Assembly: GCA_012838955.1 (NCBI GenBank)
Contig: DUOH01000048.1
Location: 1 to 56,139, forward strand
Origin: Bacillota bacterium
GTDB taxonomy: Bacteria; Bacillota; UBA4882; UBA10575
DNA: 56,139 nucleotides
Direction: 5' to 3'
The notes under the pieces are model-generated. The model saw nothing but the letters and a program-made list of their open reading frames with translations. It did not search any database and was not told the DNA's origin. The position numbers were made by a program, and so were the translations under genes. Positions 1 to 56,139 of the stretch are shown here, in pieces; position 1 is the stretch's first letter; each line of letters opens with the position of its first letter.

Positions 1-2
1 GG

Positions 3-296
3 ACAAACCTATCGGAACTGGCGGCACTGGTGAAAAGATGCGCCTTAGTTATTAGTAATGACTCCGGTCCCGTGCATGTGGCCGCCGCGGTAGGCACACC
101 GACTATAACTATCTTTGGTCCATCCGATGAGATTAAATACAGACCATACGGTAAAGATCATCTGATCGTCAAATCCAATGCACCTTGCCGTCCTTGCGGG
201 AAACATGAATGTCCGTTACAGCACCATAAATGTATGAGAGATATTGGAGTTGAGGAAGTTTTGGCTCAAGTCCGGATCATATTAGGGAGGTATTAA
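3..296 (+). CDS. Glycosyltransferase family 9 (heptosyltransferase-like), C-terminal fragment cut by window start
   Basis: The reading frame is open from base 3, so the gene starts outside the window; an internal GTG at position 30 is not the real start. About 97 residues are visible. They carry the GT9 C-terminal signature SNDSGPVH, where the nucleotide-sugar donor is bound, then the FGPSDEIKYRPYG segment and a Cys-rich tail (PCRPCGKHEC). GT9 enzymes transfer heptose or related sugars from ADP-activated donors to the LPS core on the cytoplasmic face of the inner membrane. The gene leads a plus-strand run of LPS glycosyltransferases, which fits that role. The acceptor cannot be told from this piece. 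Confidence 0.85.
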   Translation, partial: TNLSELAALVKRCALVISNDSGPVHVAAAVGTPTITIFGPSDEIKYRPYGKDHLIVKSNAPCRPCGKHECPLQHHKCMRDIGVEEVLAQVRIILGRY

Positions 297-438
297 AAAC
301 CTCATCCTTTAAATAGAGACATTCCACTTTGATGAATCCTAAAGGCGTCTTTTGCGATAACAAATACTGCAGCGATCCACAGAAAAGTCTGCCGTTAAAT
401 GATCTGGAATTGCTATTTATTTTTATGGAGGTGACACA

Positions 439-1185
439 GTGAAAAAAATCGGTGCCCTGATCCTAACATATAATGAAGAACAAAAAATAAGAGACTGTTT
501 GGAGAGTGTTAGTTGGGTGGATGAAATCGTTATTGTGGACTCATATAGCACCGATCGAACGGTTGAAATCTGCCAACAGTATACAAGTAAAATCTTCAGC
601 CGAAGCTTTGATGATTTCTCTGCGCAACGTAACTTCGGACTGGAGAAGATCAATACTGATTGGGTTCTCGTCATTGATGCGGATGAGAGAGTAACACCGG
701 AATTACGCGCTGAAATATTGAAAGAGATTTCCTCACCTAGACATGACGCTTTTTTTATTCCCCGCAAGAATTATTTCCTGGGAAAATGGATTAAATATTG
801 TGGGTGGTATCCCGATTACACGCTAAGACTTTTTAAAAAAACCGATAAAAGATATACTAAAAGAGTTCATGAAACTATTGACTATGAGAACACAGGAAAA
901 TTTAAAAACAACTTAATCCACCTGACCTATAAAGATCTTTCCCACTACATGCATAAAATGGAGAAATATGCTACATTATGGGCTGAGGAAAAATATGCTT
1001 CCGGAAAAAAAGTGACACTCCTAAAAATTATATTCAGATCTATATTTGAGTTTATCAAATTATACTTTCTTAAACTCGGGATCCTCTTAGGCTCTCCGGG
1101 GTTTGTCTTATCTGTAGTCTCTACATACTATACTTTCTTCAAATACATTAAATTATGGGAAAAATATTACTGCACGACAAAGTAA
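439..1185 (+). CDS. Glycosyltransferase family 2, WaaE/KdtX-like LPS core glycosyltransferase
   Basis: A 248-residue GT-A fold enzyme with the GT2 N-terminus ALILTYNEE, the first nucleotide-binding Asp in VIVDSYSTD and the metal-binding DAD at residues 80-82 (VIDADER). The overall pattern, including FSAQRNFGLE, is that of WaaE/KdtX-type proteins, which add a glucose-like sugar to the inner core. The C-terminal 60 residues are hydrophobic and basic and probably sit at the inner membrane. The start is GTG at 439, preceded by GGAGGTG at 427-433. It lies 142 bases after the GT9 fragment and before a GT4 enzyme and the O-antigen ligase, so it probably belongs to core assembly. The exact sugar is an inference I cannot make. 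Confidence 0.82.
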   Translation: MKKIGALILTYNEEQKIRDCLESVSWVDEIVIVDSYSTDRTVEICQQYTSKIFSRSFDDFSAQRNFGLEKINTDWVLVIDADERVTPELRAEILKEISSPRHDAFFIPRKNYFLGKWIKYCGWYPDYTLRLFKKTDKRYTKRVHETIDYENTGKFKNNLIHLTYKDLSHYMHKMEKYATLWAEEKYASGKKVTLLKIIFRSIFEFIKLYFLKLGILLGSPGFVLSVVSTYYTFFKYIKLWEKYYCTTK

Positions 1186-1257
1186 GGTTCTTTCGGTGTT
1201 TCAAAAACGAATCCCTATTGACGCTGGATTTAATACTATACAAACAGGTGATCATTG

Positions 1258-2352
1258 ATGAAAAAACAGAAAATCATCCATTTTGTCTATGGCGGTGGTA
1301 GTGGGGCTACCTTGAAAGCGGAAGAAATCGCTATTGGGAACAAACAGGGAAATTTCTTCGAGCCTTATATGGTATACCACGGCCAAGCTAAAAACAAGCA
1401 GACTAAGAGCGATTATGGGATCCCATTCTGGGAAGTTGAGGCCCAGCGAAAGATGGAGCTTATAAAAGAACTTACAAAGGTCATCAAGGAGATCAACCCT
1501 GATATCGTAATTTCCCATGGATATAAGGAACATATCTTTGGAAGAATTGCGTCACTTAGAGCCAAGGTTCCAATCATCATTCAAGTGGAGCATAATTCCC
1601 AACCTTATGCCATCCTTTATTATTTACTATCGTTCGTTCTTTCTTTTTTTACCAACAGAATCATCTGCGTTTCCCATGCTGTAAAAGAACACTTGCTAAA
1701 TTTATTCTTTTTTAACAAACACAAAATGCACGTTATTTATAATGGATTCTATATAGACAGATTTTTTAATGAAACGCCACTTACATCCCGTTTACCTGGC
1801 GTACTGATGATTGCCCGTTTTTCCTCGCAAAAGGATCATATTACCCTAATCAAAGCAGCAAAGATTATGAAGGATAAAAAGAAGAGCTGTCCCATTTATT
1901 TCATTGGGGACGGCTCAAGAAAACATTTTGATAAAAGCCAAAAGTTAGTGGAAAAACTGGGATTGGAAGATACCGTGCATTTCTTGGGCAGAAGAGAAGA
2001 TGTGCCGGAACTTCTGGCTAAGTATCAAATCTCTGTTTTATCTACTCACTATGAAGGATTGTCCGGAGTGATCATGGAAGCAATGGCAGCGGGGAATGTA
2101 GTAATTGCCACTAACGCTCCAGGGGTAACGGAATTGATTACTCACGAGAAAACAGGTTTCCTGGTTCCCCCAAAATCTCCAGAAATTCTGGCGGATCGAA
2201 TCATCTCAGTTCTTGAGCACCCGGAGAAGTATACCCAAATTGTTGAAAGCGCTCAAAAGTATATTTTAGAGAATTTTAATGTTGATATTATGGTAAAAAA
2301 CTATGAGCAGGTTTTTCGGGAAGAATATTCGAAATATATCAATAAGAAATAA
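1258..2352 (+). CDS. Glycosyltransferase family 4 (GT-B), LPS core or O-chain assembly
   Basis: A 364-residue GT-B retaining glycosyltransferase. The glycine-rich donor loop GGGSGAT is near residue 12, the second Rossmann domain starts near VLMIARFSSQKDH (about residue 182), and the GT4 E-x7-E pair is E266 and E274 (YEGLSGVIMEAM), followed by GVTELI. It has no signal peptide or transmembrane helix, so it acts in the cytoplasm or at the membrane face. I chose ATG 1258 over the overlapping TTG 1255 because AGGTG at 1246-1250 is then 7 bases away. It sits between the WaaE-like GT2 and the ligase, so an outer-core role is likely; the sugar is unknown. Confidence 0.82.
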   Translation: MKKQKIIHFVYGGGSGATLKAEEIAIGNKQGNFFEPYMVYHGQAKNKQTKSDYGIPFWEVEAQRKMELIKELTKVIKEINPDIVISHGYKEHIFGRIASLRAKVPIIIQVEHNSQPYAILYYLLSFVLSFFTNRIICVSHAVKEHLLNLFFFNKHKMHVIYNGFYIDRFFNETPLTSRLPGVLMIARFSSQKDHITLIKAAKIMKDKKKSCPIYFIGDGSRKHFDKSQKLVEKLGLEDTVHFLGRREDVPELLAKYQISVLSTHYEGLSGVIMEAMAAGNVVIATNAPGVTELITHEKTGFLVPPKSPEILADRIISVLEHPEKYTQIVESAQKYILENFNVDIMVKNYEQVFREEYSKYINKK

Positions 2353-2385
2353 AATTATGAATAAGATTAGAAGCGAGGTGCCCCC

Positions 2386-3594
2386 ATGAATAAAGAGAGG
2401 ATAGTAACATTCCTGGAAAAAGGTATTATTGTGAATCTGTTCATTTTTGCCTTCAGTTGTTCATTTTCTAAAGCCTTGACCAGTACGAGCGGAGGATTTA
2501 TCTGTCTGTTCTGGTTAATAAAGTTGATTATCACAAGAGAATATAAATTCCACCTCTCCTCTATAGGCCTACCCTTTATTATCTTTATTGCCGGAATTCT
2601 AATTTCTGGAATAGACGCCTGGAATTCCGAGACAGCTGATACTTTCGGAAAATTCCTCTTATTAGCCTTGTTTTACTTTGCGGTGATAAATACAAGGATA
2701 GAATTGAAGACCATCAAATCACTTTCCCTGGTAACTTTAGCGTCTATGCTAATCTCATCCATATATGGCTTATATGAGCACTACTTCTTGCATGTAACCC
2801 GCATAAGCTCTTTCTCTGGTCCTCTGGCCTTTGGCAACCTATTAGGAATTGTTATGTTATTTACCATCTCTTTTATGCTTTGGAGCGATACAAAACAAGT
2901 TAATAAAGTGATCCTACTCTTCACTACCCTACTTTTCGGCTTAAACCTCTTATTTACCCAAGCCAGAGGGGCCTGGTTCGGATTTTTAGTGGGATTATTC
3001 GTTCTTTTCTGGCTAAAAAACAAGAAACTCCTGATCGCTTTGGCAGTATTCTGTCTTATACTTCTGTCTGCCCTACCCTCGGTTTATGTGAACCGGTTTT
3101 ACAGCAGTTTTGACAAAAATGACAACGCAACCCGCCTAACTCTATGGAAAGCGGCTCTCCAGATGTTCTGGGATCACCCAATCAACGGTGTGGGTATAGA
3201 GAACTTCTCACATTTATGCGAGACAAAATACACTAAAGGTAAGGATTTAGCCACAACTGTTCATGCTCATAACAACGTCCTTCATTATATGGCTGAGATG
3301 GGCATCATAGGTTTACTCTCCTTTACCTGGTTAATGTTAGCGGTACTCAGACTACTCTATCAAAACTATAAACATAACCCGGATTTGAATTGGCACCTTT
3401 TTTTCCTTGCTTCTTTCTGTGGAATCATTGTCTTTAATATTCAAGGTCTAACTGAAAACACATTTGCCGATGCTGAAACAGCGCGCTTCTTCTGGTATCT
3501 ACTCGGTCTAAATATGGGAATCGTCAATAACTTCCAACAAAATCTCGTAAAAGATCAAATACTCTCCCCGGCACGGGAAGTGAAAACTATATGA
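2386..3594 (+). CDS. O-antigen ligase/polymerase family protein (WaaL-like)
   Basis: A 402-residue polytopic membrane protein with about ten to twelve hydrophobic helices. The Wzy_C/O-antigen ligase signature is present: RGAWFGFLVGLF in the middle, then a periplasmic loop with TLWKAALQMFWDHPINGVGIENF and the conserved HAHNNVLHYMAEMGIIGL. WaaL enzymes join undecaprenyl-linked O-chain to lipid A-core at the periplasmic face of the inner membrane, and the neighbouring core glycosyltransferases support that use. Wzy polymerases share the same fold and cannot be excluded. ATG 2386 has GAGGTG about 8 bases upstream. It ends the plus-strand LPS run and converges on a minus-strand GT9 gene with 91 bases between them, in which I see no terminator. 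Confidence 0.8.
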   Translation: MNKERIVTFLEKGIIVNLFIFAFSCSFSKALTSTSGGFICLFWLIKLIITREYKFHLSSIGLPFIIFIAGILISGIDAWNSETADTFGKFLLLALFYFAVINTRIELKTIKSLSLVTLASMLISSIYGLYEHYFLHVTRISSFSGPLAFGNLLGIVMLFTISFMLWSDTKQVNKVILLFTTLLFGLNLLFTQARGAWFGFLVGLFVLFWLKNKKLLIALAVFCLILLSALPSVYVNRFYSSFDKNDNATRLTLWKAALQMFWDHPINGVGIENFSHLCETKYTKGKDLATTVHAHNNVLHYMAEMGIIGLLSFTWLMLAVLRLLYQNYKHNPDLNWHLFFLASFCGIIVFNIQGLTENTFADAETARFFWYLLGLNMGIVNNFQQNLVKDQILSPAREVKTI

Positions 3595-3685
3595 CCGGCT
3601 AACCATAAACTCTCATAGAATCTAATCATTACTCAAGAGTGAAATGCCGGGAGCATGATTCCAAGAGAATAGTAAACATACAAAT

Positions 3686-4753
3686 TCATAGTAAGGGTTG
3701 AATTCTCTCCCAAACAGTTTCGGCACTTAACCCTCTTAAACAAACCATGGACTTACATCTTCTTTTTAAGCAAGGTTGGCAGGGATAACCGGCCTGTATC
3801 ACCGCAGCGTTTTCCTGATAAGGTCCAGTCTTCGCCGGACTAGTCGGTCCAAACCAGGCAACTACCTGAGTGCCTACAGCCACTGCCAAATGCATGGGAC
3901 CGGTATCCCCGCCTATGTATAACTCCGCCTGCCGCAATAAGACCGCTACTTCTCTAAGATTTAGTTTTTCTACGGCGTCTACGGGCCGGGTTTTCATCAA
4001 TGAGCTGACTTCCTCTGCCAGTGCTTTATCTTGAGTTGAGCCGATCAAGACTACTTTTCCATATGCGCTCAGGCGATCGGCTATTGCCGCCATGCCTTGA
4101 GCTGTCCAGCATTTATTCGGCCAGCTTGTACCCGGCGCTAAGCAAAAGTACCTCTCTGTAATTTTGTGGTCAGCTAAAAATCCCCTGATTGTCTGCTCTT
4201 CTTTACTGAAATCCGGCAAAATAAATTCTTTATTTCTGTATTCTACTCCTAGCCTCTGTACCAAATTCATCTGCCAGTCCACAAAATGCATCTCGCTTTT
4301 AGGGGGCGGAATCTGTCTCGTTAAAAAAAACCTGCTTCCTTCTCTGTACCGGCCATAGCCGATTCTCTCCTCCGCCCCGGACAATAAAGCAACTACTCCA
4401 CTTTTAAAAAGGTTGTGCATATCAAGGGCCAAGTCAAAACGTTCCTGTTTTAACTCCTCTTTTACCCTGTCCAAAAGGTTTTTTACCTTCTTAAAATTCC
4501 TTTGCCTTACCGCGTTTTTTATCTCTTTTTTCGGAAAAATGAAAAACCTGTCTATCTCAGGATGCCCCTGTAAAAGACTGTAGGACGCCTCCTCCAAAAT
4601 CCAACCAATATAAGCGTTAGGCCGCCTTTGTCTCAGGGCATGCACAGCAGGTAAGGTCTCAATAACATCCCCAATCGCGCTCAACCTAATAATCAAAATC
4701 CTTTTATACCGGTTTATATTGATTTCCTTCTCCGTTTGTCTCAGGTCCTTCAT
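3686..4753 (-). CDS. Glycosyltransferase family 9, heptosyltransferase-like (WaaC/RfaF family)
   Basis: A 355-residue GT9 enzyme. The N-terminal domain opens with KRILIIRLSAIGDVIETLPAVHALR, whose Gly-Asp contacts the acceptor in heptosyltransferases. The C-terminal domain has APGTSWPNKCW and the ADP-sugar site GGDTGPMHLAVAVG, then a Cys-rich tail (PCQPCLKRRCKSMVC) like that of the first GT9. It should add heptose from ADP-heptose to the Kdo-lipid A core. Met at 4753 was chosen because GGAG (complement of 4762-4765) lies 8 bases away; the longer form from 4772-4774 lacks an SD. It follows hldA and hldC, the genes that make ADP-heptose, so substrate and enzyme are encoded together. Confidence 0.85.
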   Translation of the reverse strand: MKDLRQTEKEININRYKRILIIRLSAIGDVIETLPAVHALRQRRPNAYIGWILEEASYSLLQGHPEIDRFFIFPKKEIKNAVRQRNFKKVKNLLDRVKEELKQERFDLALDMHNLFKSGVVALLSGAEERIGYGRYREGSRFFLTRQIPPPKSEMHFVDWQMNLVQRLGVEYRNKEFILPDFSKEEQTIRGFLADHKITERYFCLAPGTSWPNKCWTAQGMAAIADRLSAYGKVVLIGSTQDKALAEEVSSLMKTRPVDAVEKLNLREVAVLLRQAELYIGGDTGPMHLAVAVGTQVVAWFGPTSPAKTGPYQENAAVIQAGYPCQPCLKRRCKSMVCLRGLSAETVWERIQPLL

Positions 4754-4832
4754 GCCATAAACTCCATCTTCCATCTATACAAGTATTTGTGGGTTAAAAT
4801 CTTGACCAGCGGGTAAACATTACTAAAGCACA

Positions 4833-5816
4833 TTATATACCCAAACCCAAATGTTCTTTTATTTCTGTCAAGGATACGGTAGCAGTTCCCAATTTACGCA
4901 CGACCAATCCAGCGGCGATATTGGCAAATTTAGCAGCCTCCAAGGGTTCCATTCCTGCCAGCAACCCTAAAGTGATCGCAGCCACCACAGTATCTCCGGC
5001 TCCACTGACATCGAATACCTCCAGCCTATTGTGGGCGGGAATCAGTTGCATGCCGCTATGGGGGCAGAACAAAGCCATCCCCTGATCACCGAGGGTAATC
5101 AAGATAAGTTCGGCGCCGGTCTCTCCGAGTAACCGCTTCCCCGCTTCTTCCAATTCAGTATGGTTAGAGATTTTTCTTGCTACCGCTTCCTCGGCTTCAG
5201 CTAAATTCGGGGTGCTCAAGGTGACACCCTGAAACTCTTTTACGCGGTGCCGGGAATCGATAATCACTTTTTTCCCTGCTTTTTGCGAGCTAAGTGATAA
5301 ATCCATCAAGAATCGCAAGGGAATGACAGGTAAGTGATAATCAGAGATGATCACAGCCTCCACCTGTTTCAAGAAGTTACTTGATTGATCCCAAAGCTCT
5401 GCCAATTCCCTCTCTCCCAACGGTTTCCGTGGCAAACGGTCCAACCGTAAAACCTGTTGCCTGACAGTATGCTCGCCTTGGGCAAGGATCCGCCGTTTGG
5501 TGGTAGTGAAAAGTCCATCTACACACAAGATGCCTTCAGTTTGTATTCGCGATTTTTCCAAAAAAGCCAGAAGCATAGTACCGGATTCATCTTTCCCTAC
5601 CACACTGAGGGGAAAGGCTTTACCTTGTAAGGCCATTATGTTGTTTACTACATTTCCAGCGCCGCCAGGAACCAGCTTTTCCCGTTCAAATTCTACAATA
5701 GGAATAGGGGCCTCTCGCGACATTCGACGAATAGTACCATACTCATATATATCGGCGATAAAGTCTCCACAAACCATCACCGGTTGATTGATGATGTTAT
5801 TAATCCTGTCTATCAT
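4833..5816 (-). CDS. hldA: D-glycero-beta-D-manno-heptose-7-phosphate kinase (RfaE1/HldA)
   Basis: A 327-residue PfkB-family sugar kinase. The N-terminal PfkB pattern GGAGNVVNNI is at 51-60, and the ATP site with the catalytic Asp is DVSGAGDTVVAA, D275. MSREAPIPIVEFERE is typical of RfaE kinases. It phosphorylates heptose-7-phosphate at C1 in the ADP-L-glycero-beta-D-manno-heptose pathway for LPS. In enteric bacteria this domain is fused to the adenylyltransferase as HldE; here the two are separate genes, with hldC 33 bases upstream. The start ATG at 5814-5816 has a perfect GAGGAGG close upstream. Its neighbours are all heptose or Kdo genes. Confidence 0.93.
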   Translation of the reverse strand: MIDRINNIINQPVMVCGDFIADIYEYGTIRRMSREAPIPIVEFEREKLVPGGAGNVVNNIMALQGKAFPLSVVGKDESGTMLLAFLEKSRIQTEGILCVDGLFTTTKRRILAQGEHTVRQQVLRLDRLPRKPLGERELAELWDQSSNFLKQVEAVIISDYHLPVIPLRFLMDLSLSSQKAGKKVIIDSRHRVKEFQGVTLSTPNLAEAEEAVARKISNHTELEEAGKRLLGETGAELILITLGDQGMALFCPHSGMQLIPAHNRLEVFDVSGAGDTVVAAITLGLLAGMEPLEAAKFANIAAGLVVRKLGTATVSLTEIKEHLGLGI

Positions 5817-5849
5817 TGGTCCTCCTCATAATCCAGGCACACTAAAGAG

Positions 5850-6323
5850 TTACTTTAAGCCTTTAATTCTTCTAATTATTTCGGTAGTGGAGATCCCCGC
5901 CACTACCGGGATAAAACAAACCCTTACGCCTAACCGGGTAATGGTTTCCTTCTCCGGCAGACTGTCTAAAGTATAGTCTCCACCTTTCACATAATAATCA
6001 GGATGTATTGTTTCCAATAAAGTATCGACCGTGGGCTCATCAAAAACGGTCACATAATCCACAGGTTTTAAAGCCGCTACTAATTGGGCCCGATCTGCTT
6101 GAGGAATTAGTGGCCGCTGTTCTCCTTTGAGCCGCCTGACAGAGTAATCACTGTTAATGCCGACAATCAGTAGATCTCCCATTTTTTTCGCTTCGTAAAA
6201 AGTTCTTAGATGCCCGGCATGTAACAAATCAAAGCAGCCATTGGTTAAAACTACTTTAACCTTTTTTCGCTGCCACTCCTTCACTAATCCCTTGAGCTCT
6301 TCTTTAGATATTATCAATCCCAT
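5850..6323 (-). CDS. hldC: D-glycero-beta-D-manno-heptose 1-phosphate adenylyltransferase (RfaE2/HldC)
   Basis: A 157-residue nucleotidyltransferase of the cytidylyltransferase fold. The HxGH motif is LLHAGH (H35 and H38) after VVLTNGCFD, and the C-terminal signature GISTTEIIRRI is typical of RfaE2. It converts heptose-1-phosphate and ATP to ADP-heptose. I place the start at ATG 6321-6323, which gives the usual family length; an upstream in-frame Met would add 12 non-conserved residues. The first 20 bases overlap the end of the frameshifted heptosyltransferase, so translation of the two is probably coupled. If ribosomes follow the broken frame of that gene and stop early, hldC expression may drop. 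Confidence 0.92.
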   Translation of the reverse strand: MGLIISKEELKGLVKEWQRKKVKVVLTNGCFDLLHAGHLRTFYEAKKMGDLLIVGINSDYSVRRLKGEQRPLIPQADRAQLVAALKPVDYVTVFDEPTVDTLLETIHPDYYVKGGDYTLDSLPEKETITRLGVRVCFIPVVAGISTTEIIRRIKGLK

Positions 6324-7324
6324 CCTCGTCCCCCTGTGCCTCTGTAAATCTCTCATCAATAGCTTTAATTACTGTTTCCAGAGCAATCCGCCTGGTATCT
6401 GTCCCTTCATCCGGTGTTAAGGCCCATGACAGCCGCTGGTATGGTCCATAACGCACAGGTGAGGTGGGCCCCATGAACATAACCACCCGCTTCCCTAAAG
6501 CAACCGCCATGTGTAGAGGCCCGGTATCTCCCCCCCAGCACTACTGTGGATAATTTCATTAATCCGGCAGTGGTCAACAGATCCGCTTTTCCAGCCGCCA
6601 CCGGAAACCTGGCCTCCACTTCCCGTAATCGCCGACGCTCGTCAGGCGCTCCGCCAAACAAGACTTGTATTCCTCGTTTTCTGTGATATTCCGCTACTTG
6701 GATCTGTTTTTCCAGAGGCCAATCTTTATTAGGATCAGACGTAAATGGCTGAATAAACAAGAGCGGACGCTTTGGCGCGATCCCAAACTCTTCCAACAAA
6801 GAGCCGGCTTTCTCAATATATTCATGAGGTACTTGAAACTGATTTTTTATTCCCAAAGGTTTCAGCCCGCCTTTTTTTACTAATTCCACATATTTATCGG
6901 CGTTATGTATGTGCTCTGTTGCTTTGTATACTCTTGTATAATAGAAAGAGCGGACCCGGCTCCTTTTTCTTTTAATCATTCCCCACCGCTCCATAGCTCT
7001 GCTTACTAACGCTAAAAGCGCAGTCTCTCCAGAACTCGTAAAGTCGATGACCAATTGATACTTTCCCCGCCGGACCGTGGTAATTAATTTGAGCGTCTCC
7101 GAAAGCATCTGCTTATATGAAGCTCCGTGATATACTTGACGATCTATGGTAAGCACCTGATCTAAGCCGGGAAATCCTTGATAGATCTGGGCATTCTGCT
7201 TGGCAACTAAAAAAGTTAATGTAGCCTCGGGGTATGCCTCTCTAACCACATGATAAGCAGGGAGAGTAAATAAATTATCCCCAATTCCATACATCCATTG
7301 GATTAACAGAATATTATCGTACAT
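6304..7324 (-). pseudogene. Glycosyltransferase family 9 heptosyltransferase, frameshifted at a G7 tract
   Basis: Two frames together make one normal GT9 protein of about 339 residues. The first (7324 down to about 6535) starts MYDNILLIQWMYGIGDNLFTLPAYH and contains FIQPFTSDPNKDW and LFGGAPDE. The second (from about 6537 to 6304) supplies TGPLHMAVALGKRVVMFMGPTSPVRYGPYQ. The break is exactly at the conserved donor motif GGDTGP, inside a run of seven Gs on the coding strand (bases 6530-6536). With six Gs the frame would read LGGDTGPLHMA. As written, the protein stops at 6407 without its donor site. ATG 7322-7324 has AAGGTG upstream. It may be a true mutation, a phase-variable switch or a homopolymer sequencing error. 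Confidence 0.85.
6530..6536 (-). repeat. G7 homopolymer tract inside the GT9 coding region
   Basis: Seven Cs on the plus strand, read as seven Gs in the gene, sit at codons for the Gly-Gly of the GGDTGP motif. One G too many shifts the frame. Neither of the two other GT9 genes in this window uses such a tract at the same motif, so the run is a codon choice and not required by the protein. Confidence 0.9.
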
Positions 7325-7414
7325 CTAAGTCACCTTCGTAAAAAATTGAATTTAAATTCCCTGCATTCAACCGGACTTTGCTTTATAATAATTAATAGAT
7401 TAAAGCCGCAATAT

Positions 7415-8734
7415 TTATATCCTTCCCGTGAGCCCTTGTGCTTTTAAAATCTCTATCGTCCGTTTGGTGGCGCCATTATTAGCCAACACAGCAGCCCGCG
7501 CCTTTTTACCCAGCTCTTCTCGGAGCTTTTGATCGTTGGCCAAACGCAAAAACTCCCTACTTAGCTCTAGGGCGTTATGAACGGTAAAACCCGCCCCTGC
7601 CTTCTCCAACAGTTCCTGACTGTCCCGGAAATTATACATATACTCTCCGTAAAGAGCTACTTTAGACAGGAGCGCTGCTTCCAACAGGTTGTGCCCGCCT
7701 ACCGGCACCAGACTGCCTCCCACAAATACTACAGTACTAAGGGCATAAGCCAGTTTTAGTTCCCCATAAGTATCCAGCAGAAGCAGATCAATGGGTGCTA
7801 ACGCCACCTCTCCCTGGAGGATCCGGGTACGCTTCATCCATTGATAAGGAGACTTCGCCAATAACCGCTCTATGCTTTCCACCCGTTCCAGGTGACGGGG
7901 GGCCAAAATCAACAAGGCATCCGGAAGGTTCTTCTTAATTTCAGCAAAAGCGGACAAAATAATCTCATCTTCACCATGATGTGTACTTCCTGCTGTTAGC
8001 ACTGGAGCTTCTCTTCTTAGATTCAGAGGCCTGGAAAATTCTTCTTTCTTTTCCTGGCTTACTTCAGTAATCTCTTGATCAAACTTAATGTTCCCGGTCA
8101 CTGTCACTCGTTCTGTCGGCGCCCCTAAAGAAATAAACCTCTCTTTGTCCAGCCCGGACTGGACACAGTAATAATCCACTAATCCCAGAAGTGAACTATA
8201 AAACCCTGTTTTTTTCAGTCTTTTATAAGAACGATCCCCCAGCCGTCCATTGACGATAAAGACTTTCACTCCGTCTCTCTTCGCCTGCCGGAGTACGTTT
8301 GGCCAGAGCTCGGTCTCGATTAGGATTAAAACATCCGGTCGCAGCCGACGGAAAAATCTCCGTACCACCCAAGGGTGGTCATAAGGAAAGAATCCGATTA
8401 ACTCCGCTACCCCTGTCAACAACCGGCGGGCCGTCTTATGTCCGGTCTGAGTTGTGCAAGTGAAAACCACTGCCCATCCAGAGAATTCTCTCTTGAATTC
8501 CTGCAAAAATGTTGCGGCCAGCATGGTCTCCCCCACAGAAGAAGCTTGTACCCAGACCACCGGTCTACCTCTGAGTTTTTCCGTTTCTTCCCGGGAAAAA
8601 CGGTGAAAATAAGGCGCCACCGATCTGCCTTTCAATTTCAGGCTAATCGCCCACAAAGGAAGAAAAATCACGGTGAAAATAGATAACAGAAGATTATATA
8701 AATAAAAAAACACTGACCAACATTGCTCCTTCAT
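7415..8734 (-). CDS. waaA: 3-deoxy-D-manno-octulosonic acid (Kdo) transferase
   Basis: A 439-residue GT30 enzyme (KdtA/WaaA) that transfers Kdo from CMP-Kdo to the lipid IVA precursor. An N-terminal membrane anchor (residues 8-33) is followed by VWVQASSVGET, with the catalytic Glu at E69. Further signatures are LIETELWPN, VNGRLGDRSY, TGNIKFD, AGSTHHGEDE and VGGSLVPVGGHNLLEA. The annotated ATG has no clear SD upstream; an AAGGAG lies just inside the frame at codons 2-3, so the real start could be the GTG eight codons in. It opens the run waaA-GT9-hldC-hldA-GT9, consistent with inner-core synthesis in one transcript. Confidence 0.94.
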   Translation of the reverse strand: MKEQCWSVFFYLYNLLLSIFTVIFLPLWAISLKLKGRSVAPYFHRFSREETEKLRGRPVVWVQASSVGETMLAATFLQEFKREFSGWAVVFTCTTQTGHKTARRLLTGVAELIGFFPYDHPWVVRRFFRRLRPDVLILIETELWPNVLRQAKRDGVKVFIVNGRLGDRSYKRLKKTGFYSSLLGLVDYYCVQSGLDKERFISLGAPTERVTVTGNIKFDQEITEVSQEKKEEFSRPLNLRREAPVLTAGSTHHGEDEIILSAFAEIKKNLPDALLILAPRHLERVESIERLLAKSPYQWMKRTRILQGEVALAPIDLLLLDTYGELKLAYALSTVVFVGGSLVPVGGHNLLEAALLSKVALYGEYMYNFRDSQELLEKAGAGFTVHNALELSREFLRLANDQKLREELGKKARAAVLANNGATKRTIEILKAQGLTGRI

Positions 8735-8763
8735 TAAAATCTACAAGTCATTCTGAAAAGCGA

Positions 8764-8792
8764 CTAATAATTCCTTCGGTTCTTTGAGACAA
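8764..8792 (-). promoter_or_regulatory. Possible sigma-A promoter for waaA
   Basis: On the minus strand TTGTCT and TATTAG are separated by 17 bases; each matches four of six consensus bases. The site is in the 65-base divergent gap before waaA and ends close to the PAP2 start. Both hexamers are weak, so this is tentative. Confidence 0.3.
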
Positions 8793-8799
8793 TCATAAT

Positions 8800-9336
8800 A
8801 TGACCGACCACACACGTAAGAAAAGTAGAATACAGTGGCTTACCCGCATTGGCGCGTCTCTCCTGTACTGGGATGAATACATTTCCCACCAGATCAGCGA
8901 TGGTTTGCCCAGTCCCTTCCTGCATAAACTCATGACATGGTTCTCCAACCCCCCCGGCTGGTTAGGAATGACCTTCGTGGCCATAATCATTGCCTTAACC
9001 GTGGGAACAGGGCAAACCCGTAGACGGGTGGCAATCTTATTATTCTCTATCTTACTAAGTGATCAAACCTGCAATTTAATAAAGTCACTGACTAAAAGAG
9101 TCCGCCCTTACGGTACAGATTTTTCTTTTCCTTCATCCCATGCAGCCAACATGTTTTGCGCCTCTGTCTTGCTGGCCGCTTGGTTACCGGCGTGGGCAGA
9201 TCTCCTTTATCTCTGGGCCGCCCTAGTCGGTTTTTCCCGTATATATTTGAAGAAGCATTATCTGTTGGACGTTTTCGTTGGAACGCTAATCGGCGTATTG
9301 TACGCCCGGTTATTACTGACTGTCACCGGCGCTTGA
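8800..9336 (+). CDS. PAP2-family lipid phosphatase
   Basis: A 178-residue integral membrane phosphatase with all three PAP2 motifs: K-x6-RP (KSLTKRVRP), PSSH in FSFPSSHAANMF (usually PSGH) and SR-x5-H-x3-D (SRIYLKKHYLLD). Family members act on undecaprenyl diphosphate, phosphatidylglycerophosphate or lipid A. Being embedded among lipid A genes suggests a lipid A phosphatase (LpxE/LpxF-like) or undecaprenyl-PP recycling for O-chain synthesis; the sequence does not decide. The SD before ATG 8800 is poor. It is the only plus-strand gene in this part of the LPS locus and converges on the LpxL gene at 9381. Confidence 0.8.
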   Translation: MTDHTRKKSRIQWLTRIGASLLYWDEYISHQISDGLPSPFLHKLMTWFSNPPGWLGMTFVAIIIALTVGTGQTRRRVAILLFSILLSDQTCNLIKSLTKRVRPYGTDFSFPSSHAANMFCASVLLAAWLPAWADLLYLWAALVGFSRIYLKKHYLLDVFVGTLIGVLYARLLLTVTGA

Positions 9337-9380
9337 TCCTTCTTCTACTGCCATCAATAAAGAAACCCGCCACTCACCTG

Positions 9381-10259
9381 CTAGTCCTCCCATTTTCTCT
9401 TGTAAGACCAGAGCCATTGCTCGGGAGCTTCCATAATTAATGCGCTAAGATGCGCACTGAAGAGTTGGGTATTCTTCCTAATATCTTCTACGGGATCTCC
9501 GGTCCGAATCAGCTCGATCGGGACAATTTTAACTACATGACGCCAAGGTCCGATTCTAATGATACTTCCAGCCAGCACCTGTGCGTCGGTCTTTTGGGCA
9601 ACCACCGCCGCGCCTCGGGCAATCCGGGCTTTCCTGCCCAAAAACTCCGCTTTAACCCCACTCTGTTCCGGATTCTGATCCATAACATAAGCGCACATCC
9701 GGTTTTCTTCCAAGGCCCTTAAAACCGGTCGTAAGGTAAAACCTACCGGAATCGGGCGCATCCCAAAATGCTTTCTGTGGTTATTAATAAACTGATCAAA
9801 AGCATTTCCCCGTTGAGTTTTGACCAAAGGACTTAACGGATATCCGGACAAGGACAGAATGACCCCTAAAAGCTCCCAGTTTCCCAGATGGGCAGTGATT
9901 AAGATAACTCCTCTGCCTTTTGCGAACGCGGCTTCAATATGTTCCCTGCCTTCAACCCTGACTATGGAGAGAAGCTTGCTCCTGGAGAGTTGAGTGGCTT
10001 TGATGAATTCCACTGCGGATAAACCCATGTGTTTGAAGGATTCCTTGGCGATTTTTTTCGGTTCATCGTTCAATAGTGGACAAGCAGCCACATTTTGCAC
10101 AGCGTTCCTCCGCTCCCTGGTCGAAAGGTAATACATCAGCAACCCGAGTCCTTTTCCCAGATGCATAGTGAGGAAGAAAGGAAGCTTTCTTATGACAAAG
10201 ACAAAACCTTGAAAAAATCTATATAAACGTCGCTGTCTCTTGGTATCATGCTGACTCAT
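9381..10259 (-). CDS. LpxL/HtrB-family lipid A late acyltransferase, copy 1
   Basis: A 292-residue member of the lysophospholipid/lipid A acyltransferase family. An N-terminal membrane-associated helix is followed by the catalytic H-x4-E motif ITAHLGNWE (H124, E129). Later blocks are SPLVKTQRGNAFDQFIN, MDQNPEQSGVKAEFLG and RGAAVVAQKT. These enzymes add secondary acyl chains to Kdo2-lipid IVA at the inner membrane. ATG 10257-10259 is chosen because it is preceded by a GGAAGTGG stretch; the longer form adds seven residues without an SD. It is a close paralogue of the next upstream gene, from which a terminator separates it, so it probably has its own promoter in the 170-base gap. Confidence 0.87.
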   Translation of the reverse strand: MSQHDTKRQRRLYRFFQGFVFVIRKLPFFLTMHLGKGLGLLMYYLSTRERRNAVQNVAACPLLNDEPKKIAKESFKHMGLSAVEFIKATQLSRSKLLSIVRVEGREHIEAAFAKGRGVILITAHLGNWELLGVILSLSGYPLSPLVKTQRGNAFDQFINNHRKHFGMRPIPVGFTLRPVLRALEENRMCAYVMDQNPEQSGVKAEFLGRKARIARGAAVVAQKTDAQVLAGSIIRIGPWRHVVKIVPIELIRTGDPVEDIRKNTQLFSAHLSALIMEAPEQWLWSYKRKWED

Positions 10260-10379
10260 GGTTCCACTTCCAATTGGCAATGATTAATATTTCTTTATAA
10301 ATTTCTTTTACTGAATATAATTCCTTGAAAATCCTTTACTTCCTGCCGGTTTGGAAAATTATTCACCGTCTTAAGCAAT

Positions 10380-10413
10380 AAAAAACCAACAGCCTACGAA
10401 CCCGGTCTGTTGG
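10380..10413 (-). terminator. Rho-independent terminator after the second LpxL gene
   Basis: Minus strand: CCAACAG and CTGTTGG (10407-10413 with 10386-10392) form a 7-bp stem with a 14-base loop, followed by a run of T (complement of the As at 10380-10385). It lies 38 bases after the stop of the gene at 10451. Confidence 0.7.
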
Positions 10414-10450
10414 CTAGAAAACCCCACCCAGCAACTGTAAGGTCGGCCGC

Positions 10451-11320
10451 TCACTTACCCCACCGGTGATGCATCCACATCCACTGCTCGGGGGCGGCCA
10501 AAACCATCTCCTCAATATACTTGGAAAAACGGTTGGTGTTTACGACAATATCCTCTTCCTGATGGCCGTTGATTACTTTCACTTCAGGTAAGATGGTTAT
10601 TCTATGCCGCCAGGGGCCTGTCCGGATTATATAGCCTGGTATAACCGACGCACCGGTCTTCCGGGCGACTGCCGCCGCGCCCCGTGGAGTGGAGGCGGTT
10701 CTCCCCAGGAACTCGTTCTTCACCCCATGTCTTCCGGCATTTTGATCCATCATGAAATTAACCACTCTGTTTTCTTTTAATGCTTTCATCACTTGGCGCA
10801 GACTAAACCCGGTGGCCACCGGTTTCATCCCCAAGGACCGTCTTTTTTCATTTATATATTGGTCAAAAAAACTATTCTTCTGGGTTTTCACCAGAGGACT
10901 AATGGGGTAACCTGCCAGCGCCAAAGCCATCCCCATCAATTCCCAGTTACCCAAGTGCGCGGAGATAAAAACTACCCCTTTTCCTTTTTTCAAAGCCTCG
11001 TCCAGATGCTCCCTGCCGATGATCTCCACTCTGGACAAGATCTCTGCTTTGGACATACTGTAAAACCGGACAAATTCCGCCCCCATCAAGCCCATATTGG
11101 CAAAAGACGCTTTCGCCAGGGACTCCGCTTTGATGTACGAAGGGAGGTTTGGACACAACGCCACATTCTGCACGGCTGTTTTTCTTCTTTCCGGCAGAAG
11201 ATAATATGCCAACAAGCCAAGCCCTTTACCAATAACCCCCGCTACGGAACGGGGAACCAACTTTACTAAGAAAGCAAAGACCTCAAAAGAAATATATAGT
11301 TTTTTCTGTAAATCAGCCAT
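10451..11320 (-). CDS. LpxL/HtrB-family lipid A late acyltransferase, copy 2
   Basis: A 289-residue paralogue of the downstream LpxL gene, with the same blocks: RRKTAVQNVALCPNLP, the catalytic ISAHLGNWE (H122, E127), SPLVKTQKNSFFDQYIN, MDQNAGRHGVKNEFLG and RGAAAVARKTGASVIPGYI. It should transfer a secondary acyl chain to lipid A. Two copies fit a lipid A with two different secondary acyl groups, as LpxL and LpxM supply in enterics. It is in a minus-strand run after DUF374, lpxK and kdsD, and a terminator follows it at 10380-10413, so this copy probably ends that transcript. Which position each paralogue acylates cannot be read from sequence. Confidence 0.87.
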   Translation of the reverse strand: MADLQKKLYISFEVFAFLVKLVPRSVAGVIGKGLGLLAYYLLPERRKTAVQNVALCPNLPSYIKAESLAKASFANMGLMGAEFVRFYSMSKAEILSRVEIIGREHLDEALKKGKGVVFISAHLGNWELMGMALALAGYPISPLVKTQKNSFFDQYINEKRRSLGMKPVATGFSLRQVMKALKENRVVNFMMDQNAGRHGVKNEFLGRTASTPRGAAAVARKTGASVIPGYIIRTGPWRHRITILPEVKVINGHQEEDIVVNTNRFSKYIEEMVLAAPEQWMWMHHRWGK

Positions 11321-11396
11321 TAGCTTCCTCCCTATTGACCTTATAGCACCCGTGCCATCCTACATACCATATTCTTGATAATATCCGGAAGGCGCC

Positions 11397-12362
11397 TTAC
11401 TGCAATCCGGTTATTCCCTTCAATAAATCGTGGAGATGAACCAAACCAATCGGATGATTGTGCTCATTAATTACAGGTAACACCGTAATATTATACTTCT
11501 CCATGATGTGGATGGCTTCAGCAGCCATCTTCTCTGCTGTAATCGTCTTTGGATTTCTCGTCATCATTTCCGAGATTACTCCGGACAAAGGATCTCTACT
11601 GCGCTCAAAATAGCGGCGCAAATCGCCGTCAGTAACGATCCCTACCAGCCTACCCAGATCATCAACGACGCTGGTGGCGCCCTTCTTTTTATCAGTAATC
11701 TCAAAAATCGCCTCTTTCACCTGTCTTTTTTCGTTAATCACCGGATTTTCTTCTCCGGTAACCATCACTACCTCTACAGTCAATAGCAGCCTCTTCCCTA
11801 AAGCGCCGCCCGGATGAAAGAGGGCGAAATCCTCTTCCTTAAAGTTCTTGGCCTTCAGTAAAGCAACGGCTAAAGCATCTCCCACAGACAGCATCAAAGT
11901 TGTACTGGTGGTAGGCGCTAAATTCAACGGACAGGCCTCCGTCTCCACCTTCAGTTCTATAACTAAATTAGAGTTTTTTCCTAGTGTAGACCGGGGTTTT
12001 GACGTAATAGCAATAATTGGTGTTCCCAAGATCTTCAAAGTAGGGAGAAGGGCTGTCACCTCGTCACTCTCCCCACTATTGGAAAAAGCAAGAATAAGAT
12101 CATCTCGGGTGACCATCCCCAGATCGCCATGGATTCCCTCAGCCGGATGAAGAAAGAAAGACGGCGTCCCTGTACTGGCCAGCGTAGCCGAGACCTTTCG
12201 CCCAACCAAACCGGCCTTGCCGATACCGGTCACCACCACTCTTCCTTTACTCTCCAAGATCATCCTTACCGCCCGGTCAAAATCAGCCCCCAATAAATCA
12301 GCCTGGGCCAATAAGGCTTCTCCCTCCGCCCGCAATACCTTTTTCCCTTCTTCAAAGAACAA
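11397..12362 (-). CDS. kdsD: Arabinose-5-phosphate isomerase (KdsD/KpsF)
   Basis: A 321-residue protein with an N-terminal SIS domain (VTGIGKAGLVGRKVSATLAST, then HGDLGM and SNSGES) and two C-terminal CBS domains (about 205-320). It converts ribulose-5-phosphate to arabinose-5-phosphate, the first committed step to Kdo. The start is TTG at 12360-12362, supported by AAGGGAG 8 bases upstream; no ATG or GTG fits. The CBS pair may sense a nucleotide, as in related KdsD enzymes. It is placed between lpxK and an LpxL gene, so Kdo supply and lipid A maturation are encoded together. kdsA and kdsB are not in the window. Confidence 0.93.
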   Translation of the reverse strand: MFFEEGKKVLRAEGEALLAQADLLGADFDRAVRMILESKGRVVVTGIGKAGLVGRKVSATLASTGTPSFFLHPAEGIHGDLGMVTRDDLILAFSNSGESDEVTALLPTLKILGTPIIAITSKPRSTLGKNSNLVIELKVETEACPLNLAPTTSTTLMLSVGDALAVALLKAKNFKEEDFALFHPGGALGKRLLLTVEVVMVTGEENPVINEKRQVKEAIFEITDKKKGATSVVDDLGRLVGIVTDGDLRRYFERSRDPLSGVISEMMTRNPKTITAEKMAAEAIHIMEKYNITVLPVINEHNHPIGLVHLHDLLKGITGLQ

Positions 12363-12453
12363 CTGAATTACTCCCTTGTTATATTTTCTTTACTAGACAA
12401 CGGTGTTAACTCCTTAACTGTCAGACTTCAACCTGAACAAGGTAAGTGGATCC

Positions 12454-13641
12454 TTATTTCCCTGCCTGTATTGGAATTTGCCCTGCCAACCAGTGCAGAA
12501 AGTCTTCCTCTCCTTCCCGGAGACTAAGTTCGATTGTTAGAATATAAAGAGGAAGGAGCTCCGGGGTTTCTGAAGTAGTACGCAAAGCCTCCAACTTAAC
12601 AGCGTCTTTTTCTGTAGTAATCAAAATCTCTGCTCCCATCATCAATGATTCCCGGGAAAAATCCACCAATTCCCCGGCTGTAATTGGCTGATGATCGGCT
12701 AACTTTAAAGTGTTCACCACGCAAACACCTAGTCTGGAAACGGTCTTCCGCACCGAAGCCGGAGAAGCCACCCCTGCAAATAACCCGGCTTTCTTCCCCC
12801 TAAACTCCTGGAGAAGAGTGTCTTCCCCGGTAAAACCGGAGTTGACAACCCACTGACTATATGGTATTAGGCCTACTGGTTGGTAAGAGGCGTGAAAGAT
12901 TCTTCTCCCCGGGAATCTTGTACTTAAATATTCTTCAACTGCCTCTACTTGCTGGGCCGTAGTCTGATCAATCCTTGTTAAGAGAAAAGCCCCGGCCCGT
13001 TCCAGACCGCTAAGGGGTTCCCTGAGATAGCCTCTAGGCAATAATGGTTGGATTAATGGGCGAGAAACATCAATCACCACAATATCCAGGTCTCTTTCTA
13101 AGGTGAGATGTTGAAAGGCGTCATCGAGTAGAAACAGATCCGGTTTGAACTTGACCATTCCAAGCTTCCCACTTTGATACCGATCTCTACCTACCAAAAT
13201 GGGGACTCCCGGCAGTCTTCTGGCGATCAGTAACGGCTCATCACCAGTCTGCTCTACCCTCATCTCACTCGTTACTACTTGGACTTCTGGAGCATCTTTA
13301 TCTCTGCAGTAGCCTCTGCTTAACACAGCCGGTCTGTATCCTCTGGCCTTCAACAATCCTGCCAAATAGATCACGGTCGGGGTTTTCCCGGCGCCACCAG
13401 CCAAAATGTTACCAATACTTATCACCGGTCTGGGCAGCTTTTTCCTGGGTAACGAGCCTGATCTGTAGGCCATATTTCGAAGAAGCACAACAGATCCATA
13501 AAAAAGTGATAATAAACGCAGAACCGCCAAGAGTATCCGGTGGGACAAAGATAGGTTACTTCGTTCTCTGGATACTACATCCTCTATTTTTTCCAGCAAA
13601 CTCATACCCAGGTTAGCCCCTCTCTTCAATTGGTACTGCAA
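12454..13641 (-). CDS. lpxK: Tetraacyldisaccharide 4'-kinase
   Basis: A 395-residue LpxK. An N-terminal membrane helix (about 34-58) is followed by a P-loop, ISIGNILAGGAGKTP, with K86 and T87, and then LSRGY and the block LLLDDAFQHLTLERDLDIVVID typical of the family. It phosphorylates the 4'-position of the lipid A disaccharide at the inner membrane. The start is TTG at 13639-13641 with GGAGG 9 bases upstream; a Met twelve codons in is a weaker alternative. It follows the DUF374 acyltransferase and precedes kdsD. Its presence alone is good evidence that the organism makes lipid A. Confidence 0.94.
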   Translation of the reverse strand: MQYQLKRGANLGMSLLEKIEDVVSRERSNLSLSHRILLAVLRLLSLFYGSVVLLRNMAYRSGSLPRKKLPRPVISIGNILAGGAGKTPTVIYLAGLLKARGYRPAVLSRGYCRDKDAPEVQVVTSEMRVEQTGDEPLLIARRLPGVPILVGRDRYQSGKLGMVKFKPDLFLLDDAFQHLTLERDLDIVVIDVSRPLIQPLLPRGYLREPLSGLERAGAFLLTRIDQTTAQQVEAVEEYLSTRFPGRRIFHASYQPVGLIPYSQWVVNSGFTGEDTLLQEFRGKKAGLFAGVASPASVRKTVSRLGVCVVNTLKLADHQPITAGELVDFSRESLMMGAEILITTEKDAVKLEALRTTSETPELLPLYILTIELSLREGEEDFLHWLAGQIPIQAGK

Positions 13642-13761
13642 CTTGAAAGTCCTCCAGCGCCAAACATTAAGTATGTTTTGGCCACTTCAAAGACTTTCCC
13701 CATTTTACTTATATGAAGGTTTGTCATTTTACCCGTTTTAGTCTTGTAGCCCCAACACTTA

Positions 13762-14427
13762 CTACCATTCCGTCAGAGCTTTCTGGGCCACCTCATTGGT
13801 CTGGTGTAAAGCCTGGGCCAGTCGTTCTTTCTCCACTGCCAGCCGGTTCTCGTCCAGTTTACCTTGGATCAATAATGGTTCTCCGTACTGAACTACACAG
13901 CGGCAGAAAGGGTAAGGCACCACAAACTTGTCCCAGGTTTTAAGGTATATAGCCTTGCTGAAGACGAAGGCGACCGGGATAATCGGAACCCCGCTTTTCT
14001 GGGCAAGATAGATGGCACCGGGTTCCACATGATAAATTGGTCCTTGCGGCCCATCCGGAGTGATGACTACAGGAATGCCTCTTCTTAATGTATTGATCAG
14101 CTTAATCAGGCCTCCTACTCCACCCCTGGTTGAGGAGCCTCTAACTAACCTCCATCCAAAGTACCGTAGTATAGAAGCGGCGTATTCCCCATCCCGGTGT
14201 TCACTGGCTAAAGCTGTGTAACCCCTGCCCCGGAAGTGATAAAAACCGATCAATTGCTGTCCGTGCCAACAAACAATCACAAATCCGTCTTTATATTCAG
14301 TTAAAATTTCTTCCCGTATTTTCCGGAACCGGATGGAAAAACCCAACAGGCTTGTGAAAATCCATCCAAAGAAGACACTTGTCCGAATCTTAAACCCTTG
14401 TACCCGGCTACGACTATGATCGTCCAC
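13762..14427 (-). CDS. DUF374 acyltransferase, LpxJ-like candidate lipid A acyltransferase
   Basis: A 221-residue lysophospholipid-acyltransferase-like protein of the DUF374 family. An N-terminal hydrophobic anchor (SVFFGWIFTSLLGFSI) is followed by CWHGQQLIGFY, where the catalytic His lies, the block EHRDGEYAASILRYFGW, RGSSTRGG and VITPDGPQGP. DUF374 includes LpxJ, a non-LpxL lipid A secondary acyltransferase described in Helicobacter and relatives. I chose the GTG at 14425-14427 because GGAGGAG lies 5 bases upstream; the more upstream TTG at 14457 lacks one. It is first in the run DUF374-lpxK-kdsD-LpxL and has a good promoter at 14488-14516. The LpxJ-like role is inferred from family and position. 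Confidence 0.8.
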   Translation of the reverse strand: MDDHSRSRVQGFKIRTSVFFGWIFTSLLGFSIRFRKIREEILTEYKDGFVIVCWHGQQLIGFYHFRGRGYTALASEHRDGEYAASILRYFGWRLVRGSSTRGGVGGLIKLINTLRRGIPVVITPDGPQGPIYHVEPGAIYLAQKSGVPIIPVAFVFSKAIYLKTWDKFVVPYPFCRCVVQYGEPLLIQGKLDENRLAVEKERLAQALHQTNEVAQKALTEW

Positions 14428-14487
14428 GTTTTCTCCTCCAAATGGTTTACTTAGCAAATTCGTAGATGTCCGTATTTATCTGTTCAT

Positions 14488-14516
14488 ATTTTAGCACATC
14501 TATTAATGATTGTTAA
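14488..14516 (-). promoter_or_regulatory. Sigma-A-type promoter for the DUF374-lpxK-kdsD-LpxL run
   Basis: Minus strand: TTAACA, 17-base spacer, TAAAAT, each five of six consensus matches, with TGC directly before the -10 (extended -10). Transcription would begin near 14481, about 54 bases before the GTG start of the DUF374 gene. Confidence 0.65.
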
Positions 14517-14655
14517 CCTGCTTTCAGATACGGCAAATTCCAAGGATAGACAGGCCATTCTTTTCCCGGATCCGGAATTCATCAACCAGATCAGTCACTA
14601 ACCCCGCTGCCAACTGGTTAAGCTAACAGTGGTATGAGAAAGGAGAATGACACTG

Positions 14656-15141
14656 ATGGAAACAGGTGAAAAAAAAGGGTTAAGCATCATCCTCTTCAGC
14701 GGAGATCTGGACAAGGCCATGGCGGCTTTCACCATTGCTTGCGCTGCGGCCGGGGATGGTTATTCGGTCTATATCTTCTTTACCTTTTGGGGTATTTCAC
14801 TTCTCCGTAAAGAAAGAGGTGAAGGGAGAGGGGTTCTAGAAAAAATGTTCAAACTGCTTCTCCCGGTAGGTCCAGAAAAAACAGGCCTCTCCAAGTTTAA
14901 CTTCTACGGACTGGGCGGGGCATTGATGCGGCTTTTAATCCGGAAGCGCGGAACCCAGTCCCTTCAGGACTTGATCAAAATGGCGATGGAACGCAAGATT
15001 AACTTCATCGCCTGTCGAGCTTCCATGAAGATCCTGGGCCTCCGCAGTGAAGAATTAATTCCCTACGACTTATTAACACCGGGAGATGCTGAGACTTTTC
15101 TGCAAAAAGCCGCAGCATCCCGGATTCAACTGTTTATCTAA
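14656..15141 (+). CDS. DsrE/DsrF/DrsH-like family protein (DsrE_2)
   Basis: A 161-residue cytosolic protein of the DsrE_2 group. The N-terminus [23 protein letters not shown] is the family hallmark, followed by [23 protein letters not shown] and the C-terminal block [18 protein letters not shown], which holds the only plausible functional Cys (ACRAS). Relatives are linked to sulfur transfer or persulfide handling, often beside rhodanese or TusA proteins, but no such partner is next to it here. ATG 14656 is preferred over ATG 14647 because AAGGAG is 10 bases from the first and only 1 from the second. Its last 8 bases overlap the 3' end of speE on the other strand. Substrate unknown. Confidence 0.78.
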
Positions 15142-15961
15142 GCAACTCTTGGACAAAAGGCGGAAGAAGAAAAGCGGCTTTATGAATCTCCGGCGTATAG
15201 TACCTGGTCTCCAAGGGTAGGAACTTCTCTGCCGGAACCGTAACGGGATCGGGCCCTTTAGATCCTAAGGTATAACTCCAAAGACCTGTGGGATACGTCG
15301 GTACTATTCCCAAATACATTCTAGTGATGGGAAATACTCCCTTTAAATTCCCCCAGATCTTTCTGATAAGATCCTGATTGACAACAGGGGATTCGGTCTG
15401 CGCCACCATAATACCGTCCGCGCGTAGAGCTTTGGAGACATCTTTATAGAATTCATGCGCAAAGAGTCCCACCGCCGGCCCGATCGGGTCTGTGGAATCT
15501 ACTATGATCACATCAAATTCATTGGGATGTTCTCTAACATACACTATTCCATCGGTGATCTTAATCTCTACCCGCGGATCGGAGAGCCCTGCGGATATAG
15601 TTGGTAAATATCGGCGACTGGCGTTGATCACTCCTTCATCAATCTCTGCCAAAACTACCCGCTTGACTGTAGGGTGTTTCAGGATCTCGCGTACACTCCC
15701 TCCGTCACCTCCACCAATCACCAGAACCTGCTCAGGATTGAGATGAGTATTCATCGCCACATGCGTGATCATTTCATGATAAAAGAACTCATCCGCCTCT
15801 GTAGTCATAATTATTCCGTCCAAAGCAAGTAGGCGTCCATATTGATATGTATCTACGATCGCCAGATCCTGGTATTTAGTTTTTTCGCGAAAGACCGTAT
15901 TCTTGACCAAACAAGAGATGGCAAGCTCTTCAGTTTGCTTTTCCGTAAACCATAAGTCCAT
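15134..15961 (-). CDS. speE: Spermidine synthase (polyamine aminopropyltransferase)
   Basis: A 275-residue enzyme of normal SpeE length. The decarboxylated-SAM site is [14 protein letters not shown] (residues 79-92), followed by LAEIDEGVI and the catalytic DSTDPIGPA (D155). It transfers an aminopropyl group from decarboxylated S-adenosylmethionine to putrescine. ATG 15959-15961 has AGAGGTG upstream. No speD or agmatinase gene is adjacent, so the other steps are encoded elsewhere. The region before it carries short repeats and an inverted repeat that overlap a possible promoter, which suggests regulation. The gene overlaps the end of the DsrE_2 gene by 8 bases, convergently. Confidence 0.94.
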
Positions 15962-15990
15962 TCCAGATCACCTCTGCCTTTATTCTGCCA

Positions 15991-16027
15991 CGTGTACGCA
16001 GTACACGAAGTATACGAAGTACACGCG
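15991..16027. repeat. 9-bp tandem repeats and inverted repeat upstream of speE
   Basis: Three near-identical 9-base units run head to tail: GTACACGAA (16001), GTATACGAA (16010) and GTACACGCG (16019). The first also forms a perfect inverted repeat with bases just before it, CGTGTAC-gca-GTACACG at 15991-16007. The block lies 30-66 bases before the speE start and overlaps its possible -10 box. It looks like an operator array, but no regulator is identified. Confidence 0.6.
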
Positions 16028-16039
16028 TTAATCTTTCAA
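16009..16039 (-). promoter_or_regulatory. Possible sigma-A promoter for speE
   Basis: Minus strand TTGAAA (complement of 16034-16039) and TATACT (complement of 16009-16014), each five of six consensus matches, with a long 19-base spacer. The -10 box falls inside the 9-base repeat array. Confidence 0.4.
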
Positions 16040-16197
16040 ATCCACAAAAAAGAAGTTCCTCACGAATTGACGCTACTGTCCGGTATTACTTCCCCCTTTT
16101 CTTTATGAAATGTCCAATTAGAACAGGTGCTTCCAGAAGATCAGGATCTGACGACACGTTCAGACCATAGGCTTATCCTAAAATATTATCAAAACTC

Positions 16198-16226
16198 TTG
16201 ACCGAAGTAAAGGTGTGCGGTAAGAT
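16198..16226 (+). promoter_or_regulatory. Sigma-A-type promoter for the alpha-oxoamine synthase gene
   Basis: TTGACC (16198-16203), 17-base spacer, TAAGAT (16221-16226). The transcript would start near 16233 and carry a leader of about 100 bases in which I see no strong structure. The remainder of the 336-base gap (15962-16297) holds the speE repeats and nothing else I can name. Confidence 0.55.
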
Positions 16227-16330
16227 TAATTAGATAAACATCATGTTTTTTCTTGGATTCTCTGTCAGTTTTTCTATGATGCTTTACATATCATTCTTTG
16301 TGCGCAGATTCTACTAAGGAGGAGATTACC

Positions 16331-17584
16331 ATAGAGATTAAAGGCAAAGATCTTAGCCACTTTCTGGAACTTCCCGACAGGGATATCCTGGCCAAAACCT
16401 ATGCTTTTCACGAATTTACAGATGAATTGGTTAATCAGCAATTTCACCATTGGGGCCGGATCCTGACCAGTCCGTCGGAGCACAGAGTAACCATATTGGA
16501 CCGGTACACCAACACAGAACGGGAAATGGTGATGATGGCTTCCAACAATTACCTGGGGTTAACTACCCATCCCCGGGTGAAAGAAGCAGCCATCAAGGCT
16601 GTGGAGAAATACGGTGGTGGAGCCGGTAGTGTGCCACTACTCGGCGGACGTATGGATCTACACCGGGAATTAGAATTAAAATTAGCACAGATGAAAGGTT
16701 GCGAGGACGCGATCATCTTTTCTTCCGGATACTCATCCAATGTCGGCTGCGTTTCCGCTTTAGTACGCCAAAACGACGTAGCCATTAATGATCGCCTAAA
16801 CCACGCCAGCATCATTGATGGCTGCCGTCTCTCCGGAGGAACTCTACGTACCTTTAAGCATAATGATCTGAACAGCCTGGAGAAGGTTCTCCGAGTCACA
16901 GATAAAGAATTCAACGGTAAATTAATCATCGTGGACGGAGTCTTCAGTATGGATGGAGACATCTGCCGCCTTCCGGAAATTAAAGAACTAGCTGACAAAT
17001 ACGGCGCTAAGATTATGATTGACGAGGCCCATGCCACTGGAGTGATTGGTCAGACCGGTCGCGGCACACCCGAACACTTTCAGATGGAGGGCCAGATTGA
17101 CATCGTGGCCGGAACTTTAAGCAAAGCTCTGGCCGTAGTCGGAGGCTTTGTCGCCTCTTCTAAAGAAGTAGTGAACTATCTTAGATTCTATGCCCGGTCT
17201 CATATGTTCTCCACCGCTTTACCACCGGCCGCAGTCGGCGCCTTAATCGCTGGCATTGAAGTGATCCAAACCGAACCGGAACTCCGGAAGAAACTCTGGT
17301 ATAATATAAACTACATGATCAGCAATCTGAAGAAGATGGGTTTTGATCTTGGGAACGCAGAGACCGCGATTATCCCGATAATTGTTGGGGATAATGATAA
17401 ATTAATGTTGATGAGCAGGGAAATTCATCAAGCCGGTATCTTCCTGAATCCAGTTTATTATCCGGCGGTTCCGAAAAAATTATCCAGATTACGTCTCTCC
17501 CTGATGGCTACCCATACCCAGGAAGACCTTGATGATACCCTTGAAGTAATTGAGCGGGTGGGTAAAAAATATGGCTTAATCTAA
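16331..17584 (+). CDS. Alpha-oxoamine synthase family PLP enzyme (KBL/AONS/SPT-like)
   Basis: A PLP-dependent fold-type I enzyme of about 417 residues, like 2-amino-3-ketobutyrate CoA ligase, 8-amino-7-oxononanoate synthase and serine palmitoyltransferase. Family blocks are SNNYLGLTTHPRV, GGGAGSVPLLGG, DRLNHASIIDGCRLSG, IMIDEAHATGVIG (PLP-ring Asp) and the Schiff-base Lys in TLSKALAVVGGF. It condenses an amino acid with an acyl-CoA, releasing CO2; which pair is not readable here, and no biotin, threonine-catabolic or lipid gene is adjacent. The start is odd: TTG at 16298 has no SD, while AAGGAGG at 16316-16322 is placed 8 bases before an in-frame ATA at 16331. I use ATA, tentatively. Confidence 0.85.
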   Translation: MEIKGKDLSHFLELPDRDILAKTYAFHEFTDELVNQQFHHWGRILTSPSEHRVTILDRYTNTEREMVMMASNNYLGLTTHPRVKEAAIKAVEKYGGGAGSVPLLGGRMDLHRELELKLAQMKGCEDAIIFSSGYSSNVGCVSALVRQNDVAINDRLNHASIIDGCRLSGGTLRTFKHNDLNSLEKVLRVTDKEFNGKLIIVDGVFSMDGDICRLPEIKELADKYGAKIMIDEAHATGVIGQTGRGTPEHFQMEGQIDIVAGTLSKALAVVGGFVASSKEVVNYLRFYARSHMFSTALPPAAVGALIAGIEVIQTEPELRKKLWYNINYMISNLKKMGFDLGNAETAIIPIIVGDNDKLMLMSREIHQAGIFLNPVYYPAVPKKLSRLRLSLMATHTQEDLDDTLEVIERVGKKYGLI

Positions 17585-17664
17585 TCGCTTTTGGGGATTG
17601 ACAACTGTGCGTAGGTTGTTCGGAAACAGACGAACGGCTAACCCAAAAAGGAAACACAAATTCC

Positions 17665-17694
17665 AAAAAAGGGCTGTCACTATCGACAGCCCTT
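17665..17694 (-). terminator. Rho-independent terminator after the SASP gene
   Basis: A perfect 10-bp stem, AAGGGCTGTC (17669-17678) with GACAGCCCTT (17685-17694), and a 6-base loop. On the minus strand it is followed by six Ts (complement of 17665-17670). It lies 24 bases past the SASP stop. Confidence 0.85.
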
Positions 17695-17718
17695 GCACTT
17701 TCCTTCACAAGCTTGACA

Positions 17719-18048
17719 TTAATAGTACTGGTTTAGATTGTTTAAACTAAGATTTTGGTTGGTATTATTGCCCTGGTTTTGTGCTTGCTGTTGTAAACCG
17801 GCTCGGAAACCGGCTTGCACATTCTGAACTGCCTGTTGCGATAGGGTCTGCTCAGCAGCTTCAATCATCCTCTTGACCATATTTCCCCCAACAGCGCCAC
17901 AATCCCGGGCCGTCATGTAACCCCAGTAGTCACCCTGGATTGGCGAAGTATCGATATTCAACTCTTTGGAGATCTCATACTTCATCTGATCCAGCGCCTT
18001 TTTCGCCTGGGCGTATACAAGGTCATTACTTTTTTGACCAGCCGCCAT
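17719..18048 (-). CDS. Alpha/beta-type small acid-soluble spore protein with a Gln/Asn-rich tail
   Basis: A 109-residue SASP. The conserved core includes ALDQMKYEISKELNI, where the germination protease GPR cuts, and GDYWGYMTARDCGAVGGNMVKRMIEAAE. SASPs coat spore DNA in an A-like form and protect it from UV and heat. The family is normally 60-75 residues; here about 40 extra residues (70-109) rich in Gln and Asn follow the core. ATG 18046-18048 has AGGAGG 9 bases upstream; a longer upstream frame is not conserved. The gene stands alone with its own terminator, as expected for forespore sigma-G control, though I could not find a convincing sigma-G promoter. It is direct evidence of endospore formation. 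Confidence 0.9.
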   Translation of the reverse strand: MAAGQKSNDLVYAQAKKALDQMKYEISKELNIDTSPIQGDYWGYMTARDCGAVGGNMVKRMIEAAEQTLSQQAVQNVQAGFRAGLQQQAQNQGNNTNQNLSLNNLNQYY

Positions 18049-18311
18049 ATGTTTAACCCTCCTTTCGTCGCCCATACCATACTCCGCATGAGCGTTGGTC
18101 TAATTCTACTTTTCCCAGCTAAAGAAGGTAATAAACAAAGAATCCATGGAAAATCCGGTTTAAGCTGCCGTTAGTACCAAGGTTAAAAGCTCCACCGGAT
18201 CTATTCCGGTCCGGCCAAATCTACTTTGGTTCTTTAGCCATTAAGAATCTGACTTCACCGCTGATGACTTTATGACATAAGATAAAGAAAAAAGTCTGCG
18301 GAGGGGTAAGC

Positions 18312-19736
18312 TTGAAGGCAGCGACTATAAACTTTTGGCGATCGCAAATTATCGGCCTGGACCAATTAATCCCAACGGTCCATGGGAACCGTCCCTATAT
18401 AAACTTTGATAATGCCGCTACTACCCCACCCCTAAAAGCAGTGAGCCAAGCCATTGAAGAGCTCCTACCATGGTATTCCAGCATTCACAGGGGATTTGGC
18501 TTTAAATCCCAGTTCTCCACTGATTTATACAGGCAAATTAGGAATTATGTGATCCGTTTCTTAGGTGGAGATACCAAAGAATATACCGCCTTTTTTGTGA
18601 AAAACACCACCGAAGCCCTGAATAAGCTATCATATAGACTTCCCCGCAAAGCCGGTTCGATCATCTTATCCACAAAAATGGAGCATCATTCCAATGACTT
18701 ACCTTGGCGTGTCCGGCATCGAACCGAATTTGTCCGCGTCACCAAAGACGGCATCCTGGACTTGGAAGACCTGGAAAACAAATTACGCCGGAAGCAAGTA
18801 GCCCTGGTCACTCTCTGCGGAGCGTCCAATGTGACCGGCTTGATTAATCCCATCTATACCATAGCGGAGATGGCCCATTATTACGGAGCCCAAATCGCGG
18901 TTGATGCCGCTCAACTTCTCCCACATCACCGGGTCTTTCTGGAGAAGTCCGGCACTTACCTTGACTTTTTAGTATTTTCCGGACATAAAATATATGCTCC
19001 TTACGGTTCCGGTGTGTTAATCGGCCGTCCTTCCATCTTCCTGAAGGGGTGTCCTGAATCCTTAGGAGGAGGAACTGTCATCACGGTCTCGGAGAAGAAT
19101 TTTACTTTAGCGCCTTTACCAGATCGGGAAGAAGCCGGCACCCCCAATTTAATCGGGGCTTTTGCCTTGGCCAAGGCCCTCAAGTGGCTGGAAGAAAACG
19201 ATTTTCCCCTTCTCTCTGCTTACGAAGAGGAATTAACAGCCTATGCCTTCCAAGAACTACAAAAAATACCCGGCCTGATCCTGTACGGTCCATCACCAGG
19301 CGCCCACCGACGGGTCGGCGTAATTACCTTTAATATCACCGGTTTGCCCCATGGTTTGACAGCCGCCGCGCTGGCCTATGAAGGAGGAATTGCCGTCCGG
19401 CACGGTTGTTTCTGCGCCCGCCCTTATGTTCATCATCTGTTGGGTCTAAGAGAGGAGGAGATCCTTTATTATGAAGCATTGGCTAAAAAGGGGCAAAAAA
19501 AAGACCTGCCAGGCATGGTCCGAGTTAGTCTCGCTTTTTTTAATACACGGCAGGAAATTGACTGGTTGATGAAGACGCTTTTATATATAGCAGAAAATAA
19601 AGATAAAATTCGAACGGATTACCAAATCAATGAAGAAACCGGAGAATACTCCCCTCTCTCTGGCGGAGAAACCTTTACCCGTAAACTACAGACTCTGCTG
19701 GAAGAACACTTCCATATCGAGTGGCGCAACGCCTAA
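18312..19736 (+). CDS. Class V aminotransferase, cysteine-desulfurase-like (SufS/Csd family)
   Basis: A 474-residue PLP enzyme. It has NFDNAATTPP at the N-terminus, MEHHSNDLPWR, VDAAQLLPHH (PLP-binding Asp), the Schiff-base Lys K226 in VFSGHKIYAPYGSG and the active-site loop VRHGCFCARPY, where C368 matches the sulfur-accepting Cys and C366 is an extra one. Family members take sulfur from cysteine. It is about 60 residues longer than SufS, mostly in a C-terminal region after residue 410. No sufU, iscU or thiI gene is near, so the acceptor is unknown. The start is TTG 18312 with GGAGGGG a few bases upstream. A selenocysteine lyase or sulfur source for tRNA or cofactors is possible. Confidence 0.82.
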   Translation: MKAATINFWRSQIIGLDQLIPTVHGNRPYINFDNAATTPPLKAVSQAIEELLPWYSSIHRGFGFKSQFSTDLYRQIRNYVIRFLGGDTKEYTAFFVKNTTEALNKLSYRLPRKAGSIILSTKMEHHSNDLPWRVRHRTEFVRVTKDGILDLEDLENKLRRKQVALVTLCGASNVTGLINPIYTIAEMAHYYGAQIAVDAAQLLPHHRVFLEKSGTYLDFLVFSGHKIYAPYGSGVLIGRPSIFLKGCPESLGGGTVITVSEKNFTLAPLPDREEAGTPNLIGAFALAKALKWLEENDFPLLSAYEEELTAYAFQELQKIPGLILYGPSPGAHRRVGVITFNITGLPHGLTAAALAYEGGIAVRHGCFCARPYVHHLLGLREEEILYYEALAKKGQKKDLPGMVRVSLAFFNTRQEIDWLMKTLLYIAENKDKIRTDYQINEETGEYSPLSGGETFTRKLQTLLEEHFHIEWRNA

Positions 19737-19802
19737 TGGCATAGGATATTTACTGGCGTAACAACACACCAATGACGTAGCCGTACGGCGCCATTAGCCC
19801 AC

Positions 19803-20330
19803 CTAACGACGGGAGCCTGACGGAAGAAAAACTTGTTTCCATTTGCAGACATAATCAAGAGCGGAAAAGACCGTGAAGAAGACTGCTGCCCACAACAGAA
19901 TCCGGGCGCCTGGAAGGTCCAGAATTAACCCGATAACCGCGAAAATCTGGGTGACCGTTTTTATCTTCCCCCAGATGGAGGCAGCAATGGACAATTCCTT
20001 TTTTTGCGCGATGAACCGTAACAAAGTAATTAGCAGCTCCCGTCCGAGGATGACCAAGATGATCCAGAGAGCGACTTTCCCCAATTTATAGAGGCTTAAA
20101 AGGGCAGCGCCGATTAGAATCTTATCAGCCAACGGATCGAAGGCTTTTCCAAAAGCGCTCGTCTCTTTCCTTGCCCTTGCCACATACCCGTCCAGACCGT
20201 CCGTGATGGCGGCCAATAAAAAAACACCGGCAGCATAATATTCTTTGTGCGGAATGGACAAAAACAGAAAAACAACACAAACCGGTGTCAGGATTATTCT
20301 CAGCAAAGTCAAGGAGTTTGATATAGTCAT
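19803..20330 (-). CDS. pgsA: CDP-diacylglycerol--glycerol-3-phosphate 3-phosphatidyltransferase
   Basis: A 175-residue membrane enzyme of the CDP-alcohol phosphatidyltransferase family. The full signature is seen: DGLDGYVARARKETSAFG followed by KAFDPLADK, which binds CDP and Mg2+. The N-terminus NSLTLLRIILTPVCVVFLF is typical of PgsA. It makes phosphatidylglycerol phosphate, the precursor of phosphatidylglycerol and cardiolipin. ATG 20328-20330 has only a weak SD (GGTGG). It follows rimO by 150 bases, a common Bacillota neighbour pair (rimO-pgsA), and is last in the long minus-strand block; the gene on the other side converges. Confidence 0.93.
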   Translation of the reverse strand: MTISNSLTLLRIILTPVCVVFLFLSIPHKEYYAAGVFLLAAITDGLDGYVARARKETSAFGKAFDPLADKILIGAALLSLYKLGKVALWIILVILGRELLITLLRFIAQKKELSIAASIWGKIKTVTQIFAVIGLILDLPGARILLWAAVFFTVFSALDYVCKWKQVFLPSGSRR

Positions 20331-20480
20331 AATTAACCACCCAACTGTTTTTTATAGTGCCATCGATCTAGCGCGCCAATGACCAACTTTAACTTACTTC
20401 GACATTACACTCTATTATTCCTTTGGCTCCTGACAAAATTATACCAAATATGAATAGCTCCCCTTCCCTAACAAAGTAGC

Positions 20481-21809
20481 CTAAGTATCCAGCCTAATTC
20501 GGACCTCGTAGGCTTCTCCTCCGGTTACCGTACCCTCGACAAATTCTCCCACCTCCAAAAGGCGATCGGGAGGAGCTTCTATTTCAACCAGCCCATCAAT
20601 CTCCGGCGCTTCCCGGTAAGAACGGCCAATCCACACATTCGGCTCCCGCCTGGATTCCTTCTCTACTAAGACCTTAAGTCTTTTACCGGTTAGAGCCCTA
20701 TTCTTTGCCGCCGAGATCCTCTGCTGTTCCTTCAAGACCTCCCTGGCCCTTCTTCTTCTGGTGCTCGGATGGACCTGCGGTTTCAACTTGGCAGCCGCTG
20801 TTCCCATCTCCCGATAATATGGAAAGGCTCCAACCCAATCCAACCGGGCTTGGTCTAAAAACGCCAATACCTGCTGAAAGTCTGCTTCCGTCTCCCCAGG
20901 ATAGCCCAGCAAAAACGTGGATCTAATAGAAATATCAGGAATAAGCTTTCTAACCCTCTCAATTAATTCCAGATAACTCTCAGATCCAATCTTTCTTCCC
21001 ATCGCCCTTAAGACTGCGGGCGCCACATGCTGGAGGGGTATATCTAAATATTTACAGACGTGCTTGGAGTCTCTGATCAAGGTTAGCAGCTCATCATCTA
21101 GCCGTGACGGATAAGTGTAGAGAATCCTTAGCCAAAAATCACCTTCTATTTCATCTAAAGCCGATAACAACTGGCAAAATGTCCGGCCGTCCAAGTCCTG
21201 CCCATAAGCTGTTGTATCCTGCGCCACCAACACAACTTCTTTAACTCCGCCCGCCACCAGCTTTTCGGTTTCTGTTTTTAACTGAGAAAAATCCCTGCTA
21301 CGATATTTTCCCCTTAATTGAGGGATAATACAGAAGAGGCAATGGTTATTGCACCCTTCGGCGATCTTCAGATAGGCAGTATACCCGCTGGTGCTTAAGA
21401 CCCTTTGTTCCGGATTCATTCCCACCCATCCCGGATGAGCGGTGTAGACCCCCTTCGTCTCTTTCTCTAACGCCTCGGCAATCAGAAAGGGGAGACGAGA
21501 ATACTCCCCGGTGCCCACCCAGAGATCCACCTCTGGGATTAGCCTCTGCACCTTTACCCCATAACGTTGGGCTAAACACCCAACAACTACCAACAATTTG
21601 CACTGTCCCTTTTTATACTGGGCAAATTCCATAATGGTATCCAACGATTCCTGAGTAGCCGGTTGAATAAAGGAACATGTATTGATGATTAAAATCTCCG
21701 CCTCCCGCGGATCAGTGGTCAAGGGATACTGATCCGACAGCAATCCCATGATATATTCTGTATCGGCCAGGTTTTTCGGGCACCCCAACGAAATCCAGCC
21801 TGCCTTCAT
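20481..21809 (-). CDS. rimO: Ribosomal protein S12 methylthiotransferase RimO
   Basis: A 442-residue radical-SAM methylthiotransferase. The N-terminal UPF0004 domain has its three Fe-S cysteines at C10, C45 and C78, the radical-SAM motif CNNHCLFC is at C153, C157 and C160, and a C-terminal TRAM domain is present (about 375-442). It methylthiolates an Asp of ribosomal protein S12. SLGCPKN at the N-terminus and PQLRGKYRSR distinguish RimO from MiaB. ATG 21807-21809 has AAGGAG upstream. It is in the same direction as the lytic transglycosylase and pgsA. Confidence 0.95.
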   Translation of the reverse strand: MKAGWISLGCPKNLADTEYIMGLLSDQYPLTTDPREAEILIINTCSFIQPATQESLDTIMEFAQYKKGQCKLLVVVGCLAQRYGVKVQRLIPEVDLWVGTGEYSRLPFLIAEALEKETKGVYTAHPGWVGMNPEQRVLSTSGYTAYLKIAEGCNNHCLFCIIPQLRGKYRSRDFSQLKTETEKLVAGGVKEVVLVAQDTTAYGQDLDGRTFCQLLSALDEIEGDFWLRILYTYPSRLDDELLTLIRDSKHVCKYLDIPLQHVAPAVLRAMGRKIGSESYLELIERVRKLIPDISIRSTFLLGYPGETEADFQQVLAFLDQARLDWVGAFPYYREMGTAAAKLKPQVHPSTRRRRAREVLKEQQRISAAKNRALTGKRLKVLVEKESRREPNVWIGRSYREAPEIDGLVEIEAPPDRLLEVGEFVEGTVTGGEAYEVRIRLDT

Positions 21810-21882
21810 CTGGTGACACTCCTTCTTCCAATGTATACCAGGATTATTCCTTATAAATAACTAGTAACATTGCGACAAACTA

Positions 21883-22464
21883 CTAGACTGCCGGATATAT
21901 ATACTTATAGATCTGATATACCCGAAGCACCCTAGCCACATACCTCCTGGTTTCCGGGTAGGGAATGTTACGTAGATCCCTAATCCTTCCCTGCCAAACC
22001 TCCTCCTCGACCCAGACCCGTACCCGCGCCCATCCTGCATTATAGGAGGCTAACATAGTCACGGTATTTCCTTGGAAGATCTGATGGAGATAGTTCAAAT
22101 ACCAGATACCCAAATCCAGATTGACCAGAGGTATAAAGAGGCTATTCAGGTCGAAGGATTCCCCTCGCTGCTTAGCAATCCATTCCGCCGTCTCCGGCAT
22201 TAACTGCATTAATCCTCTGGCTCCTTTCTTCGATACAGCGCGGGGATTAAAACCGCTCTCCACATAAATTAGGGCAGCCACCAGTCTCGGATCCAACTTT
22301 GTGTCTTTGGTGTGTTCTTCAATAATCTCCCTATATTGAAAAGAAAAGAGCACTCTGCCAATTTCCTTATGAAATAAAAGACAGCCTAAAAAGACCAGAC
22401 AGAAAAAGAAGACCAGGAGACGAGGTTTTCTGACAATCAATAAAACCGATGAAAACACCTCCAA
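21883..22464 (-). CDS. Membrane-anchored lytic transglycosylase (Slt family)
   Basis: A protein of up to 193 residues with one N-terminal transmembrane helix (about 14-35) and an SLT domain: ALIYVESGFNPRAVSKKGARGLMQLMPETA, with catalytic Glu at E69, and LASYNAGWARV. It cleaves peptidoglycan between MurNAc and GlcNAc outside the inner membrane. The start is unclear. TTG 22464 has no SD upstream, while a strong GGAGGTG lies inside codons 1-3 with no normal start codon at proper spacing; TTG at 22440 is 15 bases away from it. The same family sits next to coaE and polA in many Clostridia. It is 33 bases after mgsA and probably in the same transcript. Confidence 0.85.
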   Translation of the reverse strand: MEVFSSVLLIVRKPRLLVFFFCLVFLGCLLFHKEIGRVLFSFQYREIIEEHTKDTKLDPRLVAALIYVESGFNPRAVSKKGARGLMQLMPETAEWIAKQRGESFDLNSLFIPLVNLDLGIWYLNYLHQIFQGNTVTMLASYNAGWARVRVWVEEEVWQGRIRDLRNIPYPETRRYVARVLRVYQIYKYIYPAV

Positions 22465-22497
22465 GCGCTTCTACGCACGGGCCACGTGTAATCTATT

Positions 22498-22905
22498 CTA
22501 TGCTTCACGAGGTGTATAATATCCCAGGCCGAGCCTTTCGCTGAGCGCGATAATTAACATCTCCGCAGTCGCTCGATTGGTGGCTAAAGCCACATTGTGC
22601 ACGTCACAGACTCTCAAAAGAGCGCTGACATCCGGCTCATGGGGCTGAGCCGTCAACGGATCCCTTAAAAAAATAACCAGATCAATGACGCCATCAGTGA
22701 CCCGGGCCCCAATCTGTTGGTCGCCGCCAAAGGGCCCCGATTGCATGGCATTCACCGGTAATTTACACTCCTGTTGAATTAGGCGCCCTGTAGTCCCGGT
22801 CGCGTACAACTCACACAATTCAAAGACTTTCCTGTTTTCTTTGACAAATTCAATGATCTCCGCTTTTTTACGGTCATGAGCGATTAAGGCTACCTTGGGC
22901 TTCAT
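22498..22905 (-). CDS. mgsA: Methylglyoxal synthase
   Basis: A 135-residue enzyme converting dihydroxyacetone phosphate to methylglyoxal and phosphate, a bypass of lower glycolysis when phosphate is short. Conserved residues are visible: [10 protein letters not shown] (H10), LYATGTTG, the active-site [11 protein letters not shown] (D62) and [14 protein letters not shown]. The start ATG overlaps the coaE stop as ATGA (22902-22905), and AAGGAG is 8 bases upstream, so translation is coupled to coaE. In a strict fermenter it may relieve sugar-phosphate stress. Confidence 0.95.
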
Positions 22906-23489
22906 ACTCTCCGCTCCTTCCAAGTCTTTTCTAATAAAATTCTTAAATCATCAATTGTACCCGTATTATTAATGACTACATCCGCCCGGGCTTCCTTCAT
23001 CTCCATCGGCAATTGGGCATTGATTCGTGCTTCGGCTTCCTCGGGACGGAGCCCGTTCCTCTGGCAAATCCGCAAGACCTGTAAGGAGCGGGGACAAGTC
23101 ACCACCCAGACTTCATCCACTAAAGATTCCATCTTCATCTCGAAAAGCAATGGATGATCCAGCACCGTCTCCCGGCGTGTCCGTCGAGCCTGCGACAGCA
23201 GGGCTGTAATCTCTTGCTTGAGCGCAGGATGAGTTATACTCTCCAATAACTGTAACTTATGGAGATCAGCGAAGACTTTAGCTCCCAAAAGCCTACGGTT
23301 GAGTCTTCCGTCCGGCTCAAAATATTCAGCTCCGAAGATCCGGCGAATCTCCTCCATAATGGGGGAACCGGGTAACAATAAACCGTGATACACCTCATCC
23401 GCATCAATAATCTGTAGACCGCAGTCTCTTAATATACCCGCGGCAGTTGACTTTCCGGTTCCAATCCCACCCGTTAAGCCAATAATCAT
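22902..23489 (-). CDS. coaE: Dephospho-CoA kinase
   Basis: A 195-residue P-loop kinase that makes the last step of coenzyme A synthesis. The P-loop [12 protein letters not shown] lies at the N-terminus, followed by IDADEVYH and [20 protein letters not shown] 23487-23489 is preferred over the adjacent GTG because AAGGAG is then 7 bases away. The order polA-mutM-ytaF-coaE is the same as in Bacillus subtilis, where these genes are cotranscribed. It overlaps mgsA by four bases. Confidence 0.95.
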
Positions 23490-23552
23490 CACACCGCTCC
23501 TTCCGGAAACTCTCCACAGCCGGGCTTCTTTTCGGGCGTACGGAGCTGTTCT

Positions 23553-24197
23553 TCAGAAACCACCTATGGCCAGAAGACAAAGGATTAGTCCGGGAAGGTA
23601 AGATAAACCGGGATGTGCCTGTTTTGGGGCTTGCTGCTTATAACATATTCTACCTAAGGCTAACCCGGTAGATAAAAAGGTGAATTTACTTAATCCCACC
23701 AATAATGGGGTGTACCAAGGCCAACTTGCTCCGATGGAAGCCCCGACTCCGGCGCCCACGGCATCCATGGCTAAGGCCATACCCAAGAAGACCGCTTCTC
23801 TAATGTTGATCGATCCGGACCGATCGAAGTCGGCGGCAGACGGATGTCTGAGCACCAGAATTACAATCCCGAGACTTTTCAAAGATAACTCCGCTAAGGG
23901 TAGATTCTGTTCTGTAACGCTCTTTTCCTTCTTTTCCACCCAGGCCTGGAATAAAAACCATAAGCCAATCACCAGAAGAATCAGCCTTCCCAACGTGGTG
24001 GCATATTCCCCAGGCAACAGTCTGCCAATTACCTTTCCGCAGTAAAGAGCAGCAGTAATGGCGGAGAAAGAAACCACCGAAATCATTATTCTGGCCTTTA
24101 CCGGTAGAACTAACTTTTGTATACCGTAAGCTACTCCCACCCCTAACCCGTCAAGGCTCAGAGCGATGGCAAAGAATAGTGCGGACCAAAATCCCAT
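23553..24197 (-). CDS. ytaF: YtaF-family sporulation membrane protein (MntP-related)
   Basis: A 214-residue membrane protein with about six transmembrane helices in two inverted MntP-like halves, LSLDGLGVGVAYG and LGMALAMDAVGAGVGASIG. A cytoplasmic loop near residue 125 holds DFDRSGSINIREA. The family is tied to sporulation in Bacillota and is related to the manganese exporter MntP, so ion transport is plausible but unproven. It sits between mutM and coaE exactly as in Bacillus subtilis. The start ATG at 24195-24197 is clear. Confidence 0.88.
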   Translation of the reverse strand: MGFWSALFFAIALSLDGLGVGVAYGIQKLVLPVKARIMISVVSFSAITAALYCGKVIGRLLPGEYATTLGRLILLVIGLWFLFQAWVEKKEKSVTEQNLPLAELSLKSLGIVILVLRHPSAADFDRSGSINIREAVFLGMALAMDAVGAGVGASIGASWPWYTPLLVGLSKFTFLSTGLALGRICYKQQAPKQAHPGLSYLPGLILCLLAIGGF

Positions 24198-24259
24198 TGG
24201 TGATCCCCCCTAATACCAATCCATATAATTTATGTATGAATGGTACAGGTGGGTGCTTC

Positions 24260-25081
24260 TCACTTTTGACAATGCGGACAAAAATGGCTGCCTCTACCGG
24301 CAATCCTAGCATACTTAATGGGTTCTCCGCAAACAAGACAGGCCATTCTCTTCCGTCCGTAGACCTTCAACAATTTTTGGTAACCTCCGGGCTGTCCCCG
24401 ACCGTCCACATAATCCCGGCGGGTGGTGCCCCGGTGGTTAATCCCCTCGGTCAGAACTCTACAGATTTGCTCATATAAAATTGTCCATTCTTCCTCCGTC
24501 AAGGAATTGGCAGGTCTGGCCGGATTAATTCCCGCGCGGAACAAAGCTTCATCAGTGTAAATGTTCCCCAGCCCCGCCAGTACTTGCTGATCCAGAAGAA
24601 CTCCCTTCACAGGCCCTTTTCTGCGTCGCGCGGCTTTCTTGAGGCTGAACAAGGCGTCCACGTCAAAAGGCTCGGGTCCCAGAGTCAACAAGCCGCAGGG
24701 AGCCAACCCGGCCCCGTCCGGCGCGAAAATATTAATTGTCCCAAATTTGCGCTGGTCCACCATCCTCAGGTCAAACCCGTCATTCAAGCTCACACGCAAA
24801 GTAGTGTGTTTCGCCAGTGGTGTTTCCCGGGGCTGATATAATAATTGCCCGGTCATTCGTAGATGAAATGCCACCTTTACTTGCGAATCCAACGTAAGGA
24901 TCAGGTACTTACCACGCCTGGTCACCTTCTGAATCACTCGCCCCGGCAAGAACTCTTCCGCTATCTCCGGCCTGGGTTTGACGGCCTTGGCCAAAAAAAC
25001 CTCTACGCCAATAATTTCTTTACCTTCGATCTCCGGAGCCAGCGTCCGCTTTACTGTCTCAACTTCTGGCAATTCAGGCAT
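24260..25081 (-). CDS. mutM: Formamidopyrimidine-DNA glycosylase
   Basis: A 273-residue DNA repair enzyme that removes 8-oxoguanine and formamidopyrimidines. The start is fixed by catalysis: after Met removal, Pro1 and Glu2 of PELPEVETV form the active site, so ATG 25079-25081 must be correct even though a longer upstream frame exists and the SD is poor. RRGKYLIL carries the catalytic Lys, and GNIYTDEALFRAGI and a C-terminal C4 zinc finger (CLVC to CPHC) complete the fold. It lies downstream of polA, which fills the repair gaps. Confidence 0.96.
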   Translation of the reverse strand: MPELPEVETVKRTLAPEIEGKEIIGVEVFLAKAVKPRPEIAEEFLPGRVIQKVTRRGKYLILTLDSQVKVAFHLRMTGQLLYQPRETPLAKHTTLRVSLNDGFDLRMVDQRKFGTINIFAPDGAGLAPCGLLTLGPEPFDVDALFSLKKAARRRKGPVKGVLLDQQVLAGLGNIYTDEALFRAGINPARPANSLTEEEWTILYEQICRVLTEGINHRGTTRRDYVDGRGQPGGYQKLLKVYGRKRMACLVCGEPIKYARIAGRGSHFCPHCQK

Positions 25082-25178
25082 CCTGAATTCAGCCCCTTTC
25101 GCCTTCTTGTATAGAATGGGCGACTCGTCTACCGCGTACAATTAATCTTCATCCCCAACAGAGTTATTGTTCCCAACC

Positions 25179-27866
25179 TCATATCTTCTTCAAATCTCCC
25201 CAGTTATCTCCGGCCCTAAGATCAACCCGTAAAGGTACGGATAAGCTGAAGACCGCCTCCATTTCTTCCTTGAGGATCAACGCTACCTCTTTTGCCGTCG
25301 CCCGGTCGGTCTCCACCAAAAGATCGTCATGCACCTGCAGCAAGAGGTCGGCAGGGGCCTTTTCCCGGCGGAGCCGGTCGGCCACCCGGACCATGGCCAA
25401 TTTGATCAAGTCCGCGGCCGAACCTTGGATCGGGGTGTTTCTAGCTATCCGTTCCGCATATGACCGTTTTTGAAAATTTCTGCTCCGTAAATCTCCTAGA
25501 TAACGGCGGCGATTGAAGATAGTAGTAACAAACCCGGCCTCCCGCGCCCGGTTAATAAGCTCTTCCAGATATGCTTGTACACCACTGTACCTGGCGAAAT
25601 AAGCGGCAATGAACTCATCTGCGACTTTTCGCGAGACTCCTGTTCCTTTGGCCAAACCGAAACCGCTGATTCCGTAGATAATCCCAAAGTTCACGGCTTT
25701 CGCGTGCCCTCTCAACTCCGGAGTCACCTCATTGAGCGGAACATTAAAAATCTCCGCCGCCGTACGTTGGTGGACATCTTCATCCTGCAGAAAGGCTGTT
25801 ATCAGTCTTTCATCACCGGACAGGTGAGCCATTACCCGCAACTCAATCTGGGAGTAGTCCGCAGAAACAAAGACCCGGTCTTCTGAATCAGGAATAAAGC
25901 AACGCCGGATCTCCAGCCCCTCCTCGGAGTGAACTGGAATATTCTGTAAATTAGGATCAGTACTGCTCAATCTGCCGGTGGCCGTTACAGCCTGTTGAAA
26001 TGTAGTATGTACCCTACCTGTTTCCGGCCGGATGAGGCCTAATAAAGCCTCAACATAGGTGCTGTTTAGTTTCGTCAGGGTCCGGTAGTCCAGCACCTTG
26101 CGGACCAGCGGATGTCTTCCGGAAAGCTCCTCCAACACACCGGCATCCGTGGAATAACCGGTCTTTGTCTTCTTCAGTGGCGGTAATTTAAGGCGTTCAA
26201 AGAGAACCACCCCCAACTGCTTGGGTGAGGAAATATTAAACTCTTCTCCGGCCAGTTCATAAATTTCGCTCTCCAAATCACGAATTCTCCGGAGAAAACC
26301 CTCCCTTAGTTTCCCCAAACGCAGTGGGGACACCCTGATTCCCTTTTGCTCCATGGCGAAGAGTATTTTTACTAAAGGTAGCTCAATCTCGAAGAACAAC
26401 TTATCCATCCCGGTCCTGACCAATTCTTCCCTGAGCGGGACATGTAGTTTATTAATTAAGACCGCCCTAGTCACCCCGGAGGTTACTCCTTCCTCTGAAA
26501 AGAGGTCAGGTTTTACGCCCAATAAATCCACGGGCTTTCCTCTTCTGTCTTTCACTTGGGGAATCTCCTCAATACCCAAGACCTCCCGGACTAGACCGGC
26601 AAAGTCCAGAGCCTTCTCTCCTCCCCTGCACAGATAAGCAGCGAGTAATAGATCAAAATCCACCCCCCCAAGCTCCACTCCGTAATGAGACAAGAGGGTC
26701 ATTTGCGTTTTTGCATCATAGCAAATTTTTTTCGCCTCCGGATCACTGAGCCAGCGGCTTAAGCTCTCCGGCAGACAGGTAGCAGTAAGCGAGAGAAAAC
26801 CATTTTTCCCCGTACCCGTGGAAAAAGCCACACCCCAGGCTTTCCCTTGTGCCCAGTTGCATTCCTCAGCCAAGAACTGAAAAGCAACCACTTGTTCACT
26901 GGCACCTTCCAAAAAAGCGGGAAGATCATCAGCAGTCAAGAGTGTATAATCTGTGACTACAAACTTTCTGGTCTCTACCACCGGCCCAGTGGTTACCGCC
27001 TTTTTTTCCAGACGGGACAGTAAAGTCTTGAACTCCATCTTCCGAAAGAACTCTGCCAGTGCCTGATGGTCAGGTCGCGTCCATCTGCAGTCGTCCGGTG
27101 CGACAGGCAGTGGTATATCCCGCAAGATGGTGGTTAATTTCTTGTATTCCGGAATCAACTGGGCATGGGAGGACAACTGTGCCCGAATACGATCTTTTTC
27201 CACCTCCTCAAGACGGGCTAATAACTGCTCCAGACTGTGAAAGCGTTGCAGAAGACGGGTAGCCGTCTTCTCCCCGACTCCTTTGACGCCTGGAATATTA
27301 TCAGAAGGATCGCCCCTCAACGCCTTATAATCCGCCCACTGCTCGGGTGCTAACCCGTAGTCTTCCTTCATCGTCTCTGCCGTCACGATCTGCTTCTCTG
27401 TCACCCCGCGTTTCGGATAGAAGATCCGCACACCCGGCCCTAACAATTGAAACAAATCTTTATCTCCGGAATAGATATCCACTTGCAAGCCTTGGTTCCG
27501 CGCTAAGGTGGTCATGGTCCCGATCACATCGTCCGCCTCATATCCCTCCACTCCGATCACGTGTGCGCCCAATAAGTGAAAAAACTCTTTGATGAGCGGA
27601 AGCTGTTCCTTAAATTGCTCCTCCATAGGCAGACGAGTGGCCTTATAATCATCATAAGACTCGTGGCGGAAGGTTCTTCCCAGATCAAAGGCGACCATGA
27701 AATAATCGGGGTTTTCTTCTTCCAATAACCGTGAGACCATCATGGCGACGCCATATAAAGCCCCGGTCGGCACCCCGTCCGAGGTCTGAAAAGCCTGTTC
27801 TTTTAGGGCGTGAAAAGCCCGGTGCGCCAAGCTTAACCCATCAATAATCAACATTGTATCCTGCAT
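25179..27866 (-). CDS. polA: DNA polymerase I
   Basis: An 895-residue PolA with an N-terminal 5' nuclease (about 1-290), a middle 3'-5' exonuclease-like domain (about 300-470) and a C-terminal polymerase. Motif A is DYSQIELRVMAHLSGD (near 670), the O-helix is RGHAKAVNFGIIYG and motif C is QVHDDLLVE (near 846). The middle domain lacks the acidic D-x-E residues (VVAFQFLAEE is in their place), so proofreading is probably lost, as in Bacillus subtilis PolA. ATG 27864-27866 is chosen because GGAGGG lies at proper spacing; the frame upstream is not conserved. It overlaps the end of the TsaD-like gene by 26 bases. Confidence 0.95.
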   Translation of the reverse strand: MQDTMLIIDGLSLAHRAFHALKEQAFQTSDGVPTGALYGVAMMVSRLLEEENPDYFMVAFDLGRTFRHESYDDYKATRLPMEEQFKEQLPLIKEFFHLLGAHVIGVEGYEADDVIGTMTTLARNQGLQVDIYSGDKDLFQLLGPGVRIFYPKRGVTEKQIVTAETMKEDYGLAPEQWADYKALRGDPSDNIPGVKGVGEKTATRLLQRFHSLEQLLARLEEVEKDRIRAQLSSHAQLIPEYKKLTTILRDIPLPVAPDDCRWTRPDHQALAEFFRKMEFKTLLSRLEKKAVTTGPVVETRKFVVTDYTLLTADDLPAFLEGASEQVVAFQFLAEECNWAQGKAWGVAFSTGTGKNGFLSLTATCLPESLSRWLSDPEAKKICYDAKTQMTLLSHYGVELGGVDFDLLLAAYLCRGGEKALDFAGLVREVLGIEEIPQVKDRRGKPVDLLGVKPDLFSEEGVTSGVTRAVLINKLHVPLREELVRTGMDKLFFEIELPLVKILFAMEQKGIRVSPLRLGKLREGFLRRIRDLESEIYELAGEEFNISSPKQLGVVLFERLKLPPLKKTKTGYSTDAGVLEELSGRHPLVRKVLDYRTLTKLNSTYVEALLGLIRPETGRVHTTFQQAVTATGRLSSTDPNLQNIPVHSEEGLEIRRCFIPDSEDRVFVSADYSQIELRVMAHLSGDERLITAFLQDEDVHQRTAAEIFNVPLNEVTPELRGHAKAVNFGIIYGISGFGLAKGTGVSRKVADEFIAAYFARYSGVQAYLEELINRAREAGFVTTIFNRRRYLGDLRSRNFQKRSYAERIARNTPIQGSAADLIKLAMVRVADRLRREKAPADLLLQVHDDLLVETDRATAKEVALILKEEMEAVFSLSVPLRVDLRAGDNWGDLKKI

Positions 27867-28878
27867 GTGCATCCCTCCAGTATTCCCAAGCCAAGAGGGC
27901 GATTCCCACCCCATTATCTGTAGAAAGTTCCGGCCGGGCAAAATACAACTCCAACTGAGGAAAGGAGGAGATCAGCCCCTGCCGCAGATAAGAGTTGGAA
28001 GCTACCCCTCCAAAGAATAATATTTGTCGGCAACCGCTTTTCCGCACGGCATTCTTAAGTAGAGCGGCAACTGAACGCAACAGGCAATCCTGTATCGCCC
28101 AAGCCAGATCAGGAAGATGAGCTCCTGCCTCCAACCGGCGAAAAGCGGCTGAAGTAGGACCGGAGAGGCTCAGGGATAAGTCCTGCACGGAAATGGGAAG
28201 AGGGTCCACAATGACCCCTGGCTCCGTTCCTCCAACGCGCCCCTCCGCCTGCCGCAGACTCTCTTTGGCCAACTCCTCCAGATGTCTACCAGCCGGGAAG
28301 GGAAGTCCCATGGCCACCCCCAACCTATCCAACATTTGACCGGCATGCAGATCCGTGGTTCCGCCCAGGATTTGCAGGTGATAACCTCCTTGACCGGCCT
28401 TTTCCACTAATAAAACTTCGGTAGTTCCTCCGGATAAGTGAAACCCCAGAAACCGCTTGTTCTTCGTGGTCAGCCTGAGAGCAGTGTCCACTAAAGCCGC
28501 TCTGATATGTCCTTCCTGATGAGTAAAGGGATAAGCCGGTACCCCTGCGCTATAAGCCAAGGCTTTACCGAAATTCTCCCCCGCTAAAAATACTGGTAAA
28601 TATGACTCTTCCCGTGGCCGGGGGCGGCCACTATAGCCTATGGCCTTCAGTTTTAAGCCATCGCCAGTGTCTGCCACGGCTTCCGCCAATAACTGTGGAA
28701 TGTTCTTCACATGCTGAAAGAGGGCCTCCGATTGCCGAAGCCCTCTCTCTCCGGATTTCACTTGTAAGATCCGGCGCAAGTCCTTTACTACCATCCCTTG
28801 TTCGTTCACAATACCCACTGAGGTTGTATAACAACTGGTATCCAAACCCAAAAAAAAGCCATGGTCAGCTCCGCCCAA
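27841..28878 (-). CDS. TsaD/Kae1-like paralogue of unknown function
   Basis: A 345-residue ASKHA-fold protein of the TsaD (Kae1, M22) family. It keeps the H-x3-H metal pair (FTHQEGH, H120 and H124), HLSGGTTEVLLV and the C-terminal FFGGVASNSYLR and STDNGVGIA. The N-terminal loop, normally SCDETA in TsaD, is SCYTTS here, losing the conserved Asp-Glu. TsaD makes the t6A tRNA modification; this looks like the second, divergent copy seen in many Clostridia, whose role is not established. The start is TTG 28876-28878, 9 bases after GGAG. It is 6 bases from nusB and overlaps polA, so it is translated within that operon. Confidence 0.8.
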   Translation of the reverse strand: MGGADHGFFLGLDTSCYTTSVGIVNEQGMVVKDLRRILQVKSGERGLRQSEALFQHVKNIPQLLAEAVADTGDGLKLKAIGYSGRPRPREESYLPVFLAGENFGKALAYSAGVPAYPFTHQEGHIRAALVDTALRLTTKNKRFLGFHLSGGTTEVLLVEKAGQGGYHLQILGGTTDLHAGQMLDRLGVAMGLPFPAGRHLEELAKESLRQAEGRVGGTEPGVIVDPLPISVQDLSLSLSGPTSAAFRRLEAGAHLPDLAWAIQDCLLRSVAALLKNAVRKSGCRQILFFGGVASNSYLRQGLISSFPQLELYFARPELSTDNGVGIALLAWEYWRDAHAGYNVDY

Positions 28879-28884
28879 ACTCCT

Positions 28885-29349
28885 TCATCTCCTGCTTTCT
28901 TCTTTTTCTGTTTCCGCAGGCAGGGGAGGCCCTTCCGCTTGAACCGCCCGACTGATCTTTCTGATCATGTTGCCCAGCACACCATTGACAAACCGGCCGG
29001 AGTCCGCCTCTCCATATGCCTTGGCCAATTCTACCGCTTCATTCACGGTTACCTCCACCGGGACGTCCTTCATGCGCATCAACTCGTAAACAGCCAGTCG
29101 CAGAATATTCCGATCCGTGTTGGCCATCCGCTGAAGCGGCCACTCTGTGGAGAATTCCGTAAGCAGGTTGTCAATCCATTCTAAGTTATTAATCACCCCG
29201 CCGACCAGTTCCTCCAAGAAGATCCGGGATTTTGTCGGCAGGTCATAATCCTGACTCGTTCTGGTCAGCGCTTCTTTCCAGGGAATATGACCGATATCCA
29301 CCTGGAATATGATTTGAAAAGCCAATTCCCTTACCAATCTTCTACTCAT
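28885..29349 (-). CDS. nusB: Transcription antitermination protein NusB
   Basis: A 154-residue all-helical RNA-binding protein that with NusE (S10) binds boxA and promotes rRNA transcription. RRLVRELAFQIIFQVD at the N-terminus and TDRNILRLAVYELM and TVNEAVELAKAYGEADSGRFVNGVL at the C-terminus are diagnostic. ATG 29347-29349 follows AGAGGTAGG. It comes after the asp23-amaP-DUF2273 trio, a common order in Clostridia. Confidence 0.95.
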   Translation of the reverse strand: MSRRLVRELAFQIIFQVDIGHIPWKEALTRTSQDYDLPTKSRIFLEELVGGVINNLEWIDNLLTEFSTEWPLQRMANTDRNILRLAVYELMRMKDVPVEVTVNEAVELAKAYGEADSGRFVNGVLGNMIRKISRAVQAEGPPLPAETEKEESRR

Positions 29350-29389
29350 CTAATCCTACCTCTTGTTTTCAGACTTTTCCCCGCCAACC

Positions 29390-29620
29390 TTATCCTCTTT
29401 CATCTGCGGAAAAAACCTTTTTTATCTGCTGAAAAAGGTTTTCTTTTCCATCAATCCTTTTTCCTACAAAGTATCCGCCGCTGACGCAGATTAGAAAATA
29501 GATCGCTTTCAGCCAGCCCAGTGTAACCACGAGAATACCGGTGATAAACCCTAATAAAGTCCCAACAATTCTCCCTTTGTATTGGAGAAAATAATCAATC
29601 CGGACCCTCGGTTCCTCCAT
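29390..29620 (-). CDS. DUF2273 small membrane protein
   Basis: A 76-residue protein with two transmembrane helices (about 17-35 and 37-52, GRIVGTLLGFITGILVVTLGWLKAIYFLICVSGGYFVG) and a charged C-terminus. DUF2273 proteins are found beside Asp23 and AmaP in many Bacillota and are thought to help hold Asp23 at the membrane; their own function is not known. It is the third gene of that trio here, 40 bases before nusB. Confidence 0.82.
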   Translation of the reverse strand: MEEPRVRIDYFLQYKGRIVGTLLGFITGILVVTLGWLKAIYFLICVSGGYFVGKRIDGKENLFQQIKKVFSADERG

Positions 29621-29662
29621 CGTCCTTGCCCCCTTATTTTGTACTTAACGCCAGGCGTTAAG

Positions 29663-30196
29663 TCACTCTACCCTGGCCCGGGGTTCTACGGCAATTCTGG
29701 CCACGGTGACCGTGGAATTATTCACCGGGATTCCTACCGTCTCTCTGATATACTCAGCCAACTTGGTTCTAATCTCCTGCACCAGTTGGGGAATGTTCAA
29801 ATCCGGACTACAAACAATCTCCACTTCAAAGTTGAGGCCATCCACATCGGCCTGGACATCCACTTCAGCTTCCCGCACCCCGCGAATCTTCTTTACCGAC
29901 CGCAGAGCCAAGGATTGCACTGCGGAAAAGGCTACCCTGACCTCACCCAAGGCAGTCTCATGAATGATAGCTCTTAAGGGTTGCTTGGTATGTAAACCGG
30001 CCATGGCAAGTAAAAGAAAGAGGATAAAAAAGACTACAAAAAGTAGTAGTTTTAAGCCTTCCGTCCCGGCTTTCGCCACCAGAAACTCGCCGATCCGCAA
30101 AGGGTCTTGTCCCATCAGCAGGCCAAAGAAGAAAACAGAGATGGCCAACATAACGAGAGAACCAAATAGAATAACCAATCGATAAGAAACCTTCAT
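29663..30196 (-). CDS. amaP: Alkaline shock response membrane anchor protein AmaP
   Basis: A 177-residue protein with two transmembrane helices (about 8-26 and 47-66) followed by an Asp23-like cytoplasmic domain (IIHETALGEVRVAFSAVQSLALRSVKKIRGV and a C-terminal IAVEPRARVE). In Staphylococcus AmaP anchors Asp23 to the membrane. ATG 30194-30196 is the natural start since residues upstream are not conserved. It lies directly after asp23, so the pair is likely made together. Confidence 0.88.
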   Translation of the reverse strand: MKVSYRLVILFGSLVMLAISVFFFGLLMGQDPLRIGEFLVAKAGTEGLKLLLFVVFFILFLLLAMAGLHTKQPLRAIIHETALGEVRVAFSAVQSLALRSVKKIRGVREAEVDVQADVDGLNFEVEIVCSPDLNIPQLVQEIRTKLAEYIRETVGIPVNNSTVTVARIAVEPRARVE

Positions 30197-30266
30197 GTTC
30201 AGCAACTCTTCCTTTCCTTGCGCCACAGGCGTTTATCGTTTTACAGTCAGCAACGCCTTTAACGCC

Positions 30267-30677
30267 TTATTTTACTCTTGTTTCCACTGGAGGAGCCGGG
30301 GGTTCCTCCTGATGGAATTCCACTCCTTGAATATGCACGTTGACCTCGACCACGATTAAACCGGTCATACTCTCAATTGCCTTCTTGACATTCTCCTGAA
30401 TTTTTACAGCCACATCAGGTATTTTCGCGCCATATTCAATGACTACGTATAAATCGACGGCCGCCTCAGTCTCTCCTACCTCAACCCGTACCCCTTTAGA
30501 AAGGTTCTTCTTCTTCAATAACTCAGAGATCCCATCGACCACTCCACCGCTCATTCCAGCCACACCCTTGACTTCCGTAGCGGCTAAACCGGCAATAATC
30601 CCCACCACTTCATCGGCGATGCGGACCGTGCCGTTCTTCTCGCTCCATTCCTTTTCGTGAAAGGTTCCACTTGCCAA
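30267..30677 (-). CDS. Asp23/Gls24 family envelope stress response protein
   Basis: A 136-residue cytoplasmic Asp23-family protein: GTVRIADEVVGIIAGLAATEVKGVAGMSGG at the N-terminus, then VRVEVGETEAAVDLYVVIEYGAKIPDVAVKIQENVKKAIE. The family forms networks under the membrane and responds to cell-envelope stress. The only start that fits is TTG 30675-30677, with GGAGGTG 6 bases upstream. It follows accC and precedes amaP and the DUF2273 gene. Confidence 0.9.
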   Translation of the reverse strand: MASGTFHEKEWSEKNGTVRIADEVVGIIAGLAATEVKGVAGMSGGVVDGISELLKKKNLSKGVRVEVGETEAAVDLYVVIEYGAKIPDVAVKIQENVKKAIESMTGLIVVEVNVHIQGVEFHQEEPPAPPVETRVK

Positions 30678-30734
30678 CCTTAACACCTCCTCTAGACTAT
30701 TGCCAGAGCACACACGCAAGTACGGTATTCAAGT

Positions 30735-32090
30735 CTATTCTGTTTTCCTCATTTTTATGTGTTTTTCAATGAAGTCAGTGGTTACCTCACCCCTAATAAA
30801 ATACTCATTCTGCAGTACTTCCAAGTGAAAAAGGAGGGTGGACGGCACACCATAGACTTCAAACTCCTCGAGCGCCCTGGTCATCCGTTTAATCGCCTCA
30901 TCGCGGTCTTTCCCCCAAGCAATCAACTTGGCCACCATTGAATCATAATAAGGAGGAATGGTATAGCCCGTATAGACACAACTGTCCACTCTGATCCCTG
31001 GCCCACCGGCGGGTTGATAAAACTCAATCTGACCCGGGAAAGGCATAAAATTCTTGGTCGGATCCTCCGCATTAATCCGGCATTCAATAGCATGTCCGTT
31101 TAATACCACATCCTCTTGGCGAATGGAGAGTTCTTCCCCAGCGGCGATTAAAATCTGTTGCTTGACCAGATCAATCCCGGTCACCATTTCGGTCACCGGA
31201 TGTTCCACCTGAATTCTGGTGTTCATCTCCATAAAATAAAAACTACCATCTTCATCCATTAAAAACTCTACGGTACCGGCATTAGTATATCCCACGGATC
31301 TGGCGCCACGTACGGCAGCCTCACCCAGATCCTTCCGAATCTCCGGAGTAACCGCGGAGGATGGTGACTCCTCGATCACCTTTTGGTGTCTCCTCTGGAC
31401 CGAACAATCCCGTTCACCCAGATAGATTCCGTTTCCGTGTTCATCGAAGAGCAATTGCACTTCAATATGTCGCGGCTTGGCAATAAACTTCTCTATATAC
31501 ACCTCGGAGTTGCCGAAGGAAGCCTCCGCCTCCATCTGTGCGGTTTGATAAGCTTTTTCCAATTCCCCAGGGGTATAGACCACCCGCATTCCTCGTCCGC
31601 CACCCCCGGCCGACGCCTTGATAATCACGGGATATCCAATCTCCTCCGCGATCTTTGCTGCTTGGGAAAAGTCTGCAATCGGTCCGTCAGAACCGGGTAC
31701 CACCGGAACTCCCGCATCCTTCATGCTTTGTTTGGCTTGGGCCTTGTCACCCAATTTTTCAATGGCCTCCGCTGTGGGTCCGATAAATTTTATATTATGT
31801 GTCTCACAGATCTCGACAAAACGGGGGTTCTCCGCTAAAAAACCATACCCCGGATGGATCGCGTCTACCTCGGCTATTCTGGCTGCGCTGATAATATTTA
31901 AGATATTCAGATAACTCTTGTTGCTGGGCGCCGGCCCCACACAAAAGGCTTCGTCCGCATAACGCACATGTAACGAATCCCGATCCGCCTCGGAATAGAT
32001 GGCCACCGTCTTGATGCCCAATTCTTTACAGGCCCGAATCACCCGTAAGGCGATTTCCCCTCGATTTGCAACCAATATTTTCCGAAACAA
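30735..32090 (-). CDS. accC: Acetyl-CoA carboxylase, biotin carboxylase subunit
   Basis: A 451-residue ATP-grasp enzyme that carboxylates biotin on AccB at the first step of fatty acid synthesis. Signatures are [21 protein letters not shown], the glycine-rich [30 protein letters not shown] and [17 protein letters not shown]. The start is TTG 32088-32090, supported by GGAGG 5 bases upstream. It is 24 bases after accB. The malonyl-CoA it helps make feeds both phospholipid and lipid A acyl chains. Confidence 0.96.
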
Positions 32091-32114
32091 CTAAACCTCC
32101 ACCTCCGGGATGTA

Positions 32115-32618
32115 TTATACCTTTTCCAATATAAACATAGGTTGTCCATACTCGACAGGTTGGCCGTTTTCTACCAGGATCTTAATAACCCTGCCTCTGG
32201 TGTCGCTCTCAATCTCATTCATCAGTTTCATGGCTTCAATAATACAGAGCACTTCTCCGGGTTCAATAACCTGATTGACTTCGACAAATGGGTCCGCTCC
32301 CGGACTCGGCGCCCGGTAAAAAGTACCAACCATCGGAGCAACGATCATCACCTGATTAGGCGGCAGCTCCATATCTTCTTCTGGAGAAGGATCCGGCGCC
32401 TGTTCGGCGCCGAGGGGCGGCATTGGTTGAGGAGCGGCAGGCGCCATTTGAACCTGAGGGGCAGAGGGGAGATTGTTCACTGTAGTCACAGGGGCGATGG
32501 CAAACTCCGGACGACCCTTCTTAATCTCGACTTTAGTTCCATACCTTTCCAGTTTTAATTCTGTAATATCGGTTTCCGCTAATATCTTGATCAACTCTTT
32601 TATTTCTTTAACCTTCAT
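32115..32618 (-). CDS. accB: Acetyl-CoA carboxylase, biotin carboxyl carrier protein
   Basis: A 167-residue BCCP. The N-terminal segment KEIKELIKILAETDITELKLERYG is typical, followed by a Pro/Ala-rich linker (about 45-85) and the biotinyl domain with the target Lys K131 in EAMKLMNEI. It carries carboxybiotin from AccC to the carboxyltransferase AccA/AccD, whose genes are not here. ATG 32616-32618 has GGAGG upstream, and a good promoter lies at 32766-32794, so accB starts a new transcription unit inside the long block. Confidence 0.95.
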   Translation of the reverse strand: MKVKEIKELIKILAETDITELKLERYGTKVEIKKGRPEFAIAPVTTVNNLPSAPQVQMAPAAPQPMPPLGAEQAPDPSPEEDMELPPNQVMIVAPMVGTFYRAPSPGADPFVEVNQVIEPGEVLCIIEAMKLMNEIESDTRGRVIKILVENGQPVEYGQPMFILEKV

Positions 32619-32765
32619 AACCGTCCTCCTTCAGATGCAACTGTGATCAACACGACTCTCATCCGCTTTGTCCCGGTGCGCCCGGAAAAATATGACGAAA
32701 TTCCGAGAAATCAAAAAAAGCCTCAACACCAAGAACGAGTCAAAATCGATGAAAGTCTTTTATGA

Positions 32766-32794
32766 CTTATACCATAAAAAAGAACCAAGGTCAA
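32766..32794 (-). promoter_or_regulatory. Sigma-A-type promoter for accB and the genes downstream
   Basis: Minus strand TTGACC, 17-base spacer, TATAAG, with TGG just before the -10 (extended -10). The start site would be near 32759, about 140 bases before accB. The rest of the 281-base gap between spoIIIAH and accB shows no gene and no recognisable riboswitch or FapR box. Confidence 0.65.
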
Positions 32795-32899
32795 CAGCAT
32801 CTTTTATTATTTCACCGGTAAGTATTTTTTTCCTCTTTTTTATTATCTCTTTTTGCCACCAACCATCCCTTTTTGTCTGCAGTTCCTCTCCTTCCCCCT

Positions 32900-33400
32900 T
32901 TATTCGATAATCCTGATTTGTTCCAATGAATATCCGGTAACCTCCGCGACCAGTTCCCCAATGGCCGAGACCGCGGCGGCGTCGAGAGTCATCCCCTTTA
33001 CTACCACAGTGACAGATTGATCATGCGCCACCACTACCGCCCCCCGGCAACCACGGGCGGTCAATAAGTTTTCGACCTCCCTTTCCATACTGGATCTGTT
33101 GGTTAATGTCAACAACTGATCATGAATAATTCTTTTGTTTTCTTCATCTGCAGTCACCAATAACATTTCCAATCTCTCTTGTAGCCTACTTCTCTCCTTT
33201 TCCCTGGCTAAACGCAACTCGGTTAACTCAACTAAGTCTCGGTCTACTCCGGGCGTGGTCTCCTGTTTTTTGAAAACACCTTCCTCAGTAGAGACGCTGG
33301 TAACCGGGAGAATCAACTGCACACCCCGCCGTTCCTCGTAGACCGGATAAAAGACACAGAAAAATCCGATCAAAAAACCAACTGCTAAAAGTATAGCCAT
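32900..33400 (-). CDS. spoIIIAH: Stage III sporulation protein AH
   Basis: About 166 residues: one N-terminal transmembrane helix (AILLAVGFLIGFFCVFYP) and an outside domain with a coiled-coil stretch (LVELTELRLAREKERSRLQERLEML) and a YscJ/FliF-like ring-building fold (RGCRGAVVVAHDQSVTVVVKG). SpoIIIAH faces the intermembrane space and pairs with forespore SpoIIQ to form the feeding-tube channel. The ATG at 33398-33400 is the first usable start after spoIIIAG. Its SD is weak, so translation may depend on spoIIIAG. It ends the spoIIIA operon. Confidence 0.9.
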   Translation of the reverse strand: MAILLAVGFLIGFFCVFYPVYEERRGVQLILPVTSVSTEEGVFKKQETTPGVDRDLVELTELRLAREKERSRLQERLEMLLVTADEENKRIIHDQLLTLTNRSSMEREVENLLTARGCRGAVVVAHDQSVTVVVKGMTLDAAAVSAIGELVAEVTGYSLEQIRIIE

Positions 33401-33453
33401 GACAACCCGGCCTTTGCATACCGGCTCCGCCTCGCTGTCGGTAACAGCCCGCC

Positions 33454-34107
33454 TTATTCTCCCCAGGCCACTACCATTACCCGATGTAAGGGAATCCCCA
33501 ATACGGTGGCTGTAGCCTGCCAGAGCTTCTCCCGGACTATCGCATCCGCCGCTCCCTCCGCCACTACCAAGACTCCGGCGATCTTTGGCGCCATGGTTCT
33601 CACGCGAATGGGCTCCTCCACTCCATCCCGTTGTCTCCGTAAGACCGGATCTTTTTCGCTCCTCCATTCCAAAACCGTCCCTCCATTTTGATCTTGGTTT
33701 TTCCTTTTTTCTTCATGCGTACGAAAGAGCCACTCCTCTTCCGCAGAGGTTGCATAAGTAAGATCCACCTTTACTCTACCCACGCCCTCAATCCGCTCTA
33801 AAGCGGAGAGCAATGCATCTTCTACCCTTTCTTCCACCCAAAGATTGAAAGTCTTTCCATCGGTAAAGACTGTTGCCGACTCTTTCTTACTCAATACTTG
33901 CTCCTGTTGTGGCGCCTTCCCCCCTAAACCGGATAACAGAATGAGGCCGATCCCCATCAGCATCATCACTAACAAAACTAAAATCTTTCCCCGCTCTCCC
34001 ACAGGTATGTCGTGCAACAGCTTAAAGACCGGCCACAGACCACCTTTTATTCCCGAGCATATTCTCCCTCCAAATTGCGTCCACGTGGATCTATCGGCTT
34101 CCTTCAA
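33454..34107 (-). CDS. spoIIIAG: Stage III sporulation protein AG
   Basis: A 217-residue protein with one transmembrane helix (about 42-60, KILVLLVMMLMGIGLILLSG) and a ring-forming outer domain (VEDALLSALERIEGVGRVKVDLTYAT, then VRTMAPKIAGVLVVAEGA). In Bacillus subtilis SpoIIIAG forms a large 30-subunit ring in the mother-cell membrane. The start is TTG 34105-34107, with GGAG 7 bases upstream, overlapping the end of spoIIIAF by 17 bases. Confidence 0.92.
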   Translation of the reverse strand: MKEADRSTWTQFGGRICSGIKGGLWPVFKLLHDIPVGERGKILVLLVMMLMGIGLILLSGLGGKAPQQEQVLSKKESATVFTDGKTFNLWVEERVEDALLSALERIEGVGRVKVDLTYATSAEEEWLFRTHEEKRKNQDQNGGTVLEWRSEKDPVLRRQRDGVEEPIRVRTMAPKIAGVLVVAEGAADAIVREKLWQATATVLGIPLHRVMVVAWGE

Positions 34108-34615
34108 CTGTCTTCTCCACCTCCACCAAATCCGGGCTAATCATTAGCAGCTCACCCACTGCTTTTTTGATCTTAACTACCTCAATAGGTCTTTCCGTAT
34201 CCGTTCCTTCCAGATACACCCGGACCATGGTTAATACTCCGTCGGAGATGGCCAGTTCGGTCCGGACCTCGTACCCGGCGCAGATCTGCTGAACCACTGT
34301 GTTCACCTGTTTGGTCAGACGTTCCTGCCTTGCGGATTCCGCCTTTTCCGCACCGGCCTCCTGAACCCGCTGACCGGTTGCCAATAAGCGGTCCAAAGAC
34401 GCGACACTATTCTGATCATACAGGCTTGGATCTGCGTTCAATATCTCCAAAGAAAACTCTTTCCCCGCGGAGACGATTAACTGCAGTAGAGAGAATAAAA
34501 CCAGCAACCCTAGGACCATCCTGGAATACTTGCGCATTTCGTCTTCTGGCAGCAACAATTCAAGAAAACCGGCTAAGATAATCAAGGCCAAAAGGGAGCG
34601 CAAAGTTTCTTTCAC
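34091..34615 (-). CDS. spoIIIAF: Stage III sporulation protein AF
   Basis: A 174-residue protein with two N-terminal transmembrane helices (about 5-22 and 33-50) around LELLLPEDEMRKYSRMVLGLLVL, the family hallmark, and a C-terminal ring-building domain (about 105-174). It is part of the mother-cell feeding-tube complex. GTG 34613-34615 is the start; the SD is a weak GGTGGTG. It lies 22 bases after spoIIIAE and overlaps spoIIIAG. Confidence 0.92.
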   Translation of the reverse strand: MKETLRSLLALIILAGFLELLLPEDEMRKYSRMVLGLLVLFSLLQLIVSAGKEFSLEILNADPSLYDQNSVASLDRLLATGQRVQEAGAEKAESARQERLTKQVNTVVQQICAGYEVRTELAISDGVLTMVRVYLEGTDTERPIEVVKIKKAVGELLMISPDLVEVEKTVEGSR

Positions 34616-34637
34616 CTTTCATCACACCACCTCGTCT

Positions 34638-35933
34638 CTACCTAATCATCGCCATGATATTTCCCAACCCGACCAGAACGGAGAGGCCAAAGAAGACCAT
34701 CATCGCGGTGACAGCGACCGCAGCAAAAACCACCATTATTGTTCCGCCAATCTCCTGCAAGGAATCGGCTAATCTCTCCTGGTTCAGGGGTTGAATCAAA
34801 GCCGCCGCCAACTGATAGATTAAGGAAACAGCCAAGATCTTCAAGGCCGGGTGGATACAGATGATCACCGCAGCTACTGCTCCAAAGGCGCCAAGAGCGT
34901 TCTTCAACAGCAAAGAACACCCGGCGGCCAATTCAATACTATCCGCAATCGCCCCTCCCACCAAGGGAAGGAAGTTACCTGTAATAAACCTGGCTGCGCG
35001 TAAGGTCACGCCATCCGCCACCGCCACAGTAATCCCTTGCACTGTGACCAGTCCTAGAAAAATACTGACAAACAACCCCAACAGTCCGATGGATAACTTG
35101 CGACCTAAGGCCGCTAACTTACCCATAGTAAACCCTTCCGCCAAACGGGAGACCAAGCCCACAGTTCCGGATAAATAGATCACCGGCAGCGCTAAGCCTT
35201 TGATCAAATGCACTACCAGGCCTATACCTCCCCAGATGATCGGGTGGCAGACTGTGGTCAGGGTCACACCCCCAGCGGCCGTCAAGAGAGCAAAGACTGA
35301 CGGGAGTAAGGCATAGACGAAGTTGATCAACCGCTCCAGAACTTGATGGGCCAGGTGAAGCGTGAAGGTGAAACTCTGGATGGAAAGACCCATTAAGATT
35401 AAGTAGATTACACTCTCCACCAGATGACCCAAGCTCTCACCGGCCCAGGCTTGTTGGAAATGGGTGAGCACCGCCCCTATCACCGCCAGAATAATCACCC
35501 TGCCAAGCAAAGTAAAGTTGACGACCACTTCCCTCCAGAGAAGCTTGGCGCCGTTCTGTAGAACCCGGCTGAAGTTCAGACCAACTCCGCTCCTGATCCA
35601 CTCCAGCGGATCCCATCTCGGTAATAACTCCCTGGTTTCCTCATCAAGTTGAGCTAAATACGAATGGACTTCATCCAAATCCAAATGGCTCAATTCTTCT
35701 TCTGTAATTGAAGAAAGACCGGCCAAGATTTCATCCTGACCGACCCAATCTACACGGGCGCCGCTTTCAGCCAAGATTTGTACGCTGCATAGTGAGGTAC
35801 TTAAAGATATTAACACCAGTAAAAGGACGAACCGCCAGAGACGGCTCGGTCCTTTACGGCGCTGGAAAAAGAAACGCCCCCGGTCCGGGCGGGCCTTCGC
35901 CTGATCAAATGTTGGGCCAGACTCTATCATCAT
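34638..35933 (-). CDS. spoIIIAE: Stage III sporulation protein AE
   Basis: A 431-residue protein with an N-terminal signal-like segment (about 33-55), an outside region and then eight or so transmembrane helices, as usual for SpoIIIAE. Typical blocks include VYALLPSVFALLTAAGGV and the C-terminal GNIMAMIR. Two ATGs lie side by side (35931-35933 and 35928-35930) behind GAGG; the second is slightly better spaced. The Arg- and Lys-rich stretch before the signal segment is longer than in Bacillus. It is 7 bases after spoIIIAD. Confidence 0.92.
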   Translation of the reverse strand: MMIESGPTFDQAKARPDRGRFFFQRRKGPSRLWRFVLLLVLISLSTSLCSVQILAESGARVDWVGQDEILAGLSSITEEELSHLDLDEVHSYLAQLDEETRELLPRWDPLEWIRSGVGLNFSRVLQNGAKLLWREVVVNFTLLGRVIILAVIGAVLTHFQQAWAGESLGHLVESVIYLILMGLSIQSFTFTLHLAHQVLERLINFVYALLPSVFALLTAAGGVTLTTVCHPIIWGGIGLVVHLIKGLALPVIYLSGTVGLVSRLAEGFTMGKLAALGRKLSIGLLGLFVSIFLGLVTVQGITVAVADGVTLRAARFITGNFLPLVGGAIADSIELAAGCSLLLKNALGAFGAVAAVIICIHPALKILAVSLIYQLAAALIQPLNQERLADSLQEIGGTIMVVFAAVAVTAMMVFFGLSVLVGLGNIMAMIR

Positions 35934-35940
35934 TCGCCTC

Positions 35941-36324
35941 TCAAAGCAGCCGCAGGATCATTTCCATGATGGCCACCATGATCGGCACCGCTAAAAAAAG
36001 GATAATAATCTTTCCGGCCAGTTCCAGTTTTATTCCTAAGCTGCTTTCTCCCGCGTCTCTACAGATTTGCGCGCCAAACCCCGCCAAGTAGGCCACACCC
36101 ATCACCCTAAGCACTGTCTGCAGATGCAAGTGATCGATCTTCGCCCGCAACGCCAAATAATTAAAAGCCGCCACTAACTCGGTTAAACGCCCCACCAATC
36201 TAAGAAAGATTATCACTCCGGCTCCAATTGAAAGCATTACTGCCATCTCCGGTGCATCCCGGCGTAGTAAATTGAGCAACACCACAGTAATTAGGGTCAT
36301 TCCGAGAAAAGGAAGTATCTCCAC
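35941..36324 (-). CDS. spoIIIAD: Stage III sporulation protein AD
   Basis: A 127-residue membrane protein with about four helices and the family pattern LNLLRRDAPEMAVMLSIGAGVIIFLRLVG and YLAGFGAQICRDAGESSLGIKLELAGKIIIL. The start is GTG 36322-36324 behind GGAGGG at 7 bases. Its gene is 12 bases after spoIIIAC, to which it is distantly related. Confidence 0.93.
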   Translation of the reverse strand: MEILPFLGMTLITVVLLNLLRRDAPEMAVMLSIGAGVIIFLRLVGRLTELVAAFNYLALRAKIDHLHLQTVLRVMGVAYLAGFGAQICRDAGESSLGIKLELAGKIIILFLAVPIMVAIMEMILRLL

Positions 36325-36336
36325 CCGCCATCCCTC

Positions 36337-36534
36337 CTATAAACCAAAGACCGCTCTAACTTCAGTAAATAATCTCTGAATCAATTGAATCACCATAAAG
36401 AGCACAACGATGACACCGACTAAAGTTAACATCTGGGCCTGCTCTTCCTTACCGGCTTGCTTTAAGACCATATTTAATACGGAGATCAAAATTCCCACCC
36501 CGGCTATTTTAAAGATCAGGTTTATATCAGGCAC
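36337..36534 (-). CDS. spoIIIAC: Stage III sporulation protein AC
   Basis: A 65-residue protein with two transmembrane helices (INLIFKIAGVGILISVLNMVL and MLTLVGVIVVLFMVIQLIQRLF). The GTG at 36532-36534 gives the normal family length and has AAAGGGGG 7 bases upstream; the frame is open 14 codons further but without conservation. It is part of the inner-membrane base of the feeding-tube complex. Confidence 0.92.
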   Translation of the reverse strand: MPDINLIFKIAGVGILISVLNMVLKQAGKEEQAQMLTLVGVIVVLFMVIQLIQRLFTEVRAVFGL

Positions 36535-36613
36535 AGCTTTTCCCCCTTTAGCGCCGTCTCCCGTTTTTAGCTTCACGCGCGCTTTCCTCTCCCACCATCA
36601 CCCCGGTACCTGG

Positions 36614-37129
36614 TTAATAAATAAAGAGCACCACTATAGCTCCGGCCGCCACCCCCATGTAACGATAAATCCGTTCATTTTTATCCGCGTTTATCTTTGC
36701 TTCTTGCTGTCGAAGTTCAAGACGGTTAGTCGTTTGGGTAATCGCCTTCACCTGGTGTTCCCGGTCGGTATTGCCCAGTGTCCGTCCGAAGTCTACCAGG
36801 ACTGACCAATCTTCTTCATTTAGGGAGAACCGTTCCCGTTTGGCGTTGATCGACTCTTGCCAGGCTTCATCTCCGGTCATACCGTGCGCAGACTCAAGGA
36901 ATTCCCGGCAACATTCCACTAAACCGGCGGTCTCGCCCTTGAGCCTGCCGGCAATTTTGGCATAGGCCTCCGGCAGCGGAAGGGCGCTATATTGCACCTC
37001 CGTGCTCAACCACTGAAAAAACTGGATAAACTCTCCCAATTGCTTTTCCCTTCTCCGCAAATTTAGCCCATAGATCCAACCAATCGCCGCCCCGGAAAAA
37101 AGGATGAGTAAGGCGCCGAAGACCTTCAC
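36614..37129 (-). CDS. spoIIIAB: Stage III sporulation protein AB
   Basis: A 171-residue protein with one transmembrane helix at each end (about 3-20 and 150-168) and a soluble middle rich in helices, similar in plan to GspF/T2SS platform proteins. Motifs are LRRREKQLGEFIQFFQWLSTEVQY and the C-terminal RYMGVAAGAIVVLFIY. The GTG at 37127-37129 overlaps the spoIIIAA stop as GTGA, and GGAGGTG is 8 bases upstream. Translation of the two is therefore coupled. Confidence 0.93.
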   Translation of the reverse strand: MKVFGALLILFSGAAIGWIYGLNLRRREKQLGEFIQFFQWLSTEVQYSALPLPEAYAKIAGRLKGETAGLVECCREFLESAHGMTGDEAWQESINAKRERFSLNEEDWSVLVDFGRTLGNTDREHQVKAITQTTNRLELRQQEAKINADKNERIYRYMGVAAGAIVVLFIY

Positions 37130-38142
37130 TCCGCTTTCACCTCCAAACGAAATGCCTCTGTACACAGGGGTTCTTTACTCTGGCCATCCCAAATCCCTTC
37201 CAAAGTGCCGGAGCCCAGCCGTCTGCTTAAGATCACCACCCTCTCCACCAGAGCTCGTCGCCAAATCCGGCGTAATCCAGGCCGGACCGCCAAATCCTGT
37301 GTACTCCAGGCATGGGCTGTTGAGATAAAACCCACCCCTGAATTGAGAATCTCCTCTACAAACTCTATATCCCCGGGCCGCCCGATCTCATCCATGGCAA
37401 TGACTTGCGGACCCATGGAACGTAATAACAGAAAGACGCCGTCTTTTTTGGGACATCCGCAAAGCAGATCCGTGCTGACTCCTATATCCAACTGAGGTAT
37501 TCCATGGAATGCCCCGGAGATCTCGTTTCTCTCATCAACCAACCCCACTTTTATTGGGCGCCCGATCCCCTCCCCATTACTCAGGGTGCGGATGATGTCC
37601 CGTAGCAAAGTAGTCTTCCCAGCCTGTGGTGGAGATAAGATCAGCGTCCGTAAAAGGCGGTCCTTTGTGTAAAGATAAGGCATGAGGTTATGGGCGATTC
37701 CAATCAACTCCTTAGCCAGCCTGATATTTAAAGAAGTAATCTTCTGCACCCTCACCAAGCGACCGTCTGCGGAGAGACACTCCCCGGATAATCCGATTCT
37801 ATGCCCCCCGGGGATAGTGATGAAGCCTTCTTTCAGTTCCGCTTCCAGTGTATATAGGGAATTTCCTCCGATCAATTGTATAGTGCGGTATATATCATCC
37901 TCCGTCACTACGTAGCCGGCTTTAGGATCGACGGATACTGCCCCGTCGCTGGTGAGAAACGCAAGCGTGCTCCCGCTGATCTGTAACGGTTTTCCGGCCC
38001 GTAACCGGATTTCTTCCAAGTTCGCCCACCAGTCTTCCGTTAACTTCTCGAATATTCTACGCAGGCGGGGAGCTAAAAAAGGCAGGATCTCTCTTGGCCG
38101 TTTTCCGTATCTTTCTTGGATCTCGTCTCCCTCCTCCTCCAA
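37126..38142 (-). CDS. spoIIIAA: Stage III sporulation protein AA (secretion-type ATPase)
   Basis: A protein of up to 338 residues of the VirB11/GspE ATPase superfamily. The P-loop is SPPQAGKTTLLRD (K176, T177 from TTG), followed by VDERNEI, a Walker B-like VIAMDEIG and FISTAHAW. It energises the feeding-tube complex from the mother-cell cytoplasm. The only normal start is TTG 38140-38142, with no SD before it. A very strong GGAGGAGGAGG lies just inside the frame, 8 bases before an in-frame ATC at 38119-38121, so the true start may be that ATC. It is the first spoIIIA gene and has a possible sigma-E promoter. Confidence 0.93.
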   Translation of the reverse strand: MEEEGDEIQERYGKRPREILPFLAPRLRRIFEKLTEDWWANLEEIRLRAGKPLQISGSTLAFLTSDGAVSVDPKAGYVVTEDDIYRTIQLIGGNSLYTLEAELKEGFITIPGGHRIGLSGECLSADGRLVRVQKITSLNIRLAKELIGIAHNLMPYLYTKDRLLRTLILSPPQAGKTTLLRDIIRTLSNGEGIGRPIKVGLVDERNEISGAFHGIPQLDIGVSTDLLCGCPKKDGVFLLLRSMGPQVIAMDEIGRPGDIEFVEEILNSGVGFISTAHAWSTQDLAVRPGLRRIWRRALVERVVILSRRLGSGTLEGIWDGQSKEPLCTEAFRLEVKAE

Positions 38143-38153
38143 ACTGTCCGTCG

Positions 38154-38182
38154 TGTATGTGTGCTCCCGGGCGCTATTTTTA
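38154..38182 (-). promoter_or_regulatory. Possible sigma-E promoter for the spoIIIA operon
   Basis: The minus strand holds CATACACG (consensus CATACANT) as a -10, with TAAAAAT 16 bases upstream as a weak -35. The start site would fall at about 38145-38148, only a few bases from the TTG at 38142. That placement fits a translation start downstream of the internal SD. spoIIIA is a sigma-E operon in Bacillus subtilis. Confidence 0.4.
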
Positions 38183-38259
38183 ATCTACCTAAAGTATTGG
38201 ACTGCTTTATCCCCCTTCTCCACAGAATAAACCAACAGCTGATTCAGAAATATAGTCCG

Positions 38260-38310
38260 AAAAAAAAGCCCGTCCCCACTGTACTAATACATATGGGGAC
38301 GGGCTAAAAA
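38260..38310. terminator. Bidirectional rho-independent terminator between the CD1247-type gene and spoIIIAA
   Basis: A 12-bp stem pairs AGCCCGTCCCCA (38267-38278) with its complement at 38294-38305, with a 15-base loop and A runs on both sides, so the minus-strand transcript ends in seven Us. It separates the CD1247-type gene from the sporulation operon. Confidence 0.85.
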
Positions 38311-38337
38311 ATATGCTACACCGATTATTGATCAGTC

Positions 38338-38610
38338 TTAAGAATTTAGATCCGTATTTCCCTCTGTACTCTCCGGATCTTCCTCCGCTTCCGCCGGACA
38401 ATACTGTTCTTCCAAATAACCTAAGTCTTCATCTATGGCTACCACATACTCTTCGAGATCATCGTCTTGATCCTTGAGATTCTTGATCTCCGCACTAACC
38501 AAATCAAACAAATTTAACACTTGTTCCCAGATGATTATGTCCTTCTCCTCACCAAACTCCTGTCCTTCAATTAAGCCGCGTAAATAGGCAACTTGTTCAC
38601 TTAATTCCAT
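38338..38610 (-). CDS. CD1247-type N-terminal domain protein, function unknown
   Basis: A 90-residue acidic, mostly helical protein. Its N-terminus MELSEQVAYLRGLIEG and VVAIDEDLGYLEEQYC match the CD1247 N-terminal domain found in many Clostridia, usually encoded near efp or spoIIIA. Longer relatives carry a zinc-ribbon C-terminus; here one Cys and an acidic tail (EEDPESTEGN) remain. ATG 38608-38610 has GGAGGTG at good spacing. It stands between efp and spoIIIAA with terminators on both sides, so it is a single-gene unit. I do not know its function. Confidence 0.75.
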   Translation of the reverse strand: MELSEQVAYLRGLIEGQEFGEEKDIIIWEQVLNLFDLVSAEIKNLKDQDDDLEEYVVAIDEDLGYLEEQYCPAEAEEDPESTEGNTDLNS

Positions 38611-38637
38611 GAACTCACCTCCATCTCTTGCTTCCAC

Positions 38638-38960
38638 TACTCATCCCGCGCAGCAGGTGGGGATGACCACCAACCAGTCTCTACTATGAAATTCAAATAT
38701 CTACCCACTTTTGACTGGATAGGATAGGCTGGGCTGTTTTTAGTATTGGTTATCAGTCAGTTTTTATGACTTATTAATCACTGCCGCGCCTTCGTGCCTG
38801 GACAATCTCGAGTTGAGGGAGGTAAAAGCGAGGCTTGTGTTACAAAAAAGCCGCGCCTGATACGGGATGATCATAAAAAACCCTATTCCAAACCTACCTG
38901 GCCTGAACAGTCAGGCAGGAGTATTCAACCTAGAAACTCAGGGTAAAAGGATGGAACGTA
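38638..38960. other. Intergenic stretch with nothing recognised
   Basis: About 320 bases between the efp terminator and the CD1247-type gene. There is no conserved reading frame, and I found no promoter I would defend on either strand. A short CCTGA/TCAGG hairpin near 38910 has no U run. The promoter of the CD1247-type gene should lie here. Confidence 0.5.
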
Positions 38961-38963
38961 CAC

Positions 38964-38991
38964 AAAAAACCGTCCCCTGCGAGGGACGGTT
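38964..38991 (-). terminator. Rho-independent terminator after efp
   Basis: A 9-bp stem, AACCGTCCC (38968-38976) with GGGACGGTT (38983-38991), has a 6-base loop and six Ts on the minus strand. It lies 5 bases after the efp stop. Confidence 0.85.
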
Positions 38992-38995
38992 CGAC

Positions 38996-39562
38996 TTACT
39001 TACTACTACTGCGTTTCAAATATTGGCCGGTTCTGGTATCCACCTGCAGAATATCACCGACGTTAATAAAGAGCGGGACATTGACGACTGCGCCGGTCTC
39101 CAGTTTTGCCGGTTTACTTCCGCCCGTAGCCGTGTCTCCTTTAAACCCGGGCTCAGTCTCGACCACTTCCAATTCAACGGTGTTGGGGAGGTTTACTCCC
39201 AAGGCCTCATTCTCATACATCTGAATCAGCACTGTCTCGTTTTCCTTAAGGTACTTCACGGCATCCCCCAGTTTTTCCTGGGGTAAAGTCAGCTGGTCAT
39301 ATGTTTGCATATCCATGAAGACATAATCCTGATCACTATTATATAAGTACTGCATCTCTCTGGTTTCAATCCGGGCCAAAGAAACCTTTTCCCCGGCATT
39401 AAATGTGCGTTCAACCGTAAAACCGGTCCGGATATTCTTTAGTTTGGAACGGACAAAAGCCGCTCCTTTCCCCGGTTTCACATGCATAAATTCGACAACA
39501 GTAAAAAGATCTCCATCTATCTCGATGGTCAGTCCGGTACGAAAATCATTTACAGATACCAT
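38996..39562 (-). CDS. efp: Elongation factor P
   Basis: A 188-residue translation factor with three beta-barrel domains that relieves ribosome stalling at polyproline. The tip loop is [14 protein letters not shown], with the modifiable Lys at K32. ATG 39560-39562 has AGGGGG upstream. The gene has its own possible promoter in the 81-base gap after pepP and a terminator directly after it. pepP-efp is a common gene pair in Bacillota. Confidence 0.96.
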
Positions 39563-39595
39563 TGATATCCCCCTAACTCCAGATTATACTTTCTT

Positions 39596-39625
39596 ATTTT
39601 ACCATAAGCTCATCTGCGCTGTCGA
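39596..39625 (-). promoter_or_regulatory. Possible sigma-A promoter for efp
   Basis: Minus strand TCGACA (five of six), 18-base spacer, TAAAAT (five of six), preceded by TGG as extended -10. A second TATAAT lies about 10 bases further downstream without a good -35. Confidence 0.5.
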
Positions 39626-39643
39626 GCTTTAATTAACAGCCGC

Positions 39644-40744
39644 TTAGGTTAACCGTTTCTCACTTCCGGTCAAATCTTCACAACCGGACTCCGTGATCAC
39701 CACCACATCTTCAATTCTGATCCCGCCCCAGCCGGGAAGGTAGATCCCGGGTTCCACCGTAAGCACCATTCCCTGGGCAAGTACAGTCTCGGTTCTGGGA
39801 GAAAGCCGGGGCTCCTCATGAATGGCCAATCCCAAACTATGGCCTAATCCGTGCCGAAAATAGGAGCCATAACCGGCTTCCTCAATAACCCTTCTGCCCA
39901 GGGCGTCTCCTTCTCTTCCGGTGATCCCCGGCTTGAGACCGCTAAGGGTAGCTTCTTGAGCGGCCAAAACCAGATCGTAAAGTTCCTGCTGTTTCTGCTC
40001 ACGTAACTCCCCCCCAACTACAATGGTGCGGGTAAAGTCACTACAGTATCCATCTACTACGGCGCCGCCGTCCAAGACCAGCAAATCTCCTGCTTGAAGC
40101 AGGCGTTGACCTGCAATCCCATGGGGCAAAGCGCTGCGCGGACCGGAGGCGACTATAGTCTCGAAGGAAGCCCCGGAAGCCCCCAACCGCCTCTGCTCAT
40201 ACTCGAATAAAGCCGCCACCTCCGTCTCGGTAAGGCCGGGTTTAATCTGCGGCCACACCCTGCCCCAAGCCTCATCCGTCACTGAGACCGCTTTTTTAAT
40301 AAGCATCAACTCTTCAGGAGATTTTATACTCCGCATCTCAGCCAATAAGCCTTCCCTAGGTATTAATCGGATGCCCCTGGCTCTTTCCGACAAAAATCGA
40401 TAATCCTTTTCAACAAGATGATCTCCTTCAAACCCCCATCGCAACTCTTGTCTATACCGTCGACGTGGAATAAAGCCGTTCCCCACCTCAAGCAAGTCGC
40501 CAACAGTCTTCCACATCTCCGGTTCATGTTCTTTCAGAGCAAAGCCGGAGCCTGTCAATTCTTGCTCCGCTTGTTCCAAATATCGAAAATCCGTTAACAA
40601 GAGGGCATCCTCTAAACTGACTAATAAAACTCCGGATGAACCGGTAAACCCACTTAAGTATCTTCGATTCTCCCCGGAGGTTACTAAAAAACCATCCAGC
40701 CCTTCCCGAACCAGAAGTTCTCTAAAACGCTTTAAACGTTCCAG
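39644..40744 (-). CDS. pepP: Xaa-Pro aminopeptidase (M24B), initiated at CTG
   Basis: A 366-residue metallopeptidase removing N-terminal residues before proline. It has an N-terminal creatinase-like domain (ENRRYLSGFTGSSGVLL to LLTDFRYLEQA) and a pita-bread domain with the metal ligands in LDGGAVVDGYCSDFTRT, RHGLGHSLGLAIHE, TVEPGIY and GGIRIEDVV. No ATG, GTG or TTG occurs in frame between the preceding stop and TTG 40600, which would remove 48 conserved residues. The CTG at 40742-40744, with GGAGG 8 bases upstream, gives MERLKRFRELL, a normal PepP N-terminus. It follows the AlbA_2 gene by 45 bases, in the same frame. Confidence 0.93.
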   Translation of the reverse strand: MERLKRFRELLVREGLDGFLVTSGENRRYLSGFTGSSGVLLVSLEDALLLTDFRYLEQAEQELTGSGFALKEHEPEMWKTVGDLLEVGNGFIPRRRYRQELRWGFEGDHLVEKDYRFLSERARGIRLIPREGLLAEMRSIKSPEELMLIKKAVSVTDEAWGRVWPQIKPGLTETEVAALFEYEQRRLGASGASFETIVASGPRSALPHGIAGQRLLQAGDLLVLDGGAVVDGYCSDFTRTIVVGGELREQKQQELYDLVLAAQEATLSGLKPGITGREGDALGRRVIEEAGYGSYFRHGLGHSLGLAIHEEPRLSPRTETVLAQGMVLTVEPGIYLPGWGGIRIEDVVVITESGCEDLTGSEKRLT

Positions 40745-40789
40745 CCAAAACTCCTCCTCTTCCCCGCTCCAAGTGCAGCTGTGTTCTGC

Positions 40790-42403
40790 CTATTTATCTG
40801 TTTTAGCCGTAGTCCTCTTCTTAGCCGTACTCTTTTTGGTTGTAGACTTTTCCGCCGAAGCCTTTTTGGTGGTCGTCGTCTTCCGGGCCGAAGCCGTTTT
40901 ACTGGATTTTTTATTCTTCGCGCTTGTGGTTGTTCTCTTCTTCCCTGTACTCTTGGTTTCACTCGCCTTCTTCACCGGTTCTTCTTCTACCTCTACTTCA
41001 GAAGCGGATGGGTCATCCACCGGTTCCTCTCTCTTCTCCGGGCTTCTACTCTTTCGATTCTTTTGATCCTTATCCGGATTCTCCCCATCCTCAACAGAAT
41101 CGTCTTCCGCTTTCGCTTCCGGGGTCAAAGGAGCTGCCATATCTTCACCGGCGGCAGTTTCTTCCTCTCCCAGCTGCTCATCGGTGAGTTGAGGTTCCTC
41201 ATTGACCTGTTCTTCATTATCTTCATGATCAATAATATCATCAGATACCCTCTCCCTCACTTGCCGCTCCAACTCATTCAAATACTCATCCTCTATTCCC
41301 ATGTCACACCCTTGGGCAATATACTTTAAGAATGAGGTGCAGACCCCAAAGAGTTGATCCGTGTCCGCCAAACCTTCCACCGTAGTATCTTTATATACCA
41401 AGACCCGGTCTTTGAGGAATTTTTGGAAATAACCGAACTTTAAAGCAATCTTAATCTTTTGGTGGTTAAGGTTTTTAGTCTCCAGAAAGATACGCAAGGG
41501 ACCATAATAGCCTAGATAAGCATAGAGGCGACCAAAATATTTCAACGCATGATGCCATAATACATACAGCCTGGGCATAGGCACATAGTCGATTCTTTCC
41601 AGAAAATCATAGCCCATACTAAATAAGAATTCTCCGTTCTTCAGTAACTTTATAATGAAGACAATATTATGATTCTTAAAGATCGCCTCAAAATGATCGA
41701 TCTTCGGCTGCAGAACACTGGAGATCCCCGACAGTTGGGAGAAGAGTTTCGAACCTAACATTAATTCTTCCCCGGTCCTAAACAAGGTATTAATCAATTC
41801 CAAGTCCGCGGCCACCGGCATGGCCACTATCTTCACTTCCGCCTCCACATTATTACGCAGATAAAGACTGTTATATCTCTCAATCAGCGCACTTCGAGGA
41901 GCGGCTGCTTTAAAATATAAATCTCTCACTTCATCTTCTGTTAATAATCTGTTCTCTTGTTCCTTCCTTATATACCAACACAAATGCTTTTCCCAAGTAA
42001 AAGCGTGAGGTCGCTCCAAGCTTTGAGGAATGTGCATTACTAAATAAAAACCGCCCTTGGCCGCTTCGATCTGGTGAAAATAACAAAGGAGTTTCGGCGA
42101 AATCTGGGACTCAATGATCCTAATAATCTCCTCTTCTCCGGTAGCGGTCTTTAAAGGCGTCAGTTTTCCGGCACATCTACCCAGCAGGTCATCCCAGAAT
42201 CCCTCAATCCCAAAGATGATGACTCCTCCCAAGGAATTGGCAATTGCAGTGATATTTGTTAATAACTCGTACCTCCCGCCCAACGGATCAGGATCAATCT
42301 CTTTTATATATTTCAGCCTGGTGGTTTCTTGTTGTCTTTCAGCGCATAACATCTGAAGGTCCTCTTCAGTCCAGGTTTTCAATGGTCGATTAATCGGAAA
42401 CAA
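40790..42403 (-). CDS. AlbA_2/Schlafen-type domain protein with a histone-H1-like Lys/Ala/Thr-rich tail
   Basis: A 537-residue protein. The N-terminal part (about 14-165) resembles an AlbA_2 domain (RQQETTRLKYIKEIDPDPLGG, then ITAIANSLGGVIIFGIEG), a putative nucleic-acid-binding or regulatory module. A middle region (170-400) is not recognised. An acidic linker (about 400-475) leads to a tail of about 60 residues (478-537) made almost only of Lys, Thr, Ala, Ser and Arg (KKSTAKKRTTAKTDK), like bacterial H1-type proteins. The start is TTG 42401-42403 with GGAGGAG upstream. DNA or RNA binding is likely for the tail; the cellular role is unknown. Confidence 0.7.
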   Translation of the reverse strand: MFPINRPLKTWTEEDLQMLCAERQQETTRLKYIKEIDPDPLGGRYELLTNITAIANSLGGVIIFGIEGFWDDLLGRCAGKLTPLKTATGEEEIIRIIESQISPKLLCYFHQIEAAKGGFYLVMHIPQSLERPHAFTWEKHLCWYIRKEQENRLLTEDEVRDLYFKAAAPRSALIERYNSLYLRNNVEAEVKIVAMPVAADLELINTLFRTGEELMLGSKLFSQLSGISSVLQPKIDHFEAIFKNHNIVFIIKLLKNGEFLFSMGYDFLERIDYVPMPRLYVLWHHALKYFGRLYAYLGYYGPLRIFLETKNLNHQKIKIALKFGYFQKFLKDRVLVYKDTTVEGLADTDQLFGVCTSFLKYIAQGCDMGIEDEYLNELERQVRERVSDDIIDHEDNEEQVNEEPQLTDEQLGEEETAAGEDMAAPLTPEAKAEDDSVEDGENPDKDQKNRKSRSPEKREEPVDDPSASEVEVEEEPVKKASETKSTGKKRTTTSAKNKKSSKTASARKTTTTKKASAEKSTTKKSTAKKRTTAKTDK

Positions 42404-42734
42404 TTAAAACTCCTCCTTTGAGTACCCCTTCGAAGCCTGATGGCATCAGTAAAGACTTCACCCGCATCAGAACTGTACGAAGTCTGCAATTACTTTTGCG
42501 CTAAAAAGAAACCGCAAAAAATTTGGGCGAAGAATTTTGACCGGACAATAAATAAAATATTTCGCGTTCTCCACCAATTTATCCTGCTATTTCCAACTTC
42601 TTTTCCGGACTGACCTCATCAAGGTAGATTTATTTAAAATCTGACACCTGCCTTGTTAGCAAACGCAAGTAAAAAACATCGGCTCGTCGTGGTGGCCAAG
42701 GGTTTGGGATTGCAAGAGACCCTGGTTAAATGTA
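42404..42734. other. Intergenic stretch between nadE and the AlbA_2 gene, nothing recognised
   Basis: About 330 AT-rich bases without a conserved frame. It should contain the promoter of the AlbA_2-pepP unit on the minus strand, but the best candidate I see (TTGTCC, 17 bases, CAAATT) is poor. An imperfect hairpin with CCAGGGT arms lies near 42690-42725. Confidence 0.45.
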
Positions 42735-42758
42735 TAACCCCCCAAGACAGGGGGGTTA
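42735..42758. other. Strong GC hairpin overlapping the nadE stop codon
   Basis: A 9-bp perfect stem, TAACCCCCC (42735-42743) with GGGGGGTTA (42750-42758), and a 6-base loop. The nadE stop is inside the stem. On the minus strand the downstream sequence TTATACATTT is T-rich but not a clean U run, so it could be a weak terminator or a 3'-end stabiliser. Confidence 0.6.
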
Positions 42759-44408
42759 AAAAATATTCTTAGCGGCAACCGGTATCCTTCGCCCCATCCC
42801 AAAGGCTTTAGGAGTGATCCTTAGAATCGGCGCGGCTTGCCTTCGTTTATATTCACTACGTCCCACCGCACTGGTGACCCAGCGGACAATCTCCTGAGGA
42901 AAGCCTTGCGCTATGAGGTCTTCCTCAGATAAGTTCTGCTCAATATAGCCCTGGAGGATCCGGTCAAGGACCGGATATGGCGGAAGCGTGTCCTCATCCC
43001 GTTGGTCCGGACGGAGTTCGGCTGAGGGCGCCTTCTCAATAATCGCTGTTGGAATAGTCTGCTTCTCTCTGTTAATATAATGAGCCAATTCATAAACCAA
43101 AGTCTTGGGCACATCAGCCAACACACTTAACCCCCCGCACATATCTCCATATAGCGTACAATACCCTACCGCCATCTCACTTTTATTGCCTGTAGAAAGC
43201 AGAAGACCGCCGAATTTATTGGAAAAGGCCATTAAAATGTCGCCTCTGATCCGCGCCTGTAGATTCTCTTCTGTTAAGTCTTCTTCCCCACGCGTGGGTC
43301 CCATCCGCGCAAACTCCTTCCCTAAAATCCCAAGATATGTGTGGAAGATCTCGGCTATGGGAAGCACCATAAAGTCCATCCCGAGATTTTCCGCGAGGAG
43401 CCTTGAATCCTCTACACTACCTTCTGAAGAATATGGGGAAGGCAGCGAGATACCGAGCACGTGCTCTTTACCAACCGCCTCTACAGCCAGGCAAGCCACT
43501 AAAGCCGAATCAATTCCGCCCGAGAGTCCGAGTAAAGCGCGGGAAAAACCGGTTTTACGCATATAATCTCTAATTCCCAAGACCAAGGCTTGATAGACGG
43601 ATTCCACTTTATCCAATGGACTATAAGGCGCCTTGGGATTAGAGACAAACGGATCAATGGTCCCAATATATTCATGAAAAGCCGGAGCGATCAGGATCGG
43701 CTTGCCCTGCCGGTCAAAAACCATGCTTCGGCCATCAAAGATCAGTTCATCATTAGCACCGACCTGATTCAAGTAGACAAAAGGTATCCCGTATTTCTCC
43801 GCTCTTTCCTGTACATACCGGTACCGGGCGCTCTCTTTTCCCACGTGATAAGGTGAGGCGGAAATGATAATACAGACCGTCGCTCCCTGAGTGGCCAAAG
43901 CCGCTATGGGATCTGAATCCGGGCCGCTTGGCGCCATAGCCGACGGAGAAGACCAGGTCTCATCATAAAAGGCGATTCCAAGCTTCTCTTCTTTAAAATC
44001 CACCACTTGTACCTGGGATCCCGGCTCAAAGTACCTGGCTTCATCAAAAACATCTCCTGTGGCCAGTATGAATTTGTCCTGCTGAAGCAGGACCTTTCCC
44101 CCGTAAAAAAAGAGTGCCGAATTATGCCTGGTATTCCCCTGCTCTGCTCCGGAGAAAGTCGGTAAACCGCAAATAATTCCTACGTCCGGAGTTTCTGCGG
44201 ATAACTTGCATAAAGCCTGAACAGCCTGGTTGATCTCCTCCTGAAAAGCTCTCCTCTCCAGGAGGTCCAGAGGCGGATAACCTGTCAAATATAACTCGGA
44301 GCAGACTAGCAGATCAGTATGGGTAGTAGAAAGAACCTCCCTGATCCGCCTAAGGTTTCCGTTAACATCGCCAACCACCGGATTCAATTGAGCGATGGTA
44401 ATCTTCAT
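42756..44408 (-). CDS. nadE: NAD+ synthase with a glutaminase domain lacking its catalytic Cys
   Basis: A 550-residue protein with an N-terminal nitrilase-fold glutaminase (1-260) and a C-terminal NAD synthase (about 270-550) with the P-loop LLGLSGGIDSALVACLA, LLLSTGNKSEMAVGYCTLYGD and the PSAELRPDQRDEDTLPPY block. It amidates deamido-NAD. In the glutaminase triad E38 (CSELYLTGYPP) and K112 are kept, but the nucleophile in the usual ICED motif is Tyr148 (AFYDETW; codon TAT at 43965-43967), so glutamine use should be lost and free ammonia used. The surrounding LPNY segment is also degraded. ATG 44406-44408 has a modest SD. Confidence 0.93.
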   Translation of the reverse strand: MKITIAQLNPVVGDVNGNLRRIREVLSTTHTDLLVCSELYLTGYPPLDLLERRAFQEEINQAVQALCKLSAETPDVGIICGLPTFSGAEQGNTRHNSALFFYGGKVLLQQDKFILATGDVFDEARYFEPGSQVQVVDFKEEKLGIAFYDETWSSPSAMAPSGPDSDPIAALATQGATVCIIISASPYHVGKESARYRYVQERAEKYGIPFVYLNQVGANDELIFDGRSMVFDRQGKPILIAPAFHEYIGTIDPFVSNPKAPYSPLDKVESVYQALVLGIRDYMRKTGFSRALLGLSGGIDSALVACLAVEAVGKEHVLGISLPSPYSSEGSVEDSRLLAENLGMDFMVLPIAEIFHTYLGILGKEFARMGPTRGEEDLTEENLQARIRGDILMAFSNKFGGLLLSTGNKSEMAVGYCTLYGDMCGGLSVLADVPKTLVYELAHYINREKQTIPTAIIEKAPSAELRPDQRDEDTLPPYPVLDRILQGYIEQNLSEEDLIAQGFPQEIVRWVTSAVGRSEYKRRQAAPILRITPKAFGMGRRIPVAAKNIF

Positions 44409-44561
44409 GATGATTCACCACACTACTCATTATTACCCTATTTTCAGAAAATCACTTCGCTAATCACCGGTTCTCGCCGGATCATACCCCTTCTTGCTTA
44501 GACTGAAGATCGCGTCTTCAGCCAGTTTTTTTGCGGAACCAAGGGCGCACCATGACTTGAA

Positions 44562-44999
44562 TTAGCCGGTGGTCAGCTTTTTAACTAAAGCCCGCAAAGC
44601 CCAGAGATAGCCGTCAGCGCCCAACCCGGAAATCTGCCCCATCAACACCGGAGCAGTCAGCGAGCGCCAGCGGAAGTCTTCCCGGGCATAGATATTGCTG
44701 AGATGCACCTCAATTCCGGGAATCCCCACGGCCGCCAAAGCATCCCGTAAGGCGACACTAGTATGGGTATAAGCCGCCAGGTTCAACACAATTCCCGCGC
44801 ATTCCTTAGCTGCTCGATGGACCTCCTCCACCAACGCGCCTTCATAATTGGACTGCACGATCTTTAATTCCACGCCCAGTTCAGCAGCGGTCTCCTCCAG
44901 TCTGCGATTGATCTCCGCCAAAGTCACCCGGCCATAGATCTCAGGTTCCCTCTCTCCCAGCAAGTTTAAGTTGGGTCCATGCAAAATCAGGATCTTCAT
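44562..44999 (-). CDS. aroQ: Type II 3-dehydroquinate dehydratase
   Basis: A 145-residue flavodoxin-like dehydratase, third step of the shikimate pathway. Signatures are [19 protein letters not shown], with the active-site Tyr, [29 protein letters not shown] and EVHLSN. ATG 44997-44999 is preferred because AAGG is then 8 bases away and the N-terminus matches the family; another ATG lies two codons upstream. It is 13 bases after the aroB stop and probably cotranscribed. Confidence 0.94.
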
Positions 45000-45012
45000 T
45001 TTCATAGCCTTG

Positions 45013-46122
45013 TTACGCTTCACCTCCTTTTGCCCCAAGCGAAACCAGAACCCTCCTTAGCAGCTCAAAGGGGGGAGCCACCACCGTCTCCACCCGTCCG
45101 GTAGCCACAGGTAAAACCAGACGAAGTTCTCCCCCGCTTATTTTCTTGTCCCAAGACATCCTCTCAATCAGCCGTTCCATGGATAGCCCGGAAATCCTCG
45201 TCGGTAGTTGGTATCTTTCCAGCAGATCTAGAGTAAACTCCAGAAGCTGCGGTCGGCAGATCCCCATCAGCACGGCCAGACGGGCCGCCCCATGCATCCC
45301 AATGGCCACCGCCTCTCCGTGCCGGTATACCTCATATCCGGTCTCAGCCTCCAAGGCATGACCGATCGTGTGTCCGTAATTCAGGATCTCCCGGATTCCT
45401 CCTTCCAGCTCATCGGCTTCCACGACCTTCGCTTTGATGGAACAAGCGGTGGCAATTACCTGGCCCAAGGTTTCCCGGTCCTGATCTTTGATGGCCCTGA
45501 CTTTCTTAGCCAATACGCTACAGAGGTGGGGATCTTTGATTAGACCGGCCTTGATAATCTCAGCCATCCCGGAGATAAAATCACGCTCCTCCAAAGTATG
45601 CAAAGTTTCCAAATCCGCGATGACCACCCGTGGTTGGTAAAAGGCGCCAATCAGGTTCTTCCCGTCGCGATGATTAACAGCGACCTTCCCCCCGACTGAA
45701 CTGTCAACTTGAGCCAGGAGGGTGGTAGGCGCCTGTACGAAATTGATCCCCCGAAGATAAGTGGCTGCGGCGAACCCGGCCAAGTCCCCGATTACTCCTC
45801 CACCCAACGCAAGAATAGTCGAAGAACGCTCCAAGCGCATCCGCACTGCGGCCTCATACACCCTTTCCACCTGGAGTAGACTTTTGTATTCCTCACCGTC
45901 CGGGATAGTAACGGACTCCACCTCAAACCCGGCTGCCACTAAAGACTCCCTTAGTGATGAAAGGTATAACGCCCCTACTTTAGGATTAGTAACCACCAAT
46001 ATTTTACCTTTTAACCCGATCCCGCGTAGGATCTCTCCACTGCCGGTCAACAAGGCGGGACCAATCAGGATTTCGTAACTTCTCCGCCCCAGATCCACCT
46101 TTATTCTTTTTAAGCAATTCAC
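45013..46122 (-). CDS. aroB: 3-dehydroquinate synthase
   Basis: A 369-residue NAD- and metal-dependent enzyme that closes the ring of DAHP. Motifs are [40 protein letters not shown] and [17 protein letters not shown], with metal-binding His. GTG 46120-46122 is the start, with a weak SD. It is placed between aroK and aroQ. Confidence 0.95.
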
Positions 46123-46169
46123 TCCACTACCGCCTTCCTTCCGTCCTACTTTCCCTCTTCAAGACCCAA

Positions 46170-46694
46170 CTACTCCCTGAAAAAATTCTGATACTCAGCA
46201 AGAATTCTCTGTGCTACCTCTCCGGGTATCAATCCATCGGTGCAGATTACCAAATCACTCTGGCTGTATTGGCTCTCTCTTTCCTCCAGTAAGGTCTGTA
46301 AGGCTGAGAACGGGTCCCTCCCCGCGAGCAGCGGCCGTCCTTCTCCACTGCCCACTCTCCTCGCTAACTCCTGGAGACTTGTTTTTAAATAAATGACCAC
46401 CCCGTGATCTTTCATACACTGTAGATTGGCTGGGACGGTCACCGCGCCTCCTCCGGTAGCAATTACTGCTTCCTTCTGACTAACCGCTTTGGCGATCACC
46501 GCCGTTTCCAGGCGGCGAAAATACTCTTCCCCATACCTGGTAAAGATCTCCGGGATTGGCATCCCACTTTCCTCCACAATTAACCGATCCGTATCAAGAA
46601 AGACCCAGCCCAGCTCTTTAGCTAGCAACGAACCCACCGTTGTTTTACCCGACCCCATGGGACCGATCAAAATTAAGCATTTTCCGGACGCCAT
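46170..46694 (-). CDS. aroK: Shikimate kinase
   Basis: A 174-residue P-loop kinase phosphorylating shikimate. The P-loop is LIGPMGSGKTTVG, followed by FLDTD, the shikimate-binding YFRRLE and the lid GRPLL. ATG 46692-46694 overlaps the end of aroC by 22 bases, so the two are translated together. Confidence 0.95.
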   Translation of the reverse strand: MASGKCLILIGPMGSGKTTVGSLLAKELGWVFLDTDRLIVEESGMPIPEIFTRYGEEYFRRLETAVIAKAVSQKEAVIATGGGAVTVPANLQCMKDHGVVIYLKTSLQELARRVGSGEGRPLLAGRDPFSALQTLLEERESQYSQSDLVICTDGLIPGEVAQRILAEYQNFFRE

Positions 46695-47902
46695 TTAATC
46701 ATCTCCGTATACCTTTGCCAAGCCGCATGGATCTCCGGGAGCGAATCTCCGCCGAACTTTTGCAGGTAAGCGTCGGCCAAAACCCAAGCCACCATAGCCT
46801 CGGCTACCACAGCTGCCGCTGGCACCGCCGTCAGATCTGACCGTTCTACCGCCGCCGTTACTTGCTGTCCGGAACACAGATCCACGGTCGGAAGGCCGTT
46901 GTAAAGGGTGGGTATGGGCTTCATCGCTACCTTGATCATCAGCGGCTCCCCATTAGTCATTCCGCCTTCAAGCCCACCGGCGTGATTCGTCTTTCTGTAG
47001 TAACCCCGTTCCGGCGTATAGTAAATAGGGTCATGGACCGCTGATCCCGGCATCCCGGCGCCGACAAAGCCTAAACCGAATTCCAACCCTTTAATCCCGG
47101 GAATACTTATAATCGCTTGTGCCAGTAAACCATCCAAGCGCCGGTCCCAATGAACATGAGAACCTAAACCCGGAACTACCCCAGTGGCATAGACGGTAAA
47201 GATCCCGCCCAAGCTTTCGCCTTGCTTCGCGGCAAGATCAACCTCCTTCTTCATCTCCTGATTAGCTGCTGGATCACTACAGCGAAAGAGCGTTTCATCT
47301 ACTACTTGCTGTTCCCGAGCAGAGAGGACTCTGGGTTCTCCCCCACACACCCTCCCAATTTGGAGAACATGACTACCAATAAATACTCCGAACCTGGCTA
47401 GGAGGATCTTGGCAAAAGCCCCCACCCCTACTCTGACTGCGGTCTCACGGGCACTGGCTCTCTCCAAAACATTTCGCAGATCGGAGAAGCCATACTTCAA
47501 AGCACCGGACAGATCGGCATGTCCGGGCCGGGGCGCCGTTACTTCCGATTGTACAGTAGTCAATCTCTGATCAGCCTCAATCCTGACCCGCGTCTCCCCA
47601 TCCTTCTCACGTCTTCCATTAACATCCGCCAAGGGAGACATCACAGCCGCCCAGTTCGCCCAGTCACGATTCTTGATCTGAATCGTAATCGGTGAACCCA
47701 AAGTCCGTCCTTTCCGGATCCCCGAAATAAAAATGACTTCGTCTTTTTCCACTTTCATCCGTCCGCCCCGGCCGTACCCCTTTTGCCTACGTTGAAGCTC
47801 TCTATTAATCTGCTCTTGCTCAACCTCTACTAAAGCCGGATAACCTTCGATCACCGCAGTCAATCCCGGCCCATGGGACTCCCCGGCTGTTATAAACCGC
47901 AC
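46673..47902 (-). CDS. aroC: Chorismate synthase
   Basis: A 409-residue FMN-dependent enzyme making chorismate from EPSP. Signatures are FITAGESHGPGLTAVIEGYPA, RRQKGYGRGGRM, the block RPGHADLSGALKYG, RASARETAVRVG and HAGGLEGGMTNGEP. It is about 20 residues longer than most, at the C-terminus. The start is GTG 47900-47902 with GGAGG 8 bases upstream. It opens the run aroC-aroK-aroB-aroQ; aroA and aroF are elsewhere. Confidence 0.95.
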   Translation of the reverse strand: MRFITAGESHGPGLTAVIEGYPALVEVEQEQINRELQRRQKGYGRGGRMKVEKDEVIFISGIRKGRTLGSPITIQIKNRDWANWAAVMSPLADVNGRREKDGETRVRIEADQRLTTVQSEVTAPRPGHADLSGALKYGFSDLRNVLERASARETAVRVGVGAFAKILLARFGVFIGSHVLQIGRVCGGEPRVLSAREQQVVDETLFRCSDPAANQEMKKEVDLAAKQGESLGGIFTVYATGVVPGLGSHVHWDRRLDGLLAQAIISIPGIKGLEFGLGFVGAGMPGSAVHDPIYYTPERGYYRKTNHAGGLEGGMTNGEPLMIKVAMKPIPTLYNGLPTVDLCSGQQVTAAVERSDLTAVPAAAVVAEAMVAWVLADAYLQKFGGDSLPEIHAAWQRYTEMIKWRPENA

Positions 47903-48120
47903 TAAACCTACCTCCTTCCCCCATAGCCCTGAGCAACCTGGTAAATCAGAAAAAAGATATTGCTCTACAGAATACTACAGACGGTTAGATATTATAATCA
48001 ACAGGATTTTCCGTTGTATTCTTCCCTTCCCTCATATTTCCTTGTAAAAATTGCATTAATAAACAGGCGAACTCACCATCAACTCAGTCCGAATCGACCA
48101 CAAAAAGGGGTCCGGCTTAC

Positions 48121-48143
48121 AAAAAAAGGCCGTTTCCGGCCTT
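48121..48143 (-). terminator. Rho-independent terminator after comFB
   Basis: A 7-bp stem, AAGGCCG (48126-48132) with CGGCCTT (48137-48143), and a 4-base loop, followed on the minus strand by seven Ts. The stem overlaps the comFB stop codon. Confidence 0.8.
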
Positions 48144-48429
48144 AATCCAGCTTTATTTTATCTGGATCATGTTTCGGTCTTTTTGAAACCTTCTCAATAC
48201 CCTCCATCACCGCCAGCAAAGCATCGGCCCGTACCTGACGATCCGACTGCTCCACCCGGGCAAAGATCTCCCCTTCGCGGGTAACTGCGTATTTACCCTT
48301 CAAGCGGGTGAGGGCAATAGCAATAATGTCCTGTGTACACTTTTCACAGAAACAACAGTTAGGATGCATCCCCTTTATCTCATTTAAAACTTCCACGGCG
48401 ACTTCTTCAGTATAATTCTTCAACCCCAC
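48142..48429 (-). CDS. comFB: ComFB-family late competence protein
   Basis: A 95-residue protein matching ComFB: LKNYTEEVAVEVLNEI, a Cys cluster (C25, C26, C28, C31 in NCCFCEKC), DIIAIALTRLKGKYAVTREGEIF and VRADALLAVMEGI. ComFB proteins are linked to natural competence and type IV pili, and relatives bind cyclic dinucleotides. The start is GTG 48427-48429 behind GGGGGG. It lies 34 bases after a secretin gene and before a terminator, so the two form a unit; a control role over the secretin or pilus machine is an inference. Confidence 0.82.
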   Translation of the reverse strand: MGLKNYTEEVAVEVLNEIKGMHPNCCFCEKCTQDIIAIALTRLKGKYAVTREGEIFARVEQSDRQVRADALLAVMEGIEKVSKRPKHDPDKIKLD

Positions 48430-48463
48430 AGCTTACACCCCCCTACATCCTTCCAAACAAACA

Positions 48464-50263
48464 CTAATATTCAGGATTAGAAACCCGGTCGACCGGTACA
48501 GGCAGAATCAATACTTGGCCGGATTTTATGGCTGTAACTTCGGATAGACTATTAATCTCCATCAGTAATTCCGGATCCAAATCATATCTTTTGGCTATAC
48601 GCCAAAGCGTTTCTCTTGGTTTTACTTGATAGAGATGATCCTCGGGAATCGGCAGAATCAATACGTCTTCCACAGAAAGCAAGGATGATGAGGTTAAATC
48701 ATTAGCCTGCAAAATCCGGTTCGGATCCAACCCAAATTTCCGGGCTATCCCATAAACCGTATCCCCTTTCTGTACAGTGTATGATATACGTAGACCGACT
48801 CCTCCCTCCACTGGACTGGTCTGTTTTTCTTCGGGAGTATCAGTTTTCTCCGTCACCACCACCTCTATAATAGGGATTGCCTCCTTTTTGTCGGCCGGAT
48901 ACTCTCCCTCTCCGACCAGCTCCACTTGGGTCACAACTTGCGGAACACTTTCATCTGTTCCTGACTTTTCACCGGTTATATTATAAACCTCCGTGGTGAC
49001 CGCGGTCGAAGAATTTCCGGGCGAGTCTGCCGACTGTTCTTTGCTTCCGAGGGAATCAGTCTGCGCTTTCCTCGGTGTTAGAATCAGGCAGGGCAATCTT
49101 TCCTCTCCAAAGTTATTCTTTACTGTGACTAAATCCCGGGCACGAATAATCCCCCCGATGACCGGGAGTTCCGAAAGAGCCGGCGGAATCCGCTTTTCGT
49201 CCCCTTTTGGGATTAAATTAAAACCAGTTAAGACAAAGGACTCACCCGCTTGTAGTTTTCTGGTCGCGCCGGCCTTCGTCTGGGTGATCAGCGGGATATC
49301 GCCACCCTTCGCTGTTCTTTGCCAATCAGAGATGCTGTTGACCTCAACCGCTAACTCCATAATGATCATCTTCTCTTCTGCCCTGGGGAGCAAAGCCAGG
49401 TTAATCCCGACTTCTTTATAGTCAACCAATTCTTCCACACCTTTTTCCGTAATTCTGGTAAAGATCACCGGATACCGGTCCCCGACAAAGGTGTGGGCTT
49501 TTTCTCCGTCGGTAGCAGTCAGCCTGGATTCCACAATCAGGCTGGCCCGGTTCTGCGCCTCCAGATCATCAATCTTTCGCCTCTCCACGATGTTGAATTT
49601 TAAAGGAGAGCCGGGAACCAGCCGATCATAATCAAGCCACCCCATTTTTTTCAGCACTTCCGTACTGATCTCTTCTAACCGGATCTCCACCACCAAACCG
49701 TTTTTATCCCGGTCATAACGGTTGATTAACTCACGGGCATTAGCCTGTTCAAGAGGGTTACCGGTAATCGCCAACTTTTTTGTGCCTTGTTCCACGCGGA
49801 TTCTTTCCGGTGGAACAATTGATCTGAGGCTGGATATAAGCTCACCGGGGTTAATATGATATAATTGGTACTCAACGGTCTCCTCTTCTCCCAGATTGAG
49901 CAGATTCTCAGCCTGGCCAATCATTACGGCTTTACCATCCGCGCTCCACTGACATGAGTAACCGTAAGTATCGGCCAGCAGCCCCACAACTACTTGAGTG
50001 GCGAGGTCCTCCCGGAACTCTATGGAGACCGGGCCTTGCACCGTAGAATCCATCAACAACCTAAATCCGCTGTGTTCCGCTAAATTACGTAGGGTCAAAC
50101 GTAGATCGGAACCGTAACTCCAGGATCCGCCTTCCCCTCGTACCGGAAGAGAGGCAAACAGAAAAAATAGGTATAAGAAGATGAAGACACTAAATAGACA
50201 GGTCATAGGTCTAACCCGTCCTCCGCGCATCACCGGCCCCCCTTTCCGATCCCGGAAAGACAT
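48464..50263 (-). CDS. Outer-membrane secretin with two C-terminal LysM domains
   Basis: A 599-residue secretin of the type II/IV pilus group. It has a signal peptide (about 21-44), an STN-like N0 domain (50-118), a NolW-like domain (130-185) and the secretin core (190-396) with the signature ELPVIGGIIRARD and a VLTGFNL segment. After a linker of about 95 residues come two LysM repeats (about 494-539 YTVQKGDTVYGIARKFGL, and 543-588 YQVKPRETLWRIAKRYDL). LysM binds peptidoglycan, so the channel may anchor itself. ATG 50261-50263 has AGGTGGAG upstream. It sits between aroE and comFB-aroC; pilM-P genes are not in the window. Confidence 0.9.
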   Translation of the reverse strand: MSFRDRKGGPVMRGGRVRPMTCLFSVFIFLYLFFLFASLPVRGEGGSWSYGSDLRLTLRNLAEHSGFRLLMDSTVQGPVSIEFREDLATQVVVGLLADTYGYSCQWSADGKAVMIGQAENLLNLGEEETVEYQLYHINPGELISSLRSIVPPERIRVEQGTKKLAITGNPLEQANARELINRYDRDKNGLVVEIRLEEISTEVLKKMGWLDYDRLVPGSPLKFNIVERRKIDDLEAQNRASLIVESRLTATDGEKAHTFVGDRYPVIFTRITEKGVEELVDYKEVGINLALLPRAEEKMIIMELAVEVNSISDWQRTAKGGDIPLITQTKAGATRKLQAGESFVLTGFNLIPKGDEKRIPPALSELPVIGGIIRARDLVTVKNNFGEERLPCLILTPRKAQTDSLGSKEQSADSPGNSSTAVTTEVYNITGEKSGTDESVPQVVTQVELVGEGEYPADKKEAIPIIEVVVTEKTDTPEEKQTSPVEGGVGLRISYTVQKGDTVYGIARKFGLDPNRILQANDLTSSSLLSVEDVLILPIPEDHLYQVKPRETLWRIAKRYDLDPELLMEINSLSEVTAIKSGQVLILPVPVDRVSNPEY

Positions 50264-50332
50264 ACTACTCCACCTCTTAAAATATTTCGCTGTTACCAAC
50301 CTTTTTCCTGCAAACCGGGAGAAGATGATAGA

Positions 50333-51193
50333 TCAGTAGCTCAATTCCGTTTCCAAAAACTTTTTCACCACCATCCGCATGGGTTTCTCCGGAGGCTCAA
50401 CCCCGGTCCAATGCTGAAAAGCCAACATCCCCTGGTAAAGAAGCATGCCTAAACCGTTTAAAGTTTTCAATCCGTGTTTTTTGGCTTTTTTAAGCAACTC
50501 CGTCTCCGGCGGGCGGTAGACTAGATCATAAACTAAACAAGCGGGATTAGCCTTGTCCAGGGGTAAAGGCGGCGCGGTCTCACTCTGTGGATGCATCCCA
50601 ACGGAGGTTGCGTTGACCACTAAATCCGTCTCCCCTAAATAACCGACTAAAGCCGGGTCCTCATACGAGAGGAGCTGCACAGCGAATCCGGTTTTGTCCT
50701 TAATCTGTTCCGCCAGGGCTTCGGCTCGCTGCAAAGTTCTATTGACCAAGCACAGCTCTACCGCTTCCGCCCGAACCAGAGCAAAAGCCACGGCTCTGGC
50801 TGCTCCTCCGGCCCCCAACAGCAAAACTTTCTTCCCTCGCGGTGAAAACCCCGCTTCCCTTTCCAGAGCAAGCAGTAGTCCGTCTCCGTCCGTACTATAT
50901 CCGTATAATACACCATCTTTATTCACGATGGTATTCACCGACCCCGTAAGGAGCGCATCTCCTTGGAGATGATCTAAATATGCTGTTACCGCCTGCTTAT
51001 GCGGGATTGTTATATTTACGCCTCCCAGCTCCAAACTGCGAATGGCCTGTACCGCCCCAGAAAGATTCCCGGCTGTCACCAGAAACGGCAGATAAACAGC
51101 GTTCATCTCCAAAACCTTAAAGGCTACGTTATGTAGTAAAGGAGATAAAGAATGTTCGATGGGGTCTCCAAAGATCCCATAAACACGCACCAA
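50333..51193 (-). CDS. aroE: Shikimate dehydrogenase
   Basis: A 286-residue NADPH-dependent enzyme reducing 3-dehydroshikimate. Motifs are YGIFGDPIEHSLSPLLHN, the shikimate-binding INITIPHKQAV (catalytic Lys), GAGGAARAVAFAL, VNRTLQRAE and NATSVGMHP. TTG 51191-51193 is chosen, 8 bases after AAGGGAG. The longer frame to 51274 would run through a terminator hairpin. It is separated from the other aro genes by the secretin and comFB. Confidence 0.95.
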   Translation of the reverse strand: MVRVYGIFGDPIEHSLSPLLHNVAFKVLEMNAVYLPFLVTAGNLSGAVQAIRSLELGGVNITIPHKQAVTAYLDHLQGDALLTGSVNTIVNKDGVLYGYSTDGDGLLLALEREAGFSPRGKKVLLLGAGGAARAVAFALVRAEAVELCLVNRTLQRAEALAEQIKDKTGFAVQLLSYEDPALVGYLGETDLVVNATSVGMHPQSETAPPLPLDKANPACLVYDLVYRPPETELLKKAKKHGLKTLNGLGMLLYQGMLAFQHWTGVEPPEKPMRMVVKKFLETELSY

Positions 51194-51237
51194 AGCACTC
51201 ACTCCCTTTCCATAAGGAGTTATTTCGAGATCCACAG

Positions 51238-51271
51238 AAAAAAACCTCCCTTCTTCAGTGGGAGGTTTTTT
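51238..51271. terminator. Bidirectional rho-independent terminator after the RNase J gene
   Basis: AAAAAACCTCCC and GGGAGGTTTTTT form a 12-bp stem with a 9-base loop at 51239-51271, with seven Ts on the minus strand. It lies 16 bases after the RNase J stop and just before aroE. Confidence 0.9.
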
Positions 51272-51286
51272 CAACTCTTCCTTGAT

Positions 51287-52951
51287 TCAAGCTTCCATAA
51301 TAATAGGGAGGATCATAGGCCGCCGTTTGGTCCGCTCGTAAAGGTACTTACTAAGCACCTCCCGCAGTTGTCCTTTGATAAACCCCCAGTCGGAGCTCTT
51401 CTCTTGCAAACACTTATCCAGAGTCTCTTTGACCCGCTGTCTGGCCACGTCGAGCAAGGCTTCGGCCTCCCGCACATAAACAAAACCACGGGAAACAATG
51501 TCCGGTCCTGATAAAACCTGTCCGCTGGTTTTGTCGATCGTGACCACCACAATTAAGATTCCATCTTGGGAAAGTTGCTTACGATCGCGCAATACGATAT
51601 TGCCAACGTCCCCGACACCCAGGCCATCCACAAATACTCGGCCGGAGTGAACTCTACCTGCAACCCTTCCTGTTTTTTTCGTAAATTCCAACACATCACC
51701 GATTTCGGCAATAAACACATTCCTGCTGGGTACCCCCAACTCCTGAGCCAGACGGGCATGCTGCACAAGATGTCTGTATTCGCCGTGTACAGGCACGAAG
51801 AACCGCGGACGCACCAAGCTCAGCATGAGTTTGAGTTCCTCTTGGCGGGCGTGGCCGGAAACATGAACTCCAGTGATGGCATCATAAATCACATTAGCGC
51901 CTTGTTTAAATAAATGATTAATCGTCTTGGCCACCAGTTTTTCGTTACCGGGGATAGCCGAGGCAGAAATGATGACGGTATCTCCGGGCATGATATTGAT
52001 CTTTCGGTGTTCAGCCATGGCCATCCGGGCTAAAGCCGATAAGGGCTCGCCCTGACTACCGGTGGTGATCACCGCCACCCGGTTGGCGGGAAGTTTATCG
52101 ATATCATCCAGGTCGACCAAGATCTCCTCCGGAATCTGAAGGTAACCCAGATCCCTGGCGATCGAAACGACATTAACCATACTTCTACCGGCCAAAGCGA
52201 CCTTCCGGTTGTGCAGCATAGCCGCATTGACCACTTGTTGCACCCTGTGGATGTTAGAGGAGAAGGTAGCGATAATAATCCGCCCCTCCGCTTTATGGAA
52301 GAGCTCTTCAAATCTCTCCGCCAGTTCCCTCTCTGAAGGAGTATATCCTTCTCTCTCCACGTTTGTACTGTCGGAGAGGAGGACGAGCACTCCTTTGGCC
52401 CCCAGTTCAGCAAATTTGCGAAAATCCAACGGTTCACCATCCACCGGCGTATAATCAATCTTAAAGTCCCCGGTATGCACGATAATCCCCACCGGAGTAT
52501 GTATGGCTAAGGCCACCACCCCGGCGATACTATGGTTGACATTGATAAAATCCACATGGAAAGAACCGATCTTGCGTGACTCTCCCGGATGTACCGGAAT
52601 CAACTGCGCCTTCTTCTCCAGACCGTGCTCTTTCAATTTTCCTTCCGCCAAACCGAGGGTCAGCCGGGTTCCGTAAATCGGCATGTTTAGTTGACGTAAG
52701 ACATAAGGTAAAGCTCCGATATGGTCCTCGTGTCCGTGGGTGAGAACCAGCCCCTTCACCCTTTCTTTATTCTCAACCAAATAAGTAATATCCGGAATTA
52801 CCATATCAATCCCGAGCATCTCGTCTTCGGGAAACATCAGTCCGGCGTCGATCAGTAAGATTTCATCTTTGTATTCTACGACCGTCATGTTCTTACCGAT
52901 CTCACCCAGTCCCCCTAAAGGTATTAGGGAAACTTTATCCTTTTTAAACAA
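51287..52951 (-). CDS. rnj: Ribonuclease J
   Basis: A 554-residue metallo-beta-lactamase/beta-CASP ribonuclease. Zinc site blocks are THGHEDHIGALPY, HTGDFKID and the late HVSGHA, with IPLGGLGEIGKNM at the N-terminus and SRGFVY near the C-terminus. It combines 5'-3' exonuclease and endonuclease action in mRNA decay and rRNA maturation. TTG 52949-52951 is chosen because GGAGGTG is 9 bases upstream and the length then equals RNase J1; the longer frame begins before the SD. Its leader holds a terminator-like hairpin downstream of the promoter, so attenuation is possible. Confidence 0.94.
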   Translation of the reverse strand: MFKKDKVSLIPLGGLGEIGKNMTVVEYKDEILLIDAGLMFPEDEMLGIDMVIPDITYLVENKERVKGLVLTHGHEDHIGALPYVLRQLNMPIYGTRLTLGLAEGKLKEHGLEKKAQLIPVHPGESRKIGSFHVDFINVNHSIAGVVALAIHTPVGIIVHTGDFKIDYTPVDGEPLDFRKFAELGAKGVLVLLSDSTNVEREGYTPSERELAERFEELFHKAEGRIIIATFSSNIHRVQQVVNAAMLHNRKVALAGRSMVNVVSIARDLGYLQIPEEILVDLDDIDKLPANRVAVITTGSQGEPLSALARMAMAEHRKINIMPGDTVIISASAIPGNEKLVAKTINHLFKQGANVIYDAITGVHVSGHARQEELKLMLSLVRPRFFVPVHGEYRHLVQHARLAQELGVPSRNVFIAEIGDVLEFTKKTGRVAGRVHSGRVFVDGLGVGDVGNIVLRDRKQLSQDGILIVVVTIDKTSGQVLSGPDIVSRGFVYVREAEALLDVARQRVKETLDKCLQEKSSDWGFIKGQLREVLSKYLYERTKRRPMILPIIMEA

Positions 52952-53004
52952 TAAAAAAAACACCTCCACTGTATAACGCATGATAGCGCGTTTTTTATCT
53001 ATCC

Positions 53005-53031
53005 AAAAAACCGTCCACGCCCGACGGTTTT
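53005..53031 (-). terminator. Terminator-like hairpin in the RNase J leader
   Basis: AAAACCGTC (53007-53015) pairs with GACGGTTTT (53023-53031), a 9-bp stem with a 7-base loop, followed on the minus strand by a T run. It lies between the promoter at 53081-53109 and the rnj SD, so it may stop upstream transcripts, attenuate rnj, or both. Confidence 0.7.
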
Positions 53032-53080
53032 GTGAAACAACAAACCACTATATTCTCGGCCAAGCCCACTCCATCCATAT

Positions 53081-53109
53081 ATTATAGCAAATACACTCGT
53101 AATGAACAA
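53081..53109 (-). promoter_or_regulatory. Sigma-A-type promoter for RNase J
   Basis: Minus strand TTGTTC, 17-base spacer, perfect TATAAT (complement of 53081-53086), with TGC before the -10. Transcription would start near 53074, leaving a leader of about 120 bases before the TTG start. Confidence 0.65.
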
Positions 53110-53255
53110 GTGTCTACCGTCCTGCTTCCGCATGGACGCCCGGCTATTTCTCGCGGCCGGATCTTCCTAAAGACCGCATCCTTCTCCGGTTACCACGCGG
53201 TCTTAAAGAACAGCCCATCATTATCTGCCTATTATCTTTTCCATTCGGGAGACAA

Positions 53256-54380
53256 TTATAAAAAGATGGGTGGATAATCTGACTCTTTCATCATTTCTTG
53301 AATCACAGCCGTTGCCGCCTCAGGTTTTCCTAACATTAAAGCGTTCTTCTTCAGCTCCTGCAGTCCGGTGCGGTTCGACAATAACTCCCCTAAGACGGAG
53401 CCTAATTCTTCAGAGTTTTTTACATAAATACCGGCTTGATACTCCACTAAATAACGGGCGTTCGCTTCTTCCTGTCCTGGGGTTGGTTTCACCACCAACA
53501 AGGGCAACCCCACTGCTAAAACTTCAGAGACCGTCAACCCCCCGGCCTTTGAGATTAATAAATCGGAGAGGCGCATCCATTTATGCATATCCTCTACATA
53601 ACCTAAGACTTTCAGGGGAAACCGGAATTGGTCTCTCCTCTCCTCCAATTCCCGGCGGACCTTTTCATTCTTTCCAGTAATCACGATGGTATAAAACTCC
53701 CCGGTGATCTGGTTCAGCGAAGCTAAAACCTCGTCCAGAGGCCCGATGGCGTTTCCGCCGCTCATCACGAGTAGAACCGGTACCCCCTCAGGCACGCCCT
53801 TCTCTGCTCTGAGTTTTTCAAGCACAAAATCATGACTGAACTCAGGCCGAATGGGAATCCCGGTGACTCGAACCTTCCCGGCCGGTACTCCTAGATGGAC
53901 CAGCTCTTCCACCATCCCGGGATGAGCCACAAAAAAACAGTGGACATTCGGGTAAACCCACATGGGATGAGCCTCGTAATCCGTTAAGATCACTCCGTTC
54001 TTCACCGGATACTTGGGGTAATAATGGGAAACCACAGAGGCTGGAAAAAAATGAGTGCTCAAGATCAAATCAGGACGGTATTCATGGATAAAATCCCTGT
54101 ATTTCCGCAAAGCCAAGAGGATCTGATTCCGTTTGGCCATGGCATCCGGTTTATCAGCAATCTCATAGAGCAGCCGGTAGATACCGGCCATATACTTTGT
54201 AATAAAATAATAGGACTCCTCGATCAACCGGCTGAATCTCGGTCCGCAATACTTTAGAAAATCCAGATGCACCGCTTTTCCATTAGGCACTAGTCTTTCA
54301 AAAGTTTGACACAAGGCTTCGGCCGCTTTCAGGTGTCCGGCGCCGATCGCCGCAGAGAGTACCAGTAATTTTTGTGACAA
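53256..54380 (-). CDS. GT28 glycosyltransferase, MGDG-synthase/UgtP-like
   Basis: A 374-residue GT-B enzyme with the MGDG-synthase N-terminal domain (LVLSAAIGAGHLKAAEAL, then HLDFLKYCGPRF and YEIADKPD) and a C-terminal GT28 domain (VMSGGNAIGPLDEVLASL, TGKNEKVRREL and SKAGGLTVSEVLAVGLPL). Relatives add glucose or galactose to diacylglycerol, while others act on peptidoglycan precursors. A membrane glycolipid product is the likeliest. The start is TTG 54378-54380 with AAGG close upstream. It stands between pepF and rnj in the same direction. Confidence 0.83.
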   Translation of the reverse strand: MSQKLLVLSAAIGAGHLKAAEALCQTFERLVPNGKAVHLDFLKYCGPRFSRLIEESYYFITKYMAGIYRLLYEIADKPDAMAKRNQILLALRKYRDFIHEYRPDLILSTHFFPASVVSHYYPKYPVKNGVILTDYEAHPMWVYPNVHCFFVAHPGMVEELVHLGVPAGKVRVTGIPIRPEFSHDFVLEKLRAEKGVPEGVPVLLVMSGGNAIGPLDEVLASLNQITGEFYTIVITGKNEKVRRELEERRDQFRFPLKVLGYVEDMHKWMRLSDLLISKAGGLTVSEVLAVGLPLLVVKPTPGQEEANARYLVEYQAGIYVKNSEELGSVLGELLSNRTGLQELKKNALMLGKPEAATAVIQEMMKESDYPPIFL

Positions 54381-54575
54381 CTGCCTTCATCCCCCACCAA
54401 GCAACAGAAGTCCTGCCGCTAAGGTAATATAGGTTTGCTCCGCTCTGACACAGCCTGCGGCACAGGAATAAACCTCATAGCAAAATTCAACCATACCGCC
54501 ATTTCCAGCGTAGGAACTCGTCTAGACAAACGGAGTTTCCATTACACCGCCTGAAATGATATAAGTCTCCTCATC

Positions 54576-56139
54576 CTACCGGGACGCGGCTGTACTGAGT
54601 CCGGCAAACTCCTCAACCAGCCGGTCGAAGGTGCGCATGGCTTCTTTTATCGGTTGAGTGGTTGTCAGATCAACCCCCGCCTGCTGCAAGAGGACTAGGG
54701 GGTAGTCCGAACCGCCGCTTTGCAACAACCGGATGTAGCGCTGAAGCGCAGTCTCTCCTTCCTCCCGGAAACTCTGCGCCAAAGCCACAGCAGCGCAGAA
54801 CCCGGTGGCATACTTATAAACATAAAAATTATAGTAAAAATGAGGCACTCGGGACCACTCAGCGGCAATCTCCTCGTCCACTACCACCTTGGGCCCGTGA
54901 TAAGCACAGACCAACTTCACATACTCCTCTTCCAACCAATCAGCGGTTAAGGCCTCGCCCTTCTCCACCTGCTCATGGAGGAGCTTTTCAAATTCTGCGA
55001 ACATAGTTTGGCGGAAGACCGTTACCCGGAAATGCTCCAGAAAATAGGTGAAGTAATAAAGTTTACTCCGCTCATCCGCAGCAGTTTCCATCATATAAAA
55101 AGCCATCAAGACCTCATTGACGGTAGAGGCGATCTCCGCTAAGAAGATAGGATACTGGGCATAAACGTAAGGCTGTGCTTGATTGGAGTAAGCGCTGTGC
55201 ATGGCATGGCCCAACTCGTGTGCTAATGTAAATAAGTCATTGACTGTATCTTGGTAGTTCAGTAGCAGATACGGATGGCCGTCGTAGGCCCCCCAAGAAT
55301 AGGCTCCACTAGTTTTGGCCTGACTTTCGTATACATCAATCCACCTTTCGATAAAAGCCCGTTCCAGAAGTTTTTGGTAGTCCGCCCCTAAGGGCGCCAA
55401 CCCCTTCAGGACCAGAGACTTGGCTTCCTCAAATCCGATCTTCACCTCATAATCACTGAGCACCGGGGTATAGAGATCATACAAACGCAACTCGGCCAAA
55501 CCTAAAAGACGCCTCTTGATCTCCAAGTACCGGTGGAGAATAGGCAGACTCTCCCGGACCGTGGTAAGTAAGCTATCATACACAGCCACTGGAATGTTAT
55601 CTCCATCCAGCGCCGCCTCTAAGGCCGAATTATAATGTCTGGCCCTGGTATAAAAGACATTCCGCTTAATCCCAGCATTCAAAGTAGCGGTCAAGGTATT
55701 CCGATACTTTCGATACGTCTGATGCAAAGCTGTAAAAGCCTCTCTTCTTACCCTCCGGTCCCGGCTCTCAATGAGCCTCAGATACCGGCCATGCGTCAAC
55801 TCAACCTCTTCACCTGCTTCATTTTTAATCCGCGGAAATTTCAGATCAGCATGGTTTAACATGGAAAATACATCTTCACCGGCCTGCGTGACCTCACTAC
55901 CGAGCGCCAAAATTCGCTCTTCTTCCGGGGAGAGAATATGTTTTTTCTTACGAAGCAAATCCGCAAAAAAATGACGGTAAACCGCCAGTTCCGGATCTTG
56001 CTCCGGATAGGAGAGTAAAGTCTCTTCCGGAAGGGACATTAATTCCGGGATAATAAATGAGGTCACTGCTCCCGCTCTGGCGGCCAAGGCTTGGGCCCGG
56101 TCTGCCCTGGCTTGACTTTCACCGTCCTTATTATCTTCA
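54576..56139 (-). CDS. pepF: Oligoendopeptidase F (M3B), 5' end outside the window
   Basis: About 520 residues are visible and the frame stays open to the last base, so the N-terminus is cut; TTG 56087 is internal. The zinc motif HELGH lies in FTLAHELGHAMHSAYS, with a second-helix Glu in FLAEIASTVNEVLMAFYM and the C-terminal FYYNFYVYKYATGFCAA. It hydrolyses short peptides in the cytoplasm. Around residue 60 from the cut, ILALGSEVTQAGEDVFSMLNHADLKF is typical of PepF. The gene before the GT28 enzyme is in the same direction, but 195 bases apart, so cotranscription is unsure. Confidence 0.94.
   Translation of the reverse strand, partial: EDNKDGESQARADRAQALAARAGAVTSFIIPELMSLPEETLLSYPEQDPELAVYRHFFADLLRKKKHILSPEEERILALGSEVTQAGEDVFSMLNHADLKFPRIKNEAGEEVELTHGRYLRLIESRDRRVRREAFTALHQTYRKYRNTLTATLNAGIKRNVFYTRARHYNSALEAALDGDNIPVAVYDSLLTTVRESLPILHRYLEIKRRLLGLAELRLYDLYTPVLSDYEVKIGFEEAKSLVLKGLAPLGADYQKLLERAFIERWIDVYESQAKTSGAYSWGAYDGHPYLLLNYQDTVNDLFTLAHELGHAMHSAYSNQAQPYVYAQYPIFLAEIASTVNEVLMAFYMMETAADERSKLYYFTYFLEHFRVTVFRQTMFAEFEKLLHEQVEKGEALTADWLEEEYVKLVCAYHGPKVVVDEEIAAEWSRVPHFYYNFYVYKYATGFCAAVALAQSFREEGETALQRYIRLLQSGGSDYPLVLLQQAGVDLTTTQPIKEAMRTFDRLVEEFAGLSTAASR

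What the first reader, a model, noticed from the sequence alone, without database searches (positions are those of the whole stretch)
48464..50263. Secretin carrying its own pair of LysM domains
In proteobacteria the secretin PilQ is tied to peptidoglycan by AMIN domains or the separate LysM protein TsaP. Here two LysM repeats are fused after the secretin core, beyond a flexible linker of about 95 residues, and would have to lie on the periplasmic side. This may be a distinct anchoring design for diderm Bacillota.
Basis: partly seen in the sequence, partly recalled or inferred. Interest (0 to 1): 0.62.

Follow-up and report, generated by a model that had tools for sequence, protein, structure and literature searches.

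The report
Pilus secretin that outlived its pilus
This gene encodes an outer-membrane pilus-channel protein (secretin) with two cell-wall-binding LysM domains at its tail; in this bacterium and its relatives the pilus itself is gone, yet the protein has been kept, so it probably now does another job at the cell wall.

Summary
In detail: signal peptide, N0, N1, secretin core, a disordered linker of about 85 residues, then two LysM domains. The host is a sporulating diderm Bacillota; relatives in its class include a MAG labelled Hydrogenispora.

Synteny gives the origin. A relative from the same order has aroE-pilB-T-C-A-D-M-N-O-[secretin-LysM2]-comFB-aroC at this site; the window has only aroE-[secretin-LysM2]-comFB-aroC. 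It is the pilQ of an ancient pil-aro locus that lost its pilus genes. LysM-tailed PilQs in intact type IV pilus operons occur in this class and in a second diderm Bacillota class, so self-anchoring is a plausible ancestral design.

Here it no longer serves a type IV pilus. The only motor genes belong to a type II system with its own LysM-less GspD. Eight relatives (88-99% complete) lack T2SSE and T2SSF altogether yet keep the gene and comFB; dN/dS between such copies is about 0.03-0.18 in N0, secretin core and LysM. Orphans conserve the LysM pair best, and 10 of 13 lost the membrane-inserting lip. I infer a peptidoglycan-bound ring or tether; that role is untested.

The parts
48464..50299 (-). 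Orphan PilQ-type secretin with C-terminal LysM pair (ORF; ATG at 50263, alternative TTG at 50299)
50135..50263 (-). Signal peptide region (residues 1-43; hydrophobic helix 19-37)
   Evidence: sequence and AF2 helix; no signal-peptide predictor run
49910..50128 (-). N0 domain (residues 46-118)
   Evidence: VIA-align to GspD/PilQ N0 domains (4jtm Z 9.6, 4ar0 Z 9.0)
49700..49894 (-). N1 / Secretin_N ring domain (residues 124-188)
   Evidence: Pfam PF03958 weak; VIA-align 5mp2 Z 10.4, 3ezj Z 9.8
49064..49699 (-). Secretin core (residues 189-400)
   Evidence: PF00263 E 3e-17; Foldseek 6w6m PilQ E 1e-14
49118..49183 (-). Lip segment with residual secretin signature LPVIGGII (residues 361-382), helical in the model; deleted in 10 orphan relatives
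48800..49054 (-). Disordered linker (residues 404-488, pLDDT < 50)
48644..48793 (-). LysM1 (residues 491-540)
   Evidence: Pfam PF01476; 4uz3/4s3j matches
48497..48634 (-). LysM2 (residues 544-589), the best-conserved part of the protein among orphans
48142..48429 (-). comFB (cyclic-dinucleotide receptor family), kept next to the orphan secretin
   Evidence: PF10719 E 2e-20; synteny; 27/29 genomes
50333..51274 (-). aroE: upstream boundary of the lost pil operon
46673..47902 (-). aroC: downstream boundary (followed by aroK, aroB, aroQ)

Best explanation
Shown: the gene is the positional orthologue of pilQ in an ancestral aroE-pilBTCADMNO-pilQ(LysM2)-comFB-aroC locus of a diderm Bacillota lineage. 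Everything from pilB to pilO is gone from the site, and no type IV pilus ATPase is found in the genome. The two LysM domains sit after the secretin core. Inferred: in the ancestor they fixed the PilQ ring to peptidoglycan from the periplasmic side, doing in cis what AMIN domains or TsaP do in Proteobacteria. In the window lineage the orphan has a pilus-independent role whose selected feature is peptidoglycan binding, most likely as an oligomeric ring or tether holding the outer membrane, or an envelope complex, to the wall. The neighbouring cyclic-dinucleotide receptor ComFB may be its regulatory partner.
For: Synteny: G017 carries rnj-aroE-pilB-T-C-A-D-M-N-O-secretin(LysM)-comFB-aroC-aroB-aroQ-pepP-efp-spoIIIAA; the window has the same order without pil genes. 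G066 and G396, of another class, have pilMNOP-secretin(LysM)-aroC-aroK-aroB-aroQ. Tree: 13 orphans form one clade (100/99) beside pil-operon LysM-PilQs. Own genome: one GspE-type ATPase, no PilB/PilT. Eight family members lack both T2SSE and T2SSF but keep comFB and the orphan gene, whole or truncated at contig ends. In four gene pairs from genomes without T2SSE/T2SSF (G007/G003, G007/G005, G013/G014, G008/G007) dN/dS is about 0.03-0.18 in N0, secretin core and LysM domains. Conservation inverts: orphans LysM1 63%, LysM2 72%, secretin 39%; pil-operon copies 36%, 53%, 44%. Host diderm.
Against: The tether or ring role is not tested; nothing here shows peptidoglycan binding, oligomerisation or location. 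The window's genome still has a type II secretion system, so a role with it cannot be excluded there. The two conservation groups differ in evolutionary depth. The dN/dS values are pairwise counts on relatives, not on the window's own lineage, whose branch is long (1.28). Some orphans have lost the membrane lip, so an outer-membrane location for all of them is doubtful.
Confidence: 0.6

Rival explanations
1. The orphan is a second outer-membrane channel for the type II secretion system kept in this genome, with its LysM pair as wall anchor.
For: G000 keeps a GspF-K-type locus with GspD on C35 and GspE plus prepilin peptidase on C45; the window copy keeps the lip helix and a residual signature.
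Against: That locus has its own 855-aa GspD without LysM. Eight relatives keep the orphan, whole or in truncated contig-end copies, with no T2SSE or T2SSF at all. The orphan sits in an aro operon, not with gsp genes.
Confidence: 0.15
2. A working PilQ of a type IV pilus, self-anchored by LysM.
For: LysM-tailed PilQs do lie in complete pil operons in G019, G020, G012, G017 and G026.
Against: In the window's genome only one T2SSE ATPase (GspE-type) and one T2SSF gene exist and no pil genes lie at the locus.
Confidence: 0.05
3. A dead or dying gene held only because it lies inside an essential aro operon.
For: Secretin signature and lip decay in many orphans; embedded between aroE and aroC.
Against: The orphan copies not cut by contig ends are open full length (one relative, G014, has an upstream in-frame stop outside the predicted start); dN/dS is well below 1 in all folded domains, lowest in LysM2.
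Confidence: 0.07
4. A factor for sporulation or cell separation that uses the LysM pair to find septal or cortex peptidoglycan, the secretin part serving as a ring scaffold.
For: The host has the spoIIIA genes. LysM matches include SafA, SleL and DipM families. The ComFB homologue CdgR controls cell size in Nostoc (PMC12313861).
Against: LysM matches of this kind are generic; there is no linkage to spo genes beyond the old locus order.
Confidence: 0.13

Closest known systems
PilQ, type IVa pilus secretin (e.g. V. cholerae 6w6m)
   Same: N0, N1-like domain and secretin core; best Foldseek match; descends from the pilQ position of a pil operon
   Different: No AMIN domains; C-terminal LysM pair; no pilus machine in this genome; far below the NCBIfam PilQ cut-off (46.7 against 284 bits)
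TsaP (LysM protein bound to PilQ in Pseudomonas, Neisseria and Myxococcus)
   Same: LysM domain linking a pilus secretin to peptidoglycan
   Different: TsaP is a separate protein; here the LysM pair is part of the secretin chain
GspB/OutB with GspD (Dickeya T2SS anchor, PMC9239104)
   Same: A secretin ring tied to peptidoglycan
   Different: Done by a separate scaffold protein and for a type II system
OmpM of diderm Firmicutes
   Same: An outer-membrane protein with a wall-binding domain in diderm Bacillota; possible functional analogue of the orphan
   Different: SLH domain plus porin, unrelated fold
LysM pair of Thermus NlpC/P60 endopeptidase (4uz2/4uz3)
   Same: Two tandem LysM domains, about 43% identical; 4uz3 is a ligand-bound structure
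   Different: There it targets a hydrolase; here no enzyme domain is present

Membership tests
PilQ (type IV pilus secretin) | N0/N1 ring domains followed by a secretin core | tested here: met
PilQ (type IV pilus secretin) | Descent from the pilQ gene of a pil operon | tested here: met
   Synteny with G017, G066, G396 and tree
PilQ (type IV pilus secretin) | Cognate pilus machine (PilB/PilT, PilC, PilMNO) in the genome | tested here: not met
   Only GspE/GspF-type members present; PilMNO not searched genome-wide
PilQ (type IV pilus secretin) | Passes NCBIfam TIGR02515 cut-off | tested here: not met
   46.7 against 284.35 bits; the two pil-operon homologues tested also fail (170 and 232 bits)
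PilQ (type IV pilus secretin) | N-terminal AMIN domains (common, not universal) | tested here: not met
   No AMIN match at E<=0.1
PilQ (type IV pilus secretin) | Forms an outer-membrane pore | not testable with these tools
   needs biochemistry or cryo-EM
GspD (type II secretin) | Encoded with gsp genes; several N domains | tested here: not met
   The genome's GspD is the separate 855-aa protein on C35
LysM peptidoglycan-binding proteins | LysM fold with family-level match | tested here: met
   PF01476 E 6e-27, two stretches; LysM structures matched
LysM peptidoglycan-binding proteins | Binds peptidoglycan | not testable with these tools
   pull-down needed

The most novel reading that the evidence does not exclude
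A secretin exapted away from all secretion and pilus machines: a LysM-anchored ring or tether of the diderm Bacillota envelope, arisen at least twice by erosion or relocation of a pil operon around pilQ-LysM and comFB, and in one branch losing the outer-membrane lip.
Probability: 0.5. Interest if true: 0.72.

Novelty: new variant of a known kind. Interest (0 to 1): 0.62.

Why it matters
Secretins are known as the outer-membrane exits of type IV pili, type II/III secretion and filamentous phages. A secretin kept by selection in genomes with no type IV pilus or type II motor at all would show that the fold has a second life, probably structural. The finding also gives diderm Bacillota their own way of fixing a pilus secretin to the wall, against a published statement that their secretins lack distinctive domain architecture (PMC6668835), and ties ComFB to the pilQ locus in this phylum.

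Tried and rejected
Plasmid records hold no close copy: the DNA search found none, and the protein search gave only weak partial matches. A simple PilQ reading for this genome was rejected. The pseudogene reading was disfavoured by dN/dS. Whether secretin-LysM fusions occur in other phyla: the named-genome scan was seeded on a LysM peptide, and its Omnitrophota, Deltaproteobacteria and other hits gave no secretin in the same frame, so absence elsewhere is not proven. A C-terminal aromatic residue as a BAM-type signal was considered but is not testable here. Four literature searches for LysM-tailed secretins found no description of one; the library is open-access only.

Full report
What is there. 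The reverse-strand frame 48464-50263 (TTG alternative at 50299) encodes a 599-residue protein with a hydrophobic N-terminus, N0, N1, a secretin core, a linker and two LysM domains. AlphaFold2 with a 30-row alignment of window and locus proteins gives confident domains and a disordered linker at 404-488. Foldseek puts V. cholerae PilQ first (E 1e-14) and matches the LysM pair to the Thermus NlpC/P60 LysM domains. VIA-align Z-scores of about 9-10 to N0, N1 and secretin cores agree. The secretin match is weakened at its end (PF00263 positions 2-149 of 169), but a lip helix with a residual signature LPVIGGII is present.

Host. The genome is 2.52 Mb, 98% complete, and has spoIIIA genes in the window. 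It is diderm: all 29 genomes of its class carry Omp85 and OEP, and contig C45 holds BamA together with LpxD-, LptF/G-, Skp- and TamB-like frames recognised by eye. Relatives in public data are unnamed Bacillota MAGs and one labelled Hydrogenispora sp..

Where the gene comes from. Gene-order comparison is the central result. In G017, of the same order, the locus reads rnj-aroE-pilB-pilT-pilC-pilA-pilD-pilM-pilN-pilO-secretin(LysM)-comFB-aroC-aroB-aroQ-pepP-efp-spoIIIAA (its secretin is interrupted by an N-run). In G018 comFB lies inside the pil operon, before pilM. In G066 and G396, from another class, pilM-N-O-P-secretin(LysM) runs into aroC-aroK-aroB-aroQ-pepP-efp-spoIIIAA. The window has rnj-aroE-secretin(LysM)-comFB-aroC-aroK-aroB-aroQ-...-pepP-efp-spoIIIAA. 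The simplest reading is that the pil genes were lost and pilQ and comFB stayed. The tree joins 13 such orphans in one clade (100/99), next to LysM-PilQs of pil operons in the same family. Orphans of a second family (G020, G021, G022) fall in a different starred clade beside G028, whose copy follows pilMNO; well-supported branches force at least two changes of this label. G020, G021 and G012 have both a pil-operon copy and an orphan.

No pilus left. G000 has one full T2SSE match, next to a prepilin peptidase, and one T2SSF gene next to GspG-like genes. This is a type II system whose own GspD has no LysM. Eight genomes of the family (G003-G008, G013, G014; 88-99% complete) have neither T2SSE nor T2SSF, yet keep the aro-locus gene and comFB; in G004 and G006 the secretin gene is cut by a contig end.

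Selection. Pairwise Nei-Gojobori counts were made on nine pairs. In the four pairs whose two genomes both lack T2SSE/T2SSF, dN/dS is 0.03-0.18 for N0, secretin core and the LysM domains, 0.21-0.39 for N1 and 0.24-0.43 for the linker; one N0 value is uninformative because dS was saturated. Mean identities are LysM1 63%, LysM2 72%, secretin 39% in orphans, and 36%, 53%, 44% in pil-operon copies, though depths differ. Ten orphans have a lip segment of 38-47 residues against 54-57 in pil-operon copies, and their signature motif is gone; since they form one clade, this is probably one event. The model of the G008 protein lacks the lip helix. The lip is thought to drive membrane insertion (PMC7545093). 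The window copy is the most secretin-like orphan.

How far the fusion reaches. After a search of 398 phylum genomes and 59 genomes of a second class, 15 of the 31 secretin frames examined from that class carried LysM. The second class is probably Halanaerobiia: G338's single contig of 2,469,596 bases agrees with my memory of Acetohalobium arabaticum, which is a lead and not a test. All 22 secretin-bearing genomes checked have Omp85. Antunes et al. reported PilQ in Negativicutes and Halanaerobiales without mention of LysM (PMC5007114). Denise et al. found no distinctive architecture in six such systems (PMC6668835).

Mechanism. The C-terminus of a secretin core emerges on the periplasmic side (established secretin topology; not modelled here as an oligomer), so the LysM pair on an 85-residue tether can reach the wall. 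That suits a self-anchored PilQ in pil-operon relatives. For the orphan, my preferred reading is a ring or tether bound to peptidoglycan, with confidence near 0.6 for orphan plus wall role and less for the exact form. ComFB binds c-di-AMP and c-di-GMP and controls pilus formation in cyanobacteria, and its homologue controls cell size in Nostoc (PMC12313861), so a regulatory link is possible but untested.

Limits. Nearly all genomes are MAGs. The search for fusions outside Bacillota was not exhaustive. The role is inferred from conservation and gene loss only.

Noticed in passing
C-termini of secretin-LysM proteins in loci L003-L032 and L050: In the class, 23 of 24 distinct proteins end in Tyr or Phe; the copies from the other class do not. 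Unexplained; a terminal aromatic recalls outer-membrane protein signals but lies after LysM2.
   Followed up: partly
L196:1816-6809, L198, L197 (G012, G010, G011): A third secretin-LysM paralogue away from pil and aro genes; in G012 and G010 it follows a 1081-1095-aa LysM protein, which in G012 also has beta-sandwich domains.
   Followed up: partly
L199 and L200 (G012, G011 aro locus): The aro-locus orphan in these genomes is extremely diverged (branch 1.79) while a more typical PilQ sits in a pil operon elsewhere.
   Followed up: no
window 40790-42403: Schlafen AlbA_2 domain protein with a long Lys/Ala/Thr-rich tail.
   Followed up: no
L033:11117-14290 (G000 C35): A protein with RHS/YD-type repeats (by eye) lies directly after the type II secretion gene cluster.
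   Followed up: no
L154 and L155 (G224, G271): LysM-tailed secretins of 800-890 aa with several Secretin_N-type domains (four in G224), a larger variant in the other class.
   Followed up: partly
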